64,000 nt of DNA, from positions 2,604,001-2,668,000 of the forward strand of contig NZ_CP065383.1 in the NCBI RefSeq assembly GCF_015775515.1. The letters are read 5' to 3'. Shown here in pieces: positions 1-64,000 of this stretch. The stretch comes from Atribacter laminatus (GTDB lineage: Bacteria > Atribacterota > Atribacteria > Atribacterales > Atribacteraceae). The first letter of the stretch is position 1. Every line of letters begins with the position of its first letter. The notes below the pieces were generated by a model. That model ran no database searches, had not been told where the DNA came from, and saw only the letters and a program-made list of their open reading frames with translations. The position numbers were made by a program, and so were the translations under genes.

Positions 1-651
1 GTCGATGCTGTGATGTTTTCTAATGAATTCAGCTTGCCCTATATGACCAAAGTTGGTACTGTCACTGTTGCTTCTATGGCTCGGATAATTGGGGAATTAA
101 TGCCACATTTAAAAGTACCCTTCGGAGTCAATGTTCTCTGGGATCCAGTGGCGAGTCTTGATTTGGCTGCAGCCACTGGTGCCAAGTTTATTCGAGAGAT
201 TTTCAGTGGAGTCTATGCCAGTGATTTTGGCATATGGAATACCAACTGCGGAGAGACGGTGCGTCACCAATATGCTATCGGTGCCCAAAATGTAAAACTG
301 CTGTTTAATATCGTACCTGAAGCCGCTCAATATCTCGTTGATCGAGATATCGTCAGCATTGCAAAATCGACGGTTTTTAATGATCGCCCGGATGCTTTGT
401 GCGTTTCAGGATTAACGGCAGGAGTTGAAACTGATGTACAAATTCTAAAAAAAGTCAAAGAAGCTTTGCCAGAAACGATCGTTTTCGCCAATACCGGTGT
501 GAGGTTAGAGAATTTAGGAAAACAGCTTGAGTTTGCTGACGGAGCAGTGGTGGGAACGACTTTCAAATATGAAGGGAAATTCGAAAACCATGTCGATGAA
601 GAACGGGTCAAGGCATTCATGAATAAGGTGAAAAAATTTAGAGAAGAATAA
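1..651 (+). CDS. BtpA/SgcQ family TIM-barrel protein (5'-truncated)
   Basis: The reading frame is open from base 1, so the true start lies upstream of the window; the first GTG/ATG at 10 and 13 are internal. The visible 216 residues carry features of the BtpA family: the opening segment with FSNEFSLPY, the stretch PFGVNVLWDP followed by AAATGAKFIRE, and a C-terminal phosphate-binding-like segment (FANTGVRLENLGKQL, then DGAVVGTTFKYEGKFENHVD). BtpA is linked to photosystem I assembly in cyanobacteria, while bacterial homologues such as SgcQ sit in sugar operons and their reaction is not settled. The inositol-monophosphatase-family gene follows 92 bp downstream on the same strand, so a carbohydrate role is more likely here. 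Family assignment is firm, function is not. Confidence 0.85.
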   Translation, partial: VDAVMFSNEFSLPYMTKVGTVTVASMARIIGELMPHLKVPFGVNVLWDPVASLDLAAATGAKFIREIFSGVYASDFGIWNTNCGETVRHQYAIGAQNVKLLFNIVPEAAQYLVDRDIVSIAKSTVFNDRPDALCVSGLTAGVETDVQILKKVKEALPETIVFANTGVRLENLGKQLEFADGAVVGTTFKYEGKFENHVDEERVKAFMNKVKKFREE

Positions 652-743
652 ATCAGTGAGATTCTGATCATCTGAAACAGTATCGAATATCCAATATAAC
701 CAGCTCAACAACTAACTATTAAATTGATTGGAGGTTTTAATCT

Positions 744-1517
744 ATGCCTTCCAGCATCTTGGAAGCGATGATAGTTGCATCGTTAACCGGCGGAAGTATT
801 CTGAGAAAGTACTTTGAGAAAGAAAAATTTTCTGTCGTTCAGAAATCGGTTTCTTATGACCTGGTAACCAATATCGATAAAGAATCCCAAGACAAGATAA
901 ACGAAATTTTAACCAATCGTTTCCCAGATATTCCAGTGGTTGGCGAAGAGGGCAGCATTCAAGTCGGAAAGCAATCCCGGGCATTCTATGTCGATCCTCT
1001 GGACGGGACTTTTAATTTTGTTCATAAATATCCTTTCTTCTCGGTGTCTCTGGGATATTGGGAAGAGAATGTACCGGTAGCTGGAGTTGTCTTTGATCCA
1101 ATTAGACGGGATTTGTTTTATGGCCAAAAAGGGGAGGGTGCCTTTTTAAATGGAGAAAGAATCACCGTCTCCGATCGAACCACCTTAGAAGGAAGCTATC
1201 TGGTAACCGGCTTCCCCTACAAAGAAGGAAAACATCCACGGATTGAAAAGGAAATTGGTTCGGTTATGAAGCTCACCGATTTGAGAGTTTTGGGAAGTGC
1301 AGCCTTAGAACTGTGTTATGTTGCCTGTGGAATTATTGATGGATATTGGGAATATGACCTTTCCTCCTGGGACTTAGCCGGAGGAGTTTTAATCGCAAAA
1401 GAAGCCGGAGCAGTGGTTACCAAACCCAATGGCGAAGATTTTGATCTTTTTGAGGGAGACGTGTTGGCGGCTCCGCCGGCTATTCACCAGAAGCTATTAG
1501 AGGCGCTAAAGCATTAA
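744..1517 (+). CDS. Inositol monophosphatase family phosphatase
   Basis: Predicted Mg2+-dependent phosphomonoesterase, cytoplasmic, 257 residues, the usual length of the family. Metal-site motifs are complete: GEEG with E69 around residues 67-70, DPLDGTFNF with D84 and D87, and WDLAGGVLIAKEAGA with D210. An SD-like GGAGG lies about 10 bases before the ATG. The substrate could be myo-inositol-1-phosphate, fructose-1,6-bisphosphate, histidinol phosphate or another sugar phosphate; the sequence alone does not separate these. It follows the BtpA-like gene and probably shares its transcript. A repeat block lies immediately downstream. Confidence 0.9.
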   Translation: MPSSILEAMIVASLTGGSILRKYFEKEKFSVVQKSVSYDLVTNIDKESQDKINEILTNRFPDIPVVGEEGSIQVGKQSRAFYVDPLDGTFNFVHKYPFFSVSLGYWEENVPVAGVVFDPIRRDLFYGQKGEGAFLNGERITVSDRTTLEGSYLVTGFPYKEGKHPRIEKEIGSVMKLTDLRVLGSAALELCYVACGIIDGYWEYDLSSWDLAGGVLIAKEAGAVVTKPNGEDFDLFEGDVLAAPPAIHQKLLEALKH

Positions 1518-1928
1518 AAAATGAGATGACGGAACAGTAAAAAAATCAAATCCCCCCAACCCCCTTTTCTAAAGGGGGAAATTGATCGGCATATTACTAT
1601 TTTCATTGTCATCTGTATTATCCGGTAGAGTAAAGATCTATACTGAAAATACTAAAAAAGATTAAAAAATGATCAAAAAAGAAAAAAGTACACCTCCCTG
1701 AATCCTCCCTCAATGGGGGAATAAGCCGATCAATTCCCCTCCATGGAGGGGTGCCGCTTAGCGGGGGGAGGGTGCTTTTCAGTTTTTCATTAATATATTG
1801 AGTAAAGGATAAAAAATATATTAAAAGATGAGATCCTCACGGCTTCAGAATACGAAGTTTCAGGATGACGGCTATATTTACTTGTCACTGGACTGAATAA
1901 AAGCATTAGATGGCCTTATACAAGCGCC
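1518..1928. repeat. Intergenic repeat block 1
   Basis: No gene is seen. The block holds G/C-run palindromes at about 1544-1580 and 1690-1775 (C-run, short spacer, matching G-run) and one copy of the GATGAGAT...GATGACGG module at 1827-1871. In that copy the outer stem is ATCCT (1833-1837) with AGGAT (1862-1866), and the inner stem is GGCTTC (1841-1846) with GAAGTT, the last two pairs being G-U wobbles. The block separates two convergent transcription units and may act as a bidirectional terminator. Confidence 0.7.
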
Positions 1929-2912
1929 TTACTTAAAGAAAACTTTTCGGACTACTTCGTGAGTGTCGGCTGCATCCATCTTCTTTTGTCCCTTTAACAA
2001 GGCGTCTTTGTCCACCTCTTGCAGCAAACGATAAAGGTCCAGGGTGTTTCGAGTACACAGTTCCAAAGCTCGAACTGGATGAATGCGGTAGGGGAATATG
2101 TCAAAACCGAGATAACCTTGATAACCGGATTTCTCTATATAGTAGAGAAACTCCAGAGTTTCATAAAGGTTGGTGCTTCCTGCTATGAGGTCATCATCCC
2201 ACTCCCGATAGGCATCGTTAAAATGAACATTATAAAGAACCTTTTCTCTGGAGAGAATCGAAACCACTTCACCAGGATTTTCTTTCGCCATCAGAGCATG
2301 GCCGAAATCAACCGTCACTCCAATGTTCTTCCGGTTTAAAGCTTTGATGAGATAAAGCGATCGAAAAGCATTTCCCACAAAAAGATATTGTCGAGGTTCT
2401 TTGAGCTTATATTCAAGTGATATTTTCACCTGCGAACCATAATCAGCGATTTCCCCGACCGACTCCATAAGCAAATCCCATTCAATTCCATAATCGACCT
2501 CAAAGGGATAATCAAAACCATCCACTCCCAACCAAAGGCCCACTGAATCACACTCAAGAAACCCGGTTAAATCCACCAATTTTTTGGCTGCATCAATAGC
2601 TTCGCGTCTGAGTTTTTCATCTCGGTGGGTTAGGGCTCCCAACTGCCATTTGGGGCGGGAGTGAGTATTGAGGTTGATACAGCTCACTTTTAGACCATTG
2701 TCGTCCAGCAGGGATTTAAAATCTCGAGGGCTTATTTTTTCAAATTCATCATCAAAAAATTCAATCGCCTCAACTTCCGGCACCTTTTTCACTCGTTCTA
2801 CTCGTTCCTGGATGTTAAGCGGTTCTTCATATCCCTGAGGCAAAAACCGGTCAGACATCCCTCCCATGCACCAGATTCCTACAGAAAGTTTCAATTTTTT
2901 CCCGGCAGCCAT
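1929..2912 (-). CDS. Sugar phosphate isomerase/epimerase-like TIM barrel (xylose isomerase-like family)
   Basis: A 327-residue protein of the AP_endonuc_2/xylose-isomerase-like TIM-barrel superfamily. Candidate metal ligands are visible in order: E in ISLEYK, D and H in VTVDFGHA, H in NVHFND, and an acidic residue in LGFDIFPY. Such proteins isomerise or epimerise sugars or sugar acids using a divalent metal. A clear AAGGAG precedes the ATG. It is the last gene of the leftward CUT2 sugar-import operon (69-75 bp after the permease), so it probably acts on the imported sugar. The specific reaction cannot be read from the sequence. Confidence 0.8.
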   Translation of the reverse strand: MAAGKKLKLSVGIWCMGGMSDRFLPQGYEEPLNIQERVERVKKVPEVEAIEFFDDEFEKISPRDFKSLLDDNGLKVSCINLNTHSRPKWQLGALTHRDEKLRREAIDAAKKLVDLTGFLECDSVGLWLGVDGFDYPFEVDYGIEWDLLMESVGEIADYGSQVKISLEYKLKEPRQYLFVGNAFRSLYLIKALNRKNIGVTVDFGHALMAKENPGEVVSILSREKVLYNVHFNDAYREWDDDLIAGSTNLYETLEFLYYIEKSGYQGYLGFDIFPYRIHPVRALELCTRNTLDLYRLLQEVDKDALLKGQKKMDAADTHEVVRKVFFK

Positions 2913-2985
2913 TTATAACTCCTTTCTCAGCTCGTTGAGCTATTCAATTTGGAAAAAAGACATTTAAAAATTTGCCCATATAAAT

Positions 2986-3990
2986 CTAGTCGACTTTCAT
3001 TCTTTTTCTTATCTTCTGTGAATATCTTGAACTATAAAAGTTGAGGATCATCACCAAAATCAACATTAAACCCCAAACCACGTTTTTGAAGAAAGGGCTA
3101 AAAGATAAAATATTAAAACCACTTTGAAGGATTTGTAAAACAATTATTCCCATAACCAGACCAGATATGTTTCCATATCCTCCGCTGGGATCGACTCCTC
3201 CTAAAACACAAACCAAAATGGCTTGAAGGAGATAGGCTGACCCATAACCCGGCCGGATCGAATTGACTCTCGATATCATGATGATCGATGCCAAACCAGA
3301 ACAAAGACCGCTTAAAATATAGGTCCGAACTAAAATTCCTCGGTTATTTATCCCACTAAAACGAGATGCGACTGGATTAGAACCCAGCATATAGAGATTA
3401 AAACCGAAAGAGGTTCGGTTCAGGATTAAAGACATCAATAGGATACAAACAATAAAAATAATCATTGGCATGGGAATGGCAAAAATAGTGCCGCTTCCAA
3501 TAAACAGAAATTTTTCCGGGAATCCCTGAATACCATATCCTTTGGTTATAACGATGGCAATTCCAGAAAAAATACTCATGGTACCTAAGGTGGCAAGAAT
3601 TGCCGGTACTTTTATATAGGCTATGAGAAGTCCGTTTGCTAAACCGCAAAGCAGGGATATGCCAATCGCTGAGACTATCGCTAAAAATATTAGATATGAC
3701 TCTTCATAGGCCCCCAACTGGGGAAGGGCATACTTGGTTAGTATTAGTGCTGCCCCCACACCGGCGAGATTAGCGGTTGATATAATTGATAAATCAATGC
3801 CCCCAGTCAGCATAGCTAACATGATGGCGATTGCCAGCAACCCAAACTCCGGTATTTGACTGGCTATGGATTGGAAATTACTCAAGGTTAAAAATTTACC
3901 GGGAAGAAAAATAGACATGACAATAAAAGCGCCAAACATCATGACAAACAAAATTGTGGTTCTTGAATGCTTCAAATATTGATCAAACAA
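2986..3990 (-). CDS. CUT2 sugar ABC transporter permease (RbsC type)
   Basis: An inner-membrane permease of the RbsC/BPD_transp_2 family, about 334 residues and hydrophobic throughout. Family motifs include MLTGGIDLSI near residue 65 and CVLGGVDPSGGYGN in the C-terminal third. The first possible start, TTG at 4008, overlaps its own ribosome site; a TTG at 3990 is preceded by GGAGGG at 6 bases and is preferred, giving MFDQYLKHS. It is the second of two different permeases in the operon, so the channel is probably a heterodimer. Confidence 0.88.
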   Translation of the reverse strand: MFDQYLKHSRTTILFVMMFGAFIVMSIFLPGKFLTLSNFQSIASQIPEFGLLAIAIMLAMLTGGIDLSIISTANLAGVGAALILTKYALPQLGAYEESYLIFLAIVSAIGISLLCGLANGLLIAYIKVPAILATLGTMSIFSGIAIVITKGYGIQGFPEKFLFIGSGTIFAIPMPMIIFIVCILLMSLILNRTSFGFNLYMLGSNPVASRFSGINNRGILVRTYILSGLCSGLASIIMISRVNSIRPGYGSAYLLQAILVCVLGGVDPSGGYGNISGLVMGIIVLQILQSGFNILSFSPFFKNVVWGLMLILVMILNFYSSRYSQKIRKRMKVD

Positions 3991-4026
3991 GATTTGCCCT
4001 CCAACCAAGATTTTTAATTTTCATAA

Positions 4027-5037
4027 TTAAATCATCATACTCTTTCGAATCTGATAAGAACTCAAGCTGACGCTTATGGCTACAATAACTCCAGTGAAAA
4101 ATTCCTGCCAAAAAGAAGAGAGACCAATCAAAATAAGACTATTATTCAACAAAGTAATCATGGCGACTCCTAATATGGTGCCAATGACCGTTCCCGATCC
4201 TCCGGTTATCCTGGTTCCACCCAATACCACCGGCGCTATGACGCTCAGCTCAGAACCAACTAAATAAGTCGGATTACTATAGCGAATGAGTGAAACGTGG
4301 AGAACACCGGCTATTCCGGCTAATATTCCAACATAACAGTAAATAAAAAATTGAATGTTGAAAACATTCATACCCGATCGTTTGGCAGCTTCCATATCGC
4401 CACCTATGGCGTATATTCCTCTTCCTAACTGGGTATAGGTAAGGATAAACCAGGTGAGAAGAGCAACAGCTATGAAAATCACGGTAAATATTGATAATCC
4501 ATAACTCCCCCCCTCGGGTTTAACCACAGTAAACACATTGGTAGCACCAAACTTTTTAAAACAATCCGGTAACTGTGCCGAATTCACCGCTTTGGTTCCG
4601 ACCACGGTGAGCAGGATTCCATGAAAAACATTTAAGGTACCCAGGGTAGCAATAAAGGTTGGAATTTTAAAGTAGGAAATGATTAGGCCATTTACTGCCC
4701 CTAAGCTTAACCCAACCAAACAGGAGATTAAAAAAGCGAAAAAGATATTATCCACTCCACTGGCTATCAAAACATTGGCCGCAATGTACTGGCCGGATAT
4801 GGCGATTGCAGTAAAAGACATATCAATGCCACCGGAGAGGAGAACCACAAAAACTCCAATTGCCATGATGCCCATACTTGCACTGCTTTTTCCCAGATCG
4901 AGTAAATTTTCAAAAGATAAAAAAGAGGGATTCAAAGAGGTGACCAAAATAGAGTAGGCCACGATTATTAAAGATAAATACGCTTCGTTTTGATTGAATA
5001 CTTTCTGGATCTGACTTTTACTAATCGTTCCAGTCAT
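4027..5037 (-). CDS. CUT2 sugar ABC transporter permease (RbsC type)
   Basis: A 336-residue polytopic RbsC-family permease. Visible motifs are VVLLSGGIDMSFTAIA in the first half and APVVLGGTRITGGSGTV near residue 270. It starts 5 bp after the ATPase gene stop and is followed 36 bp later by the paralogous permease. Two distinct permease genes with one double-domain ATPase and one binding protein form a complete CUT2 importer. Confidence 0.9.
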   Translation of the reverse strand: MTGTISKSQIQKVFNQNEAYLSLIIVAYSILVTSLNPSFLSFENLLDLGKSSASMGIMAIGVFVVLLSGGIDMSFTAIAISGQYIAANVLIASGVDNIFFAFLISCLVGLSLGAVNGLIISYFKIPTFIATLGTLNVFHGILLTVVGTKAVNSAQLPDCFKKFGATNVFTVVKPEGGSYGLSIFTVIFIAVALLTWFILTYTQLGRGIYAIGGDMEAAKRSGMNVFNIQFFIYCYVGILAGIAGVLHVSLIRYSNPTYLVGSELSVIAPVVLGGTRITGGSGTVIGTILGVAMITLLNNSLILIGLSSFWQEFFTGVIVAISVSLSSYQIRKSMMI

Positions 5038-5042
5038 GGTCT

Positions 5043-6554
5043 TTATCCTTCACTATTTTTTGAATTGCTCGATACTAAATCGAATAACTTATCCTCGGTT
5101 ATATCAATAGTATTGACTTCTTGAACAATTCTTCCGTCTGCCATTACCAGAATCCGATTACAGTTACGCACAATTTCTGGAACTTCATCGGAAATCATGA
5201 TAACCCCAATACCTTTTCTTGCTAACTGTCGAATCAAATTGTGTATATTGCTTTTAGAATTGACATCAATTCCAACTGTAGGACTGTCTAAGATAAATAC
5301 CTTGGGATCGGTAGCCAACCACTTGGCTATAACAACTCGCTGTTGATTCCCACCGGAAAGCGCTTGAACCGCAACTTCTAAAGAAGGAACATTGATATTC
5401 AATTCATCAATCCACATTTTGGCATATTCATGTTTCTTGCTGTAATTGAGGAGTTTGGATTTAGTCAATATTTTTCTCAAATTGGTGACGACTACATTAT
5501 TCTGAATCGACTGCCTTAAAAATAAACCCTGGTTAAGCCGGTCTTCTGGCAAATAACATAAACCCAAACTGATTGCTTTTCGGGGAGAGTTAATTTTCAC
5601 CGGCTCTTCATTCATATATATAGTTCCTGAGTCAGGTTTATTCAAACCAAATAGGGATAGCGCTACCTCAGTCCTTCCTGAACCCAGAGACCCAATCATA
5701 CCGATTATTTCACCTGGCCTCAGTTTAAAGCTAATATCCTTGAATTGACCTTTCTTGGAAAGGTCCTTTACTTCCAATAAGGTTTTTTGATCAGCTCCTT
5801 CGTGATAGTCGAAAACCGAACGATCGATTTTTTTCCCGCTCATATAAAAAGAAAGGTTATCGTAATCTAATTCACCAGCGTTATAGTCACCAACTTTTTT
5901 CCCATCCCTTAAAACCGTCACTTTTTCAGCAATTTGCAAAACTTCACTCAACTTGTGGCTCACAAATAAGGTAGAAATTCCACTTTCTTTCAAATCTAAA
6001 ATGACTGATAAGAGTTTATCAATTTCTTTCTTGGTGATAGCTGTAGTCGGTTCGTCCATGATAATGAGTTTGGCATTTCGAAGCAGGGCACGGCAGATGG
6101 CAACCAGTTGTTTATTGGCAATAGAAATATTTTCTACCTTTTCCTTTAGATCGAGCTCCTTTTTTATTGTTAATAAAACACTCGAAGCAATATCTTTTAC
6201 TTCTTTCCAATTAATAATTTTCTTTTTTTCTTCAATCAGCTGATTAAGAGAAATGTTTTCGGCTACCGAAAGGTTGGGAAACAAAGATAAATCCTGATAT
6301 ATAACTTGAATCCCTTCATTGATTGAATCGATCGGTCTTAGGTTTTTATAGCTTTTCCCCTGGATAATAATTTCGCCACCATTTGGTGCAACCACGCCAG
6401 CAATAATCTTGATGAGAGTAGACTTCCCAGAACCATTTTCACCGACCAAGCAATGAATTTCACCCGGGCCGATAGTCATGCTGACATTATCTAAAGCTTG
6501 TACTCCGGCGTAGAACTTACTCACATTTTGAATTTTTAAAAAATCTTCAGTCAT
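5043..6554 (-). CDS. CUT2 sugar ABC transporter ATP-binding protein (RbsA/MglA type, two NBDs)
   Basis: A 503-residue fusion of two nucleotide-binding domains powering the adjacent permeases. Domain 1 has Walker A GENGSGKST (about 38-46), a degenerate signature (SIANKQLV) and Walker B IIMDEPTT with the catalytic Glu. Domain 2 has a degenerate Walker A (GSLGSGRTE), a full signature LSGGNQQR, and Walker B FILDSPTVGID, where Ser 424 replaces the catalytic Glu. The domain 2 P-loop is degenerate in all RbsA proteins, but the loss of Glu is a further step. Only one composite ATP site would therefore hydrolyse. Transport class is certain; the sugar is unknown. Confidence 0.93.
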   Translation of the reverse strand: MTEDFLKIQNVSKFYAGVQALDNVSMTIGPGEIHCLVGENGSGKSTLIKIIAGVVAPNGGEIIIQGKSYKNLRPIDSINEGIQVIYQDLSLFPNLSVAENISLNQLIEEKKKIINWKEVKDIASSVLLTIKKELDLKEKVENISIANKQLVAICRALLRNAKLIIMDEPTTAITKKEIDKLLSVILDLKESGISTLFVSHKLSEVLQIAEKVTVLRDGKKVGDYNAGELDYDNLSFYMSGKKIDRSVFDYHEGADQKTLLEVKDLSKKGQFKDISFKLRPGEIIGMIGSLGSGRTEVALSLFGLNKPDSGTIYMNEEPVKINSPRKAISLGLCYLPEDRLNQGLFLRQSIQNNVVVTNLRKILTKSKLLNYSKKHEYAKMWIDELNINVPSLEVAVQALSGGNQQRVVIAKWLATDPKVFILDSPTVGIDVNSKSNIHNLIRQLARKGIGVIMISDEVPEIVRNCNRILVMADGRIVQEVNTIDITEDKLFDLVSSNSKNSEG

Positions 6555-6566
6555 GGTATCCCTTCT

Positions 6567-6616
6567 AAAATAAATGAGCTGGGGAGATAGTACACATCAC
6601 CCAACTCACTTATTTT
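6567..6616 (-). terminator. Intercistronic hairpin between binding-protein and ATPase genes
   Basis: On the minus strand a 17-bp stem (two G-U wobbles) joins 6600-6616 and 6567-6583 around a 16-base loop, ending in a T-rich tail. It lies just after the binding-protein gene and before the ATPase gene. Such a structure can act as a leaky terminator or protect the upstream mRNA, raising binding protein over ATPase. Confidence 0.7.
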
Positions 6617-6708
6617 ATCGTGTTCTTTTTTGAAACTGTCCTTTAATATGGGCTTTTTTAAAGATACATAAAAGAAAAATCACTATCTATTCTATTCATT
6701 TGTACCAA

Positions 6709-7716
6709 TTATAAGTCGTAGTCATCCACGTTTTCGGCAGTAACGTCATGCCAGGCCTGGCCATAAATTACCGGGAAGCCATGTTGATTATTTTGAATAG
6801 TGATGCTTTCATATCCAGGTTTCCCTAAATCCATACCTTCTTTGATTTCATTTCCTTTAAGAACTTCCCAGGCTACCTTGCAAGAGACATACCCAGCATC
6901 GGCTGGAATCCAGAAATGGATTGACTTGGCAGCTCCGTTCTTCAAGTAGTCATAGGCAACTGAGGGGAGGCAGGTTCCATACGCTCCGACTTTGCCAATG
7001 AGACCTTTTTCTTCGATGGCTAAAGCTGCTCCCGGAACCGTGCTCATAGCGCTTCCCATAACACCTTTAAGATTTGGATAGGTCCTTAACAATTCCAAGG
7101 TTTTTTCATAAGCAATCTGTTGGTTTTCTTGTTCTTCGATCCGATCGGTTACCAATTTCATGTTCGGATATTTTTCCTGTTGTTGGGCGATTTCAGCATC
7201 AACCCATTCATTGTGGGTGGTCGAAGTCAGGTGTCCAACAAAACAAGCATATTCTCCTTCTAAATTCAAATCTTCTGCCATAACATCCATCATATGTCTT
7301 CCATAGGCATCATTATCGAAGGCTTCAATATCAAAGGTTACCTGTTTTTGGTTGGATGCTTCGTGGGTAAAAGTAAGGATTCCGGCATCATTGGCTTTTT
7401 TAAATACTGGCTCTAAGGCAACCGGATCATTCGGTACGACGATAATGGCGTCAACTTTTTTGGCAATCAGGTCTTCAATTAAAGCGATCTGTGAGGCTGG
7501 ATCAGCAGTAGCAGCACCAATTTGATAGGCGTTAACACCAGTTTCCTCGGCAAATTCTTCAACACCAAGTCTCATGTTATCAAACCAGGCAACTCCTTCA
7601 AGTTTGACCACCATAACAATTTCAAAATCAGTATCATCGGCTTCGGCAACGACAAATAGGGATAAGGTTAACAACAATACCGTCGAGAGCAATAATAGCA
7701 GTTTAAATCTTTTCAT
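6709..7716 (-). CDS. CUT2 sugar ABC transporter substrate-binding protein (RbsB-like)
   Basis: A periplasmic-binding protein of the Peripla_BP_4 / type 1 fold. It has a signal peptide (MKRFKLLLLLSTVLLLTLSLF, cleavage near AEADD) and segments typical of the family, such as IVVPNDPVALEPVFKKANDAGI and VMGSAMSTVPGAALAIEEKG. Two in-frame ATGs exist. The one at 7722 directly abuts AAGGAGG, whereas 7716 has a 6-base spacer and is preferred. It is the first gene of the leftward operon binding protein - ATPase - permease - permease - isomerase. The ligand is unknown; autoinducer-type or pentose ligands are possible in this subfamily. Confidence 0.9.
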   Translation of the reverse strand: MKRFKLLLLLSTVLLLTLSLFVVAEADDTDFEIVMVVKLEGVAWFDNMRLGVEEFAEETGVNAYQIGAATADPASQIALIEDLIAKKVDAIIVVPNDPVALEPVFKKANDAGILTFTHEASNQKQVTFDIEAFDNDAYGRHMMDVMAEDLNLEGEYACFVGHLTSTTHNEWVDAEIAQQQEKYPNMKLVTDRIEEQENQQIAYEKTLELLRTYPNLKGVMGSAMSTVPGAALAIEEKGLIGKVGAYGTCLPSVAYDYLKNGAAKSIHFWIPADAGYVSCKVAWEVLKGNEIKEGMDLGKPGYESITIQNNQHGFPVIYGQAWHDVTAENVDDYDL

Positions 7717-8090
7717 TTTCATCCTCCTTAATAAATTATAAGAAATAAAATTAAACTATTGGATTTACCTAAAAGACAATATCGTTTGTCAATGAATGAT
7801 AACTAACTTCCGTGGGTCACCTCCATTCCTAGGTATCCAATTTCAGGAATTACAGAAAATACCTCCTTTCCTGCTAGTAAGCTTTATATTTTTAAATTCA
7901 AATCTTTAAAAATAATTAACAATATTCTAAACTTCATATTATCCCAATTCTTATTTTAAAGTCAATTTCTCTTCAGAAAATTTGTATACATGATTTTATA
8001 CCATTTAGAGTCAAACATACGAAAAATATTCTTTCACCTAAAAATTTTGATATTGTCATGATAAAATAAAAAAAGAAAGGGGATATAGCA
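7717..8090. promoter_or_regulatory. Divergent control region
   Basis: An AT-rich, gene-free stretch separating the leftward CUT2 operon from the rightward isomerase/CUT1 operon, so both promoters must lie here. A small inverted repeat GACAA-N6-TTGTC at 7775-7790 is a possible operator for the leftward operon. No -35/-10 pair with good spacing is clear. The 8091 gene has its own AAAGGGG ribosome site. Confidence 0.45.
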
Positions 8091-9122
8091 ATGTCAAAAT
8101 TTAAATTTTCAGTTGGTCCCTGGAACGTTCATGAGGGAGCAGATGCCTTTGGTCCTCCAGTAAGAGAAAGCATACCGTTAACTGAGAAGATCAAGAAATT
8201 TAAGGAAATTGGTTTTGATGCAGTGCAGTTTCATGATGATGATGTCGTACCAGAGATGAACGATCTTTCCGATGCAGCTATTAAACAAAAAGCGAAAGAA
8301 GTCAAAAAAGTATTAAAGGACAACGGATTGGGAGCCGAATTTGTCGCACCCCGGCTGTGGATGGATCCTAGAACAATTGATGGGGGTTTCACCTCAAACG
8401 ATCCGAAAGATCGAGATTTTGCCCAATGGAGAGCTTTAAGATCTATAGATATTGCCAATGAACTGGGATGCAACAAACTGGTTCTTTGGTTAGCTCGAGA
8501 AGGCACTCTTTGCTATGAAAGCAAAGATCCGGTTCTTTCAGTGAATCGTATTATTGAAGCTATAAACAAGATGCTTGAATATGATAAGAATATTCATGTG
8601 CTCATTGAGACCAAACCAAACGAGCCAATAGATAGAAGTTTTTGTCCTACCATCGGTCATGCTATTGCTTTATCTAATAAAACGATCGATCCCGATCGAG
8701 TCGGTGCTCTTTTGGAAAGTGCCCATGCCATCTTAGCCGGTCTCGACCCGGCCAATGAGATCGCCTTTGGTCTTGCCAACAAAAAGCTTTGGAGCGTTCA
8801 TCTCAATGATCAAAATGGTATCAAGTACGATCAGGACAAAACTTTTGGTGTGGAAAATTTAAGACAGGCATTTAATCAGATAAAAGTTCTCGTCGAAAAC
8901 AACTATGGGAAAAATGGTGAGTACGTTGGTCTCGATGTAAAAGCCATGAGAACTCAAAAAATCGAAGATAGTTACCGCCACCTTTACAATAGTCTTAAAA
9001 TTGCTAAAATTCTCGAAGACAAAGCCAACAAATTCGATTATACTTTCCAAAAGAAATGCGTTGAGGAGAGAAACTACGAAGCGCTCGAGATGTATGTTCT
9101 TGACCTCATAATGAAAGGATAA
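8091..9122 (+). CDS. Xylose isomerase-like TIM-barrel protein
   Basis: A 343-residue protein resembling the shorter, class I-type xylose isomerases. Landmarks are FSVGPWNVHEGADAFGPP at the N terminus, FDAVQFHDDDVVP, the metal-ligand segments VLIETKPNEP (Glu, Lys) and LWSVHLNDQNG (His, Asp), and YVGLDVKAMRTQ near residue 285. Class I enzymes isomerise xylose or other aldoses with Mg2+/Mn2+/Co2+. It opens the rightward cluster with a CUT1 importer and a creatininase-family enzyme, and diverges from the CUT2 operon that ends in a second isomerase-like gene. True xylose activity is plausible but not proven. Confidence 0.82.
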   Translation: MSKFKFSVGPWNVHEGADAFGPPVRESIPLTEKIKKFKEIGFDAVQFHDDDVVPEMNDLSDAAIKQKAKEVKKVLKDNGLGAEFVAPRLWMDPRTIDGGFTSNDPKDRDFAQWRALRSIDIANELGCNKLVLWLAREGTLCYESKDPVLSVNRIIEAINKMLEYDKNIHVLIETKPNEPIDRSFCPTIGHAIALSNKTIDPDRVGALLESAHAILAGLDPANEIAFGLANKKLWSVHLNDQNGIKYDQDKTFGVENLRQAFNQIKVLVENNYGKNGEYVGLDVKAMRTQKIEDSYRHLYNSLKIAKILEDKANKFDYTFQKKCVEERNYEALEMYVLDLIMKG

Positions 9123-9370
9123 ATGACGGTTTTTGTTATATATGATACTGATGAAAATAGGTTCTCCCTCACCTTTCCTCCCCCTCCCACCAGGGGAGAG
9201 GAAAAAAAGAAAAATGGGAGAAGGTGAGGATGAGGGTGAATATAAATAAACTACCGAATTTTTTTATTTTTTTTTAATTCATTGAGAAAGGAGGTTGCTT
9301 TTTGGTATTAAAGAAATTTTTGTGTTTATGAATTTGAAAGAATTTAAAAAATGAAGGAGGGTTACAATAA
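9123..9370. repeat. Short palindromic repeat between isomerase and importer genes
   Basis: Positions 9160-9240 hold one copy of the pyrimidine/purine palindrome (CCCTCACC..., GGGGAGAGG, then GAAGGTGAGGATGAGGGTGAA) that recurs at 26.4, 27.2/28.6, 39.4 and 51.4 kb. The remainder is AT-rich leader with AAGGAGG before the GTG start at 9371. Confidence 0.65.
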
Positions 9371-10639
9371 GTGAAAAATTTGACGATAGTTTTTGTCATA
9401 TTGTTTTTGTTGATTTCCGTTTCTATGGTATGGGCTCAAGAAGAAAAGATAAATATTGTTCATTATCACTGGACTCAGCCTCCTTATGACGAAATAAATG
9501 CCAATGCTGCAAAAACCTTTATGGAAAAATATCCCAACGTCAATATCGAAATCATTTTCATTGCTGATCCCGATATGCCTACCAAGGTCAGAACCGCGGC
9601 TCTTGGAGGAGGAGGAATGGACTCCTTTGCCATGCCCAACATGCAATCGGCCTGGTTTATGGCCAACGGTATATGTGCTGAAATAATGCCCTCTGCCTTT
9701 GGCAAAGAAACCATAGAAGAAGTCCTGGAGATGTGGCAAGAAGGTTCATTACAAAAAACTGGAGGTTTTTACAACGGGAAATATTATGGTATTCCCTTTG
9801 AAATGAGTAGTTATGTGGCATGGATTAATACCGGCCATATGAAAGAAGCTGGTTTAGATCCAGTCGCCAATTTACCCAAAACCTGGAAAGAGTTTGTCGA
9901 TGCCTGCAGTAAGATGACGGTTCGTCAAAATGATGTCATTGTCAGAAACGGTTTTGCCATTAACCTGAAAGCTTCAGTATTTCCATTTTTAGTTCTCCAT
10001 AGCTTTATGGAGCAAAAAGGCTTAGATTGGCCAACCGAACAAGGGTTAATGGATAGCTTGGATAAACCAGAAGCCCTGGAAGCGCTGTCCACTTTCACCA
10101 ATTTTGCCACCAAGGATGGTATTTTTAATCCTGGCTTGTTCGATGATGAAAGAGAAGGGTTTGGAAATGGTCTTTGCAGTACCTTCCTTACCGGTGGAAG
10201 CTGGTATTGGGGTGTCCTCGACAGCTATTCGGTTGCTCGAGAAGATGTCACACCGATACCCTATCCTCGTTTTGAAGGTGGGAAAGATATCGGTGGACCG
10301 GTTTATGGGTACTGTGTATTTGTAGCCGAACAGAGTAAGAACAAAGAATGGGCTTGGAAATGGCTTGACCATCTTGCCAACCAACCGGAAGCTTTCATAG
10401 AACATGGGTATTTCCAGCCCAGAAATTCTTTGGATCCTGCTCTTGCAGATAAATACATACTGAATAATGACGTTTTTGATGCCGAAAGACGGAATGGTGC
10501 CGCTCTTCTTGCTTCTCCAAAATTCAGTGAAACTCAAGATGCCGTTGGAGAAGCCGTCCGCCGGGTTGTCTTCGGAGGAATGTCCAACGAAGAATCTTTG
10601 AACGCCTTGAAGGAAGAATTAAGCGATATTCTTGAATAA
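9371..10639 (+). CDS. CUT1 ABC transporter extracellular solute-binding protein
   Basis: A family 1 (MalE/UgpB-like) binding protein, 422 residues, with a signal peptide (hydrophobic residues 3-19, cleavage near VWAQEE). Its first strand is INIVHYHWTQPPYDEI and it shows YYGIPFEMSSYVAWINT and the C-terminal WAWKWLDHLA typical of the family. A GTG start is used with AAGGAGG 10 bases upstream. It precedes two permeases and a creatininase-family enzyme, so the ligand may be a sugar or a sugar-linked amide. Confidence 0.92.
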   Translation: MKNLTIVFVILFLLISVSMVWAQEEKINIVHYHWTQPPYDEINANAAKTFMEKYPNVNIEIIFIADPDMPTKVRTAALGGGGMDSFAMPNMQSAWFMANGICAEIMPSAFGKETIEEVLEMWQEGSLQKTGGFYNGKYYGIPFEMSSYVAWINTGHMKEAGLDPVANLPKTWKEFVDACSKMTVRQNDVIVRNGFAINLKASVFPFLVLHSFMEQKGLDWPTEQGLMDSLDKPEALEALSTFTNFATKDGIFNPGLFDDEREGFGNGLCSTFLTGGSWYWGVLDSYSVAREDVTPIPYPRFEGGKDIGGPVYGYCVFVAEQSKNKEWAWKWLDHLANQPEAFIEHGYFQPRNSLDPALADKYILNNDVFDAERRNGAALLASPKFSETQDAVGEAVRRVVFGGMSNEESLNALKEELSDILE

Positions 10640-10701
10640 GCGTGATGAAGGTTTTCAAAAAATTTTTAAACAATAATAACTGGGGAGGGTTGGGAAGTAA
10701 C

Positions 10702-11604
10702 ATGAAGAAGAAAAATGCAGGAATCCCAAAAGCCAATTACTACGATCGGTTGCAAAAACAAGGATACATTTTCATTCTTCCAACTCTCCTCCTTTTTTCC
10801 ATATTTCTTATTTATCCCATGTTAGATGCCTTTCGCCTATCGCTTTACGAGTGGAATTTTACCGGATCACCACTCTATATTGGGCTAAGAAACTTTATTA
10901 AATTATTCGCAACTAAAAGATTTTGGAGCTCCTATTCAGTCACCCTCCAATTTACCTTCCTTAGCGTCTTTCTTCTCATGTTTATATCCTTTTGGCTTTC
11001 TTTGGCTTTCACCAGCAAGTTGTGCTGGTTCAAACAATTATATCAATCAATGGTGTTCCTCCCGGTTGTCCTGCCCATGGTTGCAATAGCTGTGGTTTGG
11101 AAATTTATGTTCCAAAGCACCGGATTGTTGTCGGTGGTTTTCCTGGATATTTTTGGTTGGAACATTCCCTGGCTGACGTCAACCAAGATAGCTCCCTATA
11201 CTATGGTTTTGGTAAATGTTTGGAAATTTACTGGGTATTATATGGTCATGTTTATCGCTGGTTTATTAAATATTCCCGATGTTTATCATGAAGCCGCTAA
11301 AATCGATGGAGCTGGTTTTTGGAGACGTTTGATACACATAACACTGCCGCTTCTAAAAAATACCTTAATTTTGGTTTTTGTATCCTGTGCCATATTCTCT
11401 TTTGGCACTTTTGCTCTGCAATATGTTATGACTGGCGGAGGACCAAGCCGATCAACCGAAGTACTGACTCTTTTAGTTTATAAAGAAGCTTTTGAATACA
11501 CCAAGTTTGGCTATTCAGCAGCTATATCAGTTATGTTTTTTTTGACTTTGTTTATCTTTTCAATCATTCAGTTGAGAATCTTTAGTTCGCAAGCCGAGGT
11601 CTAA
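10702..11604 (+). CDS. CUT1 ABC transporter permease (MalF/UgpA type)
   Basis: A six-helix permease with the EAA loop HEAAKIDGAGFWRRLIHITLPLL, the contact site for the ATPase. An upstream GTG at 10642 would add 20 residues (NNNNWGGLGS and so on), but it lacks a ribosome site. The ATG at 10702, preceded by GGGGAGGG and GGGAAG, gives the standard length of 300 residues and is preferred. Partner of the next gene; no ATPase is encoded in this operon. Confidence 0.9.
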   Translation: MKKKNAGIPKANYYDRLQKQGYIFILPTLLLFSIFLIYPMLDAFRLSLYEWNFTGSPLYIGLRNFIKLFATKRFWSSYSVTLQFTFLSVFLLMFISFWLSLAFTSKLCWFKQLYQSMVFLPVVLPMVAIAVVWKFMFQSTGLLSVVFLDIFGWNIPWLTSTKIAPYTMVLVNVWKFTGYYMVMFIAGLLNIPDVYHEAAKIDGAGFWRRLIHITLPLLKNTLILVFVSCAIFSFGTFALQYVMTGGGPSRSTEVLTLLVYKEAFEYTKFGYSAAISVMFFLTLFIFSIIQLRIFSSQAEV

Positions 11605-11633
11605 TCATCCAAAGCTTATCGGAGGAAGTGATT

Positions 11634-12482
11634 TTGGTGCAAATTACAAATAAAGGTAAATTGAGGATAGCAGCCATATTTTTAAACTTGACTTTGTTTA
11701 TTGTTGGAATTATTTATCTCATTCCTTTTATTTGGATGGTTTTATCCTCTTTTAAGCTTAATGCCGATGTATTATCGATTCCAATAAAAATTTTACCCAG
11801 AACCTGGAATTTCCAGAGCTATCCCAACGCCCTGAATTATGCAGGATATAATTTCCCCAGGTATTTTTTCAACAGTTTTATCGTTCTGGTATTTGCGGTC
11901 TTATTATGTTTATTTTTGTCGGCCACAGCAGGATATGGTTTTGCCAAATACAAGTTTAAAAAGAATAAACTTCTTTTTGTCGTTGTCATGTCGACTCTGA
12001 TGATTCCTTTTGAGGCTATTGTGATACCCTTGTTCCTTCTGATAACCAGGCTCAATTTACAAGATAACTACTTAGCTCTGATCATTCCCGGAGGTCTTAC
12101 TGCTTTTGGCGTATTTCTAATGAGGCAGTTTTTCTATTCAATTCCCGATGAAATCATTGAAGCGGCAAGAATTGATGGAGCATCAGAATGGCAGATATTT
12201 TGGCGAGTGTCAATGCCCTTGGCGAAAACAGCCGTTCTCTCTTTAGCTATTCTTCACGGACAATGGGTATGGAACCTTTTACTGTGGCCTTTAATTGTCA
12301 TGTCAAAACCCGATATGCGAACTCTTCCCCAGGGAATCTCACTTTTCAGTGGAGTTTATTTTACTCCTTATCCCGAGCAGTTAGCCATTAGCGTACTGGC
12401 TTGTTTGCCAACTTTAATTCTGTTTATTTTCCTGTCGAGGAATTTCATGGAAGGAGTTGCTTTAACCGGATTAAAGACCTGA
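11634..12482 (+). CDS. CUT1 ABC transporter permease (MalG/UgpE type)
   Basis: The second permease of the importer, about 282 residues. Six predicted helices and the EAA motif IIEAARIDGASEWQIFWRV are present. The longest reading frame starts at GTG 11628, one base after the GGAGGA ribosome site. TTG 11634 or GTG 11637 have proper spacing and one of them is probably used. It lies about 30 bp after the first permease gene. Confidence 0.9.
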   Translation: MVQITNKGKLRIAAIFLNLTLFIVGIIYLIPFIWMVLSSFKLNADVLSIPIKILPRTWNFQSYPNALNYAGYNFPRYFFNSFIVLVFAVLLCLFLSATAGYGFAKYKFKKNKLLFVVVMSTLMIPFEAIVIPLFLLITRLNLQDNYLALIIPGGLTAFGVFLMRQFFYSIPDEIIEAARIDGASEWQIFWRVSMPLAKTAVLSLAILHGQWVWNLLLWPLIVMSKPDMRTLPQGISLFSGVYFTPYPEQLAISVLACLPTLILFIFLSRNFMEGVALTGLKT

Positions 12483-12530
12483 GTTTTGAATTGAATAAAT
12501 TTCTTATAACTTTAGACTGGAGGAATTTCA

Positions 12531-13361
12531 ATGAACAAGAATGATCGGGAAATTCGATTTGAACTTCTTAGACCAGGGCAGTTAATACAAGAAAGAGAAA
12601 GATGTCCATTAATTTTTGTACCAATTGCACCCTTGGAGTACCACGGTCCCCATTTACCGGTAGGCATGGACCCAATAAATGCAACCTTTTCCGCTTTAGA
12701 AACCTGTAGAAGATTAGGGAAGGGAGTGGTGTATCCCACCATTCATTGTGGAACCGAAAGAGAGCGGCCAGCGTGGATGCTGGAAAGTCTTGGTTTTAAG
12801 GCGACTGACTGGGTAGTAGGGATGGATTTCCCAACTGCTTTATGGAAAAGCCATTACTCCAAAGAACACATTTTTGGCCTTATTCTTGCCAATGAAATAC
12901 AGTTTTTGGTTGACCATGATTACAAGGTGATAGTCATTGTAAACGGACATGGGGCAGTCAATCACCAGGAAACCATCGACCGTATTGCCAAAGATTTTTC
13001 TCATACAACCGATACTTTGGTGGTATGGAATTTAACCATTCCTGATGAAGTTCTCAAAGATGGGTTAGCCGGTCATGCTGATATCTATGAAACCTCGATG
13101 ATGTTGTATTATCAAAAGCTTTTTGGTTCAGATTCTATAGTGGATTTCTCGGCTATACCGGATAAAAGCGTACCAATTCATTATCCTGACTTTTCAATCG
13201 TTGACGGTGCAGGATTTAGCAAGGAACCCGATCCGGAAAAAATAGTCAGAACCGACCCCAGAAACGCGAACGAAGCTTTGGGCAAAGAACTCCATGAAAA
13301 AATTGTCGGGGATTTTTTGAATCTTACCAAAGATGCCTTGAAGAATAAAGGATTACTATAG
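12531..13361 (+). CDS. Creatininase family amidohydrolase
   Basis: A 276-residue cytoplasmic metal-dependent hydrolase of the creatininase superfamily. Metal-site motifs are PLEYHGPHLPVGMDP near the N terminus, VNGHGAVNHQE near residue 140, and HADIYETSMM with the conserved Glu near 185. Relatives hydrolyse cyclic or linear amides such as creatinine, formamides or N-formyl sugar or riboflavin intermediates. It has a GGAGG site and is the last gene of an importer operon, so it probably acts on the imported compound or its isomerised product. Family is clear, substrate is not. Confidence 0.88.
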   Translation: MNKNDREIRFELLRPGQLIQERERCPLIFVPIAPLEYHGPHLPVGMDPINATFSALETCRRLGKGVVYPTIHCGTERERPAWMLESLGFKATDWVVGMDFPTALWKSHYSKEHIFGLILANEIQFLVDHDYKVIVIVNGHGAVNHQETIDRIAKDFSHTTDTLVVWNLTIPDEVLKDGLAGHADIYETSMMLYYQKLFGSDSIVDFSAIPDKSVPIHYPDFSIVDGAGFSKEPDPEKIVRTDPRNANEALGKELHEKIVGDFLNLTKDALKNKGLL

Positions 13362-13420
13362 AGAAGCGTCCACTTAGGAATTGAGTCAAAGGCAAAGGAA
13401 CAGCTTCAAACAGAGGCGAA

Positions 13421-13467
13421 AAAGAACAGCCACCTTCAAGCGTAAGTGCTGGTTGTGGCTGTTCTTT
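13421..13467 (+). terminator. Rho-independent terminator of the isomerase-CUT1-creatininase operon
   Basis: A perfect 13-bp stem, AAAGAACAGCCAC (13421-13433) with GTGGCTGTTCTTT (13455-13467), a 21-base loop and a following T-rich run. It lies 60 bp after the creatininase-family stop codon. The leftward EAL gene ends beyond it, so it may serve both directions. Confidence 0.85.
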
Positions 13468-13559
13468 TTATTCAAACACTGAAAGTTTAAAAACTCTTTC
13501 CTATTCTTAGATCGCTAAGGCAAACCAAAGACGAGATTGATCTTGGATGTTCTTAATAG

Positions 13560-16352
13560 CTACTGTTTATTATTTTTCAAGAAATGAAGTGCCGAATCCG
13601 CATCAAGCGGTTTACTGATTAGAAACCCCTGTATCCGGTCACAACCGAGGGTTCGTAGGCAACTGAGCTGCTTCTCATGTTCAACACCTTCGGCCACAAC
13701 ACAGTGGCCCAGCTTATGAGCCATGGATATTATGTCTCCAGCCAGCGCTTCTTCTGGTTCCAACACCAGCAAATTATCGATGAAGCTTTTATCAATTTTA
13801 ACGCAATCAATGTTTAATTCACTTACACGAGAAAAAAAGGAGTAGCCTGTCCTAAAATCATCGATGAGTACTTCAATTTCAGCCGCTTTAAGCGCAGAAA
13901 TAACCGTGTTTATTTCTGCTCGCTCTGTGGCAAATACCGATTCAGTAATTTCAACGCCGACATTCTCTGGATTCAGATGCATTTCGTTGATCAGATGTAA
14001 CATCCTATCGGCAAATCCAGGTTCCAGCAACTGCATTGTCGAAATATTAATAGATACGGCAATTGTATCGTGACCATTGGCTTTCAACTTGTTTAAAAAA
14101 TGGAAAGCCTGAAGAATAATTCTTTCTCCCAAAGAAACAATCATGTTTGATTTTTCGGCTATTGGTATGAACTCCAAAGGATAAACCAATCCATATTTCT
14201 CATTGTGAAGCCTGGCTAAAGCTTCGAACCCGCATACTTGATTTGAAGCAAGGTCGAAAATCGGCTGAAACAACAAATAAAGCCGGTCGGTGTTTATCCC
14301 TTCTGCGATTTCGGTAAGCTCTTGGTTAATTTCAATCTCACGGGTCGCAAGAGCTTCAATTTCCGGACCATAGAATGAAATGATATTATCCTTGCTATTA
14401 TTATTTGCTGCCATTTCACTTGTAATCAGAAGCAATTTCAATAACTCATCAGTATTACTTATTCGAGATTCGTCTATCTCGATTACTCCTATACCACCAT
14501 TAATTCCATGGGTATGAAGATGCGAGTATAATGTATGAGAAATGGCTTCACAAAAAGCCGTTAGGTCTTTTTTATCCTGATAATCTTTCACATAAAAAAC
14601 AAATCGACTTTCGTGGGTATTGAACAAGGAATAATTCTCATTACAAAAAGTCCTTAAAGAATCAGCGATTCTCTTAAGCATATCTTGGTTGTAACGAAAT
14701 CCGTAACGCAGACTAAGTATGTGCATAGCAGACAGGTTGATAATTATTAACGCTCTCTTGCCCTCCGGGTGCATCAATGCATCGCGTTCCAATATTTTTT
14801 CCAATACATAACGGTTATACAGCCCAGTTAGCAGCACATGCTCATGGTTGTATTTCAAGGTAGCTTCCATTTTCTTGCGTTCGGTTATATCCGTAATAAT
14901 GCAAAGATGGTCATCGGATTTTCCGCCCGAGGTGCTGAACGGAGCTACCAGCATATTAACCCAAACAACAGAGCCGTCTGGTTTAATATAACACTTTTCC
15001 AACGAGTATTGATCGATTTTGCCATTTTTAAATTGCTTGTAATAGGCCAGATCGGCAGCCAGGTCTTCCGGGTCGGTTAGCTCTGCCCAGGTCATTTTTT
15101 GCAGTTTTTCTTTTGTACGCCCAAGAATTTGCTCATACGCCGGGTTAATATTAATATCTTCAAATTCTTCGTTTCTTGTATGACTTTTGTCATTCATGAT
15201 AGCTATTCCAACCGGGGCTTGTTTAAATATTTTGGAATAGAATTCTTCTCTGATTACCTGAGTTTTGATTCTTTTTATATAAGCAGCATTTTTCTCTTTG
15301 TAGGCTTTTATCAGCGTGATGATAACCAGGACGCCCGAATAAGAAATGATTCCCGGCAAAGATGCGGTTGAATCGCTTCTTATTAGAAATAATACTGAAC
15401 TCAAGAGACTGATGGTGTTTATAATAACAGATGAGATATACCCCGGTCTGTTTTCTTTCAATACCAGGTATATTGAAATGAACATCTGTATTTGAACAAT
15501 AATCCCTCTGATTACTGATTCGTCAAGAACGATCGAACCCACGGCAAGGCTTTTATCTGAAAGAAATACTTGCAAGAAAGAAAGTACTAAATATACAAGA
15601 ACACTGGCAAATAAGATTATGTAGCTGGTTTTTCTATCTATGCCTTCTTTTGTGCCAAAGCTATCTTTTTGAAGAACGTTGTATATGGAGAGGGCGGGTA
15701 TCAGCATAATAACAGGCGCTAACTGAGGCAAATCAGAATACAGACTGCTTAAAATCACATCGGTTATTGTTCCAAGAATAAGAGCACTGATTATTGACAG
15801 ACGAATAATGCGTGATTCCCTTTTTATGATGTTATCGGTTGATTTTTTACTCCATCGATACAAAATCAATAACCCGGTTAGTGTGAATCCGATATAGTAG
15901 GCGTAGAATATCCAGTCCCAAATATTATTTTGGGCAATATTAATCCAACCATAATTTGTTTGATAAAGATTATACGGATAAGGGTTTAATCCATTGGGAA
16001 CAGCAAAAGCAAACAAAGAGAAGAAAGCCGGTAAATAAAGATATAAATAGTACCACCACTTTTTAATTGATATAGCTTTGCCGGTTATGGTGAGTATAAA
16101 ATGCAGCAAAATCGCGTAAACTGTGCCCCAACCAATCGCCGAAAAACGACGCCATATTTCACTCGTTGCGGCATCAGATGCAATGGTTGACAGCGACATG
16201 CCTGACGACCAAATTGTAATCGCTGCGGTAAGAGCAAAGAATACTCTGTTGGTCGGAGCTTTATGGTTGCTTTGCAATGTAAATATTCCGCTGACCAGCA
16301 CAATAGTGCTCACAGCGAAAAAGAGTAATGAAATCATCCAAGTAATAAGCAT
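13560..16352 (-). CDS. Membrane PAS-GGDEF(degenerate)-EAL cyclic-di-GMP phosphodiesterase
   Basis: About 930 residues. The N-terminal third is a multi-helix membrane sensor resembling the 7TM region of histidine kinases. A PAS domain follows (FKQAPVGIAIMND to CIITDITERKKME), then a GGDEF-like domain, then EAL. At the GGDEF active-site position the sequence reads THESRF, so cyclase activity is not expected. The EAL domain looks intact: CGFEALARL, SINIST, VEITES, DDFRTGYS, KIDKSFID and AEGVE. The likely role is signal-controlled hydrolysis of cyclic-di-GMP. The open frame extends to 16457, but ATG 16352 is preceded by AAGGGAGA at good spacing and starts a hydrophobic helix. Confidence 0.9.
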   Translation of the reverse strand: MLITWMISLLFFAVSTIVLVSGIFTLQSNHKAPTNRVFFALTAAITIWSSGMSLSTIASDAATSEIWRRFSAIGWGTVYAILLHFILTITGKAISIKKWWYYLYLYLPAFFSLFAFAVPNGLNPYPYNLYQTNYGWINIAQNNIWDWIFYAYYIGFTLTGLLILYRWSKKSTDNIIKRESRIIRLSIISALILGTITDVILSSLYSDLPQLAPVIMLIPALSIYNVLQKDSFGTKEGIDRKTSYIILFASVLVYLVLSFLQVFLSDKSLAVGSIVLDESVIRGIIVQIQMFISIYLVLKENRPGYISSVIINTISLLSSVLFLIRSDSTASLPGIISYSGVLVIITLIKAYKEKNAAYIKRIKTQVIREEFYSKIFKQAPVGIAIMNDKSHTRNEEFEDININPAYEQILGRTKEKLQKMTWAELTDPEDLAADLAYYKQFKNGKIDQYSLEKCYIKPDGSVVWVNMLVAPFSTSGGKSDDHLCIITDITERKKMEATLKYNHEHVLLTGLYNRYVLEKILERDALMHPEGKRALIIINLSAMHILSLRYGFRYNQDMLKRIADSLRTFCNENYSLFNTHESRFVFYVKDYQDKKDLTAFCEAISHTLYSHLHTHGINGGIGVIEIDESRISNTDELLKLLLITSEMAANNNSKDNIISFYGPEIEALATREIEINQELTEIAEGINTDRLYLLFQPIFDLASNQVCGFEALARLHNEKYGLVYPLEFIPIAEKSNMIVSLGERIILQAFHFLNKLKANGHDTIAVSINISTMQLLEPGFADRMLHLINEMHLNPENVGVEITESVFATERAEINTVISALKAAEIEVLIDDFRTGYSFFSRVSELNIDCVKIDKSFIDNLLVLEPEEALAGDIISMAHKLGHCVVAEGVEHEKQLSCLRTLGCDRIQGFLISKPLDADSALHFLKNNKQ

Positions 16353-16840
16353 CCGGTTTCTCCCTTTATTTTCAGAAGATAACGACTTGATTGCAGCCGT
16401 GGTTTTTCTCCTTGCAACAATGAATGCTATGTCTGTTTTTTTTACAGTTTCCAGCAAACCTTCCTCTACACAATATTCTGCAACATCATCTGTTTTATTT
16501 CCTGTTTCAGTGTTTGTTCTCCAATCATATTATCTTTCAACATATCAGCCCTATGCGCCAGTTTTCCTATTTCGTCTGCTCCTTGCCTTTATGGTATTGA
16601 GTAATCCACTTTCCCTGACTGATGTTCTCCAATATAAGTATATAATATCATTGAATGGTTGGACATATTTTCTTCTAAAATAAATCGAGAGAAAAATAAC
16701 AATTATTATATTTATAAACAATTGGCTGAGGCTCACCAAAAGATTCTTAAATTTTTTCAATATTCTTTTAATTTTCTGATCTAATCATAAGGTTGTTCAT
16801 TGGAAACAGCTAAAAAAATTTGATGATATTATGATCTTTC
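16353..16840. other. Gene-free stretch upstream of the EAL gene
   Basis: AT-rich sequence. The minus-strand EAL frame stays open to 16457 without a convincing start, and overlapping small frames on both strands show no family features and no ribosome sites. The promoter of the EAL gene is expected here, but no clear -35/-10 pair was identified. Confidence 0.4.
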
Positions 16841-18175
16841 TTTCAGGATAGACGTTCATGCCGCTTAGTAGCACCAGATGTGGATGAAAATACCTATCTA
16901 AATCCGTCATTGCGAGGAGCGTCTTGTGCGACGTGGCAATCTCTACCATCCACTTAGTCATTCTGAGGAGTCCGGTGTTTTTGCCGGACGACGTAAGAAT
17001 CTCATCATTTAAAGTATTTATGAAGAAAAAACTTAAAAGATGAGATCCTCACGCCCTCAAAAAGCGAGGGCTCAGGATGACCGATTAAAGGCACACCCCC
17101 CTTTATCCCCCCTCAATGGGGGAATTTATAAGATGGTATTTACAGGATAGACCTTCATGCTGCTTTCGCAGCACCAGATGTGGATGAAAATACTTACCCA
17201 GGAATCGTTTCTCCCTTTAGAAAAGGGGGTAAGGGGGTTTTGATTTTTTAGTAACTAATTGAATCCCTCTTAATTTCCCTTAATATAAAGAGAGAAAATA
17301 ATAAAGATTGAGCATGAGAGATTGCCACGTCACTCCGTTCCTCGCAATGACGATTCAGAGTTCCTTCTCCCTGGATGAGGGTGAAAGCCCAAGATTCGAC
17401 ATGCCATGGCATGTCGCTACATTAAATAAAGAACGGGCAAATACATTGCGCCCCTACATTGTTGATTCTTTGGTATGGGCTTGATTTATCATGCCCGCAT
17501 ATAGATTTTCAGGATAGACCCTCGTGCCACTTTCATGACACTAGATGTGGATGGAAATACTTACCCAGGAATCGTTTCCCCCTTTAGTAAAGGGGGTAAG
17601 GGGGATTTGAATTTTTCCTGTTCCGTCATTCAGACTGTGTCACAATTATTCTATAAATTTTTTACCACCACTTATGTTAATGTTTTACAGGAATATTGGG
17701 AATAGATAACCCAAAAACTGAAGATAAATAGAATGTATCCTCCACTTTCAAACTATTCTTGGTGTATGAAAGGGATTGTGACACAGCCTGATTGCGAGGA
17801 GCGTCCTATGCGACGTGGCAATCTCATTCCTAAAAACAGTGAGTCGTGAGAAGTGAATTGTGAGCCGTGAGCCGAATAAAAAATTAAGAATTGATGAACA
17901 TTAGTAGCGAGAAATCCATGAAAAAAGCCTCTCCCTTAAAACAAAGGGAGAAAAAACAATATAAAATAATTAGAAGATGAGATCCTCACGCCCTCGAAAA
18001 GCGAGGGCTCAGGATGACTAAAAGGGATGTGAGATTGCCACGACCTCAAAAAACCAGGTCTCGCAATGACGGATTGGATTGATGAGATCCTCACGCCATT
18101 AAATACTGAGGGGACGAGGGGGAGAAAAAGGAGAAAAGAAGAGGGCTCAGGATGACGGCATTTTTAAGCATTAGT
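16841..18175. repeat. Intergenic repeat block 2 (1.3 kb)
   Basis: No gene is seen. The block contains three copies of the 50-bp GATAGAC hairpin module (16841-16890, 17137-17190, 17506-17560) and several copies of the GATGAGAT/ATGACGG module (16905-16943, 16957-17006, 17039-17083, 17314-17353, 17975-18018, 18030-18072, 18081-18157). It also holds G/C-run palindromes (17092-17130, 17200-17245, 17576-17610), an 18-20 bp CATGCCATGGCATG palindrome (17397-17416) and GGGC palindromes (17433-17460, 17478-17497). A 160-bp MITE lies at 17631-17790. It separates the EAL gene from the ABC exporter. Confidence 0.85.
17631..17790 (+). mobile_element. 160-bp MITE-like element, copy 1
   Basis: A non-coding 160-bp element with terminal inverted repeats CAGACTGTGTCACAAT and ATTGTGACACAGCCTG, flanked by ATT on both sides (17628-17630 and 17791-17793). 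It splits a copy of the GTCATTGCGAGG repeat module. The interior (ACCACC..., TTTACAGGAATATTGGGAAT, GATAAATAGAATGTATCC) matches copies 2 and 3 in the opposite orientation. No transposase is encoded, so mobilisation would need a helper elsewhere. Confidence 0.85.
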
Positions 18176-18330
18176 GTATTTTCAGGACAGCAACTTCAGC
18201 TATCTAGTTAAATTTTGGGTTCTCAGCTTTTATGATAAAATTGATTGGTTTTTTCTTGTTAGTTAGTCCAATTAATAAATATTAAAGCTGGATTTTAACT
18301 ATTATTCTTTCTAATTAGAGGCGAGCCAAA

Positions 18331-18521
18331 ATGCAAGATACCAAATTGCTGGGAGCATGTGGCTTGTATTGCGGAGCTGGTTATCACTATCTGGTTTTTT
18401 ACCGGGAAACGAACACCTTTTGGAAAAGTACCGCCTATTAGGACATGAATTGGAATTAAGAGAACAATCAAAGCGAATTATCTTCAGGAAGGAAGGCAGA
18501 AGGTGCACGAGTACGCCATAG
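18331..18521 (+). pseudogene. Remnant of a DUF3795-like cysteine-rich protein gene, frameshifted
   Basis: An ATG opens MQDTKLLGACGLYCGAGYHY, which matches the N-terminal LIGACGLYCGAC signature of DUF3795 proteins as I know the family. This frame stops at 18430-18432. In the frame one base back, the text continues from the T6 run at 18395-18400 as LPGNEHLLEKYRLLGHELEL and stops at 18519-18521, inside the start of the next gene. One missing T would join the two into about 63 residues, still shorter than the usual 100 or more. It is either a decayed gene cut off by the exporter operon or a homopolymer sequencing error in a short gene. Confidence 0.6.
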
Positions 18522-19459
18522 AAATAGAAAACCTTAAAAAATCCTTTAAAAAATTAGATGTACTCAAAGGAGTCAATTTAACCGTCAAACCAGGTGAGGT
18601 ATTAACTTTACTGGGTCCCAACGGTGCTGGGAAAACAACAATTATCCGCATCTTAAGCACGTTATTGAAACCGGATAGCGGAAAGGTCATCGTTAACGGT
18701 TATAATCTCAAAACCCAAGCCCAGGAAATCCGCCAAAGCATTGGTCTTACTGGTCAGTATACCGCTGTGGATGAATATCTCACCGGATTGGAAAATCTGG
18801 AAATGATGGGAAGACTCTACCATTTGAATCGAACTGAAATAAAACAGCGGGTTCCGAAGTTATTGGAACAGTTTGACCTTATGGAAGCGGCTCGTCGGCC
18901 AGTAAAAAATTATTCAGGAGGGATGCGCCGCAAACTTGACTTAGCTGCTGGCTTAATTGCATCTCCTCCCATCGTTTTTTTAGATGAACCGACCAGTTCC
19001 CTTGATCCCCGCAGCCGTCTCGCCGTTTGGGAAATTATAAAATATTTAGTATCTGAAGGAATAACAGTTTTTTTAACTACTCAGCATCTGGAAGAAGCCG
19101 ATACCTTAGCTGATCGAGTAGCGGTGATTAATGGTGGCCGTATTATTGCCAACGATACTCCGGAACGTTTAAAAAATCTGGTTGGGAAGGAGCGCTTGGA
19201 ATTGGTTTTTAAGACTTCCGAGGATTTTGCCCGAGCTTTGACCATCATCAAGGGGAGTGAGCTGTACCATGATCAAAAAACCAACACGGTGAGTTTAGCT
19301 GTGGAAAGAGGGGTAATTGATATTCAAGAAATCTTGAATCGAATGGAGAAAGCCGGGATTCAGGTTGAGACTCTAACTCTTCGCAAACCAACTTTGGATG
19401 ATGTCTTTATGCATTTTACCGGTCGGAAATCTGAAGAAGGGGAGGGATTGAAGGCATGA
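18503..19459 (+). CDS. ABC exporter ATP-binding protein (DrrA-like)
   Basis: A 318-residue ATPase of the daunorubicin-resistance (DrrA) family. Walker A is GPNGAGKTT (about residue 40), the signature is YSGGMRRKLDLA and Walker B is VFLDEPTSSLDP. A C-terminal region (LELVFKTSEDFARAL to LRKPTLDDVFMHFTG) is typical of DrrA. A GTG start is used with GGAAGGAAGG 7 bases upstream. The gene overlaps its permease partner by 4 bp. It probably drives export of a hydrophobic compound or lipid; the substrate is unknown. Confidence 0.92.
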   Translation: MHEYAIEIENLKKSFKKLDVLKGVNLTVKPGEVLTLLGPNGAGKTTIIRILSTLLKPDSGKVIVNGYNLKTQAQEIRQSIGLTGQYTAVDEYLTGLENLEMMGRLYHLNRTEIKQRVPKLLEQFDLMEAARRPVKNYSGGMRRKLDLAAGLIASPPIVFLDEPTSSLDPRSRLAVWEIIKYLVSEGITVFLTTQHLEEADTLADRVAVINGGRIIANDTPERLKNLVGKERLELVFKTSEDFARALTIIKGSELYHDQKTNTVSLAVERGVIDIQEILNRMEKAGIQVETLTLRKPTLDDVFMHFTGRKSEEGEGLKA

Positions 19460-20247
19460 AAAGACAATCTCTCTATCAGAAAGCTTGCTGGTTAGCGAAT
19501 GATATTCAAGTGCTTTTTATTCGCAGCCTCAAACATATCTATAAGAATTATGACCAATTGCTTGGCTTGACTATTCAACCGATCATGTTTATGCTCCTCT
19601 TCCGATATGTCCTGGGTGGCGCTATTTTGGTTGAAGAGGGGACTTATATAAATTTTCTGATGGCAGGTATTCTTATCCAAGGAGTGGCATTTGGTTCTTT
19701 AACCACTTCCTATAGCATTGCGATGGACCTCCAGCGGGGCATTATCGACCGCCTAAAGACGCTCCCCATTGCCAGCTGGGCGGTAATGATGGGGCACGTA
19801 GCCGGTGATCTGGTCCGTAATACTCTTCAAGCAGTTATTATTATTTTTATGGGGCTGTTGGTCGGTTTTCATCCTTCAGCATCAGTACCGGATTGGGTAG
19901 TAATCGCTGTTTTAGTTTTTCTTTTTACTCTAGCCGTTTCTTGGATGGCTGCCATTATGGGATTAGCAGCAAAAACTCTGGAATCGGTTTCTTGGATAGG
20001 CTTTCTGGTTATGTTTCCTCTGACCTTTGCCAGTGCTGCCTTTGTCCCGACCAAAACCATGCCTCCTGTGCTTCGAACTTTTGCCGAGAATCAACCGGTC
20101 ACCCACATAGTGGAAGCTATACGCGCTCTGACACTAGGAAAATCAGCAGGTCAGCATCTATGGTTCGCTCTGGTATGGTGCATGGCAATCATTATTATTT
20201 CAATTCCCGTTGCAGCCTACTTATTCAGAAGACATGGAGGTAAGTAG
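19456..20247 (+). CDS. ABC-2 type exporter permease (DrrB-like)
   Basis: A 263-residue permease with six predicted helices and the ABC-2 features YVLGGAI, YINFLMAGILIQG and SYSIAMDLQRGIIDRLKTLPI. An FVPTKTMPPVLRTFAENQPVTHIVEAIR segment near the C terminus is typical of DrrB. The ATGA overlap with the ATPase gene indicates translational coupling. Together they form a two-gene exporter. Confidence 0.92.
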   Translation: MKRQSLYQKACWLANDIQVLFIRSLKHIYKNYDQLLGLTIQPIMFMLLFRYVLGGAILVEEGTYINFLMAGILIQGVAFGSLTTSYSIAMDLQRGIIDRLKTLPIASWAVMMGHVAGDLVRNTLQAVIIIFMGLLVGFHPSASVPDWVVIAVLVFLFTLAVSWMAAIMGLAAKTLESVSWIGFLVMFPLTFASAAFVPTKTMPPVLRTFAENQPVTHIVEAIRALTLGKSAGQHLWFALVWCMAIIIISIPVAAYLFRRHGGK

Positions 20248-20665
20248 TTCAAGGGAGAAGGGTCTTAGTGAATGTGTCATCCTGAGCCCTCTTCTTTTCT
20301 CCTTTTTCTCCCCCTCGCCCCCTCGCGCCCTCTCCCCCTCAGTATTTAATGGCGTGAGGATCTCATCAATCCAATCCGTCATTGCGAGACCTCGCTTTTT
20401 GAGGTCGTGGCAATCTCATTTTTTTATAATTTCTTCTTCATAAAATTTTAAAGGATGTGATTCTAACGTCGTCCGGCAAAAAACACCGGACTCCTCAGAA
20501 AAAAGAATAGCTAAAAGAGATTTCCACGTCGTCCAACCAAAAAACGATTAGATTCCTCGCAATGACGGATTTAGATACCTCATCCTCTTATACTGACTGG
20601 TAAATGGTACGGGGGCAGTTTAAGCTATATGGTGGTTTATACGGAAGGCAAGGTCTTATCAGTAC
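20248..20665. repeat. Intergenic repeat block 3
   Basis: Contains a GATGAGAT-type module with an unusually long C-rich interior at 20276-20366 (the reverse-complement form of the copies at 18081 and 57306). A copy with inner stem GACCTC/GAGGTC follows at 20378-20418, and two decayed copies lie near 20455-20505 and 20518-20565. It sits between two convergent genes. No coding sequence is supported. Confidence 0.75.
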
Positions 20666-21490
20666 TTATTTCTGGCAATGTTCACAGAAATAAATACTCC
20701 CTCCCAAATAGGCTTCCTTTTTTATAATTGTTCCGCAAATAGGGCAGGGCTGGTTGGCGGTATTTTTGCATAGAATAGTCTGATACCCACCAGGGTGACC
20801 GAAGAGGTCCAGCTCAGTATCACGTCCGCCTTTTTCTGTCATAGCCATAAGTGTAGATCGAACCGCCTGATACAAGGTTTTCTTGTCATCCTCAGAAAGA
20901 TTGTTAACTTTTCGTTTGGGATGCATTTTCGCATTGAAGAGAATATCCTGCAACACACCATTCCCGAGCCCAGGAATTCTTTGTTTGGTTGCCAGCAATG
21001 CCTTAAGGCTGAGTTTCTGTGCATCTGAAGGAGAAATGATTTGATAAAAATAACTCTCATTAAAATCAGGTGATAAGGGGGAAGTCTTTTCCTTGGCAAT
21101 GAAATAGTAAGGATTATCCAATTCACCAGCAGGGAATGCCCCTAATCCTCCATACATCTGGACTGAAGCGCTCAGAGCGGCACGATCGTCAAATTCAATA
21201 AGGAGTTGATGGCGAGCTGGACGGGGTTCGCCTTCTTTATGCAATCTTAGATTTACCCCTTCAGTAAACAAAAGCCGATTCTCCTCAACATCCATTTCAA
21301 CCATGCTTCCAAAACCGCGGGCCTCTCCACATTTTTTATGAATAAGTAAATTGGGATATTCAGCTGGCTTTCCAAAATACCAGGCTAATTTATGAGGAGT
21401 TTGCTCAGCAATTACACTCGTAATTCTTTTTCCTGAGAAAGTTGTTCTCAATTGACCGGCCATATTCATCGCTTCTGGTAATTCGATCAT
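20666..21490 (-). CDS. Fpg/Nei family DNA glycosylase (endonuclease VIII-like)
   Basis: A 274-residue base-excision repair protein. It has the N-terminal MIELPEA helix, an H2TH region (IPGLGNGVLQDILFNAKMHPKRK near residues 170-192) and a C-terminal zinc finger CPIC...FCEHC. In classical Fpg/Nei enzymes Met is removed and Pro becomes the N-terminal nucleophile, followed by Glu. Here Ile takes the Pro position while Glu is kept. A family with this MIELPE start is common in anaerobes, so this is a subfamily trait rather than a decay product. Its chemistry may differ from classical Fpg. It is monocistronic with a GGAGG-type site. Confidence 0.88.
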   Translation of the reverse strand: MIELPEAMNMAGQLRTTFSGKRITSVIAEQTPHKLAWYFGKPAEYPNLLIHKKCGEARGFGSMVEMDVEENRLLFTEGVNLRLHKEGEPRPARHQLLIEFDDRAALSASVQMYGGLGAFPAGELDNPYYFIAKEKTSPLSPDFNESYFYQIISPSDAQKLSLKALLATKQRIPGLGNGVLQDILFNAKMHPKRKVNNLSEDDKKTLYQAVRSTLMAMTEKGGRDTELDLFGHPGGYQTILCKNTANQPCPICGTIIKKEAYLGGSIYFCEHCQK

Positions 21491-21857
21491 AATCCCACCT
21501 CCTTTAATTTGCCCCTCATTTTATCCTTTCTAAATCATTTTACAATAATACGAGGAAGGACGACTCAAAAATAGATTTTATAGCCTTCAAATTACCTGGA
21601 ATAATATCCCTTTAATTCTTCTTTTATTCTATAACTCAATTTTTCTAAATAGCTAGCGATAAAAATAAAACCAGAAACGACCGATGCATATCAGCTAATA
21701 ACCGGTAAAAAATATGCAAACAAGTACTTTCACCTTTATTTAGCTTTAAGAAATAAGTGAACACCTATAAGAGGAAAACTTTAAAAATGGCGTTTCATTC
21801 AATATCAATTTCAGAGCCAGGATAAGTTGAACTTTTGGAATTTAAGGAGTGAGAACA
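21491..21857. other. Gene-free AT-rich stretch
   Basis: Sits between the divergent DNA glycosylase and sugar dehydrogenase genes and must hold both promoters. I see no repeat module, RNA or convincing promoter match apart from AAGGAG before the ATG at 21858. Confidence 0.4.
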
Positions 21858-22997
21858 ATGAATAAGTCAATGATAAATAGAATTTTAGGTATTATGATGA
21901 TCCTCGGCATATTTGCTTTCTCTTCCGTCACTCTTTTAGCAGCTGACGGTTTTCCCGATAGAATGGTTCCAGAGCCTCCCGGTATCATAGTCGAACGATG
22001 GGTTGAGAACTTGGAAATCCCCTGGTCTCTCATTTTCCTCCCCAACAATCGCGCCTTGGTAAGTGAGCGTCCGGGAAGAATTCGATTGATCGAAAACGGA
22101 ATTCTTCGAGAAGAACCCTACGCAACTCTTGAGGTTACCCATATTGGAGAAGGGGGGTTAATGGGTCTGGCCCTCCATCCCAATTATCCAGAGGAACCCT
22201 ATATATATGCAATGCATACCTTTCAGGGAGCAACCGGCTTGGTTAATCGGATAATATTACTTCGTGACCAAGGCAATAGGGCAGTTTTTGAACGAGTAAT
22301 TTTTGATGATATCCCGGGAGGACGGAATCATAATGGCGGCCGGATAGCTTTTGGACCGGATGGAATGCTTTATGCAACAACTGGAGAAACCTTTCAGGGT
22401 AAGCTGGCTCAGGACCTCGATTCCTGGGGTGGTAAAATTCTTCGTCTAACTCCCGATGGAAAGATACCCAATGATAATCCTTTTCCTGGGTCGCCGGTTT
22501 ACTCCTATGGAAATCGCAACCCGCAGGGCTTAGCTTGGCATCCCGAAACCGGTGATCTCTTTTCCTCCGAACATGGACCATCTGGCGAACAGGGATGGCG
22601 GGGTCATGATGAAATCAATCTGATCATCCCGGGAGGAAATTATGGGTGGCCTATAGAAATAGGAATTCACCAAAACCCTGCTTTCATCGGGCCGATTGTC
22701 TTCTGGCAAAACTCAACTCCTCCAACCGGAATGACTTTTTTCCGGAAGGATCTTTTTGTTGCTTCTCTCAGAAGCCAAGCCTTGCTCAGGATTATCTTAG
22801 AGATCAAAGATGGCGATTACCAAGTCAAGGAAATAGAGCGATGGTTTGCCAGTGGTCCGTCTGCTGGACACTTTGGAAGACTTCGAGATGTGGTTAAAGG
22901 CCCGGATGGCAATTTATACCTTTTAACCAGTAATCGCGATGGAAGAGGGCGACCTCGACCAGGTGACGATACTATCTTGCGTTTGATTTTTCCTTAG
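21858..22997 (+). CDS. Secreted PQQ-dependent sugar dehydrogenase (soluble GDH/Asd family)
   Basis: A 379-residue six-bladed beta-propeller of the soluble glucose/aldose sugar dehydrogenase family, with a signal peptide (hydrophobic residues 10-26, cleavage near LLAADG). Motifs include LEIPWSLIFLPNNRALVSERPGRI, GGLMGLALHP, GGRNHNGGRIAFGPDGMLY, YGNRNPQGLAWHP and GGNYGWP. Members oxidise aldoses with PQQ in the periplasm, passing electrons to the envelope. No PQQ synthesis genes are visible here, so the cofactor would come from elsewhere. AAGGAG with 8-base spacing favours ATG 21858 over GTG 21849. Confidence 0.88.
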   Translation: MNKSMINRILGIMMILGIFAFSSVTLLAADGFPDRMVPEPPGIIVERWVENLEIPWSLIFLPNNRALVSERPGRIRLIENGILREEPYATLEVTHIGEGGLMGLALHPNYPEEPYIYAMHTFQGATGLVNRIILLRDQGNRAVFERVIFDDIPGGRNHNGGRIAFGPDGMLYATTGETFQGKLAQDLDSWGGKILRLTPDGKIPNDNPFPGSPVYSYGNRNPQGLAWHPETGDLFSSEHGPSGEQGWRGHDEINLIIPGGNYGWPIEIGIHQNPAFIGPIVFWQNSTPPTGMTFFRKDLFVASLRSQALLRIILEIKDGDYQVKEIERWFASGPSAGHFGRLRDVVKGPDGNLYLLTSNRDGRGRPRPGDDTILRLIFP

Positions 22998-23354
22998 TTT
23001 CTTGGTCAATTCAGACAAAAAAGTTGATTAGCGAAGCTTTTCTCCCATTTCCGAGTTTGTTGTTTCAAGAATTTTATCGAATCGGATCTTCTCATTTCTA
23101 TTTATATAGAACTAAAGATTTTGGTTATTATGCCGATATTTTTTAAGAAAGACGTGGGACAAAATCTAGGTAAAGATATTCGAAACGTCTTATGGCTGAG
23201 CGAACTTTTTTAAGAAAATAACCAATTTAACTCATCTTAAAATTCCATCAATTCATTTTTTATTGCTGATTTCTTTATTCGTCTTATGAACTCACTCTAA
23301 AAATTCAAATAATTGAAAAATGAATGAAAATATCTTAGTAACGGATAAAAAATA
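22998..23354. other. Gene-free stretch upstream of the HD-GYP gene
   Basis: AT-rich, without repeat modules. The following ATG at 23355 has only a weak ribosome site, so the start is less certain than for most genes here. No terminator with a clear stem was found after the dehydrogenase gene. Confidence 0.4.
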
Positions 23355-26081
23355 ATGAAAATATCTACGGCTTTATTAAAAAAAATTCAGCCCTCTCAAA
23401 ACACTCCAACTCTATTTACCATTTTTATTAGTCTTTATGCTGTCTTTCTTTTTTTAGGAGCGTATTATTTTCCCACCATCATAACGACAATATTAATCCT
23501 TCCCTTTTTTATGATTAGTGCTTACCGTTGGAAATTAGTTGGAGGGATATTATCCAGTGTTTGGAGTGTTATACTCATAATTTTCTCCTCAGTTACCCAC
23601 CACCATTCTCTCCTTCAAGATCTCATCGTGAGTTTATCCTCCTATATGGTAATCGGCTTATTACTAGTCATCTTATACAATTATTTAGAAAACCAGAATC
23701 TCAAATTAAAGGAAAGCGAAAATCTTTACCGACAACTTTTTGAGCAAGCTAACGATGCCATCCTGATTGTAGATAATGAAGGAAAAATTGTTAATTGTAA
23801 CAATGTTGCCAGTAATCTGATTGGATATAGTCGCAACCAGCTTTTGTCCAAAAACTTAAAGGAATTCATTATCCCTCGCCCTGAACAAATAAATCAATTA
23901 GAAAACATGGACCCTCAATCGGGGGAATGGACTCTTCGCAATACTCAAGGTCGTGAAATTCTTTTTGAGGTAACTATCACTAAAATTCAAAATGGACTTT
24001 TCCTTGGAACCGGAAGGGATATCACTATAAAGAAGCAAATGGAAGAAGCCCTACGGAGTGAGTGGAAACGAGCCCAAACCTATCTGGAATTGGTACAGGT
24101 CATCCTTGTTGCTTTAGACAATCAAGGAAGAGTGACGCTCATCAACCGGAAAGGGCGGGAAATTCTTGGTTTCGAAGCCGAGGAAATCATTGGAAAAAAT
24201 TGGTTCGATTATTTCATTCCAAAAAGCCTAAGAACATCGATAAAATCAGTTTTTCAAAAAATAACCTCAGGAGAAATTCAATCTTTTGAACAGTATGAAA
24301 ACTCCATTGTAAATAAAGCTGGTGAAGAAATACTCATTGCTTGGCAAAATACTTTTTTATACGATAACACCGGGGAAATCATCGGTACTCTCAGTGCCGG
24401 GGAAGATATCACCGAAAGAAAAAGAACTGAGAATCAAATTAAAGAACAAATAAATACCTTGGAGGTTTTATACAAATTATCACAAGAATTTACTAAAACT
24501 TTAAATCTAAAAGAAAGAGCTAACGAAATTGTGCAGACTTGTGTTGAAAGGTTTGGTGTTTGTTTAGCTTGGTTAGCTCAGGTTGAACCAGGTGGTCGAG
24601 TAAAAATTATTGCCCAATACCCATTAGAACATTCTTACCCTCAGCAAATAAAAATACGCTGGGACGAAACTCCTGAAGGGCAGGGACCTTCCGGTCGGGC
24701 AATTCGGAGTGGGACTTATCAAATTGTTGAAGAAAGCACTACCGATCCTTCTTTCACCCCTTGGAAAGTACAAGCTATGCAAGCTGGTTTTGTAACTTCT
24801 GCTGCTTTCCCCCTCATCGGTCGTGGTCGGACTTTTGGAACATTGAATCTTTACAGTAAAACACCGGGCTTCTTTCATCCAGAGCGCTTAGAATTATTCC
24901 AAACCATAGCCCATCATGCGGCATCATCCTTAGAAAATGCCCGTTTATTTGAAGAAACCGAACAACGCCTTAAGCATATCCAAGCTTTACGTACCATCGA
25001 TATGGCTATTTCAGGAAGTAGTGAACCAATGTTGGCTCAAAAAGTTGCCTTGGAGCAGATTGTTCAGCGGTTAGAAATTGATGCTGCTTCTTTATTGCGC
25101 TATGACCCCCAGCAACAAACTTTAATCTATGCTGAGGGAATTGGTTTTCGCACTCCTGCTATCGAAAAAACCTCTTTGAAATTAGGCGACGCTTTTGCCG
25201 GCCAAGCTGCTTTGGAACGTCAAATCATTTCCATTCCAAATGTGAGCGATCATAGCACTTATTGTCAAACCAATCTTTTCCGGGATGAAGGCTTCATTTC
25301 ATATTATGCTGTACCTCTCTTAGCCAAAGGGCGGTTGTTTGGGGTCCTGGAAATTTTTAATCGCTCTCTCCATATCGGGAGTGAGGAATGGTACGATTTT
25401 TTGAGAAGCCTGGCTGAACAGGTGGTTATTGCAGTCGAGAAAGAAGAATTGCTTTACAACTTGGAAAAAACTAATGCTTTGCTGATCGAAACCTATGATG
25501 CGACCATTGAAGGTTGGGCTTATGCTTTAGACCTCAAAGATAGGGAAACGGAGAATCATAGTAAACGAGTGACCGAGTTAACTCTTCTCATCGCTCGAGA
25601 AATGGGAGTCGAAGAAAAAGACTTAGTACACATTCGGCGTGGAGCGCTCCTTCACGACATCGGTAAAATGGGTATTCATGACTCAATTCTTTTTAAACCA
25701 GGAAAGCTTACCAAGGAAGAATGGGAAATAATGAGGAAGCATCCAATTTATGCCTATGAGATGCTTTCACCCATTCAATATCTACACCCAGCTATCGACA
25801 TTCCTTACTGTCATCATGAAAGATGGGATGGGAGTGGGTATCCCCAAGGCCTAAAAGGCGAAGCTATTCCACTTTCGGCTCGAATTTTTGCCGTTGCCGA
25901 TAACTTTGATGCCTTGACCAGCAAACGCCCTTATCGTGATGCCTGGCCAGTTAAAAAAGCTCTTGACTATATTCGTAAACAAAGTGGGAAAATGTTTGAT
26001 CCTCGGGTAGTCGAGGTATTTCTTCATTCAGATGCAATAAAAATTCTGCATAAAGAAAAACCCTCGACTTTAGGATATTAA
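23355..26081 (+). CDS. Membrane PAS-PAS-GAF-GAF-HD-GYP sensor, predicted cyclic-di-GMP phosphodiesterase
   Basis: 908 residues. Three to four N-terminal helices (residues 15-110) anchor the protein. PAS 1 (YRQLFEQANDAILIVD) and PAS 2 (LELVQVILVALDNQGRVTLIN) follow, each ending in a GRDIT/GEDIT segment. Two GAF domains come next, at about 370-530 and 545-690. The C-terminal HD-GYP domain has LLHDIGKMGIHDSIL, KHPIYAYEML, CHHERWDGSGYPQGLKG and ARIFAVADNFDALTS, and all metal-site residues look intact. Likely role: hydrolysis of cyclic-di-GMP in response to redox, ligand or small-molecule signals. It is monocistronic. Confidence 0.93.
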   Translation: MKISTALLKKIQPSQNTPTLFTIFISLYAVFLFLGAYYFPTIITTILILPFFMISAYRWKLVGGILSSVWSVILIIFSSVTHHHSLLQDLIVSLSSYMVIGLLLVILYNYLENQNLKLKESENLYRQLFEQANDAILIVDNEGKIVNCNNVASNLIGYSRNQLLSKNLKEFIIPRPEQINQLENMDPQSGEWTLRNTQGREILFEVTITKIQNGLFLGTGRDITIKKQMEEALRSEWKRAQTYLELVQVILVALDNQGRVTLINRKGREILGFEAEEIIGKNWFDYFIPKSLRTSIKSVFQKITSGEIQSFEQYENSIVNKAGEEILIAWQNTFLYDNTGEIIGTLSAGEDITERKRTENQIKEQINTLEVLYKLSQEFTKTLNLKERANEIVQTCVERFGVCLAWLAQVEPGGRVKIIAQYPLEHSYPQQIKIRWDETPEGQGPSGRAIRSGTYQIVEESTTDPSFTPWKVQAMQAGFVTSAAFPLIGRGRTFGTLNLYSKTPGFFHPERLELFQTIAHHAASSLENARLFEETEQRLKHIQALRTIDMAISGSSEPMLAQKVALEQIVQRLEIDAASLLRYDPQQQTLIYAEGIGFRTPAIEKTSLKLGDAFAGQAALERQIISIPNVSDHSTYCQTNLFRDEGFISYYAVPLLAKGRLFGVLEIFNRSLHIGSEEWYDFLRSLAEQVVIAVEKEELLYNLEKTNALLIETYDATIEGWAYALDLKDRETENHSKRVTELTLLIAREMGVEEKDLVHIRRGALLHDIGKMGIHDSILFKPGKLTKEEWEIMRKHPIYAYEMLSPIQYLHPAIDIPYCHHERWDGSGYPQGLKGEAIPLSARIFAVADNFDALTSKRPYRDAWPVKKALDYIRKQSGKMFDPRVVEVFLHSDAIKILHKEKPSTLGY

Positions 26082-27298
26082 TTTTTCAATAAAAAAACTG
26101 AGTATAATACAATTAAAATATAAATTTCAATTATTCTTTCCATAGAAACATGCGATAATAAGGATAGACTTTCATGCCATTTTCGTGGCACCAAATAAGG
26201 ATGAAAATCCAAGATTCGACATGCCATGGCATGTCGCTACATTAGTCGGGCACAATTTATTGTGCCACTCCATATTTTGATTCTTTTGTAGGGCTTGATT
26301 TATCATGCCAGCATATAGATTTTCAGGATAGACCCTCATGCTGCTTTCGCAGCACCAGATGAATATGAAAATAAGTTGCCCCCTCACCCTGGCCCTCTCC
26401 CACCGAGGGGCGAGGGAAAAAAGAACAAAAGAATTCAGAGTTCCTTCTCCCTGGATGGGAGAAGGTGAGGATGAGGGTGAAAGCCCTGGATGAGATTCTG
26501 GTGAGTTACTTAATATGAGTTACCTTTAAAAAATCATTCCGGTATTTTCAGGATAGACTTGTTCCTCATACGGAACAGGTATTTTCAGGATAGACTTTCA
26601 TGCCATTTTCGTGGCACCAAAATAGAATGAAAATATATACTCAAGAATCAATTTCCCCCTTTAGCAAAGGGGGTGAGGGGGATTTAAATTTTTTCCTGTT
26701 CCGTCATTCAGACTGTGTCACAATCCCTTTCACACACCAAGAAGAGCTTGAAAGTGGAGGATACATTCTATTTATCTTCAGTTTTTTGGTTATCTATTCC
26801 CAATATTACTGTAAAATATTAACATAAGAGGTGGTAAAAAATTTACAGAATAATTATGACACAGCCTGATTGCGAGGAGCATCCTATGCGACGTGGCAAT
26901 CTCTGCCACCTAATTTGTCATTCTGAGGAGTCTGGTGTCTTCTCCCGGACGACGTGAGAATCTCATCCTTTTCAATCTTTTCCAAAATTAAAATATAAAA
27001 AGATGAGATCCTCACGGCTTCTGAATGAGAAGCCTCAGGATGACGCTGGCTGCGTCAGATGAGATCCTCACGGCTTCTGAATGCGAAGCCTCAGGATGAC
27101 GGATTAAAGGCACACCCCCCTTTATCCCCCCTCAATGGGGGAATTTATAAGATGGTATTTTCAGGATAGACCTTCATGCTATTTTGCCGCACCAGATGAG
27201 GATGAAAACGAGTTGCCCCCTCACCCTGACCCTTTCCCACGAAGGGGCGAGGGAAAAAAGAAAAAAAGAATTCATAGTTCCTTCTCCCTTGATGGGAG
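26082..27298. repeat. Intergenic repeat block 4 (1.2 kb), host of an IS481 insertion
   Basis: Holds GATAGAC hairpin modules at 26160-26208, 26320-26373, 26541-26580 (short form with GTTCC/GGAAC), 26580-26634 and 27155-27208. The CATGCCATGGCATG palindrome lies at 26217-26236 and GGGC palindromes at 26249-26312. Pyrimidine/purine palindromes occur at 26378-26490 and 27214-27298. GATGAGAT-type modules lie at 26919-26969, 27001-27045 and 27057-27101, and the second 160-bp MITE at 26709-26868. The final palindrome is interrupted by the IS and continues at 28605. No gene is supported. Confidence 0.85.
26709..26868 (-). mobile_element. 160-bp MITE-like element, copy 2
   Basis: The same 160-bp element as at 17631 but with the interior inverted. 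Termini are CAGACTGTGTCACAAT and ATTATGACACAGCCTG, flanked by ATT (26706-26708 and 26869-26871). It again interrupts a GTCATTGCGAGG module, with flanks nearly identical to those of copy 1 for more than 40 bp on each side. Confidence 0.85.
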
Positions 27299-28604
27299 GG
27301 TATGATCCGGACACATAGGTAACAGAAAGTTCCTGACACATAGGTAACACTTTGTATACTACTGGCATAAGGAGGAATGCCTTATGCCATGGACGGAGGT
27401 ACACAAAGTGGATCTCAGACAAGAATTGATTTATCGTTATCTCAACAAGGAAAAGGTGACAGATTTGTGTCGAGAATATGGAATCTCTCGAAAAACCGCC
27501 TATAAGTTTATTCATCGTTTTCAAGCCTTTGGTTTGGATGGACTTAAAGATCAATCCCGACGTCCTCATCACCTGGCGGGTCAAACTGATGCCCTGACCG
27601 AGCAAATGATTCTGGATACCAAATTCAAGCATCCCAGTTGGGGAGCTAAAAAGCTCAAGCCCGCCTTGGAAAGACAGTATCCCGATATTGTCTTTCCAGC
27701 AATCAGTACCATCAGTGCCATCTTATCTCGCCATGGACTGGTGAGATCACACCCTCGTCGATTGAGAAGAAGTGTGCCAACCAGTCAACTTCGAACCAGC
27801 CATGAACCCAATGAGATCTGGTGTGTCGACTTTAAAGGACAATTTCGAACCCAAGATCGGAAATACTGTTATCCTTTAACCATCACCGATCACTATAGCC
27901 GGTATCTCCTTGCCTGTGAAGCTCTTTCCTCTCCCAGCATTCAAGAATCCCTTCCGGTCTTCAAAGAGTGCTTTTCCACATATGGTCTTCCCCAGGTGAT
28001 CCGCAGTGATAACGGGAGTCCCTTTGCTTCTCTTCACTCTCCCTTTGGACTCACTCAACTCTCGGTGTGGTTAGTGAAACTCGGCATCATCTTAGAGCGC
28101 ATTGATCCGGGACATCCAGAACAAAATAGCCGTCATGAACGGATGCACCGCACCTTAAAAGAAGAGGCCTGTCAAAAACCAGCCACCAATCTTTTCACCC
28201 AACAAGACCGCTTTGAAACCTTTAAAACCATCTATAACACCGTACGACCCCATGAAGCAATCAACCAAGAAACCCCAGCTTCCTGGTACCACAAAAGTGA
28301 CCGGCCCTATCCAAAAACCTTAAGTGATTGTGAATATCCTCATCATACGCTCACTCGTAAAGTCGATTCCTCAGGACGGATTTCTCTTTATGGCAACCGT
28401 CTGATCAGAATCAGTAAAGTCTTTGCTGGTGAACTTCTCGGATTCAAAGACTATACTCATTCCTGGTTAGTTAGTTTCTCTACCTATGATATTGGTATAA
28501 TTGATAAAAAGACCCTTACTTTTGAATCAACGGAGATTCAAGATGATTAAAAAGTGTTACCTATGTCCTTAGACTAAAGTGTAACCTATGTCCCCGTTCG
28601 TACA
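27299..28604 (+). mobile_element. IS481-like insertion sequence (about 1.3 kb)
   Basis: The element encodes one DDE transposase. Its ends are imperfect inverted repeats beginning about GTATGATCCGG on the left and the complement of GTACGAACGGG on the right. Inside each end lie two copies of an ACATAGGTWAC sequence (near 27311 and 27333; near 28556 and 28580), likely transposase binding sites. It splits a pyrimidine/purine repeat whose halves end at 27298 and resume at 28605. GAG is present on both sides as a possible 3-bp target duplication. The transposase frame is intact, so the copy could be active. Confidence 0.85.
27384..28550 (+). CDS. IS481 family transposase
   Basis: 388 residues. The N-terminal helix-turn-helix (VTDLCREYGISRKTAYKFIHRF) is followed by a second DNA-binding region and an rve integrase core. 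The catalytic triad is visible: D in EIWCVDFKG, D in VIRSDNGSPF, and E in the segment PEQNSRHERMHRTLKEE. The C terminus is RPHEAINQETPAS. AAGGAGG is 7 bases before the ATG. No frameshift is seen. Confidence 0.93.
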   Translation: MPWTEVHKVDLRQELIYRYLNKEKVTDLCREYGISRKTAYKFIHRFQAFGLDGLKDQSRRPHHLAGQTDALTEQMILDTKFKHPSWGAKKLKPALERQYPDIVFPAISTISAILSRHGLVRSHPRRLRRSVPTSQLRTSHEPNEIWCVDFKGQFRTQDRKYCYPLTITDHYSRYLLACEALSSPSIQESLPVFKECFSTYGLPQVIRSDNGSPFASLHSPFGLTQLSVWLVKLGIILERIDPGHPEQNSRHERMHRTLKEEACQKPATNLFTQQDRFETFKTIYNTVRPHEAINQETPASWYHKSDRPYPKTLSDCEYPHHTLTRKVDSSGRISLYGNRLIRISKVFAGELLGFKDYTHSWLVSFSTYDIGIIDKKTLTFESTEIQDD

Positions 28605-28876
28605 GAGAAGGTGAGGATGAGGGTGGATTTTTAAACTGTTCACGGTTCACACTTCACAGTTCACGGTATTTTCAGGATAGACCTTCATGCTATTTTGTAG
28701 CACCAGATGAGGGATAAAACCTAAGATTCGACATGCCATGGCATGTCGCTCCATGAATCGGGCGTAATAAATTGTCGCCCCTACAATTTTATTTTTTTTT
28801 AAGGGCTTAATTTACCATACCCGTGGCTTTACAGAATCGTTCTTATCGAATTTTGATTTTTTTGGAGGGGTCATTC
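28605..28876. repeat. Repeat block 4, right part
   Basis: Completes the palindrome split by the IS481 element (28605-28628). It then holds a GATAGAC hairpin (28667-28720), the CATGCCATGGCATG palindrome (28729-28748) and two GGGC palindromes (28755-28778, 28802-28822). The order hairpin, CATG palindrome, GGGC palindrome is the same as at 26160-26312, so this is a second copy of a composite unit. Confidence 0.75.
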
Positions 28877-30388
28877 ATGAAGAATCAATCCATAATTGTT
28901 ATTGGAGCAGGATTTGCCGGGCTTTCAGCAGGAATCTATGCTCAAATGAATGGATATCAAAGCCAAATTTTCGAAATGCACAATCTTCCCGGTGGTTTAT
29001 GTACGGCATGGAAGCGCAAAGGATATACTATCGATGGCTGTGTCCACTGGTTAGTCGGTACTTCACCTCAGAGTGAGATGTATCATTATTGGGAAGAGGT
29101 CGGCGTCATGCCAGGACTCAAAATTGTCAATCCAGAAGAGTTTATGCGCTATGAAACCAGCGATGGTCGGACTCTCATTCTCTATAGCGATGTGGATCGA
29201 TTAGAAAAACATTTACTTGACTTTTCACCACAAGACGCCAAACCAATACAACAATTCATTCAGGGTATTCGGTTATGTATGAAATTCGATCAACCTTCTC
29301 CATCTGACCCTTGGTTGACCCGTTTAGGCAAAAAAATGAAGTTAGGATGGTTATATGTTGCCAAAGGGAAAGCTTTCCATGAAATGATGAAGATAAGCAC
29401 CTATGAGTTTACCCAAGTTTTTAAAGATCCGATTTTAAGAGATGCCTTCCAAGAAATGTGGTTACCAGAATTCTCGATATTTTTCATCCTTTTTACCTTT
29501 GGTTTTCTTCACAAGAAAAACGCCGGATATCCTATAGGAGGATCGATGCCCTTGTCACAGGCTATGGCTCAACGATATCTCGACTTGGGCGGTATAATCC
29601 ATTACCAAAGTCGGGTGAACAAAATTTTAGTTGAAAATAACCAAGCGGTTGGAATTAAATTAGAGGATGGAAGCCAACCTACCGCCGATCGAGTTATTTC
29701 TGCTGCTGACGGGTATAGTACCATTTTTAAAATGCTCGATGGAAAATATGTTGACGACGAAATCAAAGAGCGTTATGAGAAATGGCCTCGGTTTCCTGCA
29801 TTATTATATATCGGCCTGGGAGTAAACCGTTTATTCCCTGATGAGCCACAATCAGTTTCTGGTTTGAGCTTTCCACTTCGTCAACCTACTGAGATTGGAG
29901 ATGCTGTACAAAGCCGTTTATCAGTTCATCTATTTAATCAAGATCCAACTTTGGCGCCAGCAGGAAAAACCAGTTTAGTTGTCATGATGCCTTCTAATTA
30001 CCAATATTGGAAAGACTTATCGTCTGATCCTGCCGCCTACCAAGCAAAGAAAGAGCAAATTGGACAAACTATTGTTCATTTGCTGAACCAGCGCTTTCCC
30101 GGTATTTCGCAAGATGTCGAAATGGTTGATGTGGCTACCCCTCTGACTTTTGAACGGTACACCGGTAACTGGCAAGGATCATTTGAAGGTTGGCTGATCA
30201 CTCCCCAAAACACCATGACTGTGCTCAAACCAACGCTTCAGACTCTCTCAGGGTTACAGAATTTCTATATGTGTGGTCAATGGATAGAACCCGGAGGCGG
30301 ATTGCCCAGTGCAGTGATGTCGGCAAGACGATTGATTCAGACCATATGCAAAGAAGATAAAGAAGAGTTCCATGCTACGGTTAAATAA
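28877..30388 (+). CDS. NAD(P)/FAD-dependent oxidoreductase (CrtI/phytoene desaturase-like)
   Basis: 503 residues with an N-terminal FAD-binding Rossmann motif (VIGAGFAGLSAGIYA) and the CrtI-like NLPGGLCTAWKRKGYTIDGCVHWL. A C-terminal FAD segment reads NFYMCGQWIEPGGGLPSAVMSARRL. Family members include carotenoid desaturases and isomerases, all-trans-retinol saturases and related proteins. No carotenoid pathway genes are visible nearby, so the substrate is open. The open frame extends to 28823, but ATG 28877 with GGAGGGG at 6 bases is the natural start; the additional 18 codons overlap repeat DNA. Confidence 0.85.
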   Translation: MKNQSIIVIGAGFAGLSAGIYAQMNGYQSQIFEMHNLPGGLCTAWKRKGYTIDGCVHWLVGTSPQSEMYHYWEEVGVMPGLKIVNPEEFMRYETSDGRTLILYSDVDRLEKHLLDFSPQDAKPIQQFIQGIRLCMKFDQPSPSDPWLTRLGKKMKLGWLYVAKGKAFHEMMKISTYEFTQVFKDPILRDAFQEMWLPEFSIFFILFTFGFLHKKNAGYPIGGSMPLSQAMAQRYLDLGGIIHYQSRVNKILVENNQAVGIKLEDGSQPTADRVISAADGYSTIFKMLDGKYVDDEIKERYEKWPRFPALLYIGLGVNRLFPDEPQSVSGLSFPLRQPTEIGDAVQSRLSVHLFNQDPTLAPAGKTSLVVMMPSNYQYWKDLSSDPAAYQAKKEQIGQTIVHLLNQRFPGISQDVEMVDVATPLTFERYTGNWQGSFEGWLITPQNTMTVLKPTLQTLSGLQNFYMCGQWIEPGGGLPSAVMSARRLIQTICKEDKEEFHATVK

Positions 30389-30490
30389 AAAAGGGGACGA
30401 ATATTGGAGCTTAGGAATCTTAATTGGGAGCGATGGAATTGAATAAAAAGAAGACAGATCTAAACTGGGAAGGCCAGTATTTTATCTTTC

Positions 30491-31975
30491 ATGGAGCAAA
30501 GATTATTGATGAATGATCAGCTCCTTTTAAATGATTTTTTAAACCGTTTTCCTCATTACACTCGCACCGATATTGTATTCATCGATCAGCAATGGAATGA
30601 TGCCCTGGAAAAAATACCGACGAAAATTATTGTTTTAGATGATGATCCAACTGGCGCACAGGCCGTTGATTCTGTTCCAGTTTACACCCGATGGGGTAGA
30701 GATACCTTTCAGCATATAGCCGATTCTTCCGACCCGATCTCTTTTATCTTAACCAACTCACGTTCGCTCTCAAGAGAAGAAACCATAAAGGTTCACAAAA
30801 ATTTATGTACTAATTTGCGAACAGTTTTCGAAAAAGATCATCAGGATTTCTGGTTAATTTCACGAAGCGACTCAACTTTAAGGGGGCACTATCCTTTAGA
30901 AACTGAAGTCATCTATACCGAACTTAAAAAGTGGAAAAACCTTGGCGGAGAAATTCTTATTCCCTTTTTTAGGGAAGGGGGAAGAATAACCGCCAATGAT
31001 ATTCAATATGTTCAAGAAGGTAATGTTCTTAAACCAGTTGGTCAGACCGAGTTTTCCAAAGATACAAATTTTGCATTCCAGGCATCAAATTTAAGAAACT
31101 GGATCGAAGAAAAATCAAATTATTCCATTAAGCCTGAACAAATATCGAGTATCTCCTTAGAGTCAATTCGACAAAAGGATTTTAAATCAATAAGTGATCA
31201 ATTAATAAATTTAGAAAACTTCAATAAACTTATTGTCAATGCTCTTGAATATACCGATCTAAAAGTCCTGGTAATTTCATTAACCGAGGCTTTTCGGCAA
31301 GGAAAATCCTTTATTTTTCGGACAGCGGCATCTTTCATTAAAGTATTAAAAAAGGAGAAGCCGAAACCGATTTTGACTCATTATGATTTATTTCCTCAGG
31401 AAAAAAAAGCCAAGGCTGGTTTAATAATCATCGGCTCATATGTAAAAAGAACCAATGAACAATTTAGAAAGTTACAAGAAACAAACAATATAAAATTTAT
31501 TGAATGGGATATATCCAAAGCTCAATCAGCCGATCTTCGTGACCATGAAACTGAAAGAGTGAGTAAAGAAACCGATGAAGCGCTGAAACAAGGCATTGAT
31601 GTATGTATCTATACCACTCGACCTGATGAACAAGAAGGAATAGCCGGTAAAGAAAAGGAGATTGGGGAAAGTTCAAACGACATATCCGAAGGATTGGTTG
31701 CTGTCCTAAAAAAAATTCAAATTATACCTTCCTTTTTCGTTGCAAAAGGAGGATCAACAGCCAGTGATATCGCAACCAAAGGGATGGGTGTAAAGAAAGC
31801 CTTCGCTATAGGACAGATTCTTCCTGGTGTACCAGTATGGCTTTTAGAACCAGAAAAACGCTTTAACCAAATGCCATTTATAATCTTTCCTGGAAATGTT
31901 GGCGATGAATTGGCTTTGAAAAAGGTCGTTCAAATTTTGAGAAACCAAGAGAATAATGATGATGAAAAAAAATAG
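30491..31975 (+). CDS. Four-carbon acid sugar kinase family protein (DUF1537/OtnK-like)
   Basis: 494 residues. The N-terminal sugar-binding domain shows IIVLDDDPTGAQAVDSVPVYT and SRSDSTLRGHYPLETEVI, and the C-terminal nucleotide-binding domain shows FVAKGGSTASDIATKGMG and VIFPGNVGD-type text. Characterised members phosphorylate four-carbon sugar acids such as threonate and erythronate. The usual partners (aldolase, dehydrogenase, isomerase) are not adjacent, but creatininase- and isomerase-type genes occur elsewhere in the window. The start is uncertain: ATG 30491 has a poor ribosome site, and ATG 30509 is an alternative. Confidence 0.85.
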   Translation: MEQRLLMNDQLLLNDFLNRFPHYTRTDIVFIDQQWNDALEKIPTKIIVLDDDPTGAQAVDSVPVYTRWGRDTFQHIADSSDPISFILTNSRSLSREETIKVHKNLCTNLRTVFEKDHQDFWLISRSDSTLRGHYPLETEVIYTELKKWKNLGGEILIPFFREGGRITANDIQYVQEGNVLKPVGQTEFSKDTNFAFQASNLRNWIEEKSNYSIKPEQISSISLESIRQKDFKSISDQLINLENFNKLIVNALEYTDLKVLVISLTEAFRQGKSFIFRTAASFIKVLKKEKPKPILTHYDLFPQEKKAKAGLIIIGSYVKRTNEQFRKLQETNNIKFIEWDISKAQSADLRDHETERVSKETDEALKQGIDVCIYTTRPDEQEGIAGKEKEIGESSNDISEGLVAVLKKIQIIPSFFVAKGGSTASDIATKGMGVKKAFAIGQILPGVPVWLLEPEKRFNQMPFIIFPGNVGDELALKKVVQILRNQENNDDEKK

Positions 31976-32264
31976 TGACCGAAAAAACCAACATTTGTCA
32001 AAAGAACAACGTTTCTTTCAGAATCTCAAATCAGTGATATAAAAATAATCTAAAATGTCTCCTCTGTGGGCAGATTTTAATAATTGAAAGCAACGAATTA
32101 AAAAAAGTACTATCGAAATTTTTCAATTTTTTTAAACGAATAAGATGCTCATAACGTATAATAATAAAAAGATTCGTTTCACTTTAGTGTTAAATAGTTG
32201 ATCTCAAAAACGGATTTAATTATTTTTTCAATAATAATCCAAACAATGGATAATAGGAGGAAAT
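31976..32264. other. Gene-free stretch upstream of the thioredoxin-like lipoprotein
   Basis: AT-rich, without the dispersed repeat modules. The promoter of the lipoprotein gene is expected here, but no strong consensus pair was found. AGGAGG stands at 32255-32260. Confidence 0.35.
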
Positions 32265-32267
32265 ATG

Positions 32268-32795
32268 ATGAAAAAATTTTCCCTTTTGATTATGGCTCTC
32301 TGTGTAATAATGCTAATAGCAGTAACTGGATGTATGCCAACTCCTCCCACGCCAACTCCTCCCACGCCAACTCCGACTCCAACTCAAACTCCTGGGATGG
32401 AGAAAAATTTTACCCTATTGGATTTAAGCGGTCAATCTTTTACTTTAAGTGACCACTTAGGAAAGCCCATTGTTCTTTGCTTTTTTATGTCCAATTGTCC
32501 AGCCTGCAAAAGTGAAGTCCCTCACTTGAATTCAATACATCAAAAATACGCTGACAGTGAAGAGCTGATGGTTATCGGGATTGGTATCCGGGCCGGTATC
32601 GCTGAATTCGTCCAATCTCAGGGGGTTCAATACCTGGTTCTACAGGATGATGAAGACGAAACGGTATCAGATCTCTACGGTGTGCGGAGTGTCCCTCATA
32701 ATGTTTTTATCAACCGTCAGGGGAGGATTACTCGTCAAATTTCTCGCTCTCTCTCGGAAAGTGAGCTGGAACAATATATCAACGAAATTTTCTAA
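32268..32795 (+). CDS. Thioredoxin-fold lipoprotein (TlpA/ResA-like)
   Basis: 175 residues. The signal sequence ends in a lipobox (AVTGC), followed by a Pro/Thr linker made by in-phase repetition of the codons for PTPPTPT (DNA repeats at about 32337-32392). A TlpA-like redoxin domain then carries the CxxC pair in SNCPACKSEVPHL and the cis-Pro region VRSVPHNVFINR. It would reduce or isomerise thiols outside the inner membrane, for example for cytochrome c maturation. Two ATGs exist at 32265 and 32268; AGGAGG spacing favours the second. Confidence 0.9.
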   Translation: MKKFSLLIMALCVIMLIAVTGCMPTPPTPTPPTPTPTPTQTPGMEKNFTLLDLSGQSFTLSDHLGKPIVLCFFMSNCPACKSEVPHLNSIHQKYADSEELMVIGIGIRAGIAEFVQSQGVQYLVLQDDEDETVSDLYGVRSVPHNVFINRQGRITRQISRSLSESELEQYINEIF

Positions 32796-32822
32796 TAAGG
32801 TTAATCATTGAAATAAAGTGAA

Positions 32823-32868
32823 AAGCCCAGGCATCTTTTGCTCATTTCTTTGATGAGCACCTGGGCTT
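32823..32868. terminator. Bidirectional rho-independent terminator
   Basis: The stem AAGCCCAGG (32823-32831) pairs with CCTGGGCTT (32860-32868), and an inner stem TGCTCAT (32839-32845) pairs with ATGAGCA (32853-32859). A T-run follows on the plus strand, and an A/T-rich tail lies on the other side. It separates the convergent lipoprotein and sufBC transcription units. Confidence 0.85.
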
Positions 32869-32912
32869 ATTTTTTAAATAATCTTAAAAAGATTGATTAC
32901 AGCAAGGTTTTT

Positions 32913-34157
32913 TTACATGAGGTCTTGCGAGGTCATCTTGACAATTTCCTCAATATACTTTTTTAAGGCTGGTGGAACCCCAGGAAGATCAACGTTCAAA
33001 AATCCTCTGGTTATCAAGGATAGAGCTTCTTCTTTGCTGAGGCCCCGTGAACGTAAGTAATTAATTGCTTCTTCCTCTATAGGTCCAACCGCTGCTTCAT
33101 GAGATAAACGACTTTTAGGAGCGCCGTAAACTTCAAGTTCCGGTATCGAAATAATCTCTGAATCGCGGGAAAAAAGTATACCCTTACATTCTAAATGAGC
33201 CTGAGCTTCATCATGATAAGAAGCTAATTTACCCCGAGCATATACCTTCGAATGATCGGCAGCACAAACCCGAGAAACCGAATTCCCCCGGCATCCTCGG
33301 CTTTTCATAATTAGATTGGAACCGACATCGATAATCGATGACTCTTTCCCAAAAATGATGCTTTGGAAGTTAGCATTGGCATTCTCTCCCTTTAAAATAG
33401 CCTTAGGAAAAGTTTGTAGGGAAAGAAGGGGTTTCATAAGCACATAAGTGCTGCTGTAAAATGAATTATCTTCCATTTCCACTACGGTACGGGGACGAAC
33501 ATGGAAATTTTCACCCCAATTATGGATCATAGTAAAGGTTAACTGGGCATTTTTACCAATATAAAATTCACTGACACCGATATGCAAACCGTTTTTATTT
33601 CCCTTAACCGAAGCACACCCAGTATTGATGTTAGCTTGAGCTCCCTCTTCGAGGATAATTAAATTATGAACACTCTGCACTCTGGCTTCCTCTGACATCA
33701 ACAAACAGGCTTGAAGGGGAACATTAATCTGCTGATGAGCAAAGACCCGGATAAAATATCCTTCGGTCTGGCACAATTCGGTATAAGCGGTATATTTATC
33801 AAAATCAACCGGGATAAGATTCCAGTAATAATTCCTCACTTCAGGATATTTTTCAATTGCCTGGCTAATACTCATAATTTCTAATTTTCCCTGAAAAGCT
33901 TTTTGTATCTTTTCAAAGATGGCGGAACGATCAACCTGAACATAGGTTGCTGCATTACCGGATTCCTGTAGATCAACACCAGCATATAAAGCAGCCTCTT
34001 TCATTGATCGGGAAATGCTTTCGATACTTTCGACCTTTTCATGAGGAGAGCATACTGAAAATTCACTCAAGTCAATATCCGGACCTAATGCTGCTTTTTT
34101 ATTATATGCTGCTTCAGCTTTTTGTTTGATATCGTGAAAATATTCATCTTTTTTCAT
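32913..34157 (-). CDS. sufB: SufB/SufD family Fe-S cluster assembly scaffold protein
   Basis: A 414-residue right-handed beta-helix scaffold protein, close to SufB but short. The segment HLECKGILFSRDSEI carries the Cys that aligns with the SufB scaffold Cys. The following RLSHEAAVGPIEEE carries the conserved His-Glu seen in SufB. A C-terminal helical pair (YLRSRGLSKEEALSLITRGF) is standard for SufB/SufD. With SufC it forms a two-gene minimal SUF (SmsBC-like) locus; no sufD, sufS or sufU is adjacent. The ATG at 34157 overlaps the sufC stop (ATGA) and has GAGGTG upstream, so it is preferred to the GTG at 34166. Confidence 0.88.
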   Translation of the reverse strand: MKKDEYFHDIKQKAEAAYNKKAALGPDIDLSEFSVCSPHEKVESIESISRSMKEAALYAGVDLQESGNAATYVQVDRSAIFEKIQKAFQGKLEIMSISQAIEKYPEVRNYYWNLIPVDFDKYTAYTELCQTEGYFIRVFAHQQINVPLQACLLMSEEARVQSVHNLIILEEGAQANINTGCASVKGNKNGLHIGVSEFYIGKNAQLTFTMIHNWGENFHVRPRTVVEMEDNSFYSSTYVLMKPLLSLQTFPKAILKGENANANFQSIIFGKESSIIDVGSNLIMKSRGCRGNSVSRVCAADHSKVYARGKLASYHDEAQAHLECKGILFSRDSEIISIPELEVYGAPKSRLSHEAAVGPIEEEAINYLRSRGLSKEEALSLITRGFLNVDLPGVPPALKKYIEEIVKMTSQDLM

Positions 34158-34885
34158 CGCTCGCACCTCACGCAGGCTTCATATCCATTGAGCTTAATAC
34201 CGGAAAAAATATCCCTCGGGTTCCCTTGGCAAATTATTTTCCCATCCATTAAAACATGCCCCATTTCAGCATTTATATAATCCAGAATAAACCCGGTATG
34301 AGTGATGATTAACCCTGATCGTTTTTTCTTTCTCACTAACTTCCTATCAAAAAGCTCTTGGAGGGCAATTCCTACCAGCGATATGTTATCAAGATCAACA
34401 CCCGATTCTGGTTCATCGATCATAGAAAACATAGGACGATGCAAAAGAAGTTGAAAAAGCTCAGCCCGCTTTGCTTCTCCTCCAGAAAATCCTTGACCAA
34501 TACTACGATTTAAAAGAGAACCACAATTTACTTTCTCCGAAACCTCATCAACGGATATTGAGTTTTTATGTTTTTCAACAATTAATTTCCCGAGAGTTTG
34601 AAGTTGGACTCCTGGTATAGTCGGCATCTTTTGGAAAGCCATTCCTATCCCCAGTTGGGAACGTTCTTCTACACTCAGAGAAGTTATGTCTTTTTCCTGA
34701 AAAATTATTCGCCCATCTAAAATAGTATATCCTGGCATTCCCATGATAGCCATTAATAGAGTTGTTTTTCCAGCTCCATTGGGTCCAAGTAAAATATGAA
34801 CTTCACCCTCACCAATGGTAAGATTTACGTCTTTCAAAATGATCTCGTTACCTACCTCAACTTTTAAATGTTCAACCTGAAGCAT
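34154..34885 (-). CDS. sufC: Fe-S cluster assembly ATPase SufC
   Basis: A 243-residue ABC-type ATPase of the SUF pathway. Walker A is LGPNGAGKTTL, the signature region is GFSGGEAKRAEL and Walker B is FSMIDEPESGVDLD, the DEPESGLD-type motif that marks SufC. It would drive the SufB scaffold in the cytoplasm. The frame is open to 34906, but ATG 34885 with AGGTGA upstream gives the family-typical start MLQVEHLKVEV. It is translationally coupled to sufB by a 4-bp overlap. Confidence 0.92.
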   Translation of the reverse strand: MLQVEHLKVEVGNEIILKDVNLTIGEGEVHILLGPNGAGKTTLLMAIMGMPGYTILDGRIIFQEKDITSLSVEERSQLGIGMAFQKMPTIPGVQLQTLGKLIVEKHKNSISVDEVSEKVNCGSLLNRSIGQGFSGGEAKRAELFQLLLHRPMFSMIDEPESGVDLDNISLVGIALQELFDRKLVRKKKRSGLIITHTGFILDYINAEMGHVLMDGKIICQGNPRDIFSGIKLNGYEACVRCER

Positions 34886-34919
34886 AATTTCACCTGAATT
34901 CTCCATAAATAAGTCTCTT

Positions 34920-34940
34920 TTTTTTCATTATATCATGGAA
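34920..34940 (-). promoter_or_regulatory. Possible extended -10 promoter for sufCB
   Basis: On the minus strand TGATATAAT reads toward sufC (TATAAT at 34932-34927), about 40 bases before the sufC start. It fits an extended -10 element. No good -35 hexamer is seen at 16-18 bases upstream. Confidence 0.4.
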
Positions 34941-35075
34941 CCGGATCCTTGTTCTTATCAAAATCAATCATTTGAAATTTTTAGTTCAAAGACATTAAAT
35001 TTTCCAAGTACAATAGGGCATAGGTTCTTACCATTCTGAGTCCAGTTGAGGGGAGAGGTGAAATTAAGACCATAA

Positions 35076-35237
35076 CTCATAACCGGCTGGAATTTTTGGA
35101 TCGAAAAAATTGTAGAAATTCACTTTTATCATTATAAAGGGCTTCATAAAGATTCTATTGAAGAATTTTATGTTATTGATATTGCTCTCGTATTATGGGA
35201 AAATAGAAAAAAGCTTGACTTCTTGGGTTATTTTTGA
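35076..35237 (+). pseudogene. Possible gene remnant, unidentified
   Basis: An open stretch of 54 codons without a start codon. Its translation has protein-like composition: it begins ITGWNFWIEKIVEIHF, passes through EEFYVIDIALVLWENR and ends in LDFLGYF. No family is recognised. It lies between sufC and a repeat block, divergent to sufC. It may be the 3' end of a lost gene, or a chance open frame in AT-rich DNA. Confidence 0.3.
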
Positions 35238-35277
35238 AGCCGCCTCGTCATAATAAAAGATTGAACACCAATAAATC

Positions 35278-36127
35278 TATCCTGAAAATACAATCAAATG
35301 AATTCCCCCATTGAGGGGGGATGCAAAGGGGTGTGCCTTTCATCAGTCATCCTGAGTGGTGATTTTACGTGTGAGGATCTCATCTTTTAAGTTTTTTCTT
35401 CATAAATACTTTAAATGATGAGATTCTTACGTCGTCCGGCAAAAACACCGGACTCCTCAGAATGACTAAGTGGATGGTAGAGATTGCCACGTCGCACAAG
35501 ACGCTCCTCGCAATGACGGATTTAGATAGGTATTTTCATCCTCATCTGGTGCTGCGAAAGCAGCATGAGGGTCTATCCTGAAAATACTATCAAACAAATT
35601 CCCCCATTGAGGGGGGTTAGGGGGGTGTGCCTTTCATCAGTCATCCTGAGTGGTGATTTTACGCGTGAGGATTTCATCTGACGCCGCTGGCGTCATTTTG
35701 AGGCTTCGTATTAAGAAGCCGTGAGGATCTCATCTTTTAGGTTCTTTATTTATAAATATTTAAAAAGATGAGATTGCCACGTCGCTGCGCTCCTCGCAAT
35801 GACGGGGCGGGTTGATGAGATTGCCACGTCGCTGCGCTCCTCGCAATCAGGCTGGGTCACAATCTCTTTCATACACTAAAAAGAGTTTGAAAGTGGAGGA
35901 TATATTCTATTTATCTTCAGTTTTTTGGTTATTTATTCCCAATATTCCTGTAAAATATTAACCTAAGTGGTGGTAAAAAATTTACAGAATAATTATGACA
36001 CAGCCTGAATGACGGAGCGGGAAATAATTCAAATCCCCCTAACCCCCTTTGCTAAAGGGGGAAACGATTCCTGGATACCTATTTTCATCCTCATCTGGTG
36101 CCACAAAAGTGGCATGACAGTCTATTC
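35278..36127. repeat. Intergenic repeat block 5
   Basis: Holds half a GATAGAC module (35278-35290) and full copies at 35531-35586 and 36080-36126. GATGAGAT-type modules lie at 35345-35385, 35412-35467, 35476-35521, 35638-35680, 35690-35733 and 35766-35804. G/C-run palindromes lie at 35296-35335, 35590-35632 and 36034-36070. The third MITE is at 35848-36007. It separates sufCB from the next importer operon. No gene is supported within it. Confidence 0.85.
35848..36007 (-). mobile_element. 160-bp MITE-like element, copy 3
   Basis: Same length and interior as copies 1 and 2, in the same absolute orientation as copy 2. Termini are CAGGCTGGGTCACAAT and ATTATGACACAGCCTG, flanked by AAT (35845-35847 and 36008-36010), which is ATT on the opposite strand. 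The host module is CCTCGC-AAT-GACGG, the reverse complement of that holding copies 1 and 2, so relative to the host its orientation equals copy 1. Confidence 0.85.
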
Positions 36128-36228
36128 CACTAAGGAGGTGATAAGCATATTACTGCTGAAAAATAAAAATAACTGAGGGCTTCATCTTGGTTCCCCAATT
36201 TTCCAAAATATTTAAGGAGGTAGAAGAA

Positions 36229-37521
36229 ATGTTTGATTTTTCTCAATCGAAATGGTGTACCAAAAAGACAGCGTTTTTCCTTATGGTTATATTCGTTTTC
36301 CTGGTTTTAACCCCTTTGGTTTCAGCGACTACAATTCAATGGTTAGCCCACCCAGTTCATTTCGCTGTAACTGGCGACGGTGAGTTACTCAAGCAATTTC
36401 AAGAAAAAACTGGAATTGAAGTTGTACCGGTGCTCTATGGAGTAGACGTCATCATGGAGAAAGCCATGATGGAAATGCTTTCGGGAAGCAGCACCTTTGA
36501 TGTTATCTCCTTATCCAATACGACTTGGCGTAACGATTTAGGATCGGATGTCTTCCTTGAACTGGATTCCCGCATTTCTGAAATTGAGGATTATGATGAT
36601 TACGTACCCGGTCTCATCGAAGCTTTCCGAGCTGCAGATGGAAAATTGGTTGCTTTGCCGATCAGATCCGGCGCAGCCATGCTTCATTATCGCGAAGATC
36701 TCTATAATGAATTCGGATTAGCCGTGCCAGTAACCATAGATGAATTTGTCAGCAATGCTCAAGCTCTCACCAAGGACACAACCGGAGATGGGGTTGTGGA
36801 TGTATATGGATACGCTTTCATGGGAAAAGAAGGATCGCAGCTTATTGATGATTTTGAAAGCTGGCTCTATCCCCATGGCGGTGCTTTTTTTGATGGTGAG
36901 AAGGTTGTAGTGAATAATGAAGCCGGTGTAGAAGCCGCCGCTTTACTGACCGATCTTCTCAATACCTTTAAGGTCGTTCCCGCCGGAACTCTTTCCTATA
37001 CCTCCAGTGAAGTCAAAACTGCCATGCAGGAAGGTTTGGCTGCCATGACCACTCTTTGGTGGCAATATAATATTGACTGGAACAAACCAGAGCTTTCTAA
37101 AATCGCTGGCAATGCACGAATGGCCAAACTTCCGCAAAAACCCGATAAAGGATTAGGATATGGGCATATGGGTTGCTGGGCAGTGTTTATTGATAAAAAC
37201 TGCAAAGAAGTCGAGGCTGCTTGGGAATTCATTAAGTTTATCTCCAGTGCCGAGGCCCAAAAATACATGGTCGCTCGTGGAAATGGTCCAACTCGTTTAT
37301 CGAGCTTCCAGAGTGAGGAATTTATCAATGCAGTAGGACCAGAAGCTGCCGCGATCATTGCCGATGTGTACGCCGTCGGGAAAATGCCTTCTCCTTCTCC
37401 AATCTTCCCCGAAGCCCGGGAGACAGTCGCTCGCGAGCTTCATCAAGCATTCACCGGTGCCAAAACCCCCAAACAGGCAATGGATGATGCCGCTAGCGCA
37501 ATTCAGAAACTCATTCAATAA
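36229..37521 (+). CDS. CUT1 ABC transporter extracellular solute-binding protein
   Basis: A 430-residue family 1 binding protein with a long N-terminal signal anchor (hydrophobic residues 16-31, cleavage near LVSATT). Typical segments are FDVISLSNTTWRNDL, LVALPIRSGAAMLHYREDLYNEFG and AAWEFIKFISSAEAQKYM. AAGGAGG lies 8 bases before ATG 36229; the frame open from 36187 adds 14 codons without a site. First gene of an importer operon with two permeases and no ATPase. Confidence 0.92.
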   Translation: MFDFSQSKWCTKKTAFFLMVIFVFLVLTPLVSATTIQWLAHPVHFAVTGDGELLKQFQEKTGIEVVPVLYGVDVIMEKAMMEMLSGSSTFDVISLSNTTWRNDLGSDVFLELDSRISEIEDYDDYVPGLIEAFRAADGKLVALPIRSGAAMLHYREDLYNEFGLAVPVTIDEFVSNAQALTKDTTGDGVVDVYGYAFMGKEGSQLIDDFESWLYPHGGAFFDGEKVVVNNEAGVEAAALLTDLLNTFKVVPAGTLSYTSSEVKTAMQEGLAAMTTLWWQYNIDWNKPELSKIAGNARMAKLPQKPDKGLGYGHMGCWAVFIDKNCKEVEAAWEFIKFISSAEAQKYMVARGNGPTRLSSFQSEEFINAVGPEAAAIIADVYAVGKMPSPSPIFPEARETVARELHQAFTGAKTPKQAMDDAASAIQKLIQ

Positions 37522-37535
37522 ATTCTAATAATACC

Positions 37536-37573
37536 ATCTCCCACACGGCATTGACCTATGCCGCGTGGGAGAT
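37536..37573 (+). terminator. Intercistronic hairpin after the binding-protein gene
   Basis: A 16-bp stem with one mismatch, ATCTCCCACACGGCAT (37536-37551) with ATGCCGCGTGGGAGAT (37558-37573), and a 6-base loop. There is no strong T-run, so mRNA protection or partial attenuation is more likely than full termination. It lies between the binding-protein and permease genes. Confidence 0.75.
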
Positions 37574-37619
37574 AAATAATTTTAAAATGGAGCTTCAATC
37601 TTGCTTTGGAGGCTATTGA

Positions 37620-38495
37620 ATGGCTTCAAGAAAATTTAATAAAAGCGTTCCGTACTTGCTGATCCTTCCTGCTCTCGCTATCATTTTCCCTTTGTTGATT
37701 TATCCGGTTTTTTATAACGTCTACCTCAGTTTTTTTTCCTGGAAAGTTCTTCCTCCAACTTTTAATTTTATCAAATTGCAAAATTATCTTGATGTGTTTA
37801 ATAATCCGGTATTTTGGAATTCGGTGAAAATAACTCTTCAATTCACCGGAATTGTGGTTGGAATCCAATTTGTCCTCGGCTTGGGCTTGGCTTACCTACT
37901 TAACGGTCAAAAATTTGCCAAGCAAACCACTCGTTCTATTGTACTCATTCCCTATATCAGTGCCCCTGCCATAATCAGCTTGATCTGGCGTCTCCTCTGG
38001 GATCCGGACCTGGGCCAAATTAATCAGATTCTCCGTTTTTTCGGTATAAGAGGGCCGGGGTGGATCGCCGATCCGGCTACCTCGCTTTTTTCGGTCACCG
38101 TAACTGAAATTTGGAGGGGGATTCCTTTTGTCATTTTGGTCCTTCTCGCCGGTCTTCAGGCTTTACCTGATGAACCCTATGACGCCGCTAAAGTTGATGG
38201 AGCATCGTCGGTACAAATATTTTTTCTCATTACTGTACCGCTTTTAAAAACCATTATCTGGATTGTTCTTCTTTTTCAAACTATTTTCACCCTTCGGGCT
38301 TTCGATATCATCTGGGTCTTAACCGGTGGGGGACCGGGTGGTTCAACCCAAACTCTCAGCATCATGATTTATCGAACGATGTTCCGGTTCTGGGATGGTG
38401 GGACATCTTCAACTCTTTCGGTGATCATTCTTATCCTCACCCTGCTGATTAGTTTTGTTTTCTTCCGATATTTGTATAAGGAGATGGAAGTATGA
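37620..38495 (+). CDS. CUT1 ABC transporter permease (MalF/UgpA type)
   Basis: 291 residues with six predicted helices and the EAA loop YDAAKVDGASSVQIFFLITVPLL. The N-terminal KSVPYLLILPALAIIFPLLIYP is typical. TGGAGG precedes the ATG. It overlaps the next permease gene by 4 bp. Confidence 0.92.
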   Translation: MASRKFNKSVPYLLILPALAIIFPLLIYPVFYNVYLSFFSWKVLPPTFNFIKLQNYLDVFNNPVFWNSVKITLQFTGIVVGIQFVLGLGLAYLLNGQKFAKQTTRSIVLIPYISAPAIISLIWRLLWDPDLGQINQILRFFGIRGPGWIADPATSLFSVTVTEIWRGIPFVILVLLAGLQALPDEPYDAAKVDGASSVQIFFLITVPLLKTIIWIVLLFQTIFTLRAFDIIWVLTGGGPGGSTQTLSIMIYRTMFRFWDGGTSSTLSVIILILTLLISFVFFRYLYKEMEV

Positions 38496-39292
38496 GCCGA
38501 AAAATAGAAGGCATCATTATTATCCTGGTTATTCTCTTTATTGCACCGGTCATTCAAATGGTCTTGATGTCTTTCAAACAACCTTTAAACTTGTTTTCAA
38601 CTTTTTTGTTTTTTAAGCCTACTGGTGCCAATTATATTGATCTGTTCAGCCGGCTCAATCTCACCTACTTTTTTAAAAATAGTATCATTATCGCCTCAGG
38701 GACGGCAGTATTATCGGTCATTTTAGGGGCAGTTGCTGCCTATAGTTTCGCCCGATACAATTTTCCGATGCGAAAATTCCTCCTCTTTATGGTCCTCTTT
38801 TCTCGAATGCTTCCACCGGTAGCGGGTGTGGTCCCACTTTTTTTAGTCATGAGGAAACTGGGTTTCACCGATACCTATGGAGGGATCATTCTTTTATATA
38901 CTGCCTTTCAAACCCCCTTTGTCATTTGGATGATGCGAGGCTTTTTTCTGTCCATTCCGAGAGAACTGGAAGAAGCAGCGGTTATAGATGGGTGTTCGCG
39001 ACTGACTGCTTTTTTACGAATCACGCTTCCTCTCAGTCGGCCAGGTTTAGCGGCGACTTCGATTTTTGCTTTTACCCTCTCATGGAATGAATTTCTCTTT
39101 GCCTTAATATTCACCGGTACCAATACGAAAACTATACCAGTCGCAGTACCAGAGCTGATCGGTGAAATGGGTATCTTCTGGGGTCAAATTTGTGCGGCAG
39201 GAACCCTGGCGGTCCTGCCAATTTTTATCTTCTCATTTTTAGCTCAAAAACAACTCATCAGCGGTCTTACTTTTGGAGCCGTAAAAGGGTAG
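38492..39292 (+). CDS. CUT1 ABC transporter permease (MalG/UgpE type)
   Basis: 266 residues with the EAA motif ELEEAAVIDGCSRLTAFLRITLPL and a C-terminal ISGLTFGAVKG. It is coupled to the preceding gene by ATGA. Its TAG stop lies in a GGGTAGACC string that resembles the GATAGACC arm of the dispersed hairpin module, so a repeat may begin at or within the end of this gene. Confidence 0.92.
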   Translation: MSRKIEGIIIILVILFIAPVIQMVLMSFKQPLNLFSTFLFFKPTGANYIDLFSRLNLTYFFKNSIIIASGTAVLSVILGAVAAYSFARYNFPMRKFLLFMVLFSRMLPPVAGVVPLFLVMRKLGFTDTYGGIILLYTAFQTPFVIWMMRGFFLSIPRELEEAAVIDGCSRLTAFLRITLPLSRPGLAATSIFAFTLSWNEFLFALIFTGTNTKTIPVAVPELIGEMGIFWGQICAAGTLAVLPIFIFSFLAQKQLISGLTFGAVKG

Positions 39293-39845
39293 ACCATTAT
39301 ACCGTTTCGCGGCACTAGATGAGGATGAAAAAACCGAGGGGGAGTATTGGCGGAAAGCACCGAGGGATCGAGGTGGTGTAATCTTTCATTCCTTCTTCCT
39401 TGATGGGAGAAGGTTAGGATGAGGGTGAAAAGCCTGGGCTAAGATCCCGGTTAGGCGTTTTTAAATTGAGCCAGGAAGAGATAATCTGGTTCCCCCCTCA
39501 CCTTAATCCTCTCCCACCAGGGGAGAGGAAAACAAAAAAATTAACAAAAGGATTATAAAAAAGTTAGAAAAAAGCTATCTCAAGAAAAAAGCTAAGGGGT
39601 CTATGGGAAAAAAAGATAAAGGATCTCATCTTTTAATGTTATGGAATTTGGTAATCGTGGAACTGTGAAACGGAAAAAGATGAGATTCTCACGTCGCAAA
39701 ATACGCTCCTCAGAATGACTGATTGGGTGGAGGAGATTGCCACGTCGTCTAACTAAAAGACAGTTAGCCTCCTCGCAATGACGGATTTAGATAGGGATTT
39801 TCATCATCATCTGGTGTTGCAAAGCAACATGGATGTCTATCCTTT
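39293..39845. repeat. Intergenic repeat block 6
   Basis: Contains a GATAGAC module fragment (39289-39331), pyrimidine/purine palindromes (39400-39440 and 39494-39532), GATGAGAT-type modules at 39679-39720 and 39732-39783 (inner stem CTAAC/GTTAG), and a full GATAGAC hairpin at 39796-39844 with stem GTTG/CAAC. No gene is supported. Confidence 0.8.
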
Positions 39846-39951
39846 TGCATTTTTTTATTTTTTAATTTTTTTCAAACGCTTAGACAGCAATTACGGTTTT
39901 TGCAAAGCAAAAATTATAATATTGTAAAGAAGAATGACTAAGGAGGTTTTC

Positions 39952-42198
39952 ATGAGCGAACAATATGATCTCATCGTCGTCGGAGGAGGTTTGGCCGGAA
40001 CCTGTGCTGCTATCGCTGCTGCACGCTTGGGATGTCGAGTTGCCTTGGTCCAAAATCGTCCAGTACTTGGCGGAAATTCCAGCAGCGAAATTCGCGTTCC
40101 AGTTGGGGGAGCTTGCGATTTCAACCCCTGGGCAAGAGAAACTGGCCTACTGGAAGAGTTTTTTTTAGAGGATCGCTTTCAGGATACTGCACGAATCTGG
40201 ACCGGTCATGGATCTTCAACCTGGGACTATACCTTATATAAAGCTGCGGCCAATGAAAAAAATCTTGACCTTTATATCGATACACCAGCTCAGAAGGTTC
40301 TGATGTCGAAAACCAATCCAAAATTGATTGATTCAATCGTATGCTATGAAAACGGATCAGAAAAAGAGATCGTTCTTAAAGGTCGTTTGTTTATCGATGC
40401 CACTGGAGATGGCGTGATCGCCTACCAGGCAGGAGCGGAATTCCGGATGGGAAGGGAAGCGAGAAGTGAATTTAAAGAAAGTTTAGCACCAGAAAAAGCC
40501 GACAGCTATACTCAGGGGAGTAGCTTACTCTTCCATGCGAGAGATGTCGGTTTCCCAGTTCCATTTACCCCACCGGATTGGGTTCCCCAACTCTCCAGCG
40601 ATGAAGACTTAGCTTTTCGCACCCATCATGATGTTGAAGCTGGCTATTGGTGGATCGAAATTGGAAATCCTCCTTATCATACCATAGCAGATCATGCAAA
40701 TATCCGAAAGGAACTCATTAAAATGGTCCTGGCGGTTTGGAACCACATAAAAAATCACGACGACCATCAAGCTGACCACTTGGTTCTCAATTGGATTGGA
40801 ATGGTCCCTGGAAAACGAGAGTCGAGAAGGATTATGGGTGATTATATTATGAAAGAAAAAGATGTCACTTATGGATCTTTATTTGATGACCGAGTAGCCT
40901 ACGGGGGATGGTTTGTCGATATTCACACTCCAGGAGGCATTCTTGCAAAAGATTTACCTCCTGAACCGTCGTTTCCAGGAAAATCAGAAGAAATTGGAAA
41001 ACGGCAAGCTACCGTTTACAGTATTCCATTTCGATCGCTTTATTCCAAAGACATTCCCAACCTGATGATGGCAGGAAGGGATATTAGTGTTACCCATGTC
41101 GCTCTAGGAACCACTCGTTTGATGGGCACTTGTTCGACCATTGGCCAGGCAGCTGGCACCGCCGCTTATTTGTGTACCAAATATTCTCTTCAACCTCGAG
41201 AACTGTATCCGGAGAAAATCCACGAACTCCAACAGCTTCTCCTCAAACAGGATGGTTTCATCCCTCAAATAAAGAATAGCGATCCGAAAGACTTAGCTCA
41301 GGATGCCGAAATCACCGCATCAAGTTCAGCCAAGCTCCAATTTGCCCAAGGCGATTTGGCGACCGAGTATGACCACCCCCGGCAGCGGACGATATCAATG
41401 ACTGGGCTTGAAGTTGAAAGAGCCTTGATTTTTCCAATAACTTCCGACCACATTGACTCAATTGATCTCTATGTCGAATCCCATCTCTCCGAGCCGGTTG
41501 AAATAGAGGTTACTCTTAAAAAAGCCAAGCATATTTGGGATTACGATGGATCGGAAGGAATTCTCACAAAACAAAAAGTGAGTGCACCTGCTAATGGTGT
41601 TTCCTGGGTGAAGGTCCCCATCAATCTTTCAGTGGATCTGAAATCTTTTTATATTATCACTGCCCGTTCACAAGCCGGTATCTTTTGGAGATATCATAAA
41701 ATACCACCGGTAGGAACGGCATCTTTATCAAAAGAAAAAAATAAATGGACTTCAACCAAAGGAGCATATACCATTAGGATTTATCCCGAAGTCTTCCCCT
41801 ACGAAGCAGAAAATATCCTCAGTGGAGTGAGTCGTCCAGAAAACTGGACCAATATCTGGATTTCCGATCCCTCTCAAGGTATGCCACAAACGGTAACGTT
41901 GGAATTTCCAGTCGAAACCAGTTTCAATACGGTTTACCTGACTTTCGATACCAATCTTACTCAAACCCATATGTCCACGCCACCTCTCTATCGTTTTCCT
42001 GAGTGTGTCAAAGACTATGCCTTGTTTTATGATGCTCAGGGTACCTGGAAGGAAATCATCCACTGCCATGACAATTACCAAAGGAGAAGAATCCATCGGT
42101 TTTCACCTATCACAACTCAAAAACTCCAAATCGAGGTCTACGCTACCCAAGGGGAACCTTCAGCGCGGATTTACGAAATACGGGTGTATAACGAATAG
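39952..42198 (+). CDS. FAD-dependent oxidoreductase (FAD_oxidored family) with C-terminal beta-sandwich region
   Basis: 748 residues. The N-terminal FAD site is LIVVGGGLAGTCAAIAAARLG, followed by VLGGNSSSEIRVPVGG. The segments FIDATGDGVIAYQAGAEFRMG, KRESRRIMGDY and LMMAGRDISVTHVALGTTRLMGTCSTIGQAAGTAAYL are diagnostic of the family. Residues from about 480 onward have alternating beta-strand-like text resembling a galactose-binding (F5/8 type C-like) module. No signal peptide is seen, so it appears cytoplasmic. AGGAGG precedes ATG 39952. It follows a CUT1 operon and probably oxidises a carbohydrate-derived compound; the substrate is unknown. Confidence 0.85.
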   Translation: MSEQYDLIVVGGGLAGTCAAIAAARLGCRVALVQNRPVLGGNSSSEIRVPVGGACDFNPWARETGLLEEFFLEDRFQDTARIWTGHGSSTWDYTLYKAAANEKNLDLYIDTPAQKVLMSKTNPKLIDSIVCYENGSEKEIVLKGRLFIDATGDGVIAYQAGAEFRMGREARSEFKESLAPEKADSYTQGSSLLFHARDVGFPVPFTPPDWVPQLSSDEDLAFRTHHDVEAGYWWIEIGNPPYHTIADHANIRKELIKMVLAVWNHIKNHDDHQADHLVLNWIGMVPGKRESRRIMGDYIMKEKDVTYGSLFDDRVAYGGWFVDIHTPGGILAKDLPPEPSFPGKSEEIGKRQATVYSIPFRSLYSKDIPNLMMAGRDISVTHVALGTTRLMGTCSTIGQAAGTAAYLCTKYSLQPRELYPEKIHELQQLLLKQDGFIPQIKNSDPKDLAQDAEITASSSAKLQFAQGDLATEYDHPRQRTISMTGLEVERALIFPITSDHIDSIDLYVESHLSEPVEIEVTLKKAKHIWDYDGSEGILTKQKVSAPANGVSWVKVPINLSVDLKSFYIITARSQAGIFWRYHKIPPVGTASLSKEKNKWTSTKGAYTIRIYPEVFPYEAENILSGVSRPENWTNIWISDPSQGMPQTVTLEFPVETSFNTVYLTFDTNLTQTHMSTPPLYRFPECVKDYALFYDAQGTWKEIIHCHDNYQRRRIHRFSPITTQKLQIEVYATQGEPSARIYEIRVYNE

Positions 42199-42418
42199 AG
42201 ATTGCTTTTGAGCCCATTCAAAGCACTTTATCCTTAAAAATACACTTCAATTATTATTATTTTTTAAAAAGGAGGGGCTAGTTTTTTTAAATGAATAATC
42301 ATACTACTTTCCAATGATTTTCTATGAAGATTTACTAATTGAAAATTTTTAGCGTATCACTCATTGATTTAAGAACTCAAAAAATTCATTTTTTTAAAGA
42401 CATTAATTATATAAAAAG

Positions 42419-42430
42419 CAAAACGTTTTG
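42419..42430. promoter_or_regulatory. LacI-type operator, distal
   Basis: A perfect 12-bp palindrome CAAAACGTTTTG with a central CG, typical of LacI-family operators. Its centre is 155 bp upstream of an identical proximal site, about 15 helical turns, so DNA looping by a LacI-type repressor is possible. Confidence 0.75.
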
Positions 42431-42563
42431 TGTTTTATAACCTTCATTAAAAAATTACATCCCTCCATTATAAATTACAATAAAATGCTTGGTTATTATT
42501 GCTTTTAGTACTCAATATTCGAATATGTTTTATCTATTTTTTTTCTAAATCTAAAATTATGAA

Positions 42564-42593
42564 TTGACAAATGCAAAACGTTTTGTATATATT
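42564..42593 (+). promoter_or_regulatory. Promoter with embedded LacI-type operator
   Basis: TTGACA at 42564-42569 is followed by TATATT at 42588-42593 (spacer 18) or TATATA at 42586-42591 (spacer 16). CAAAACGTTTTG at 42574-42585 fills the spacer. A repressor bound there would block RNA polymerase directly. The site lies 18 bp before the LacI-family gene start, so autoregulation is likely. Confidence 0.8.
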
Positions 42594-42610
42594 ATTTGAA
42601 GGAGGGTTTC

Positions 42611-43636
42611 ATGGTTACTATACGTGATATCGCCAAAGATGCAGGAGTGTCAATTACAACTGTATCTCATGCATTAAGTAACAAAAGAGCAGTCAGTAAT
42701 AAGACGCGAGAAAGAATATTTCATTCGATCGAAAAGTTAGGTTACAAACCAAACGCCTTAGCACAAAGTCTTAAAACCAAAAAAACCAATACAGTTGGCT
42801 TGATAATTCCTCATAAGAGTAAGTATTTCGTAGAAAATTATACCTTTATTGATTTAATACCCAAATTATTAGAAAATCTCATTTTCAATAATTATTACCT
42901 TTTAATTTATAAGGACTACCAAGACTATAATCCGATAATGAGTTATGAATTTCTTATAAAAGAAAATCGAGTAGATGGATTTATTTTGGTTGATCCAAAA
43001 CATAATGACTTAAGGATTCAGTATTTATTAAAACAAAAAAAACCTTTTGTTATTTTCGGAAGATCACCTGAATATCCTGAGATTCCTTCTGTTGATGTTG
43101 ACAATATTAATGGAATTTTTAAAGCAACCGAATTTTTAATACGAAAAGGGCATAAAAAAATTGCTTATGTCGGAGTTTCTCCCAATTATATTTATGCCGA
43201 AGATCGCTTGGAAGGTTACAAAAAAGCTCTAAAACATTATAACCTTCCTGAAGATTCTCAGCTAATTTATCTCAATCCAACTTATGACGAAAACGCTGGT
43301 TACTGGGGTATTAAGGATGTTTATGATCATTGCCAGTCGATAACTGCAGTTGTCTGTCCGAGCGATCAAATTGCCATAGGGGTTATCAAGGGTTTAAAAG
43401 AAAAAAGCCTAACTATTCCTAACGATGTATCAGTGATTGGATACGACGACTCTTTGTTGGCCTCTTACTTTTATCCACCCTTAAGCACTGTTCGACAACC
43501 AATTGATACCCTCTCAAGTCTTCTCGTTCAAGAAATAATCAACTTGGTAGAACAAAAAAATCCCAAACAGGTTCAGCATCATATTTTAGAAACTCAATTA
43601 ATTGAAAGAGGTACAACAAAGTCGATAATTAATTGA
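42611..43636 (+). CDS. LacI family transcriptional regulator
   Basis: 341 residues. The N-terminal helix-turn-helix and hinge are IRDIAKDAGVSITTVSHALS followed by NKRAVSNKTRERIFHSIEKLGYKPNALAQSLK. A periplasmic-binding-like effector domain follows (NTVGLIIPH to DDSLLASYFYPPLSTVRQP). GGAGGG precedes ATG 42611. It is upstream of a gene of unknown function and a CUT1 importer on the same strand, and probably controls them and itself through the two operators before it. The effector is likely the imported sugar or a derivative. Confidence 0.93.
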   Translation: MVTIRDIAKDAGVSITTVSHALSNKRAVSNKTRERIFHSIEKLGYKPNALAQSLKTKKTNTVGLIIPHKSKYFVENYTFIDLIPKLLENLIFNNYYLLIYKDYQDYNPIMSYEFLIKENRVDGFILVDPKHNDLRIQYLLKQKKPFVIFGRSPEYPEIPSVDVDNINGIFKATEFLIRKGHKKIAYVGVSPNYIYAEDRLEGYKKALKHYNLPEDSQLIYLNPTYDENAGYWGIKDVYDHCQSITAVVCPSDQIAIGVIKGLKEKSLTIPNDVSVIGYDDSLLASYFYPPLSTVRQPIDTLSSLLVQEIINLVEQKNPKQVQHHILETQLIERGTTKSIIN

Positions 43637-43673
43637 AATTAATTAAAAATAAATTTTTAAAGAAGGTGTTTAA

Positions 43674-44990
43674 ATGAAAGCATATGAAACTCAGCTTGAG
43701 TTCTCCGGAGCAAAGGGTCATGCAGTTATTGTTGAATTCGACAAACCCTGGAGATTGGTTTTTTGGTCAAAAGCCCAGTACGTAGCCTGTTGGGACGTCG
43801 GTAATGGTGTCTGGTTTACACCAGAATGGCTTGAAACAAACAGCCCAGAAGATCATCATTGCTATGAACCAATAATGGACAAACAGTTGAAATATAGTCG
43901 AATCGAAATCCTAAAATCCGGTCCGGCAAGAGCACGAGTTCACTGGCATTATGCTTGTTGTAACGTAAGATATCAAGTTTTCAATGGGAATACCACTGCT
44001 GATGAATATTATACTGTTTATCCTAATGGAGTTGCCGTCCGAAAATTGGTAGCTTGGCCTGGGAATGAAAGTGACTTTGGAGGAAATCCCAATTTTTGGC
44101 AAGTCCTGGAATGGATTCTAGTCAATGGAAAGGGAACAACTCCTGATGAGGTTTTAAATGCCCAAGAAGCGTGGACTCTCCAAAATTCTGAGGGAAAGAA
44201 AATCAGCCTCCCATGGCCGTTACCAACCAATCCCAACAATGACGGAACTCGTCCTCTTTGTTCTGTTTTTCCGGAAATAAGTGATTGGAATGAGTATATC
44301 GGTCGAGTTCATGTCAAAGATCGTCCAAATCCCTATGTAATTTTTGTCAAGGACAAAAGAATTTTTCCTTTCCAACCTTGTGTCGCCTGTGGAAAAAACC
44401 ACCCCTACTTTGGTCTCTTTGATGGTGCTAATAATATTTATAAGCACTGGCCAGCTACTGACATGGAAGATTTCATTTTAGCTGCTAAAGCAAATGAAAA
44501 CATCAAGGATATCGCCACTCATTCCTGTATCGTCGATTGCAACTATACTTCAATTCCTGCAGATCGACCTCATCGCCCAACTTCCTGGTTATTCCTTACT
44601 GGGGCAACAAATGAACCTACCTCGTCTTTAGTCAATCTTCTTAAATCTTGGTATAACCCAGCTGTTATTCAAACTGGATTTGAAAGTCATGGGAACCTTC
44701 CTGGAATGAGTCAAGGACAAATTATTTATGAAGGATATGCATTCTCTGAAATGGCTTATCGATTCAGAAAATATGGAGATGACCGAATTCAATTTCGAAT
44801 GTTCCCAAAAGAATCAGTTATCAACCCAGTATTCATTATCAGTAACTGGAAAACCCCTGACGTTAAAGTTCGATTAAATGGTGAAACACTTAGTCCAGAG
44901 CTCTATCGCAGTCAAATTGAAGGAGATGATTTGGTCGTCTGGGTTGAGAAGGTGATTACCCAAACAACTGAATTTCTATTAGAAAGTTAA
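43674..44990 (+). CDS. Conserved-looking protein of unknown function in a LacI/CUT1 operon
   Basis: 438 residues, no signal peptide, no membrane segments, rich in Trp, Tyr and His. I do not recognise the family. The text suggests beta-rich folds (RLVFWSKAQYVACWDV near 27-42; ADEYYTVYPNGVAVRKLVAWPG near 109-130). Cysteines are clustered: CC at 95-96, CVAC at 236-239 with His 243, and CIVDC at 285-289, which may bind a metal or form a redox centre. Context between a LacI regulator and a sugar importer suggests a role in breaking down or modifying the imported glycan or sugar, for instance as a carbohydrate-active beta-sandwich enzyme. That is inference from position only. Confidence 0.75.
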   Translation: MKAYETQLEFSGAKGHAVIVEFDKPWRLVFWSKAQYVACWDVGNGVWFTPEWLETNSPEDHHCYEPIMDKQLKYSRIEILKSGPARARVHWHYACCNVRYQVFNGNTTADEYYTVYPNGVAVRKLVAWPGNESDFGGNPNFWQVLEWILVNGKGTTPDEVLNAQEAWTLQNSEGKKISLPWPLPTNPNNDGTRPLCSVFPEISDWNEYIGRVHVKDRPNPYVIFVKDKRIFPFQPCVACGKNHPYFGLFDGANNIYKHWPATDMEDFILAAKANENIKDIATHSCIVDCNYTSIPADRPHRPTSWLFLTGATNEPTSSLVNLLKSWYNPAVIQTGFESHGNLPGMSQGQIIYEGYAFSEMAYRFRKYGDDRIQFRMFPKESVINPVFIISNWKTPDVKVRLNGETLSPELYRSQIEGDDLVVWVEKVITQTTEFLLES

Positions 44991-45075
44991 TTTTATCTGA
45001 GTAAAAAATGGGTTTCATGTAATGGTTTAGATAGGGAATGGAATCCATCGTATTAAATTAAAAGGAGGTATTTAA

Positions 45076-46374
45076 ATGAAAAGTCGTTTAACCGCATCTA
45101 TTTTAATCTTTTCACTGGTAGTTTTTATGGCTTTTAGTTTAATCACTGTTGTTGGTGCTCAGCAGATTACGCTTTCTTTGTGGGATCAACGTAACGATTC
45201 AAGAGAACAAGAAGCAATTAAATACATTATTGATATCTTTGAAAAAGAACACCCCAATGTTAAAATAAGCCGTCGGGTTATGCCCAATTTAGAAGCAGAT
45301 CAAATGGTCAGAATGGCATTTGCTGGCGGAACCCCACCGGATATTTCTGAATCAGAAGATCCCTATACCATGATTGAAACTTTTAAGCAAGGAAAATTGT
45401 TGGATCTCACTGAGTGGTATGAAAAATACGGTGATCGTTATCCCCAGTCAGCAAAATCAGCTATGTCATTTGAGGGAAGATATGTCGCTGTTCCAATGAT
45501 CGGATTTACTACTGAAGCAGTTTTTTATAATAAGAAACTTTTTAATGAAATGGGGTTAACCGAACCTACAGAATACGCAGAGCTTTATAATATCTTTGAA
45601 ACAGCGAAGGGTAAGAATTATATCCCCATTGCATTAGGAGCTAATGAAGGCTGGCCGGCACAACATATTTATCAGCATTTTCTCAACCAGACCGTTAGCG
45701 CTGAGGCAATCAATAATATGATCGATCGAAGGGATCCCAATCAAGGACCAAAATGGACAGATCCCGGTTGGCTAAAAGCTGCTGAGTATTTTGACGATCT
45801 TCGTACAAAAGAATTTTTCTCACCAGGTGCTGCCATGAATAGTATGGATATGGCAAAAATGGAGCAATTCGGTGATCGGGCACTATTTTTATTCACTGGC
45901 AACTGGTACACCTCTTATGATATGCCTCCCGACTATGAATGGGGTTTCTTTTGGTTCCCACGCATTAAAGGAGAATATGGTTTTGATCGAGATGATCAAT
46001 TAGTAGATTTCTTTGCTAACTTACAAATTAGTAAAACCACTCAATATCCGGAGCTTTGTCTGGAATTCTTAGAAACCTGGACTCGACCAGAAGTGATGTA
46101 TAACTCTTGGTTCAAAATTGCTAACAACCTACCCATAGTCATTGGATCAGCTCCAGACGAAGAATTGGATGAATTTCAAAATGCACAATTAGACATTGTT
46201 GAAACCAATACTGGTACCTATCGCTTTATGGATGTCTGGAGCCCACCAGCGGTTGGTTTTGGAGCACTTTATAATGATATGACCGCATTAACAGCTGGGC
46301 AAATCACCCCACAAGAAATGTGCGAACATATGGAAAAGATTCATGTAGAAGAATTACAAAAACTCATGCAATAA
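45076..46374 (+). CDS. CUT1 ABC transporter extracellular solute-binding protein
   Basis: 432 residues with a signal peptide (hydrophobic 8-26, cleavage near VVGAQQ). It starts ITLSLWDQRNDSREQEAIKYIIDIFEKEHPNVKI, the usual family 1 opening. Other landmarks are YVAVPMIGFTTEAVFYNKKLFNEMGL and ALFLFTGNWYTS. AAGGAGG precedes the ATG. It is part of the LacI - unknown protein - importer unit. Confidence 0.92.
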   Translation: MKSRLTASILIFSLVVFMAFSLITVVGAQQITLSLWDQRNDSREQEAIKYIIDIFEKEHPNVKISRRVMPNLEADQMVRMAFAGGTPPDISESEDPYTMIETFKQGKLLDLTEWYEKYGDRYPQSAKSAMSFEGRYVAVPMIGFTTEAVFYNKKLFNEMGLTEPTEYAELYNIFETAKGKNYIPIALGANEGWPAQHIYQHFLNQTVSAEAINNMIDRRDPNQGPKWTDPGWLKAAEYFDDLRTKEFFSPGAAMNSMDMAKMEQFGDRALFLFTGNWYTSYDMPPDYEWGFFWFPRIKGEYGFDRDDQLVDFFANLQISKTTQYPELCLEFLETWTRPEVMYNSWFKIANNLPIVIGSAPDEELDEFQNAQLDIVETNTGTYRFMDVWSPPAVGFGALYNDMTALTAGQITPQEMCEHMEKIHVEELQKLMQ

Positions 46375-46380
46375 CAAAAA

Positions 46381-46414
46381 GAATAAGCTGGAGATTCAAA
46401 TCTCCAGCTTATTC
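46381..46414 (+). terminator. Intercistronic hairpin after the binding-protein gene
   Basis: A perfect inverted repeat GAATAAGCTGGAGATT (46381-46396) with AATCTCCAGCTTATTC (46399-46414). Seven bases separate it from the binding-protein stop codon. It could act as a leaky terminator or mRNA stabiliser ahead of the permease genes. Confidence 0.8.
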
Positions 46415-46439
46415 TTGACTACCCAGGAGGGAGGGTATA

Positions 46440-47339
46440 ATGAATTCAAAAAGAGTTTCTTTCTGGTCAGGACCTTGTTATTTTATCCTGCCCGCTCTAG
46501 TGATTTATATATTATTCATGATTGTCCCTTTCATGGGAACTATTAGTTTATCTTTAACCCGATGGGATGGTATTAGTTTTGATACGATCCGATACATTGG
46601 ATTTCAAAATTACCGTGAAATGTACACAGATAATGTATTTTGGTTAGCCCTAAAAAATAACCTCTTTTTTGTTGTTTCTGCGGTTGGATTCCAGTGCATT
46701 TTAGGATTAATTGTTGCTTTACTTTTGGAGCAAAAGAAGCTATTCCTGGGAAATTTTCTTCGTGGCAGCTATTTCATCCCTGCTATTCTATCTCAAATAA
46801 TTATTGGTTTATTATTTGAAACAATTCTCAACCCATCATTAGGCGTACTTGATACACTTTTAAGAAAAATAGGCCTTGAACAACTTACTGGTTTAGGACT
46901 ATGGCTTTCAAGCTCTCAAAAAGCGCTTTGGTTATTAATCTTAATTGAAATATGGTATGGATTTGGATGGAGTATGTTTATATTTATTTCCCGACTCAAA
47001 ATGATTGATCCCCAAATTTATGAAGCCTGTGAGATTGATGGTGCCAATACATTTCAAAAAAACATCTTTATTACAATACCAATGCTGAAAAGCGTAGCTC
47101 CAGTAGCTATACTTTTTGCCACAATGTGGGCAATGAAAGTATTTACCATTCCCTATGTCATCACCAAGGGAGGACCAAATCACGGAACAGAAGTTCTTGC
47201 AACCTGGGCTTTTTCTCATGGAATCTCCTATCAGCATGTCGGATATGGTAGTGCTATTTCAGTTATTCTCCTCATTTTTGGAATGGTATTAGGAATACTG
47301 ATTTTTAAATTTACCGGAATGGGGCAGAGCAAAGCGTGA
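46440..47339 (+). CDS. CUT1 ABC transporter permease (MalF/UgpA type)
   Basis: 299 residues with six predicted helices and the EAA loop YEACEIDGANTFQKNIFITIPML, in which Cys replaces the usual second Ala. It forms a pair with the next gene. GGAGGG precedes the ATG. Confidence 0.92.
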   Translation: MNSKRVSFWSGPCYFILPALVIYILFMIVPFMGTISLSLTRWDGISFDTIRYIGFQNYREMYTDNVFWLALKNNLFFVVSAVGFQCILGLIVALLLEQKKLFLGNFLRGSYFIPAILSQIIIGLLFETILNPSLGVLDTLLRKIGLEQLTGLGLWLSSSQKALWLLILIEIWYGFGWSMFIFISRLKMIDPQIYEACEIDGANTFQKNIFITIPMLKSVAPVAILFATMWAMKVFTIPYVITKGGPNHGTEVLATWAFSHGISYQHVGYGSAISVILLIFGMVLGILIFKFTGMGQSKA

Positions 47340-47388
47340 AAATAACCAACAGATTTTTAGTAATTTTAAGGATGTTTGAAAGGAAAGA

Positions 47389-48222
47389 ATGAACATGTAT
47401 AAAAAAGATATGATTAGCAGAGGAATCACTTATTTTGTTCTTATTGTTCTTTTTATCATGGTTGCCTATCCGCTTTTCTGGACCTTATCCACTTCTCTTA
47501 GAGAAAACTGGGATATTTTTAGAAACCCAATAAGTTTACCAACTCAACCTACTTTTCAAAATTACCAAAAAGTCTGGACCTTAGGAAGGTTTGGATCTTA
47601 CTTTTTTAATAGTATCATAATTACCATAGTGTCTTTACTTGGCGTGCTCTTTCTTTCAGCTGCTGCTGGATATGGGTTTGCTCGATACCGTTTCAAAGGC
47701 TCAAACGGTCTTTTTTTCCTATTTATGCTTAGTTTAGTTATCGTCCCTTCTTCAATTATGATAGCTCAATATCGAGTGATTACCTTTTTTGGACTATTAA
47801 ATACTTTAACTGGTATTATTCTGGTTTATTTAAGCTGGACGGCTTACGGGATTATAATGTTTCGACAAGCTTTTTCGGATATACCTGAGGATATTATTGA
47901 TGCTGCAGTTATTGACGGATGTAAAGAATACCAAATATTTTACCGAATAGCTTTTCCACTCCTAAGACCTACTATTGCTACCGTTGCAATTTTTACTTTT
48001 GTTTGGATATGGAATGATTTTATTTGGCCTTTAATTTTACTTCAAGATCCCAGCAAGGAAACAATAACTCTTGGAATAATGACTCAAAGAGGACAATATC
48101 TTTCTGACTGGGCAGTTCTCACGGCAGGGCTATCAATCGGTTTCTTGCCGGTTTTAATTTTATATTTCCTTTTCCAAAAACAATTCATACAAGGAATCAC
48201 CATGGGATCACTAAAGGAATAA
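47389..48222 (+). CDS. CUT1 ABC transporter permease (MalG/UgpE type)
   Basis: 277 residues with the EAA motif DIIDAAVIDGCKEYQIFYRIAFPLL and a C-terminal IQGITMGSLKE. In-frame ATGs at 47389 and 47395 follow a GAAAGGAAAG site. It is the last gene of the operon; an IS4-type element now follows 34 bp later and separates it from the probable terminator. Confidence 0.92.
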   Translation: MNMYKKDMISRGITYFVLIVLFIMVAYPLFWTLSTSLRENWDIFRNPISLPTQPTFQNYQKVWTLGRFGSYFFNSIIITIVSLLGVLFLSAAAGYGFARYRFKGSNGLFFLFMLSLVIVPSSIMIAQYRVITFFGLLNTLTGIILVYLSWTAYGIIMFRQAFSDIPEDIIDAAVIDGCKEYQIFYRIAFPLLRPTIATVAIFTFVWIWNDFIWPLILLQDPSKETITLGIMTQRGQYLSDWAVLTAGLSIGFLPVLILYFLFQKQFIQGITMGSLKE

Positions 48223-48256
48223 TTAAGTTTGAAGTAAAATATTAATAATTTACCTT

Positions 48257-49770
48257 CTCAACTTTCGCAGTTCAATAATAGCACTTTTTCTCTCAACCAT
48301 GCTGGAAGACTATTTACAAAATAGATGAGTAGCTCTTTGACTTTTTCTTCTGAAAGGACAAGAATCTGTTTGATGGTCGTCTTCAGGAGCTCAAGAAGAA
48401 GAGTGAGTGCTTCCATAAGAGTGATATCCTGAATTTCATCATAGCAGGCATAGAAAAGCTCGCCAAAGGTTCGGGGATCGGTGTTTCTCCGGGCAATAAC
48501 CGCGAGCATGATATAGCGGATAAAGACGATACTGGTATGGGATACCAGAGCATCATAGGATCGAACCTGAAATTCCCGAGTGAGTTTCAAGACCGATTTC
48601 ACCATCTTGAAGAAAACCTCGATATCCCAGCGTTTCCCATAGAGGGTGACGATCTCGTCTTCAGAAAGAGACAGATCAGTTGAAAGCAGTGCCAACCATT
48701 GAGATTTTTGTTTTTCACTTCGGACAAAGACAATCCGAGCTAAAAGTGGTTTCCCAGTGAGATTGAGATTCACGACACCCGATCCAATGATATTGCCGTG
48801 TGGTCTTTTCTGAATTCTGGTGAAAAGAGAGGAAAGAGAAAGAACTTTTCCACCAAAAGAATAGTAAATTTTTGGGGTGTTTTTGAGCATGCACACCACT
48901 GATAATCCGCGAAGAGCACATTTGCGGATGAGGGCTGGAAAACTGAACCAACTATCAAAAAGAATAGTTGAGACCAAAGGACAGTGTTTTAAGGCTCCAT
49001 CCAGTAGGTTGAAGAAGACTTCTGGAGTTTTTTCTTGGGATTCTTTCCGAAGGTGAGCTCTTTTGCTCCGCCCATCAACGGAGGCATCCATGGGACAGAG
49101 CTGGTTTTCTTTGCGGTGAGAACTTAACAATGAAAAAGCAAAGGGAATGAAGGTAGCACCATCGGTGAGTCCTAAAGTGAGCATTCTGAAACCCACGACT
49201 AAAATCGTCCTTGGGTGTGATCATAGAATCGAGAGAGCCCTTCAACTTTCAAGCTCCGAGGTCGTTCATAGGGGGAATCATCCACCACCCAGGTGTAGCG
49301 TTTCAAACTGGTAAAAGGAAGGAGCGCTTCAGAGACTACTTTGGTACTCAAAAGAAAGAGCAATTTTCGCCAGCTCCCACTGGTCTTGTGGAGGAAACGG
49401 TAAAGAGTGTCTTTCTTTCCTTGGAAAAGGGGATGTCGAGATTGGAGAAGACCAGCAACGTTTTTCTGAGTAAAGACTAGGAGAAAGATCATCTGAAAGA
49501 CGTCTTTGACTGGGAACCCTTTCTTTTTGTTCATATGGCATTTTCGAAACAGTTGGTTCACTTTAAACTCCTTCATAAAGGAGGAAAACATGGGTAACAA
49601 GGTCCTTTCATTTTTCAAATTTTCTGGTAGGATAGTCATGAAGACACCTCTCTCTTTGTGGTGATTGGTTTTTTTCCTTAAGTCAATTCTACCAGAAAGG
49701 AGGGGTGTTTTCATTAAAAAACCCTTTAAAATCAAGGTTTTTCAGCATTTATTTTAGTGCGAAAGTTGAG
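48257..49770 (-). mobile_element. IS4-like insertion sequence, 1.5 kb, inactivated
   Basis: Terminal inverted repeats are CTCAACTTTCGCA (48257-48269) and TGCGAAAGTTGAG (49758-49770). A 7-bp direct repeat TTACCTT flanks the element (48250-48256 and 49771-49777), consistent with a target duplication. The single transposase gene is broken by a frameshift. The element lies between an importer operon and its terminator. Confidence 0.88.
48258..49639 (-). pseudogene. IS4 family transposase, frameshifted
   Basis: The N-terminal part (MTILPENLKNERTLLPMF to VVDDSPYERPRS, then FYDHTQGRF) ends at a TAG near 49199. The rest continues in another frame as GFRMLTLGLTDGATFIPFAF and ends inside the terminal repeat. 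Joined, it has an IS4 DDE layout: D in VVDDSPYE, D in STILFDSWFS, and the YREK-like YGKRWDIEVFFKMVK. Adding one T to the T4 run before the TAG restores GRFLVVGFRM. The slip site does not match a canonical frameshift heptamer, so this is a mutation or a homopolymer read error. The N-terminal frame is open to 49735, but ATG 49639 after AGAGGTG is the likely start. Confidence 0.85.
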
Positions 49771-49811
49771 TTACCTTCTTTTAACTTTTTGAGAATTAAT
49801 AAGAAATTCGT

Positions 49812-49850
49812 ATAATGCGTGCCTAGTGGAAATATTCAGGCACGCATTAT
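49812..49850 (+). terminator. Rho-independent terminator, probably of the LacI/CUT1 operon
   Basis: A perfect 13-bp stem, ATAATGCGTGCCT (49812-49824) with AGGCACGCATTAT (49838-49850), and a T6 run on the plus strand. The minus strand lacks such a run, so it serves rightward transcription. The only rightward unit nearby is the importer operon ending at 48222, now separated from it by the IS4-type element. Confidence 0.8.
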
Positions 49851-49853
49851 TTT

Positions 49854-51206
49854 TTATAAAATTGCTCCTTGATCTTTTAAAGTTCTCTGCAAAACATCTA
49901 CCGGAACCTTCCGAAGAGAAGAGCACTCCTCTTGAATAGTTAAAGCGCTTGCCACTCCGGCTGCTTGACCGATTGCCATACAGGGTGCCATCACTCGGAA
50001 GGATGCCATGGCCTCATGGGTTGCTGATATGGAACGACCGGCAACCAGAATATTTTCTAGTTCCTGAGGTAACAAACAACGGTAGGGAATACCGTATTCA
50101 CCTTGATCCTCGACATATTGAAAATAGGAATCGATCCGATCCTGCTTGTGAACATCGATTGGATATCCACACCAGGCGATGGTGTCTTGGTATTTTTTGC
50201 CCAAAAGAATGTCTTCCTTGTTTAAAGAATAGTCGCCAATAATCCGCCGTGATTCTCGGATCCCTATTTTTACCGGAGTGAAAGAGAGATGAGCATTTTC
50301 GAATCCAGGAACATGTTGACGTAGGAATTGAAAAATTTGATGAGCTTCACGTCGTGCCGAGATCTCTGCCCAGGAGAGAGCAGCGGGGTCAAGTGAATCG
50401 GCGATGATTTTTATGGTGTTGATAAACATTTCTCCTTGATAGAGGCACATCAACCAGGCACGATGGTCAGCAATTCCATCGAAGAGGCCTTCTTTTTCAA
50501 TTATTTGTCGCCAAGGTTTAAATTGAGTTGTGATATGAAAAATTGGGGCAAAATTAGAATTGGGATCGTAATGGGGATTCACTACGATCTCCTCGTCGGT
50601 TAATTGAAAAGCTTTTTGACTGTCGATGCCATTTATTTTAAAAATCATCGTCATTGGTTGACAGTTCCCCGAATCATCTCCCAATTCAAACTCCATTCCG
50701 GCTTTTGCAATAATATCAGCGTCTCCAGTACAATCGATAATAATTTTCCCCTCTAAATAAAAACGACCACCCTTACTCTCAAAAAAAACTCCTTTGACCT
50801 GATTATTCTTTAACACAGGATCAATAGCTAAGCAACGGTGAAGAATCTCAACCTTTTGCTCCAAAAGAAGTTCCTGGGCGGCAATTTTCACTTTTTCCGG
50901 ATCAATAGGGGTAATGGTTTTCATATGTCCATGTTGGAGTGGAACATGCCCTGGTGTACCTCCCAGTTTTTTTAGATAATCGACGAACAACTGGGCAAAT
51001 CCACCAATGATTTGTTCACCCTTCATATTATGGAAAGTCAATATCGGTAGGCCAGAAGTTGCCATTCCTCCTAAAAATCCATACTGCTCCAAAAGAACAA
51101 CTTTTACCCCTAAGAGCGCAGCAGAGTATGCAGCAGCAATACCTGCAGGACCACCACCACAAACAATAACATCATAAGATCCATAAGGTTCAACTTGGGT
51201 TTTCAT
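49854..51206 (-). CDS. FAD-dependent oxidoreductase (FAD_oxidored family)
   Basis: 450 residues. The FAD motif is VIVCGGGPAGIAAAYSAALLG, then FLGGMATSGLP. IDCTGDADIIAKAGMEFELG, IRESRRIIGDY and LVAGRSISATHEAMASFRVMAPCMAIGQAAGVASAL are characteristic. It is a shorter relative of the 748-residue protein at 39952, without the C-terminal beta-rich region. No signal peptide is seen. Its position between two sugar operons suggests oxidation of a carbohydrate-derived compound; the substrate is unknown. Confidence 0.88.
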   Translation of the reverse strand: MKTQVEPYGSYDVIVCGGGPAGIAAAYSAALLGVKVVLLEQYGFLGGMATSGLPILTFHNMKGEQIIGGFAQLFVDYLKKLGGTPGHVPLQHGHMKTITPIDPEKVKIAAQELLLEQKVEILHRCLAIDPVLKNNQVKGVFFESKGGRFYLEGKIIIDCTGDADIIAKAGMEFELGDDSGNCQPMTMIFKINGIDSQKAFQLTDEEIVVNPHYDPNSNFAPIFHITTQFKPWRQIIEKEGLFDGIADHRAWLMCLYQGEMFINTIKIIADSLDPAALSWAEISARREAHQIFQFLRQHVPGFENAHLSFTPVKIGIRESRRIIGDYSLNKEDILLGKKYQDTIAWCGYPIDVHKQDRIDSYFQYVEDQGEYGIPYRCLLPQELENILVAGRSISATHEAMASFRVMAPCMAIGQAAGVASALTIQEECSSLRKVPVDVLQRTLKDQGAIL

Positions 51207-52025
51207 TCTTTTCCGAACCGTAAATATCAGCTCCTTTTTTTAAATTATGCTTATTATAATTCATGATAATTCAGGAGATAGTCAAAATTTTTTTTGTCTT
51301 TTTCTATTTCTTTTAATATCCTTTTCCTTGGTGGGAAAGGCATAGGTGAGTGGGAACGTCATTTTTTGCCTTTATCTCTATTTTAAAACATCAAACCTGG
51401 TTTTCAAACGTAACTTTCACCCTCATCCTGACCTTCTCCCATCAAGGGAGAAGGAACTTTGAGTCGTCATTGCCAGACCTGGTTTTTTGAAGTCGTGGCA
51501 GTCTCTTGAGTCATCTTTTATTATGTTTGGAATTGGAATAAATGAGATACTTATCATGTCCGGTTAAAAACGCCACCCTGCTCAGAATAAAAGAATGGAT
51601 AAATGAGATTGCCACGTCGCCAAACCTAAGAACGGTTGGGCTTCTCGCAATGACGGAGCAGGAAAAAGTTCAAAGCCCCCTAAACACCTTTTTTTAAAGG
51701 AGGAAACGATTCCTGGATACCAATTTTCATCCTCATCTGGTGCTGAGAAAGCAGCATGAGGGTCTATCTTGAAAACCAACGGGCATGATACATTGTGCCC
51801 ATTCTTTTATTAATGTAGCGGCATGCCATGGCATGCCGAATCCTTAGGTTTTCATCCTCATCTGGTACCACCAAAGCGACATGATGGCCTATTTATTAAA
51901 TAGAAATGTATAAAAAGATGAAGTGTTAGTTCGGTTTATAAAAGCGGAATTCAGGATTGTCAGCCCTTCTTTGAATTATTTATAGGAGATGACAACGAAG
52001 GGCTGACGTAATTTTACTATCTCTT
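51207..52025. repeat. Intergenic repeat block 7
   Basis: No gene is supported. A pyrimidine/purine palindrome lies at about 51415-51465, and GATGAGAT-type modules at 51466-51510 and 51603-51652 (inner stem CCAACC-like/GGTTGG). A G/C-run palindrome is at 51673-51712, GATAGAC hairpins are at 51722-51776 and 51848-51894, a GGGC palindrome is at 51780-51802, and the CATGCCATGGCATG palindrome is at 51819-51838 (G/C variant). The segment 51603-51776 has the same composite order as the MITE-bearing units but no MITE, so it is an unoccupied site. 51207-51410 is plain AT-rich leader of the flavoprotein gene. Confidence 0.8.
51959..52007. terminator. Hairpin, likely terminator of the HyuA/DUF917 operon
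   Basis: The perfect 11-bp stem GTCAGCCCTTC (51959-51969) with GAAGGGCTGAC (51997-52007) lies 19 bp beyond the hyuA-like stop codon. The T-run on the minus strand is poor, so its strength is uncertain. Confidence 0.55.
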
Positions 52026-53588
52026 TTATGATTCTTGATACTTCAAGTCTCCGGCTGCTTTGGCTCGAATCCGGGTGGCGTTCCCGGGAAGATAAGCCAG
52101 GGGGACATCTTCAATTTCGACGATATGAACTGTGGCAGGGTCAGCACCAGCTTTAACAGCTTCTTCGGTTGCAATGGTTTTAGCTTGATGAAGTGCCTGT
52201 TCTCGACTCATCTCGCTTAAAGAAAATACTCGCTCAACCTGACCGCTAACCTGAGCAATGGCGGCACCAAGAGCATTGGCCACTTCATAATTATCCGGTC
52301 GGAGGATTTCGGAAATTCCTTCAAGGTGATCACCTACCAAAATACTCCCACCTCCAACTAAGATAAGCGGCATTGGATCAGAAGAAAGTTTCATCTTGTC
52401 GACAGCTTCATTGAACATATTGCGAATGATCCCCAATACTTGCCGGACAAATCCTTCATCCAGATGGCTCACTCGAGATGCATCACCAATCGATGCCATT
52501 CCAGCTCGGACGGCTACATCGGTGGTAGTAAGGGTCTTTCCTCCAAACACCAAAGCCTCCTCAGTGATAAGATATCCAACACTTTCTGGACCTACTTTAA
52601 TTTTTCCATCATGTTCGGTTACAATTGTTCCGCCTCCCAAACCAAGGGAAATTAAATCGGGCATCCGGAAATTGGTTCGAACACCTCCAATTTCTTCAGC
52701 AACCGATGACTCGCGCGGGAAACCTTTGTTAATGACTCCCACATCACTGGTGGTGCCACCAATATCTAAAACAATAGCTTCATCAACACCACTTAAATAT
52801 GAAGCGCCCCGAATGCTATTGGTAGGACCACAAGCCACGGTTAAAATTGGATAATTCATGGCATAATCTATCGACATGAGTGTTCCATCGTTTTGACAGA
52901 AAAAAATGGCGGCTTTTTGGATTCCTTCTTGTTGAAGCCCTTTGATAAATGCTTGAGCAGTCGTTTTAGCAACATGGTGGAGGGCAGCGTTGAGAATAGT
53001 GGCATTTTCTCTTTCCAGAAGACCGATTGAACCAATTTCATGGGAGAGTGAGACGGGAATGTCTCCTAATTTTTCCCGAATCATTTCGGCAACTTTCAAT
53101 TCATGGGCTGATGAAATAGGGGAGAAGACTGAAGTAATGGCTATTGCGTCAACTTTCCCTTTTAATTCGGAGACACAGGTCAGAATCTCACTTTCATCAA
53201 GATGAGTAATTTCTCGTCCGTCGAATTCATGGCCACCCTGGACAATGTAATAATTTTCTCCAACCGCTGAAACCAAGTCCTCCGGCCAATCTACCATGGG
53301 AACAACAGCCATGGTTGCCGGTTTGGCAATTCGAATAACTCCCACTCGGCAAAGTCGCTTTCTTTCAACAATAGCATTAGTACAGTGAGTGGTTCCCAAC
53401 ATGGCAAAGCGTATTTTATTTCGATCTACACGAGAACTTTCGAGAACCTGATGGACCGCATTCAAAATCCCGGAAGTTACATCAGCAGTGGAAGGGGTTT
53501 TTGTCTTGCTCATTAATTCATTGTTTTGGTTGATGAGCACAGCGTCGGTATTGGTACCTCCGACATCGATTCCGAGACTGTAAATCAT
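52026..53588 (-). CDS. Hydantoinase/oxoprolinase family protein (HyuA N-type)
   Basis: 520 residues with the actin-like ATPase start MIYSLGIDVGGTNTDAVLI and further nucleotide-site motifs (EAIVLDIGGTTSDVGVI; LGLGGGTIVTEHDGKI; LILVGGGSILVG). It is shorter than full HyuA or oxoprolinase A subunits (about 680 residues) and has no HyuB partner here. It overlaps the DUF917 gene by 4 bp. This compact form is a known partner of DUF917 proteins. Likely role: ATP-dependent opening of a cyclic amide such as a hydantoin. Substrate unknown. Confidence 0.88.
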   Translation of the reverse strand: MIYSLGIDVGGTNTDAVLINQNNELMSKTKTPSTADVTSGILNAVHQVLESSRVDRNKIRFAMLGTTHCTNAIVERKRLCRVGVIRIAKPATMAVVPMVDWPEDLVSAVGENYYIVQGGHEFDGREITHLDESEILTCVSELKGKVDAIAITSVFSPISSAHELKVAEMIREKLGDIPVSLSHEIGSIGLLERENATILNAALHHVAKTTAQAFIKGLQQEGIQKAAIFFCQNDGTLMSIDYAMNYPILTVACGPTNSIRGASYLSGVDEAIVLDIGGTTSDVGVINKGFPRESSVAEEIGGVRTNFRMPDLISLGLGGGTIVTEHDGKIKVGPESVGYLITEEALVFGGKTLTTTDVAVRAGMASIGDASRVSHLDEGFVRQVLGIIRNMFNEAVDKMKLSSDPMPLILVGGGSILVGDHLEGISEILRPDNYEVANALGAAIAQVSGQVERVFSLSEMSREQALHQAKTIATEEAVKAGADPATVHIVEIEDVPLAYLPGNATRIRAKAAGDLKYQES

Positions 53589-54682
53589 TGATGGTTTCCT
53601 CCTTCGCTGATGAGTTTTTCAACCGGTATATAATCGACATCATATCCAAAATAGCGGGGCCCCACAGTTTCAATCCCCCTTGGTGTCCGCCATTTTGGAT
53701 CGCAGGGAATGCTCAATACCAAAACCCGATGACCATAACGAATAGCTTCGGTAGTGACCGGAATAGCGCTATCCAAATTAACAATACAGATTAAATCAGG
53801 AACCGAGGCGATAATTTTTTCGTCACGAATGGCAATTAAGTTCTCGTTTTGAAATTGGACTTTGAGGTTTTTCCCTCGATAGTCTTCGATGCCCTCAATT
53901 TGAGCTTCGCCTCGCACAAAGCCTCCCTCAGTACGACGTAAAACATCAATCACTTTTCCCTTGAAAAGCTCAAAACCTCCGGTCACCTCTAAAAGATTTT
54001 TAATGGGATTTTTACCCTTTTTTCGAGCAGTTAGGATCGATTCTCCAATTTTTGCTGAAAGCGAAAGAGTATTTCGAATACAAGCTTCCTTAAGGACCTT
54101 GCCTGGCATTTGATAAATACTGAGCATGACCGATCCACCCATGGTTACACAGATATTTCGAGCCAAAGTCTCTGTCCAAAAATTATTAATACTTTCCATG
54201 ATTACGGTATTTCCCTTTTCATCAGCAATAATCATGGGGGTCGCTGAAACATCCCAAAGATGGAAGGAAGTCATTTGCAATTCAGGAAAAGCTCGTCCCA
54301 TTCCATCGCAATCTAAAAGTGGAATTCCAGTTCTTGCCGCAACCGATATCGGAATCATTGAATTGACTCCACCAGCTTCAATGGGAAGAGTGGCATAAAT
54401 ATCCTTTCCGGCATATTTCTTAATCCCGTTAAAAGCTCGGAGTACTTCTTCGCCATTGGCCAGTTTCTCAATGAGAACCGTCGGTGCACCCATCATGGCA
54501 GTCGGAACAATAACGGCATCATCGGGAACTTCGTCAGGATCAAAGAGCTGAACTGGCCCGTTTTGTTTTATAGCCTGAATGGCCATCAGTTTACCCAGGT
54601 GTGGATCGCCACCACCACCGGTTCCCAAAAGAGCGGCCCCGAGAGCGATATATTCAACATCTTGAAGATCAATAAATTTCAT
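53585..54682 (-). CDS. DUF917 family protein
   Basis: 365 residues with the family landmarks DVEYIALGAALLGTGGGGDPHLG at the N terminus, LPIEAGGVNSMIPI, GIPLLDCDGMGRAFPELQM and a C-terminal GHRVLVLSIPCDPKWRTPRGIETVGPRYFGYDVDYIPVE. DUF917 proteins are usually found next to hydantoinase-like genes, as here; a role as the second part of the hydrolase is often proposed but not proven to my knowledge. Cytoplasmic, translationally coupled to hyuA. Confidence 0.9.
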   Translation of the reverse strand: MKFIDLQDVEYIALGAALLGTGGGGDPHLGKLMAIQAIKQNGPVQLFDPDEVPDDAVIVPTAMMGAPTVLIEKLANGEEVLRAFNGIKKYAGKDIYATLPIEAGGVNSMIPISVAARTGIPLLDCDGMGRAFPELQMTSFHLWDVSATPMIIADEKGNTVIMESINNFWTETLARNICVTMGGSVMLSIYQMPGKVLKEACIRNTLSLSAKIGESILTARKKGKNPIKNLLEVTGGFELFKGKVIDVLRRTEGGFVRGEAQIEGIEDYRGKNLKVQFQNENLIAIRDEKIIASVPDLICIVNLDSAIPVTTEAIRYGHRVLVLSIPCDPKWRTPRGIETVGPRYFGYDVDYIPVEKLISEGGNHQ

Positions 54683-54708
54683 TTTTTACCTCCACGCAGT
54701 TTTTAAGC

Positions 54709-55995
54709 TTACTTTTTGGATGGAACCGGTTGAGGTTGCTTAACAACTGAAATTAATCCAAGATAAACAACAAAGGAAACAACCATGGCATTGATTGGAG
54801 CAATGCCAATCTTAAGATATATACCTACCAGTGCTCCAATTAGCCAGGATAGGATCCCCACCCAATTGGCTCCCGGATATTTAAACCATTTAGAGGGATC
54901 ACCTTTTTTCTTAACCCAGTAGTCGGCAATCATGACTCCGGCAACTGGCGGTATAGTCGAGGTTAAAATCGTTAAAAAGTTCAAAAAGTAATTCATAATT
55001 CCAGCAACGGCTAACACGGTTCCTAAAATACCTGCTATAGCAGTGGCTAAGGCCCGTTTTGAATCGGGTAGCTGAAACAAATTGGTAAGTGCTATACCAG
55101 CCGAATACGCATTGATGGTATTAGTTGTCCAAGTTGCTAAAATGAGAATAATTAAACCCAAAACCGGAGCCCCTAAAGCTGACATGACTTGAGTAATATC
55201 ATAAGTACCGGCTAAAAGTGCCATAACCGAGCCCATAAAAAGCATAGCAACTCCGGCAGGCCAGACACCCCACACCGATGAAAGAACCGCTTCTCGGCGA
55301 TTTCGAGCATAACGGGAAAAATCTCCAGCAATAACACCACCTACTGCAAAAGTACCCACCGCCAGGGCAATTCCTTGAACAAATGGAAAGGGAGTAGGAG
55401 GTTGATAGGAGGAAAGAATTGAAGAACCGTATTTTACAAAAGACGAATAGGTTCCATATACGCTCAGAGCGATCAAAGCTGGAACGGCAATATAGTTCAA
55501 ATACTTGACTGCATTAAACCCTATAATCGCAGTACTGAGCATGATAACTCCCCAAATTAATGATGAAAGCCAAACCGGAAAATTCACACCCAACCATGTA
55601 TTCAATACGCTGCTAAAAGCCGCACCACAAACGTTTGCTTGTACGCCAAACCATCCCAAAGTTGAAATTCCCAAGATCAACGATATCAAAACCCGAGACC
55701 CGCTAAAACCAAAAGAAGGAATGGCAGCGCTGACTGTCGGTCTTCCTAAATCGGCTGCTTGCATTCCCTGAAAACTCATATAAATTACCACAATGGTATA
55801 GCCAATAATGCCAGCAAGCAGAGCATGTAATAAATTCAAACCGGTTATTAAAGCTCCTCCCATCATCAAGGCCGGAACACAAATCATTGTTCCAATCCAG
55901 ATCAAAGCAATACTCGGCCAACTTTGACGATTTTCCTTTGGTACAGCTTCTAATGCATATTTTTCAAAAACATCTTCACCTTTCTTAGTACTCAT
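54709..55995 (-). CDS. NCS1-type permease (cytosine/purine/hydantoin, CodB-like)
   Basis: 428 residues with about 12 predicted helices. It begins with the family text DVFEKYALEAVPKENRQSW and has MQAADLGRPTVSAAIPSFGFSGSRVLISL. Related proteins carry cytosine, purines, allantoin or hydantoins with a cation. Placed between a racemase and DUF917/HyuA genes, it is the likely importer of the ring compound that the operon degrades. Confidence 0.88.
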   Translation of the reverse strand: MSTKKGEDVFEKYALEAVPKENRQSWPSIALIWIGTMICVPALMMGGALITGLNLLHALLAGIIGYTIVVIYMSFQGMQAADLGRPTVSAAIPSFGFSGSRVLISLILGISTLGWFGVQANVCGAAFSSVLNTWLGVNFPVWLSSLIWGVIMLSTAIIGFNAVKYLNYIAVPALIALSVYGTYSSFVKYGSSILSSYQPPTPFPFVQGIALAVGTFAVGGVIAGDFSRYARNRREAVLSSVWGVWPAGVAMLFMGSVMALLAGTYDITQVMSALGAPVLGLIILILATWTTNTINAYSAGIALTNLFQLPDSKRALATAIAGILGTVLAVAGIMNYFLNFLTILTSTIPPVAGVMIADYWVKKKGDPSKWFKYPGANWVGILSWLIGALVGIYLKIGIAPINAMVVSFVVYLGLISVVKQPQPVPSKK

Positions 55996-56117
55996 GTTCT
56001 CATCCCCCTTAAATATCGGTTATTGTATTCGAAAGCTTTTACAAATTTAGAAATACTTATAAAATCTTATTTTTCAATATTTATATGTATAATCTAGAAC
56101 TGCTAAAAAAGCTTTTA

Positions 56118-56855
56118 TTATGAACCAAGCCGCTCCCATAGATTCCGTTCTTTGTTAGAAGGAAATTGATAGGTTTTTTTGCTCTGAGCAAGCTTTAAAT
56201 TAACCAGTGCTTCCAGATAGGCAAGTGCGGTAGATACTGGATAAATCAACGGAACTCGATGCCCTCGCTTGAAAAGCTCCGCAGAAAGTTCATCGGCAAC
56301 ACCCATCATACCGGTACAACCCAAAATAAGAGCATGAGCCTGGTCTTTACAAAGTGCTTTTTCTGATTCTTCAACCAGTGCATTCATTAATTTACTCCGA
56401 TCGCCTAATTCAAGAACCGGAATATTAACCCATCGGATTGATGCCAATTTTTTCCCAACACCGGCTTCATACGCCAAGTTTTCCAGTAAGACAACGACAC
56501 TTTCCAAAACAGTAATCACTGAGAAGCGGTGGGAAAGATCAGCAGCAAAAAGTATCGAGGTTCTTCCTGGGCCTACTACCGGAATTTCTAAACGTTCTCG
56601 AGCTGCAGCCAGTGCAGGATCCCCCATGCAATCAATAAACACGCCATCGAATCCTTGCTTTTGAGCATTTTCCGCTAAATGAAGAATTCCTGGCGCACAG
56701 GCGGCCTCATCATAAGCTGATTCGATAGAAGCCGATCCATAAGGAATACATTCTACATCGATTTCTGTCCCCGGTGACAAAAATTGTTTCACCTCTTTCT
56801 CGGTTTCTGCCTCAAATAATTTGGTAATTATTGGTACAATAATTTTAAGTTTCAC
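56118..56855 (-). CDS. Aspartate/hydantoin racemase family protein
   Basis: 245 residues. The two catalytic cysteines of the family are visible in GVFIDCMGDPAL and LILGCTGMMGVA. Members racemise hydantoins, allantoin, aspartate or glutamate without cofactor. It is first in the operon racemase - permease - DUF917 - HyuA, so 5-substituted hydantoins or allantoin-like compounds are likely substrates. AGGAGG precedes the ATG. Confidence 0.87.
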   Translation of the reverse strand: MKLKIIVPIITKLFEAETEKEVKQFLSPGTEIDVECIPYGSASIESAYDEAACAPGILHLAENAQKQGFDGVFIDCMGDPALAAARERLEIPVVGPGRTSILFAADLSHRFSVITVLESVVVLLENLAYEAGVGKKLASIRWVNIPVLELGDRSKLMNALVEESEKALCKDQAHALILGCTGMMGVADELSAELFKRGHRVPLIYPVSTALAYLEALVNLKLAQSKKTYQFPSNKERNLWERLGS

Positions 56856-57542
56856 TATATCCTCCTTAGTAGTTATTTATTATTATATATAAATATATTT
56901 ACGATAAAATTTAAACAATTCACGTAACAAAAAATTAATAGGATGTTGAAGTTTTAGTAAGTCCTGACTTATCACTTTCGCTCTTAGATAATGTCTCCCG
57001 AATAATACAAGATTAGTTATTAATGCTTTGGTTGTCAAGAATAAGAAGTAAAAAGCGAAGTAAAAAAGAAGAGGGGGATTTGAGTTTTTACTGCTCCGTC
57101 ATTGCGAGGAGATCAACCTTTTTTTGGTTGAGCGACGTGACAATCTCTACCACCCAGTTTGTTATTCTGAGGAGTCCGGTGTTTGCTGCCGGACGACGTG
57201 AGAATCTCATCTTTTTCAATACCACAATTCAACACATAATAAAAGATGAATCATGAGATTGCCACGACCTCAAAAAACCAGGTCTCGCAATGACGGATTG
57301 AGTTGATGAGATCCTCACGCACTCAAATACTGAGGGGAAGAGGGTGCGAGGGGGCGAGGGTGAGAAAAAGGAGAAAAGAAGAAGGCTCAGGATAACGGAT
57401 TCAAGGAATTCATATGATGGTATTTTCGGGATAGACAAAGGTTTTTATTAAATCGAAAAGAAAATAGTAAATATCTTCGATTTTTGATATAAAATGGGAT
57501 ACAGATATTTAATTTATCATTTTTCTTTTGAAGGAGGGAAAT
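56856..57542. repeat. Intergenic repeat block 8
   Basis: 56856-57085 is AT-rich promoter DNA of the racemase operon, with no further feature. 57097-57150 and 57161-57210 are GATGAGAT-type modules (inner stems TCAACC/GGTTGA and GTCCGG/CCGGAC). 57253-57295 is another with GACCT/AGGTC. 57306-57400 is the long purine-rich form. 57420-57436 is half a GATAGAC module. AAGGAGG of the ribokinase gene stands at 57531-57537. Confidence 0.75.
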
Positions 57543-58499
57543 ATGCATTCTCATCAGTCTCAATACAAAGTAGCTATGATTGGTAGCAATATGATGGATT
57601 TGATTACCTATTATGATGACTCGTTCCCCAAAGTAGGTGAAACCATCTTTGGAAAAGACTTTGAAATTGGTTTCGGAGGAAAAGGTGCAAACCAGGCAGT
57701 TGCCATTGCCAAACTGGGGGGAAATCCTTTCGTAGTAACTGCCGTTGGGAATGACCTTTTTGGACCCTTAGTAAAAGAAAATTTTAAGAATCAGGGAATA
57801 GATACCACCTGGATAAAAACCGTCGACGGAAAAACCAGTGGAGTTGCTCCAATATTTGTCGATAAAAATGGGTACAATAGCATTTTTATTATTCCCGGAG
57901 CCAATTCTTATCTCGAACCAGAAGATATCTTTCAGATAAAATCGGTTCTCACTGAGATGTCTTTTTTTCTCCTTCAACTTGAAATTAAATTAGATACTGT
58001 TTATGCCGTTCTGGACTTAGCCCATGAGCTTGGTAAAAAAGTCATTCTCAATCCAGCCCCGGCCCGCAATTTAGATTGGAAATATCTGGAAGGGATTTAC
58101 CTTTTTGCTCCCAATGAAACCGAACTTCATACTCTCACTGGAGTAAACACCAGTTCCCGCGATGATATTCTCAAAGGTGCTCATTTGCTCTTAGAAAAGG
58201 GAGTCCAAAACGTATTGGTAACTCTTGGAGAAAAGGGATCTTTGTTGGTTAATAACACAATAAATCGATCATTCCCAGCCTATCCGGTTAAATCGATTGA
58301 TACTACTGGAGCCGGTGATGCTTTTATTGGTGCCTTGGTCCATTTTCTGTGCCAGGGTAAAGGGCTGGAAGAATCAATCGATAAAGCCAGTGGTTACGCT
58401 GCTTTATCAACGACTCAAAGAGGCACTCAAAAATCCTTCACTGACAGAGAGACCTTCGAACATTGGTTTTCCCAGCAACCGAAAGAGAAAGATCTTTGA
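57543..58499 (+). CDS. rbsK: Ribokinase (PfkB family)
   Basis: 318 residues. PfkB motif 1 is GFGGKGANQAVAIAKLGGNP and motif 2 is SIDTTGAGDAFIGALVHFLC with the catalytic Asp. NPAPARNLDWKY and FAPNETELHTLTG are ribokinase-like. It phosphorylates ribose or a similar pentose or deoxysugar. AAGGAGG precedes ATG 57543; the frame open from 57528 is not needed. Its stop codon ends at 58499 and the convergent permease gene ends at 58500, so the two genes touch with no spacer. Confidence 0.9.
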   Translation: MHSHQSQYKVAMIGSNMMDLITYYDDSFPKVGETIFGKDFEIGFGGKGANQAVAIAKLGGNPFVVTAVGNDLFGPLVKENFKNQGIDTTWIKTVDGKTSGVAPIFVDKNGYNSIFIIPGANSYLEPEDIFQIKSVLTEMSFFLLQLEIKLDTVYAVLDLAHELGKKVILNPAPARNLDWKYLEGIYLFAPNETELHTLTGVNTSSRDDILKGAHLLLEKGVQNVLVTLGEKGSLLVNNTINRSFPAYPVKSIDTTGAGDAFIGALVHFLCQGKGLEESIDKASGYAALSTTQRGTQKSFTDRETFEHWFSQQPKEKDL

Positions 58500-59324
58500 T
58501 TATCCTTTTACTGCACCTAAGGTGAGACCACGAACTAAATAGCGCTGAAGTAAAATTGCCAGAATGATAATCGGAATACTCGCCATAATGGAAGCGGAAG
58601 AAATTTCCGCCCAGAGTATTTCGTGCCCTCCAATCAATCCAGAAATATTTACCGTTATTGGAGTTACTCTGGATCGACCTAAAATGAGAGCAAAAATGAA
58701 TTCATTCCAAGAAAACATAAAGCAAAAAAGGGCGGTCGCCACTAAGCCTGGAGTTACCAAGGGAAGGGCGATTTTAACGAAAGCCCCCAACCTTCCACAA
58801 CCATCAACTAAAGCTGCCTCTTCCAATTCATGAGGCAATTCCTCGAAAAAACCTTTCATCATCCATACCGCAAAGGGAACGTTGAAGAGAGAATAGGTTA
58901 AAATTAAAGCCTGATAGGTATCAAGCCATCTCAGCGTCCGAAAAAAAAGAAAAAGAGGGAGAATCGATGCGACAGGGGGCATCATACGAATAGACAAAAT
59001 CCAAAATGCCAAGTTTTCTCCTCCAATTTTAAAACGGGCCAAAGCATATGCAGCCAGGGAACCAAGAACTAAGGCAATTAAAGTAGTAAAAACCGCAATG
59101 ATTAAACTATCCTGTATTCCCTTTCCCGCTCCCAGGTTCCAGGCTTGAGTGTAATGTTCAAAGTTGATGGTTTGAGAAATGAAAACCGGAGGATAGGTAA
59201 AATATTCACCCTTGTCCTTGAATGAAGTCATAAAATTCCAAATAAAGGGGCTTAGAAAAACCAGAAGAAGAACAATGATGACTAAAATAATAAAACTATT
59301 AAACCTCCTTTCTGTCCGATTCAA
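58500..59324 (-). CDS. CUT1 ABC transporter permease (MalG/UgpE type)
   Basis: About 274 residues with the EAA motif ELEEAALVDGCGRLGAFVKIALPL and C-terminal VRGLTLGAVKG. The first possible start at 59345 (TTG) overlaps its own AGGAGG. TTG 59324, 7 bases after AGGAGG and overlapping the preceding stop as TTGA, is preferred. It is the last gene of a leftward importer operon. Confidence 0.9.
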   Translation of the reverse strand: MNRTERRFNSFIILVIIVLLLVFLSPFIWNFMTSFKDKGEYFTYPPVFISQTINFEHYTQAWNLGAGKGIQDSLIIAVFTTLIALVLGSLAAYALARFKIGGENLAFWILSIRMMPPVASILPLFLFFRTLRWLDTYQALILTYSLFNVPFAVWMMKGFFEELPHELEEAALVDGCGRLGAFVKIALPLVTPGLVATALFCFMFSWNEFIFALILGRSRVTPITVNISGLIGGHEILWAEISSASIMASIPIIILAILLQRYLVRGLTLGAVKG

Positions 59325-60202
59325 ATCGTTTCCCTCCTCTTCCAAGACTTGAGAAAAATATTGGCGATGATGACAATGATAAGCAGCTGGAAATATGCCA
59401 TAGCCGAGGCATAACCCATATTAAAGTATTTAAAACCGGTTAAATAATTAAAGAACGATACGGTTTCCGAGGATTGACCGGGACCTCCCATGGTCAGCAG
59501 AACAACCAAATCAAAAATTTTAAAAGCATCCATTATTCGAATCAGAAGGACCACGATCATAACCGGAGTGAGTAGAGGAACTACTAATGCTGAAAAAGTC
59601 TGCCAACGAGTCGCACCATCCACTCGGGCTGCTTCATAAAGTTCATCAGGAATTGCCTGCAGACCAGCGAGCAAGGTAATCATCATAAAGGGGGTCCATT
59701 CCCATATATCAGCTATAATGACCGAAAAGATCGAAATCGATCCGCTGCCCAACCAATTAACCGAAGCAATACTGACCCGGTTAAGAATATAGTTGAGAGG
59801 GCCATATTGATAATGGTATATAATCCTCCAAATACAACCGACAACTACTGGCGAGATCATCATGGGAAGAAGGTAAAGAGTAGTAACCCAATTTTTCCCT
59901 CGGAAGGTACGATTTAAGAGCAAGGCAATGCCTAAGCCGATTAAAAATTGTACTCCAACCCCTAAAATAAGCTCTAAACCGGTATTTTTCATGGCATTCC
60001 AGAAACGCTCATCGGTAAGCAGATTAAGATAATTGCGGACTCCGATAAACATCCGTTCTCCACCGGTCCCAATGTTCCACTGGCAGAGACTCAACCAAAA
60101 GGAATAAATCAAAGGAAAAATTGAGATCACTAAAAGCAGAATAATAGTTGGAAGAATAAAAAAGAATCCGATGAGTTTTATCCTCTTAACTAAGGAAAAC
60201 AC
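59321..60202 (-). CDS. CUT1 ABC transporter permease (MalF/UgpA type)
   Basis: 293 residues, six predicted helices, EAA loop YEAARVDGATRWQTFSALVVPLL. It has IGFFFILPTIILLLVISIFPLIYSFW at the N terminus. It follows the binding-protein gene after a hairpin and overlaps the second permease gene. No ATPase gene is in the operon. Confidence 0.92.
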   Translation of the reverse strand: MFSLVKRIKLIGFFFILPTIILLLVISIFPLIYSFWLSLCQWNIGTGGERMFIGVRNYLNLLTDERFWNAMKNTGLELILGVGVQFLIGLGIALLLNRTFRGKNWVTTLYLLPMMISPVVVGCIWRIIYHYQYGPLNYILNRVSIASVNWLGSGSISIFSVIIADIWEWTPFMMITLLAGLQAIPDELYEAARVDGATRWQTFSALVVPLLTPVMIVVLLIRIMDAFKIFDLVVLLTMGGPGQSSETVSFFNYLTGFKYFNMGYASAMAYFQLLIIVIIANIFLKSWKRRETI

Positions 60203-60215
60203 CCCCCTCTAAAAA

Positions 60216-60250
60216 ATTTGACTACCGGGTTAAGCGCCCGGTAGTCAAAT
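60216..60250 (-). terminator. Intercistronic hairpin after the binding-protein gene
   Basis: A perfect 14-bp stem, ATTTGACTACCGGG (60216-60229) with CCCGGTAGTCAAAT (60237-60250), loop of 7. On the minus strand it is followed by a T-run, so partial termination between the binding-protein and permease genes is likely. Confidence 0.82.
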
Positions 60251-60271
60251 TCTATTCAAATCCTCAACACA

Positions 60272-61681
60272 TTACCAAAGACCGGCATCTTTCCACCCTT
60301 TAACCAGTGCTTGAAACATCTCTTTCTGTTTTTCATAACCTAATCGATCAGTTATTTCTTTCCACTGCTGGGCAGCATCATCGAGAGCTTGCTTGGCATC
60401 TTTTTCTCCTGAAAGGGCCTTAATCAGTTCAACTCCAAGGGTTTCTTCATATTCAACCGTTCCGGGGAGAACCATCTCCGGATAACCTTTTACCATGTTC
60501 ATTTGGACGCCTTCAAGATAGATGCGGGCATCTTCAACGTTCTCAAACATATCATATTCTTCTGGATGCTCAAAGTGGGAATACCGGTAGGGATCGAGTC
60601 CGGTTTCTGCGGTCGATACATCATCCATACTGGTAACAGTAGAAAGATAATGAATCACCTTAAAAGCTGCTTCCTGATTCCTTGAATCGTTAGCGATAGC
60701 CAAAACTCTTCCGCAAGGCATGAGAGCCCGGAAATAAATTTCCCCATCAGTTTCAACACCTGGAACGTGTGATACTCCGACTTTCCCTACAATTTTTGAT
60801 TGAGCCGGATCCGCTCCTTTTTTCCCAACACAAGGCCATTGAACAACCATGAAGCAATCACCATTTAAGTAAATATCTTTTAATTCTTCGTATCCATAAG
60901 CGAGCACATCGGGTGGGCAAAATTGATGAATATTCATGTTCACTTCAAGAGCTTTTAGTGCTGCTTCAGAATTAATCCCTGGTTCAAGAGTTTCTTCATC
61001 AAAATAGACTCCGCCATACCCAGCAAAAATATTGCCCCACCAACCAAACAAATTGTCTTTCTGTCCGTAGTAAGCGGTTCCATAGAAATCTCGATCCAAT
61101 ACTTCATCACCAAGGCTCTCACCGGCTTTACGGTTAAAAAACTCAGCAACAACAAGATATTCATCCCAGGTTTCAGGTACTTTTAAGTCGTGTCCATATT
61201 TTTCCTTGAAATTGGCTTTTTCATTTTCGTTTTCAATCAAGTCTTTTCGATAGTAAAGATTAAGAATGTCACCGTCAAAGGGTAGAGCATAGAGTTTTCC
61301 ACCATACTTACAGTAGAAATCTCGATATCCAGGTGTTACATCATCGAGAAGCGGATCATATTTTTGTGCAAGTTCATCAAAGGGATACAACCAGCCATTC
61401 GCTGCAAATTCGGTTAAAAATCTTGGATAAACGATTAAAATATCATAAGCACCGGTTCCGGCAATTAATTCAACTTTCTCTTTTTCATACAATTCTCCAA
61501 AGGGAACGCCAATGACCTGTAATTCAACATCAAATTTTTCCTTTATATCATCAGCATACCATTCAAAAGGCTTTAAATTGTGACCGGCATCACCAACAAC
61601 CACTAACTTAACTGGAGCAGCTATTGAAATTGAAGCAAAAAGAAGCACTACCAATAAGGATAACAACAACTTCTTAAACAT
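60272..61681 (-). CDS. CUT1 ABC transporter extracellular solute-binding protein
   Basis: 469 residues with a signal peptide (MFKKLLLSLLVVLLFASISIA, cleavage near IAAPV). It opens with KLVVVGDAGHNLKPFEWYADDIKEKF. Other landmarks are YDILIVYPRFLTEFAANGWL, KLYALPFDGDILNLYYRKDLI and GDCFMVVQWPC. It is longer than the other binding proteins here and may recognise a different class of ligand. The adjacent ribokinase gene, on the opposite strand, hints at a pentose. Confidence 0.92.
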   Translation of the reverse strand: MFKKLLLSLLVVLLFASISIAAPVKLVVVGDAGHNLKPFEWYADDIKEKFDVELQVIGVPFGELYEKEKVELIAGTGAYDILIVYPRFLTEFAANGWLYPFDELAQKYDPLLDDVTPGYRDFYCKYGGKLYALPFDGDILNLYYRKDLIENENEKANFKEKYGHDLKVPETWDEYLVVAEFFNRKAGESLGDEVLDRDFYGTAYYGQKDNLFGWWGNIFAGYGGVYFDEETLEPGINSEAALKALEVNMNIHQFCPPDVLAYGYEELKDIYLNGDCFMVVQWPCVGKKGADPAQSKIVGKVGVSHVPGVETDGEIYFRALMPCGRVLAIANDSRNQEAAFKVIHYLSTVTSMDDVSTAETGLDPYRYSHFEHPEEYDMFENVEDARIYLEGVQMNMVKGYPEMVLPGTVEYEETLGVELIKALSGEKDAKQALDDAAQQWKEITDRLGYEKQKEMFQALVKGWKDAGLW

Positions 61682-61870
61682 AAAAACCCCTCCATTTAAA
61701 ATATAATTTCTTAATCTCCTATTCGGTTGAAGATTAAGAACAACATTTTCTATTATATTTTATAAGAATAGTATATCATTTCTTGTCAAAAGTGACTCAA
61801 TAAAAATATAAAATATCAGAAATTGGTAATGAACAAGAAGAGATTGAAACCAGATTGAGCTCACTATTTT

Positions 61871-61918
61871 TATTGACATCAGGTGCCACACAAGTAGCAT
61901 GAGAACTTATCCTAAAAT
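61871..61918. repeat. Isolated, diverged GATAGAC hairpin module
   Basis: A single degenerate copy of the 50-bp hairpin module (ATCAGGTGCCACACAAGTAGC, then ATGAGAACTTATCCTAAAAT) in the 370-bp gap between divergent genes. No other feature is seen in 61682-62055 apart from the GGGAGG-type ribosome site of the next gene. Confidence 0.6.
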
Positions 61919-62055
61919 AGAGGTATGGATCAAAAAATGTAGGAAAATCGCCAGATTAAGGAATAAAGAATTCGTGTTTTAACCTTCTTTAATCGATATA
62001 ATAAAGATATTGGTTTTTCTTAAAATCAATAATACCTCAAGGGAGGGGGGTTAAA

Positions 62056-62769
62056 ATGAATAAAAAAAATTTTATCACTCTTTTTACCGTATGGATAATT
62101 TTTGTGTTGATTTCTTCTGCTTATGCTGAACAATATGACCAAGAACGTCAACTCATGGTTGAGAAACAGATCAAACAACGAGGAGTTGTTGACCCACAGC
62201 TTCTCGATGCTATGTTAAAAGTACCCCGCCATCTATTTGTACCAGAAAACTTAACTTCGTCAGCTTATAGTGACACACCACTCCCCATCGGATATGGTCA
62301 GACTATTTCTCAACCCTATATAGTTGCGTTGATGACCGAAAGCTTGCAAGCGAAGAAAGGGTTTAAAGTTTTAGAAGTCGGAACCGGCTCTGGATATCAG
62401 GCAGCCGTTTTAGCACAAATCGGTTGTCAGGTTTTCAGTGTTGAAGTGATCAAAATTTTAGCAGAAACAGCTCAAGAAAGGCTAAACCGACTTGGTTATC
62501 CTGAAATTAGTGTCCGTTGGGGTGATGGATATTTCGGTTGGGAAGAAGAAGCTCCTTTTGATTCAATCATCGTTACTTGTGCCATTGATCACCTTCCACC
62601 TCCACTGATTGAGCAACTCAAAGAAGGAGGGAAAATGGTCATTCCAGTCGGTCCACCTTACAGCTTGCAAACCCTCTGGCTTTTCACCAAAGAAAATGGT
62701 CAATTAACTTCGGAAAATTTAGGAGGAGTCATTTTCGTCCCACTTCTTCGTGAAGTTCGACAAGAGTAG
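62056..62769 (+). CDS. pcm: Protein-L-isoaspartate O-methyltransferase with N-terminal signal peptide
   Basis: 237 residues. A hydrophobic signal sequence (residues 6-22, cleavage near SSAYAEQ) precedes a complete PIMT domain: VPRHLFVPENL, DTPLPIGYGQTISQPYIVALM, motif I VLEVGTGSGYQAAVLA, and VTCAIDHLPPPLIEQLKEGG. The enzyme normally repairs isoaspartyl residues in the cytoplasm using S-adenosylmethionine. An exported copy is unusual because the methyl donor is cytoplasmic; the leader might instead act as a membrane anchor. GGGAGGGGGG lies before the ATG. Confidence 0.9.
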   Translation: MNKKNFITLFTVWIIFVLISSAYAEQYDQERQLMVEKQIKQRGVVDPQLLDAMLKVPRHLFVPENLTSSAYSDTPLPIGYGQTISQPYIVALMTESLQAKKGFKVLEVGTGSGYQAAVLAQIGCQVFSVEVIKILAETAQERLNRLGYPEISVRWGDGYFGWEEEAPFDSIIVTCAIDHLPPPLIEQLKEGGKMVIPVGPPYSLQTLWLFTKENGQLTSENLGGVIFVPLLREVRQE

Positions 62770-62802
62770 AAAACAGTTATTAGATCATCTTTCCACATTT
62801 GT

Positions 62803-64000
62803 CTAAGAGATGGGATGGAACGGTTTATTTAAAAAATGCACAATTATCCAAAAACCACCGTACAGCGGAATAGACAAGAGATAAGGGAAATGAATCCCGT
62901 ATTCAATGGCAGCAAAATGAGAAAGCAGAGAGGCGATAACCGACATAAAACCATTCCAGGCAAAAACCACCTGGAAAAAATCCGGGTTTCTTTTTTGAGT
63001 TAATCTTGATAAAACTGGAAAAGGCATTCCCGCTATAAAAGCGACTATTGAGAAAGGAAAAAGGATGACCAATAGGCTTAGTACACCAGGTAATTCCAAT
63101 AACCAGTTACGAAGGTAATTTATAAAGAGAAAAAATCCTAAAATTACCAGGGGATGAATAAAAATCATCCTGGTAAAAAATTGGTTAACCCGAATATTTT
63201 CCACATAGCGACTTCCCAAACCGGAAAAAACTAATAAAACAGTGAGAACCAAAGCAAAAGAATAGATTGGAAATCCAATAATCATCTCTAATTGAACAAT
63301 TACCGGAATCTCGATCAACATATAACCCACGCCGGTTATAATTGCCGCTAATTCAAGCTCCTTGCACCCGGTAAAATGCAGTTTTTTTCTTCCCAATAAA
63401 ACTCGTCCGGGAATGAGAATAAAGAGGAGAGAAAGAGCAGTTATAACCAAAAAAATAAAAAGGACGAATAAAAAACCTGCCCCTCCAAAGGGAAGCCAGC
63501 GCTTTCCCAGGTTATAGAGAGTATCCTTTAATTGTGCCCAACGGAAAAAATGGAAAAAGTAGGGTTTCATGTCATGGGATGCTTCGACCTGATAAGAAGA
63601 TTTCTGAAGAGCATCAAACGGGTTTTGAAAGTAGTCTATTACCGTCTGGTAGTTCAATTTTTGATTTTGAAATATAACTTCGGCTTCTTCTCTGTTGATA
63701 TCGGGATAATAAATGAAGTCAAAACCGTAAAATGAAACCTCCTGGCGAAATTTTTCCACCACCACTTGGTCTAAAACTTGATTGGTAACAATCATACTCA
63801 CAAAATCTAAATTTTTTATGATAATCATACGATTTTTTAGGAAGTCTGAATTTCCCCAAACCTGAGAAACTAAATCGAGTAGTTTTAATAGAACCATTGG
63901 CGGAGCTTGTGGGAAAAAAGATATCACTAACTTCCCATCGTCGTTTAAATGGTTAAAAACCGATTGAATCCCTTCGGTGGTATAGAGATAATTTTCCTTC
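62803..64000 (-). CDS. Membrane-bound spermidine synthase-like protein (N-terminally cut by window end)
   Basis: The frame is open to base 64000, so the start lies outside the window. The visible N-terminal part (ENYLYTTEGIQSVFNHLNDDGKLVISFFPQAPP) reads like the end of a spermidine-synthase-type SAM-binding domain. The rest (residues about 170-400) has seven or so predicted helices. Polytopic proteins with fused spermidine-synthase domains are widespread, and their products are mostly unknown. It faces the exported PIMT gene convergently at a 33-bp distance. Confidence 0.75.
   Translation of the reverse strand, partial: KENYLYTTEGIQSVFNHLNDDGKLVISFFPQAPPMVLLKLLDLVSQVWGNSDFLKNRMIIIKNLDFVSMIVTNQVLDQVVVEKFRQEVSFYGFDFIYYPDINREEAEVIFQNQKLNYQTVIDYFQNPFDALQKSSYQVEASHDMKPYFFHFFRWAQLKDTLYNLGKRWLPFGGAGFLFVLFIFLVITALSLLFILIPGRVLLGRKKLHFTGCKELELAAIITGVGYMLIEIPVIVQLEMIIGFPIYSFALVLTVLLVFSGLGSRYVENIRVNQFFTRMIFIHPLVILGFFLFINYLRNWLLELPGVLSLLVILFPFSIVAFIAGMPFPVLSRLTQKRNPDFFQVVFAWNGFMSVIASLLSHFAAIEYGIHFPYLLSIPLYGGFWIIVHFLNKPFHPIS

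What the first reader, a model, noticed from the sequence alone, without database searches (positions are those of the whole stretch)
52026..56855. Hydantoin-like operon without classical hydantoinase or HyuB
The operon codes for a two-cysteine racemase, an NCS1 permease, DUF917 and a short HyuA-like ATPase. The classical routes need a dihydropyrimidinase-type hydantoinase or a HyuA/HyuB pair plus carbamoylase, none of which is here. DUF917 may act as the missing subunit, forming an ATP-dependent ring-opening enzyme.
Basis: partly seen in the sequence, partly recalled or inferred. Interest (0 to 1): 0.5.

Follow-up and report, generated by a model that had tools for sequence, protein, structure and literature searches.

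The report
Paired HyuA and DUF917 gene operon
A bacterial gene set probably takes up a ring-shaped nitrogen compound and breaks it with a two-part, ATP-driven enzyme whose second part differs from the textbook one; the gene pair is widespread and named in databases, but I found no measurement of what it does.

Summary
On the minus strand lie a two-cysteine racemase, an NCS1 permease, a DUF917 protein and a 520-aa HyuA-type ATPase. Genome searches found no HyuB and no second HyuA or DUF917; the three amidohydrolases look like housekeeping enzymes.

The gene set is not rare. HyuA lies beside or near DUF917 in 75 of 80 related loci; in the other five the contig ends there. A regulator-permease-DUF917-HyuA cassette occurs in Listeria, Enterococcus and Lactiplantibacillus records.

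The pairing marks one clade of DUF917. True thiohydantoin desulfurases, also DUF917 proteins, have no HyuA neighbour in 4 of 4 cases. Across 39 loci the paired proteins co-diverge (r 0.92; 0.85 after correcting for the permease). A read-through fold of the pair gives pTM 0.78 against 0.53 for a HyuA-racemase control with a thinner alignment.

Best reading: HyuA phosphorylates a ring carbonyl and DUF917 completes the ring opening in HyuB's place, without HyuB's metal site. Partnership is well supported; activity, substrate and bond cleaved are inferred.

The parts
56118..56855 (-). Asp/Glu/hydantoin racemase family protein, 245 aa, cysteines C76 and C180 in the two active-site motifs
   Evidence: Pfam PF01177 6e-36; nearest solved structures 3qvj 3.8e-34 (putative hydantoin racemase) and 5lfd 1.2e-23 (allantoin racemase); both cysteines align with positions that are cysteine in 3qvj and serine in 3qvk; positions
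54709..55995 (-). NCS1-type permease, 428 aa
   Evidence: Pfam PF02133 8e-40; nearest solved structure cytosine permease 7qoa 1.2e-42, then hydantoin transporter Mhp1 1.2e-19; below the NCBIfam cytosine-permease cut-off, 233.5 of 326 bits
53585..54682 (-). DUF917 (S-Me-THD_N + S-Me-THD_C) protein, 365 aa, proposed second subunit
   Evidence: Pfam 7e-61 and 5e-73; 97 and 89 bits against desulfurase cut-offs of 450 and 440; only significant solved relative by sequence 2o3i
52026..53588 (-). Short HyuA-type ASKHA ATPase, 520 aa, proposed kinase subunit; starts inside the DUF917 stop (ATGA)
   Evidence: Pfam PF05378 and PF01968; DVGGTNTD at 8, DIGGTTSD at 275 and GGGS at 412; profile match to N-methylhydantoinase 7hk5 3.7e-45 and caprolactamase 6yra 1e-32

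Best explanation
The operon takes up a small cyclic amide, urea or imide through the NCS1 permease, equilibrates its stereocentre with the two-cysteine racemase, and opens the ring with a two-subunit ATP-dependent enzyme made of the short HyuA and DUF917. HyuA phosphorylates a ring carbonyl oxygen, giving an imidate phosphate. DUF917, a member of the thiohydantoin desulfurase fold family, binds that activated ring and adds water at the activated carbon, so phosphate plays the leaving-group role that sulfur plays in the desulfurases. Shown here: the four genes, intact ATPase motifs, no match to the HyuA C-terminal domain, no HyuB found in the genome, clade-specific linkage and co-divergence of the pair. 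Supported by prediction only, on homologues: a physical complex. Inferred: phosphorylation, water attack, ring opening, the hydantoin-like substrate, the direction of the pathway.
For: Linkage: HyuA sequence in 75 of 80 loci, and in the other five the DUF917 match starts 5-164 nt from the contig end; all 10 annotated plasmid-collection regions opened, of 134 records matched, both gene orders, down to 24% DUF917 identity; 30 of 30 high-scoring loci laid from a draw of one phylum, 29 directly and one through a neighbouring second DUF917. Co-divergence: r 0.78 over 78 pairs, 0 of 2000 permutations; in 39 loci with all three genes r is 0.92 for DUF917-HyuA, 0.69 for DUF917-permease and 0.77 for HyuA-permease, partial correlations 0.85 (DUF917-HyuA given permease) and -0.08 (DUF917-permease given HyuA). 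Second pairs in six loci (L017, L021, L024, L027, L030, L031) form their own group in both trees. Fold: DUF917-HyuA read-through of L005, pTM 0.78, mean pLDDT 82.5; HyuA-racemase control pTM 0.53. HyuA aligns 501 residues with caprolactamase CapA (residues 6-613) and 501 with N-methylhydantoinase. Kinase chemistry on a lactam or amide oxygen is the proposal for those enzymes (PMC8453981 and PMC5214803, passages read). Desulfurases proper: 4 above the cut-off, none with HyuA; the HyuA-paired DUF917 proteins scanned stay at or below 125 bits. Some relatives add a nitrilase-type hydrolase, an M19 dipeptidase or a cyclodipeptide-oxidase-like pair.
Against: No activity or interaction has been measured. 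The fold control had a thinner alignment (16 against 67 rows), so part of the pTM difference may be depth. DUF917 has no conserved histidine and thus no HyuB-type metal tetrad. Five residues invariant in the 34 sequences aligned (E72, E102, N107, D126, R249) are all replaced in the four true desulfurases, so the chemistry may not be shared. DUF917 proteins without HyuA are not all desulfurases: three mid-group proteins scanned score 49-97 bits and one Pseudomonadota protein 76 bits, so the split 'sulfur alone, oxygen with kinase' is not clean. By Z-score dehydratase and reductase activator subunits match the HyuA model as well as CapA does (17-19 against 18), though over less than half the residues. 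Water attack on an imidate phosphate could simply return the substrate unless the ring bond breaks. No carbamoylase is in the operon.
Confidence: 0.5

Rival explanations
1. HyuA is an ATP-driven activator or reactivator of DUF917, like the ASKHA activators of acyl-CoA dehydratases or diol dehydratase, and DUF917 alone is the catalyst.
For: HyuA shares the ASKHA fold with such activators (1hux Z 17.9, 9gai Z 18.6, diol dehydratase reactivase 2d0o Z 17.4); desulfurase-type DUF917 proteins have no HyuA neighbour; one HyuA stands with four or five DUF917 genes in several Chloroflexi loci.
Against: [quoted passage not shown] by sequence it is nearest to N-methylhydantoinase. No radical or cobalamin chemistry is known to me for DUF917 (recalled).
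Confidence: 0.13
2. DUF917 is a stand-alone hydrolase and HyuA catalyses a separate step of the same pathway; they share an operon but not a complex.
For: In one DUF917 group 0 of 20 loci, and in another 3 of 22 ORFs, have HyuA adjacent. Five further DUF917 proteins of Pseudomonadota lack it, four of them desulfurases.
Against: In the window's clade the pairing is constant with order changing, and trees match beyond what the linked permease gives. Homologues of the pair fold together in prediction.
Confidence: 0.17
3. The pair activates a ring carbonyl for another nucleophile (ammonia, an amine, bicarbonate) or runs in the synthetic direction, so it is a ligase- or carboxylase-like enzyme and not a hydrolase.
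For: The HyuA family includes acetone and acetophenone carboxylases; DUF917 lacks the HyuB metal site.
Against: Permease plus racemase points to catabolism of an imported compound (inference). Some relatives carry nitrilase-type hydrolases or dipeptidases.
Confidence: 0.1
4. Classical ring opening and carbamoyl removal are done by enzymes encoded elsewhere in the genome, and DUF917-HyuA is peripheral.
For: Three unassigned nitrilase-superfamily proteins exist elsewhere in the genome.
Against: The amidohydrolases look like PyrC (between PyrB and PyrF), NagA and an Xaa-Pro dipeptidase; no HyuB found.
Confidence: 0.07

Closest known systems
ATP-dependent HyuA/HyuB hydantoinases, 5-oxoprolinase, caprolactamase CapAB, N-methylhydantoinase (PDB 7hk5, 9h03, 6yra)
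   Same: HyuA-type ASKHA kinase with intact phosphate motifs; the model of a homologue aligns 501 residues with CapA
   Different: The match ends at CapA residue 613 of 691 and HyuA is about 100 residues shorter inside that span; no Hydant_A_C match; no HyuB found in the genome; [quoted passage not shown]
Thiohydantoin desulfurase and S-methyl thiohydantoin desulfurase (NCBIfam NF058529, NF058532)
   Same: Same Pfam domains S-Me-THD_N and S-Me-THD_C
   Different: 89 and 97 bits against cut-offs of 440 and 450; the four true desulfurases found here have no HyuA neighbour and differ at five residues invariant in the window's group
DUF917 genes in cyclodipeptide-oxidase clusters (PMC11055893)
   Same: That paper notes DUF917 and hydantoin racemases enriched in such clusters and suggests hydantoinase activity (passages read); relative L013 has permease, racemase, nitroreductase, PF19585, DUF917 and HyuA in a row
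   Different: The window's operon has no cyclodipeptide-oxidase genes; the passages read do not discuss HyuA as partner
Regulator - cytosine permease - DUF917 - hydantoinase/oxoprolinase cassettes annotated in Firmicutes
   Same: Same permease, DUF917 and HyuA order in Listeria, Enterococcus raffinosus and Lactiplantibacillus records of the plasmid collection
   Different: Those carry a PucR regulator, and no racemase of this family is annotated in the stretch shown

Membership tests
ATP-dependent HyuA/HyuB hydantoinase/oxoprolinase | HyuA-type ASKHA ATPase with PHOSPHATE 1, PHOSPHATE 2 and glycine-rich adenosine-side motifs | tested here: met
   G6, D8, G10, T12, D15, D275, G277, G278, G412, G413 invariant in 32 sequences; the family adenosine motif GxxPGP itself was not looked for
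ATP-dependent HyuA/HyuB hydantoinase/oxoprolinase | HyuA C-terminal domain (Hydant_A_C, PF19278) | tested here: not met
   No match in the window protein; the classical 693-aa HyuA of L033 does match
ATP-dependent HyuA/HyuB hydantoinase/oxoprolinase | HyuB subunit (PF02538) | tested here: not met
   No match in the 3.10-Mb single-contig genome, 97.81% complete; the search rang in 6 of 14 control genomes
[quoted passage not shown]
   Best histidine column of DUF917 has 14 of 34 sequences; tetrad as given in PMC8453981
Thiohydantoin / S-methyl thiohydantoin desulfurase | Score above the curated equivalog cut-off | tested here: not met
   89.4 of 440 and 97.0 of 450 bits
DUF917 / S-Me-THD fold family | Both Pfam domains over gathering score | tested here: met
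   205 and 245 bits against 27; the model of the L005 homologue aligns to 2o3i, Z 38.9 over 336 residues
Cyclic amidohydrolase (dihydropyrimidinase-type) hydantoinase | Amidohydro_1 enzyme of hydantoinase type in operon or genome | tested here: not met
   3 genome matches, best NCBIfam names Xaa-Pro dipeptidase (below cut-off), dihydroorotase, NagA
Hydantoin/allantoin racemase | Asp_Glu_race domain with two active-site cysteines | tested here: met
   PF01177 6e-36, C76 and C180; substrate untested
NCS1 transporter | Transp_cyt_pur domain | tested here: met
   8e-40; NCBIfam ncs1 subfamily cut-off itself not reached, 116.9 of 353 bits
Any of the above | ATP-dependent ring opening measured | not testable with these tools
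   Needs enzyme assay

The most novel reading that the evidence does not exclude
DUF917-HyuA is a separate architecture of ATP-dependent cyclic amidase: a desulfurase-fold subunit without a histidine metal site replaces HyuB, and HyuA's phosphoryl group takes the place of sulfur as leaving group. It may attack the urea carbonyl (C2), the carbon the desulfurases act on, and not the usual C4. That would yield products other than N-carbamoyl amino acids and explain why no carbamoylase is needed.
Probability: 0.22. Interest if true: 0.65.

Novelty: new variant of a known kind. Interest (0 to 1): 0.45.

Why it matters
DUF917 is widespread: 64 of 398 genomes drawn from one phylum (that of the Ammoniphilus locus, so Bacillota; the chosen centre counted) carry a DUF917 gene, and in the 30 high-scoring loci laid HyuA stood in the same cluster in all 30. 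Records named here include Listeria and lactic acid bacteria. If the pair is an ATP-dependent ring opener, a common uncharacterised gene pair gains a function, and the second half of the hydantoinase/ketone carboxylase chemistry proves replaceable by an unrelated protein. The contrast between stand-alone desulfurases and HyuA-paired relatives makes a direct mechanistic test possible.

Tried and rejected
Rejected: DUF917 as a HyuB homologue (different Pfam families; no metal tetrad). Rejected: the window protein as a thiohydantoin desulfurase. Rejected: 'DUF917 always needs HyuA'. Rejected: the downstream FAD oxidoreductase 49854-51206 as part of the operon; it lies 819 nt away, and the gap holds one copy of the window's repeat.

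Led nowhere: paper searches for 'thiohydantoin desulfurase' (0 papers), 'thiohydantoin'+'ergothioneine'+'desulfurase' (0), 'ergothioneine'+'hydantoin'+'thiourocanate' (0), 'COG3535' (0), PF06032 (1, PMC11055893), DUF917 (4), and a broader ergothioneine query (5, listing only). Of the four DUF917 papers I read passages of all four; PMC9503626 only lists a DUF917 gene beside a PucR regulator. That I found no measured activity rests on these searches of an open-access library; subscription papers on ergothioneine breakdown exist to my recollection and were not seen. Two searches on ATP-dependent hydantoinases and one on permease/PucR operons gave background only. No DUF917-HyuA fusion turned up among the matched frames of two draws: the longest open frames were 709 and 594 residues. 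Promoter and terminator scans were no better than shuffles. A megablast of one cassette against E. coli genomes gave nothing. Alignments A1 and A5 were discarded because partial rows were misplaced. The VIA-align list is filled by the ASKHA domain and is no test of DUF917's remote relatives.
Full report
Its nearest relatives of known name are two Candidatus Atribacteria assemblies, with 98-99% identical DUF917. They sit 122, 26 and -4 nt apart, DUF917 and HyuA overlap by ATGA, and each is preceded by a Shine-Dalgarno-like stretch.

Each protein was identified by profile. The racemase matches Asp_Glu_race and aligns with 3qvj and an allantoin racemase, with cysteines at 76 and 180. The permease is an NCS1 protein closest among solved structures to cytosine permease and below the NCBIfam cytosine-permease cut-off. 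DUF917 is now S-Me-THD_N plus S-Me-THD_C in Pfam; the protein scores 97 and 89 bits against desulfurase cut-offs of 450 and 440. HyuA matches Hydant_A_N and the first 173 of 291 positions of Hydantoinase_A, and has no Hydant_A_C match.

Genome context. One DUF917, one HyuA and no HyuB are found in the genome, with the HyuB search ringing in 6 of 14 control genomes. Three amidohydrolases have best NCBIfam names Xaa-Pro dipeptidase (below its cut-off), dihydroorotase (between PyrB and PyrF) and NagA. Five M20-type matches, one below the family cut-off, look like ArgE/DapE, a dipeptidase, an aminopeptidase and two unnamed proteins. Of four nitrilase-superfamily matches one is NAD synthase and three are unassigned, so a carbamoylase elsewhere is not excluded.

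Spread. A scan of 84,980 species genomes gave 126 relatives of DUF917, of which the best 80 loci were kept. A same-strand HyuA lay within 200 nt in 68 of 81 loci, the window included. Of the other 13, tblastn finds HyuA sequence in eight, and in the remaining five the DUF917 match begins 5 to 164 nt from the contig end, so the neighbour cannot be seen. HyuA is thus found in 75 of 80 loci, though in L043 and L079 only as an edge fragment and in L080 as a broken frame. Both orders occur (61 pairs DUF917-first, 24 HyuA-first). All ten annotated plasmid-collection regions opened, of 134 records matched, have HyuA next to DUF917, including a 24% identical DUF917 in Arthrobacter. Records of Listeria, Enterococcus raffinosus and Lactiplantibacillus carry PucR regulator, permease, DUF917 and HyuA as a compact cassette. 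Two papers print these genes together without giving a function in the passages seen: a permease, DUF917 and hydantoinase with neighbouring locus tags and changes of 1.69, 1.18 and 1.18 in a C. difficile expression table, and the same three kinds in a strain-comparison list of L. rhamnosus (PMC12915319 and PMC7513527, passages read). Within the phylum of the window, DUF917 occurs in 7 of 50 genomes, of which 4 are the window's genus (4 of 6 sampled, own genome counted), and none in the four other genomes of its family. With the nearest relatives outside the phylum in Clostridia-type genomes at 65-70%, horizontal gain is likely; this is inference.

The pairing is clade-specific. In a draw of 299 genomes from the phylum of L080 (Rhizobium, so Pseudomonadota), 10 genomes had a DUF917 over the cut-off, the chosen centre among them. 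Of the 13 DUF917 ORFs opened, 8 lie with HyuA and 5 do not; two further ORFs of the centre genome are those of L080. Four of the five are true thiohydantoin desulfurases at 592-604 bits against 440; the fifth scores 76 and is unassigned. In a draw of 398 genomes from the phylum of L069 (Ammoniphilus, so Bacillota), 64 had a match. All 30 laid loci, which are high-scoring ones, have HyuA; in L151 it is next to a second DUF917 of the same cluster. Of 24 rows scoring 65-90 bits I opened 20, and none has HyuA adjacent on its strand, two of them with one short flank (L161, L164); six tested have best desulfurase scores of 209-318 bits, below cut-off. Of about 50 mid-scoring rows I opened 20 loci with 22 DUF917 ORFs; three have HyuA, one being the locus of L005, whose protein was in the search profile. 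That choice left out most mid-scoring genes that sit divergently beside a paired cassette; in L005, L008 and L078 such a gene lies next to a distant HyuA-like protein of 21-35 bits, so HyuA partners may be commoner in that group than 3 of 22. So one clade of DUF917 is tied to HyuA, and others are not or less so.

Co-divergence. Over 78 DUF917-HyuA pairs (85 pairs, keeping the nearest DUF917 per HyuA) the tree distances correlate at 0.78; none of 2000 permutations reached it, the best giving 0.42. This ignores shared species history. As a control, in 39 loci that also hold the permease, DUF917-HyuA gives 0.92, DUF917-permease 0.69 and HyuA-permease 0.77; partial correlations are 0.85 for DUF917-HyuA given permease and -0.08 for DUF917-permease given HyuA. 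Second pairs in L017, L021, L024, L027, L030 and L031 group together in both trees, so that pair was inherited as a unit; the second pair of L069 joins them in the DUF917 tree only. Branch support was not examined.

Fold. In L005 the two genes are in frame with one stop between them. Reading it as a residue gave an 887-residue chain folded with 67 rows: mean pLDDT 82.5, pTM 0.78. The HyuA half alone could give about 0.5 (my estimate), so the relative placement is predicted with some confidence. The control, HyuA read through into the neighbouring racemase of L009, gave pTM 0.53 and mean pLDDT 73.8, with only 16 rows. Test and control are not matched in depth, and this is a weak but favourable result. 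Residues 1-355 match 2o3i (Z 38.9) and 372-887 match acetone carboxylase beta (Z 30.8), N-methylhydantoinase (21.7) and caprolactamase CapA (18.2) up to its residue 613 of 691; activators such as 9gai and 1hux score 18.6 and 17.9 over 224 and 220 residues. The short HyuA therefore keeps the kinase body, is about 100 residues shorter than CapA inside the matched span, and lacks CapA's last 80 or so residues, besides the HyuB partner.

Residues. HyuA keeps the invariant phosphate motifs described for the family in PMC5214803 and mutated in CapA in PMC8453981 (passages read). [quoted passage not shown] D124, R130, E171, R175, N279 and E280 are shared with the four true desulfurases, whereas E72, E102, N107, D126 and R249, invariant in the 34 sequences of A4, are replaced in all four. 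The alignment between clades is distant, so single columns are tentative.

Function. A permease of the nucleobase/hydantoin class, a racemase nearest to hydantoin/allantoin racemases and a lactam-kinase-type HyuA point to a five- or six-membered cyclic amide or urea. Within 80 loci (DUF917 plus up to 8 kb each side) the permease type occurs in 41, racemase in 13, a nitrilase-type hydrolase in 7, DUF1177 in 6, an M19 dipeptidase in 4 and a cyclodipeptide-oxidase-like pair in 1. The nitrilase-type hydrolases would suit removal of a carbamoyl group, but the two scanned fall below every NCBIfam cut-off. The most likely mechanism is phosphorylation of a ring carbonyl by HyuA followed by hydrolysis on DUF917. 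The family precedent is the phosphoimidate of hydantoinases and the phospholactim of caprolactamase, both themselves proposals. That sulfur-free substrates need the kinase while thio-substrates do not is my inference from the clade contrast, and the HyuA-less proteins that are not desulfurases weaken it.

Verdict. It is a widespread, database-visible but functionally open gene pair: a variant of the ATP-dependent hydantoinase scheme, not a member of the HyuA/HyuB family, since HyuB, its metal site and the HyuA C-terminal domain were tested and not met.

Noticed in passing
window 51644, 57096, 57284 and eight other places: CTCGCAATGACGG occurs 11 times within one mismatch (0.02 expected); three copies lie in the stretches on both sides of the operon: an interspersed repeat family.
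   Followed up: partly
window 48258-49735, minus strand: Two adjacent ORFs that both match transposase DDE families, likely one insertion-sequence transposase in two pieces.
   Followed up: no
L013 5011-10653: Permease, racemase, nitroreductase-like, PF19585 (cyclodipeptide-oxidase B type), DUF917 and HyuA in one run in a Clostridiaceae bacterium: a direct link between this pair and cyclodipeptide-oxidase-like genes.
   Followed up: partly
L040, L042, L045, L047, L055, L060, L076: Chloroflexi loci with one HyuA and four or five DUF917 genes in the stretch printed; one kinase may serve several DUF917 proteins.
   Followed up: no
L153, L156, L162, L172: HyuA-less DUF917 group with racemase, DUF1177 and AroM neighbours, intermediate in score to true desulfurases.
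   Followed up: partly
L015 589-10674: Two DUF917-HyuA pairs in one run with racemase, permease, nitrilase-type hydrolase, DUF1177 and AroM: a good candidate for a complete pathway.
   Followed up: no
L103 1-15089: In an Enterococcus raffinosus plasmid two permease-DUF917-HyuA cassettes follow a D-proline reductase cluster.
   Followed up: no
L033 7911-16861: A DUF917-short HyuA pair and a classical HyuA (with Hydant_A_C) plus HyuB lie side by side, with a second DUF917 before the classical pair.
   Followed up: partly
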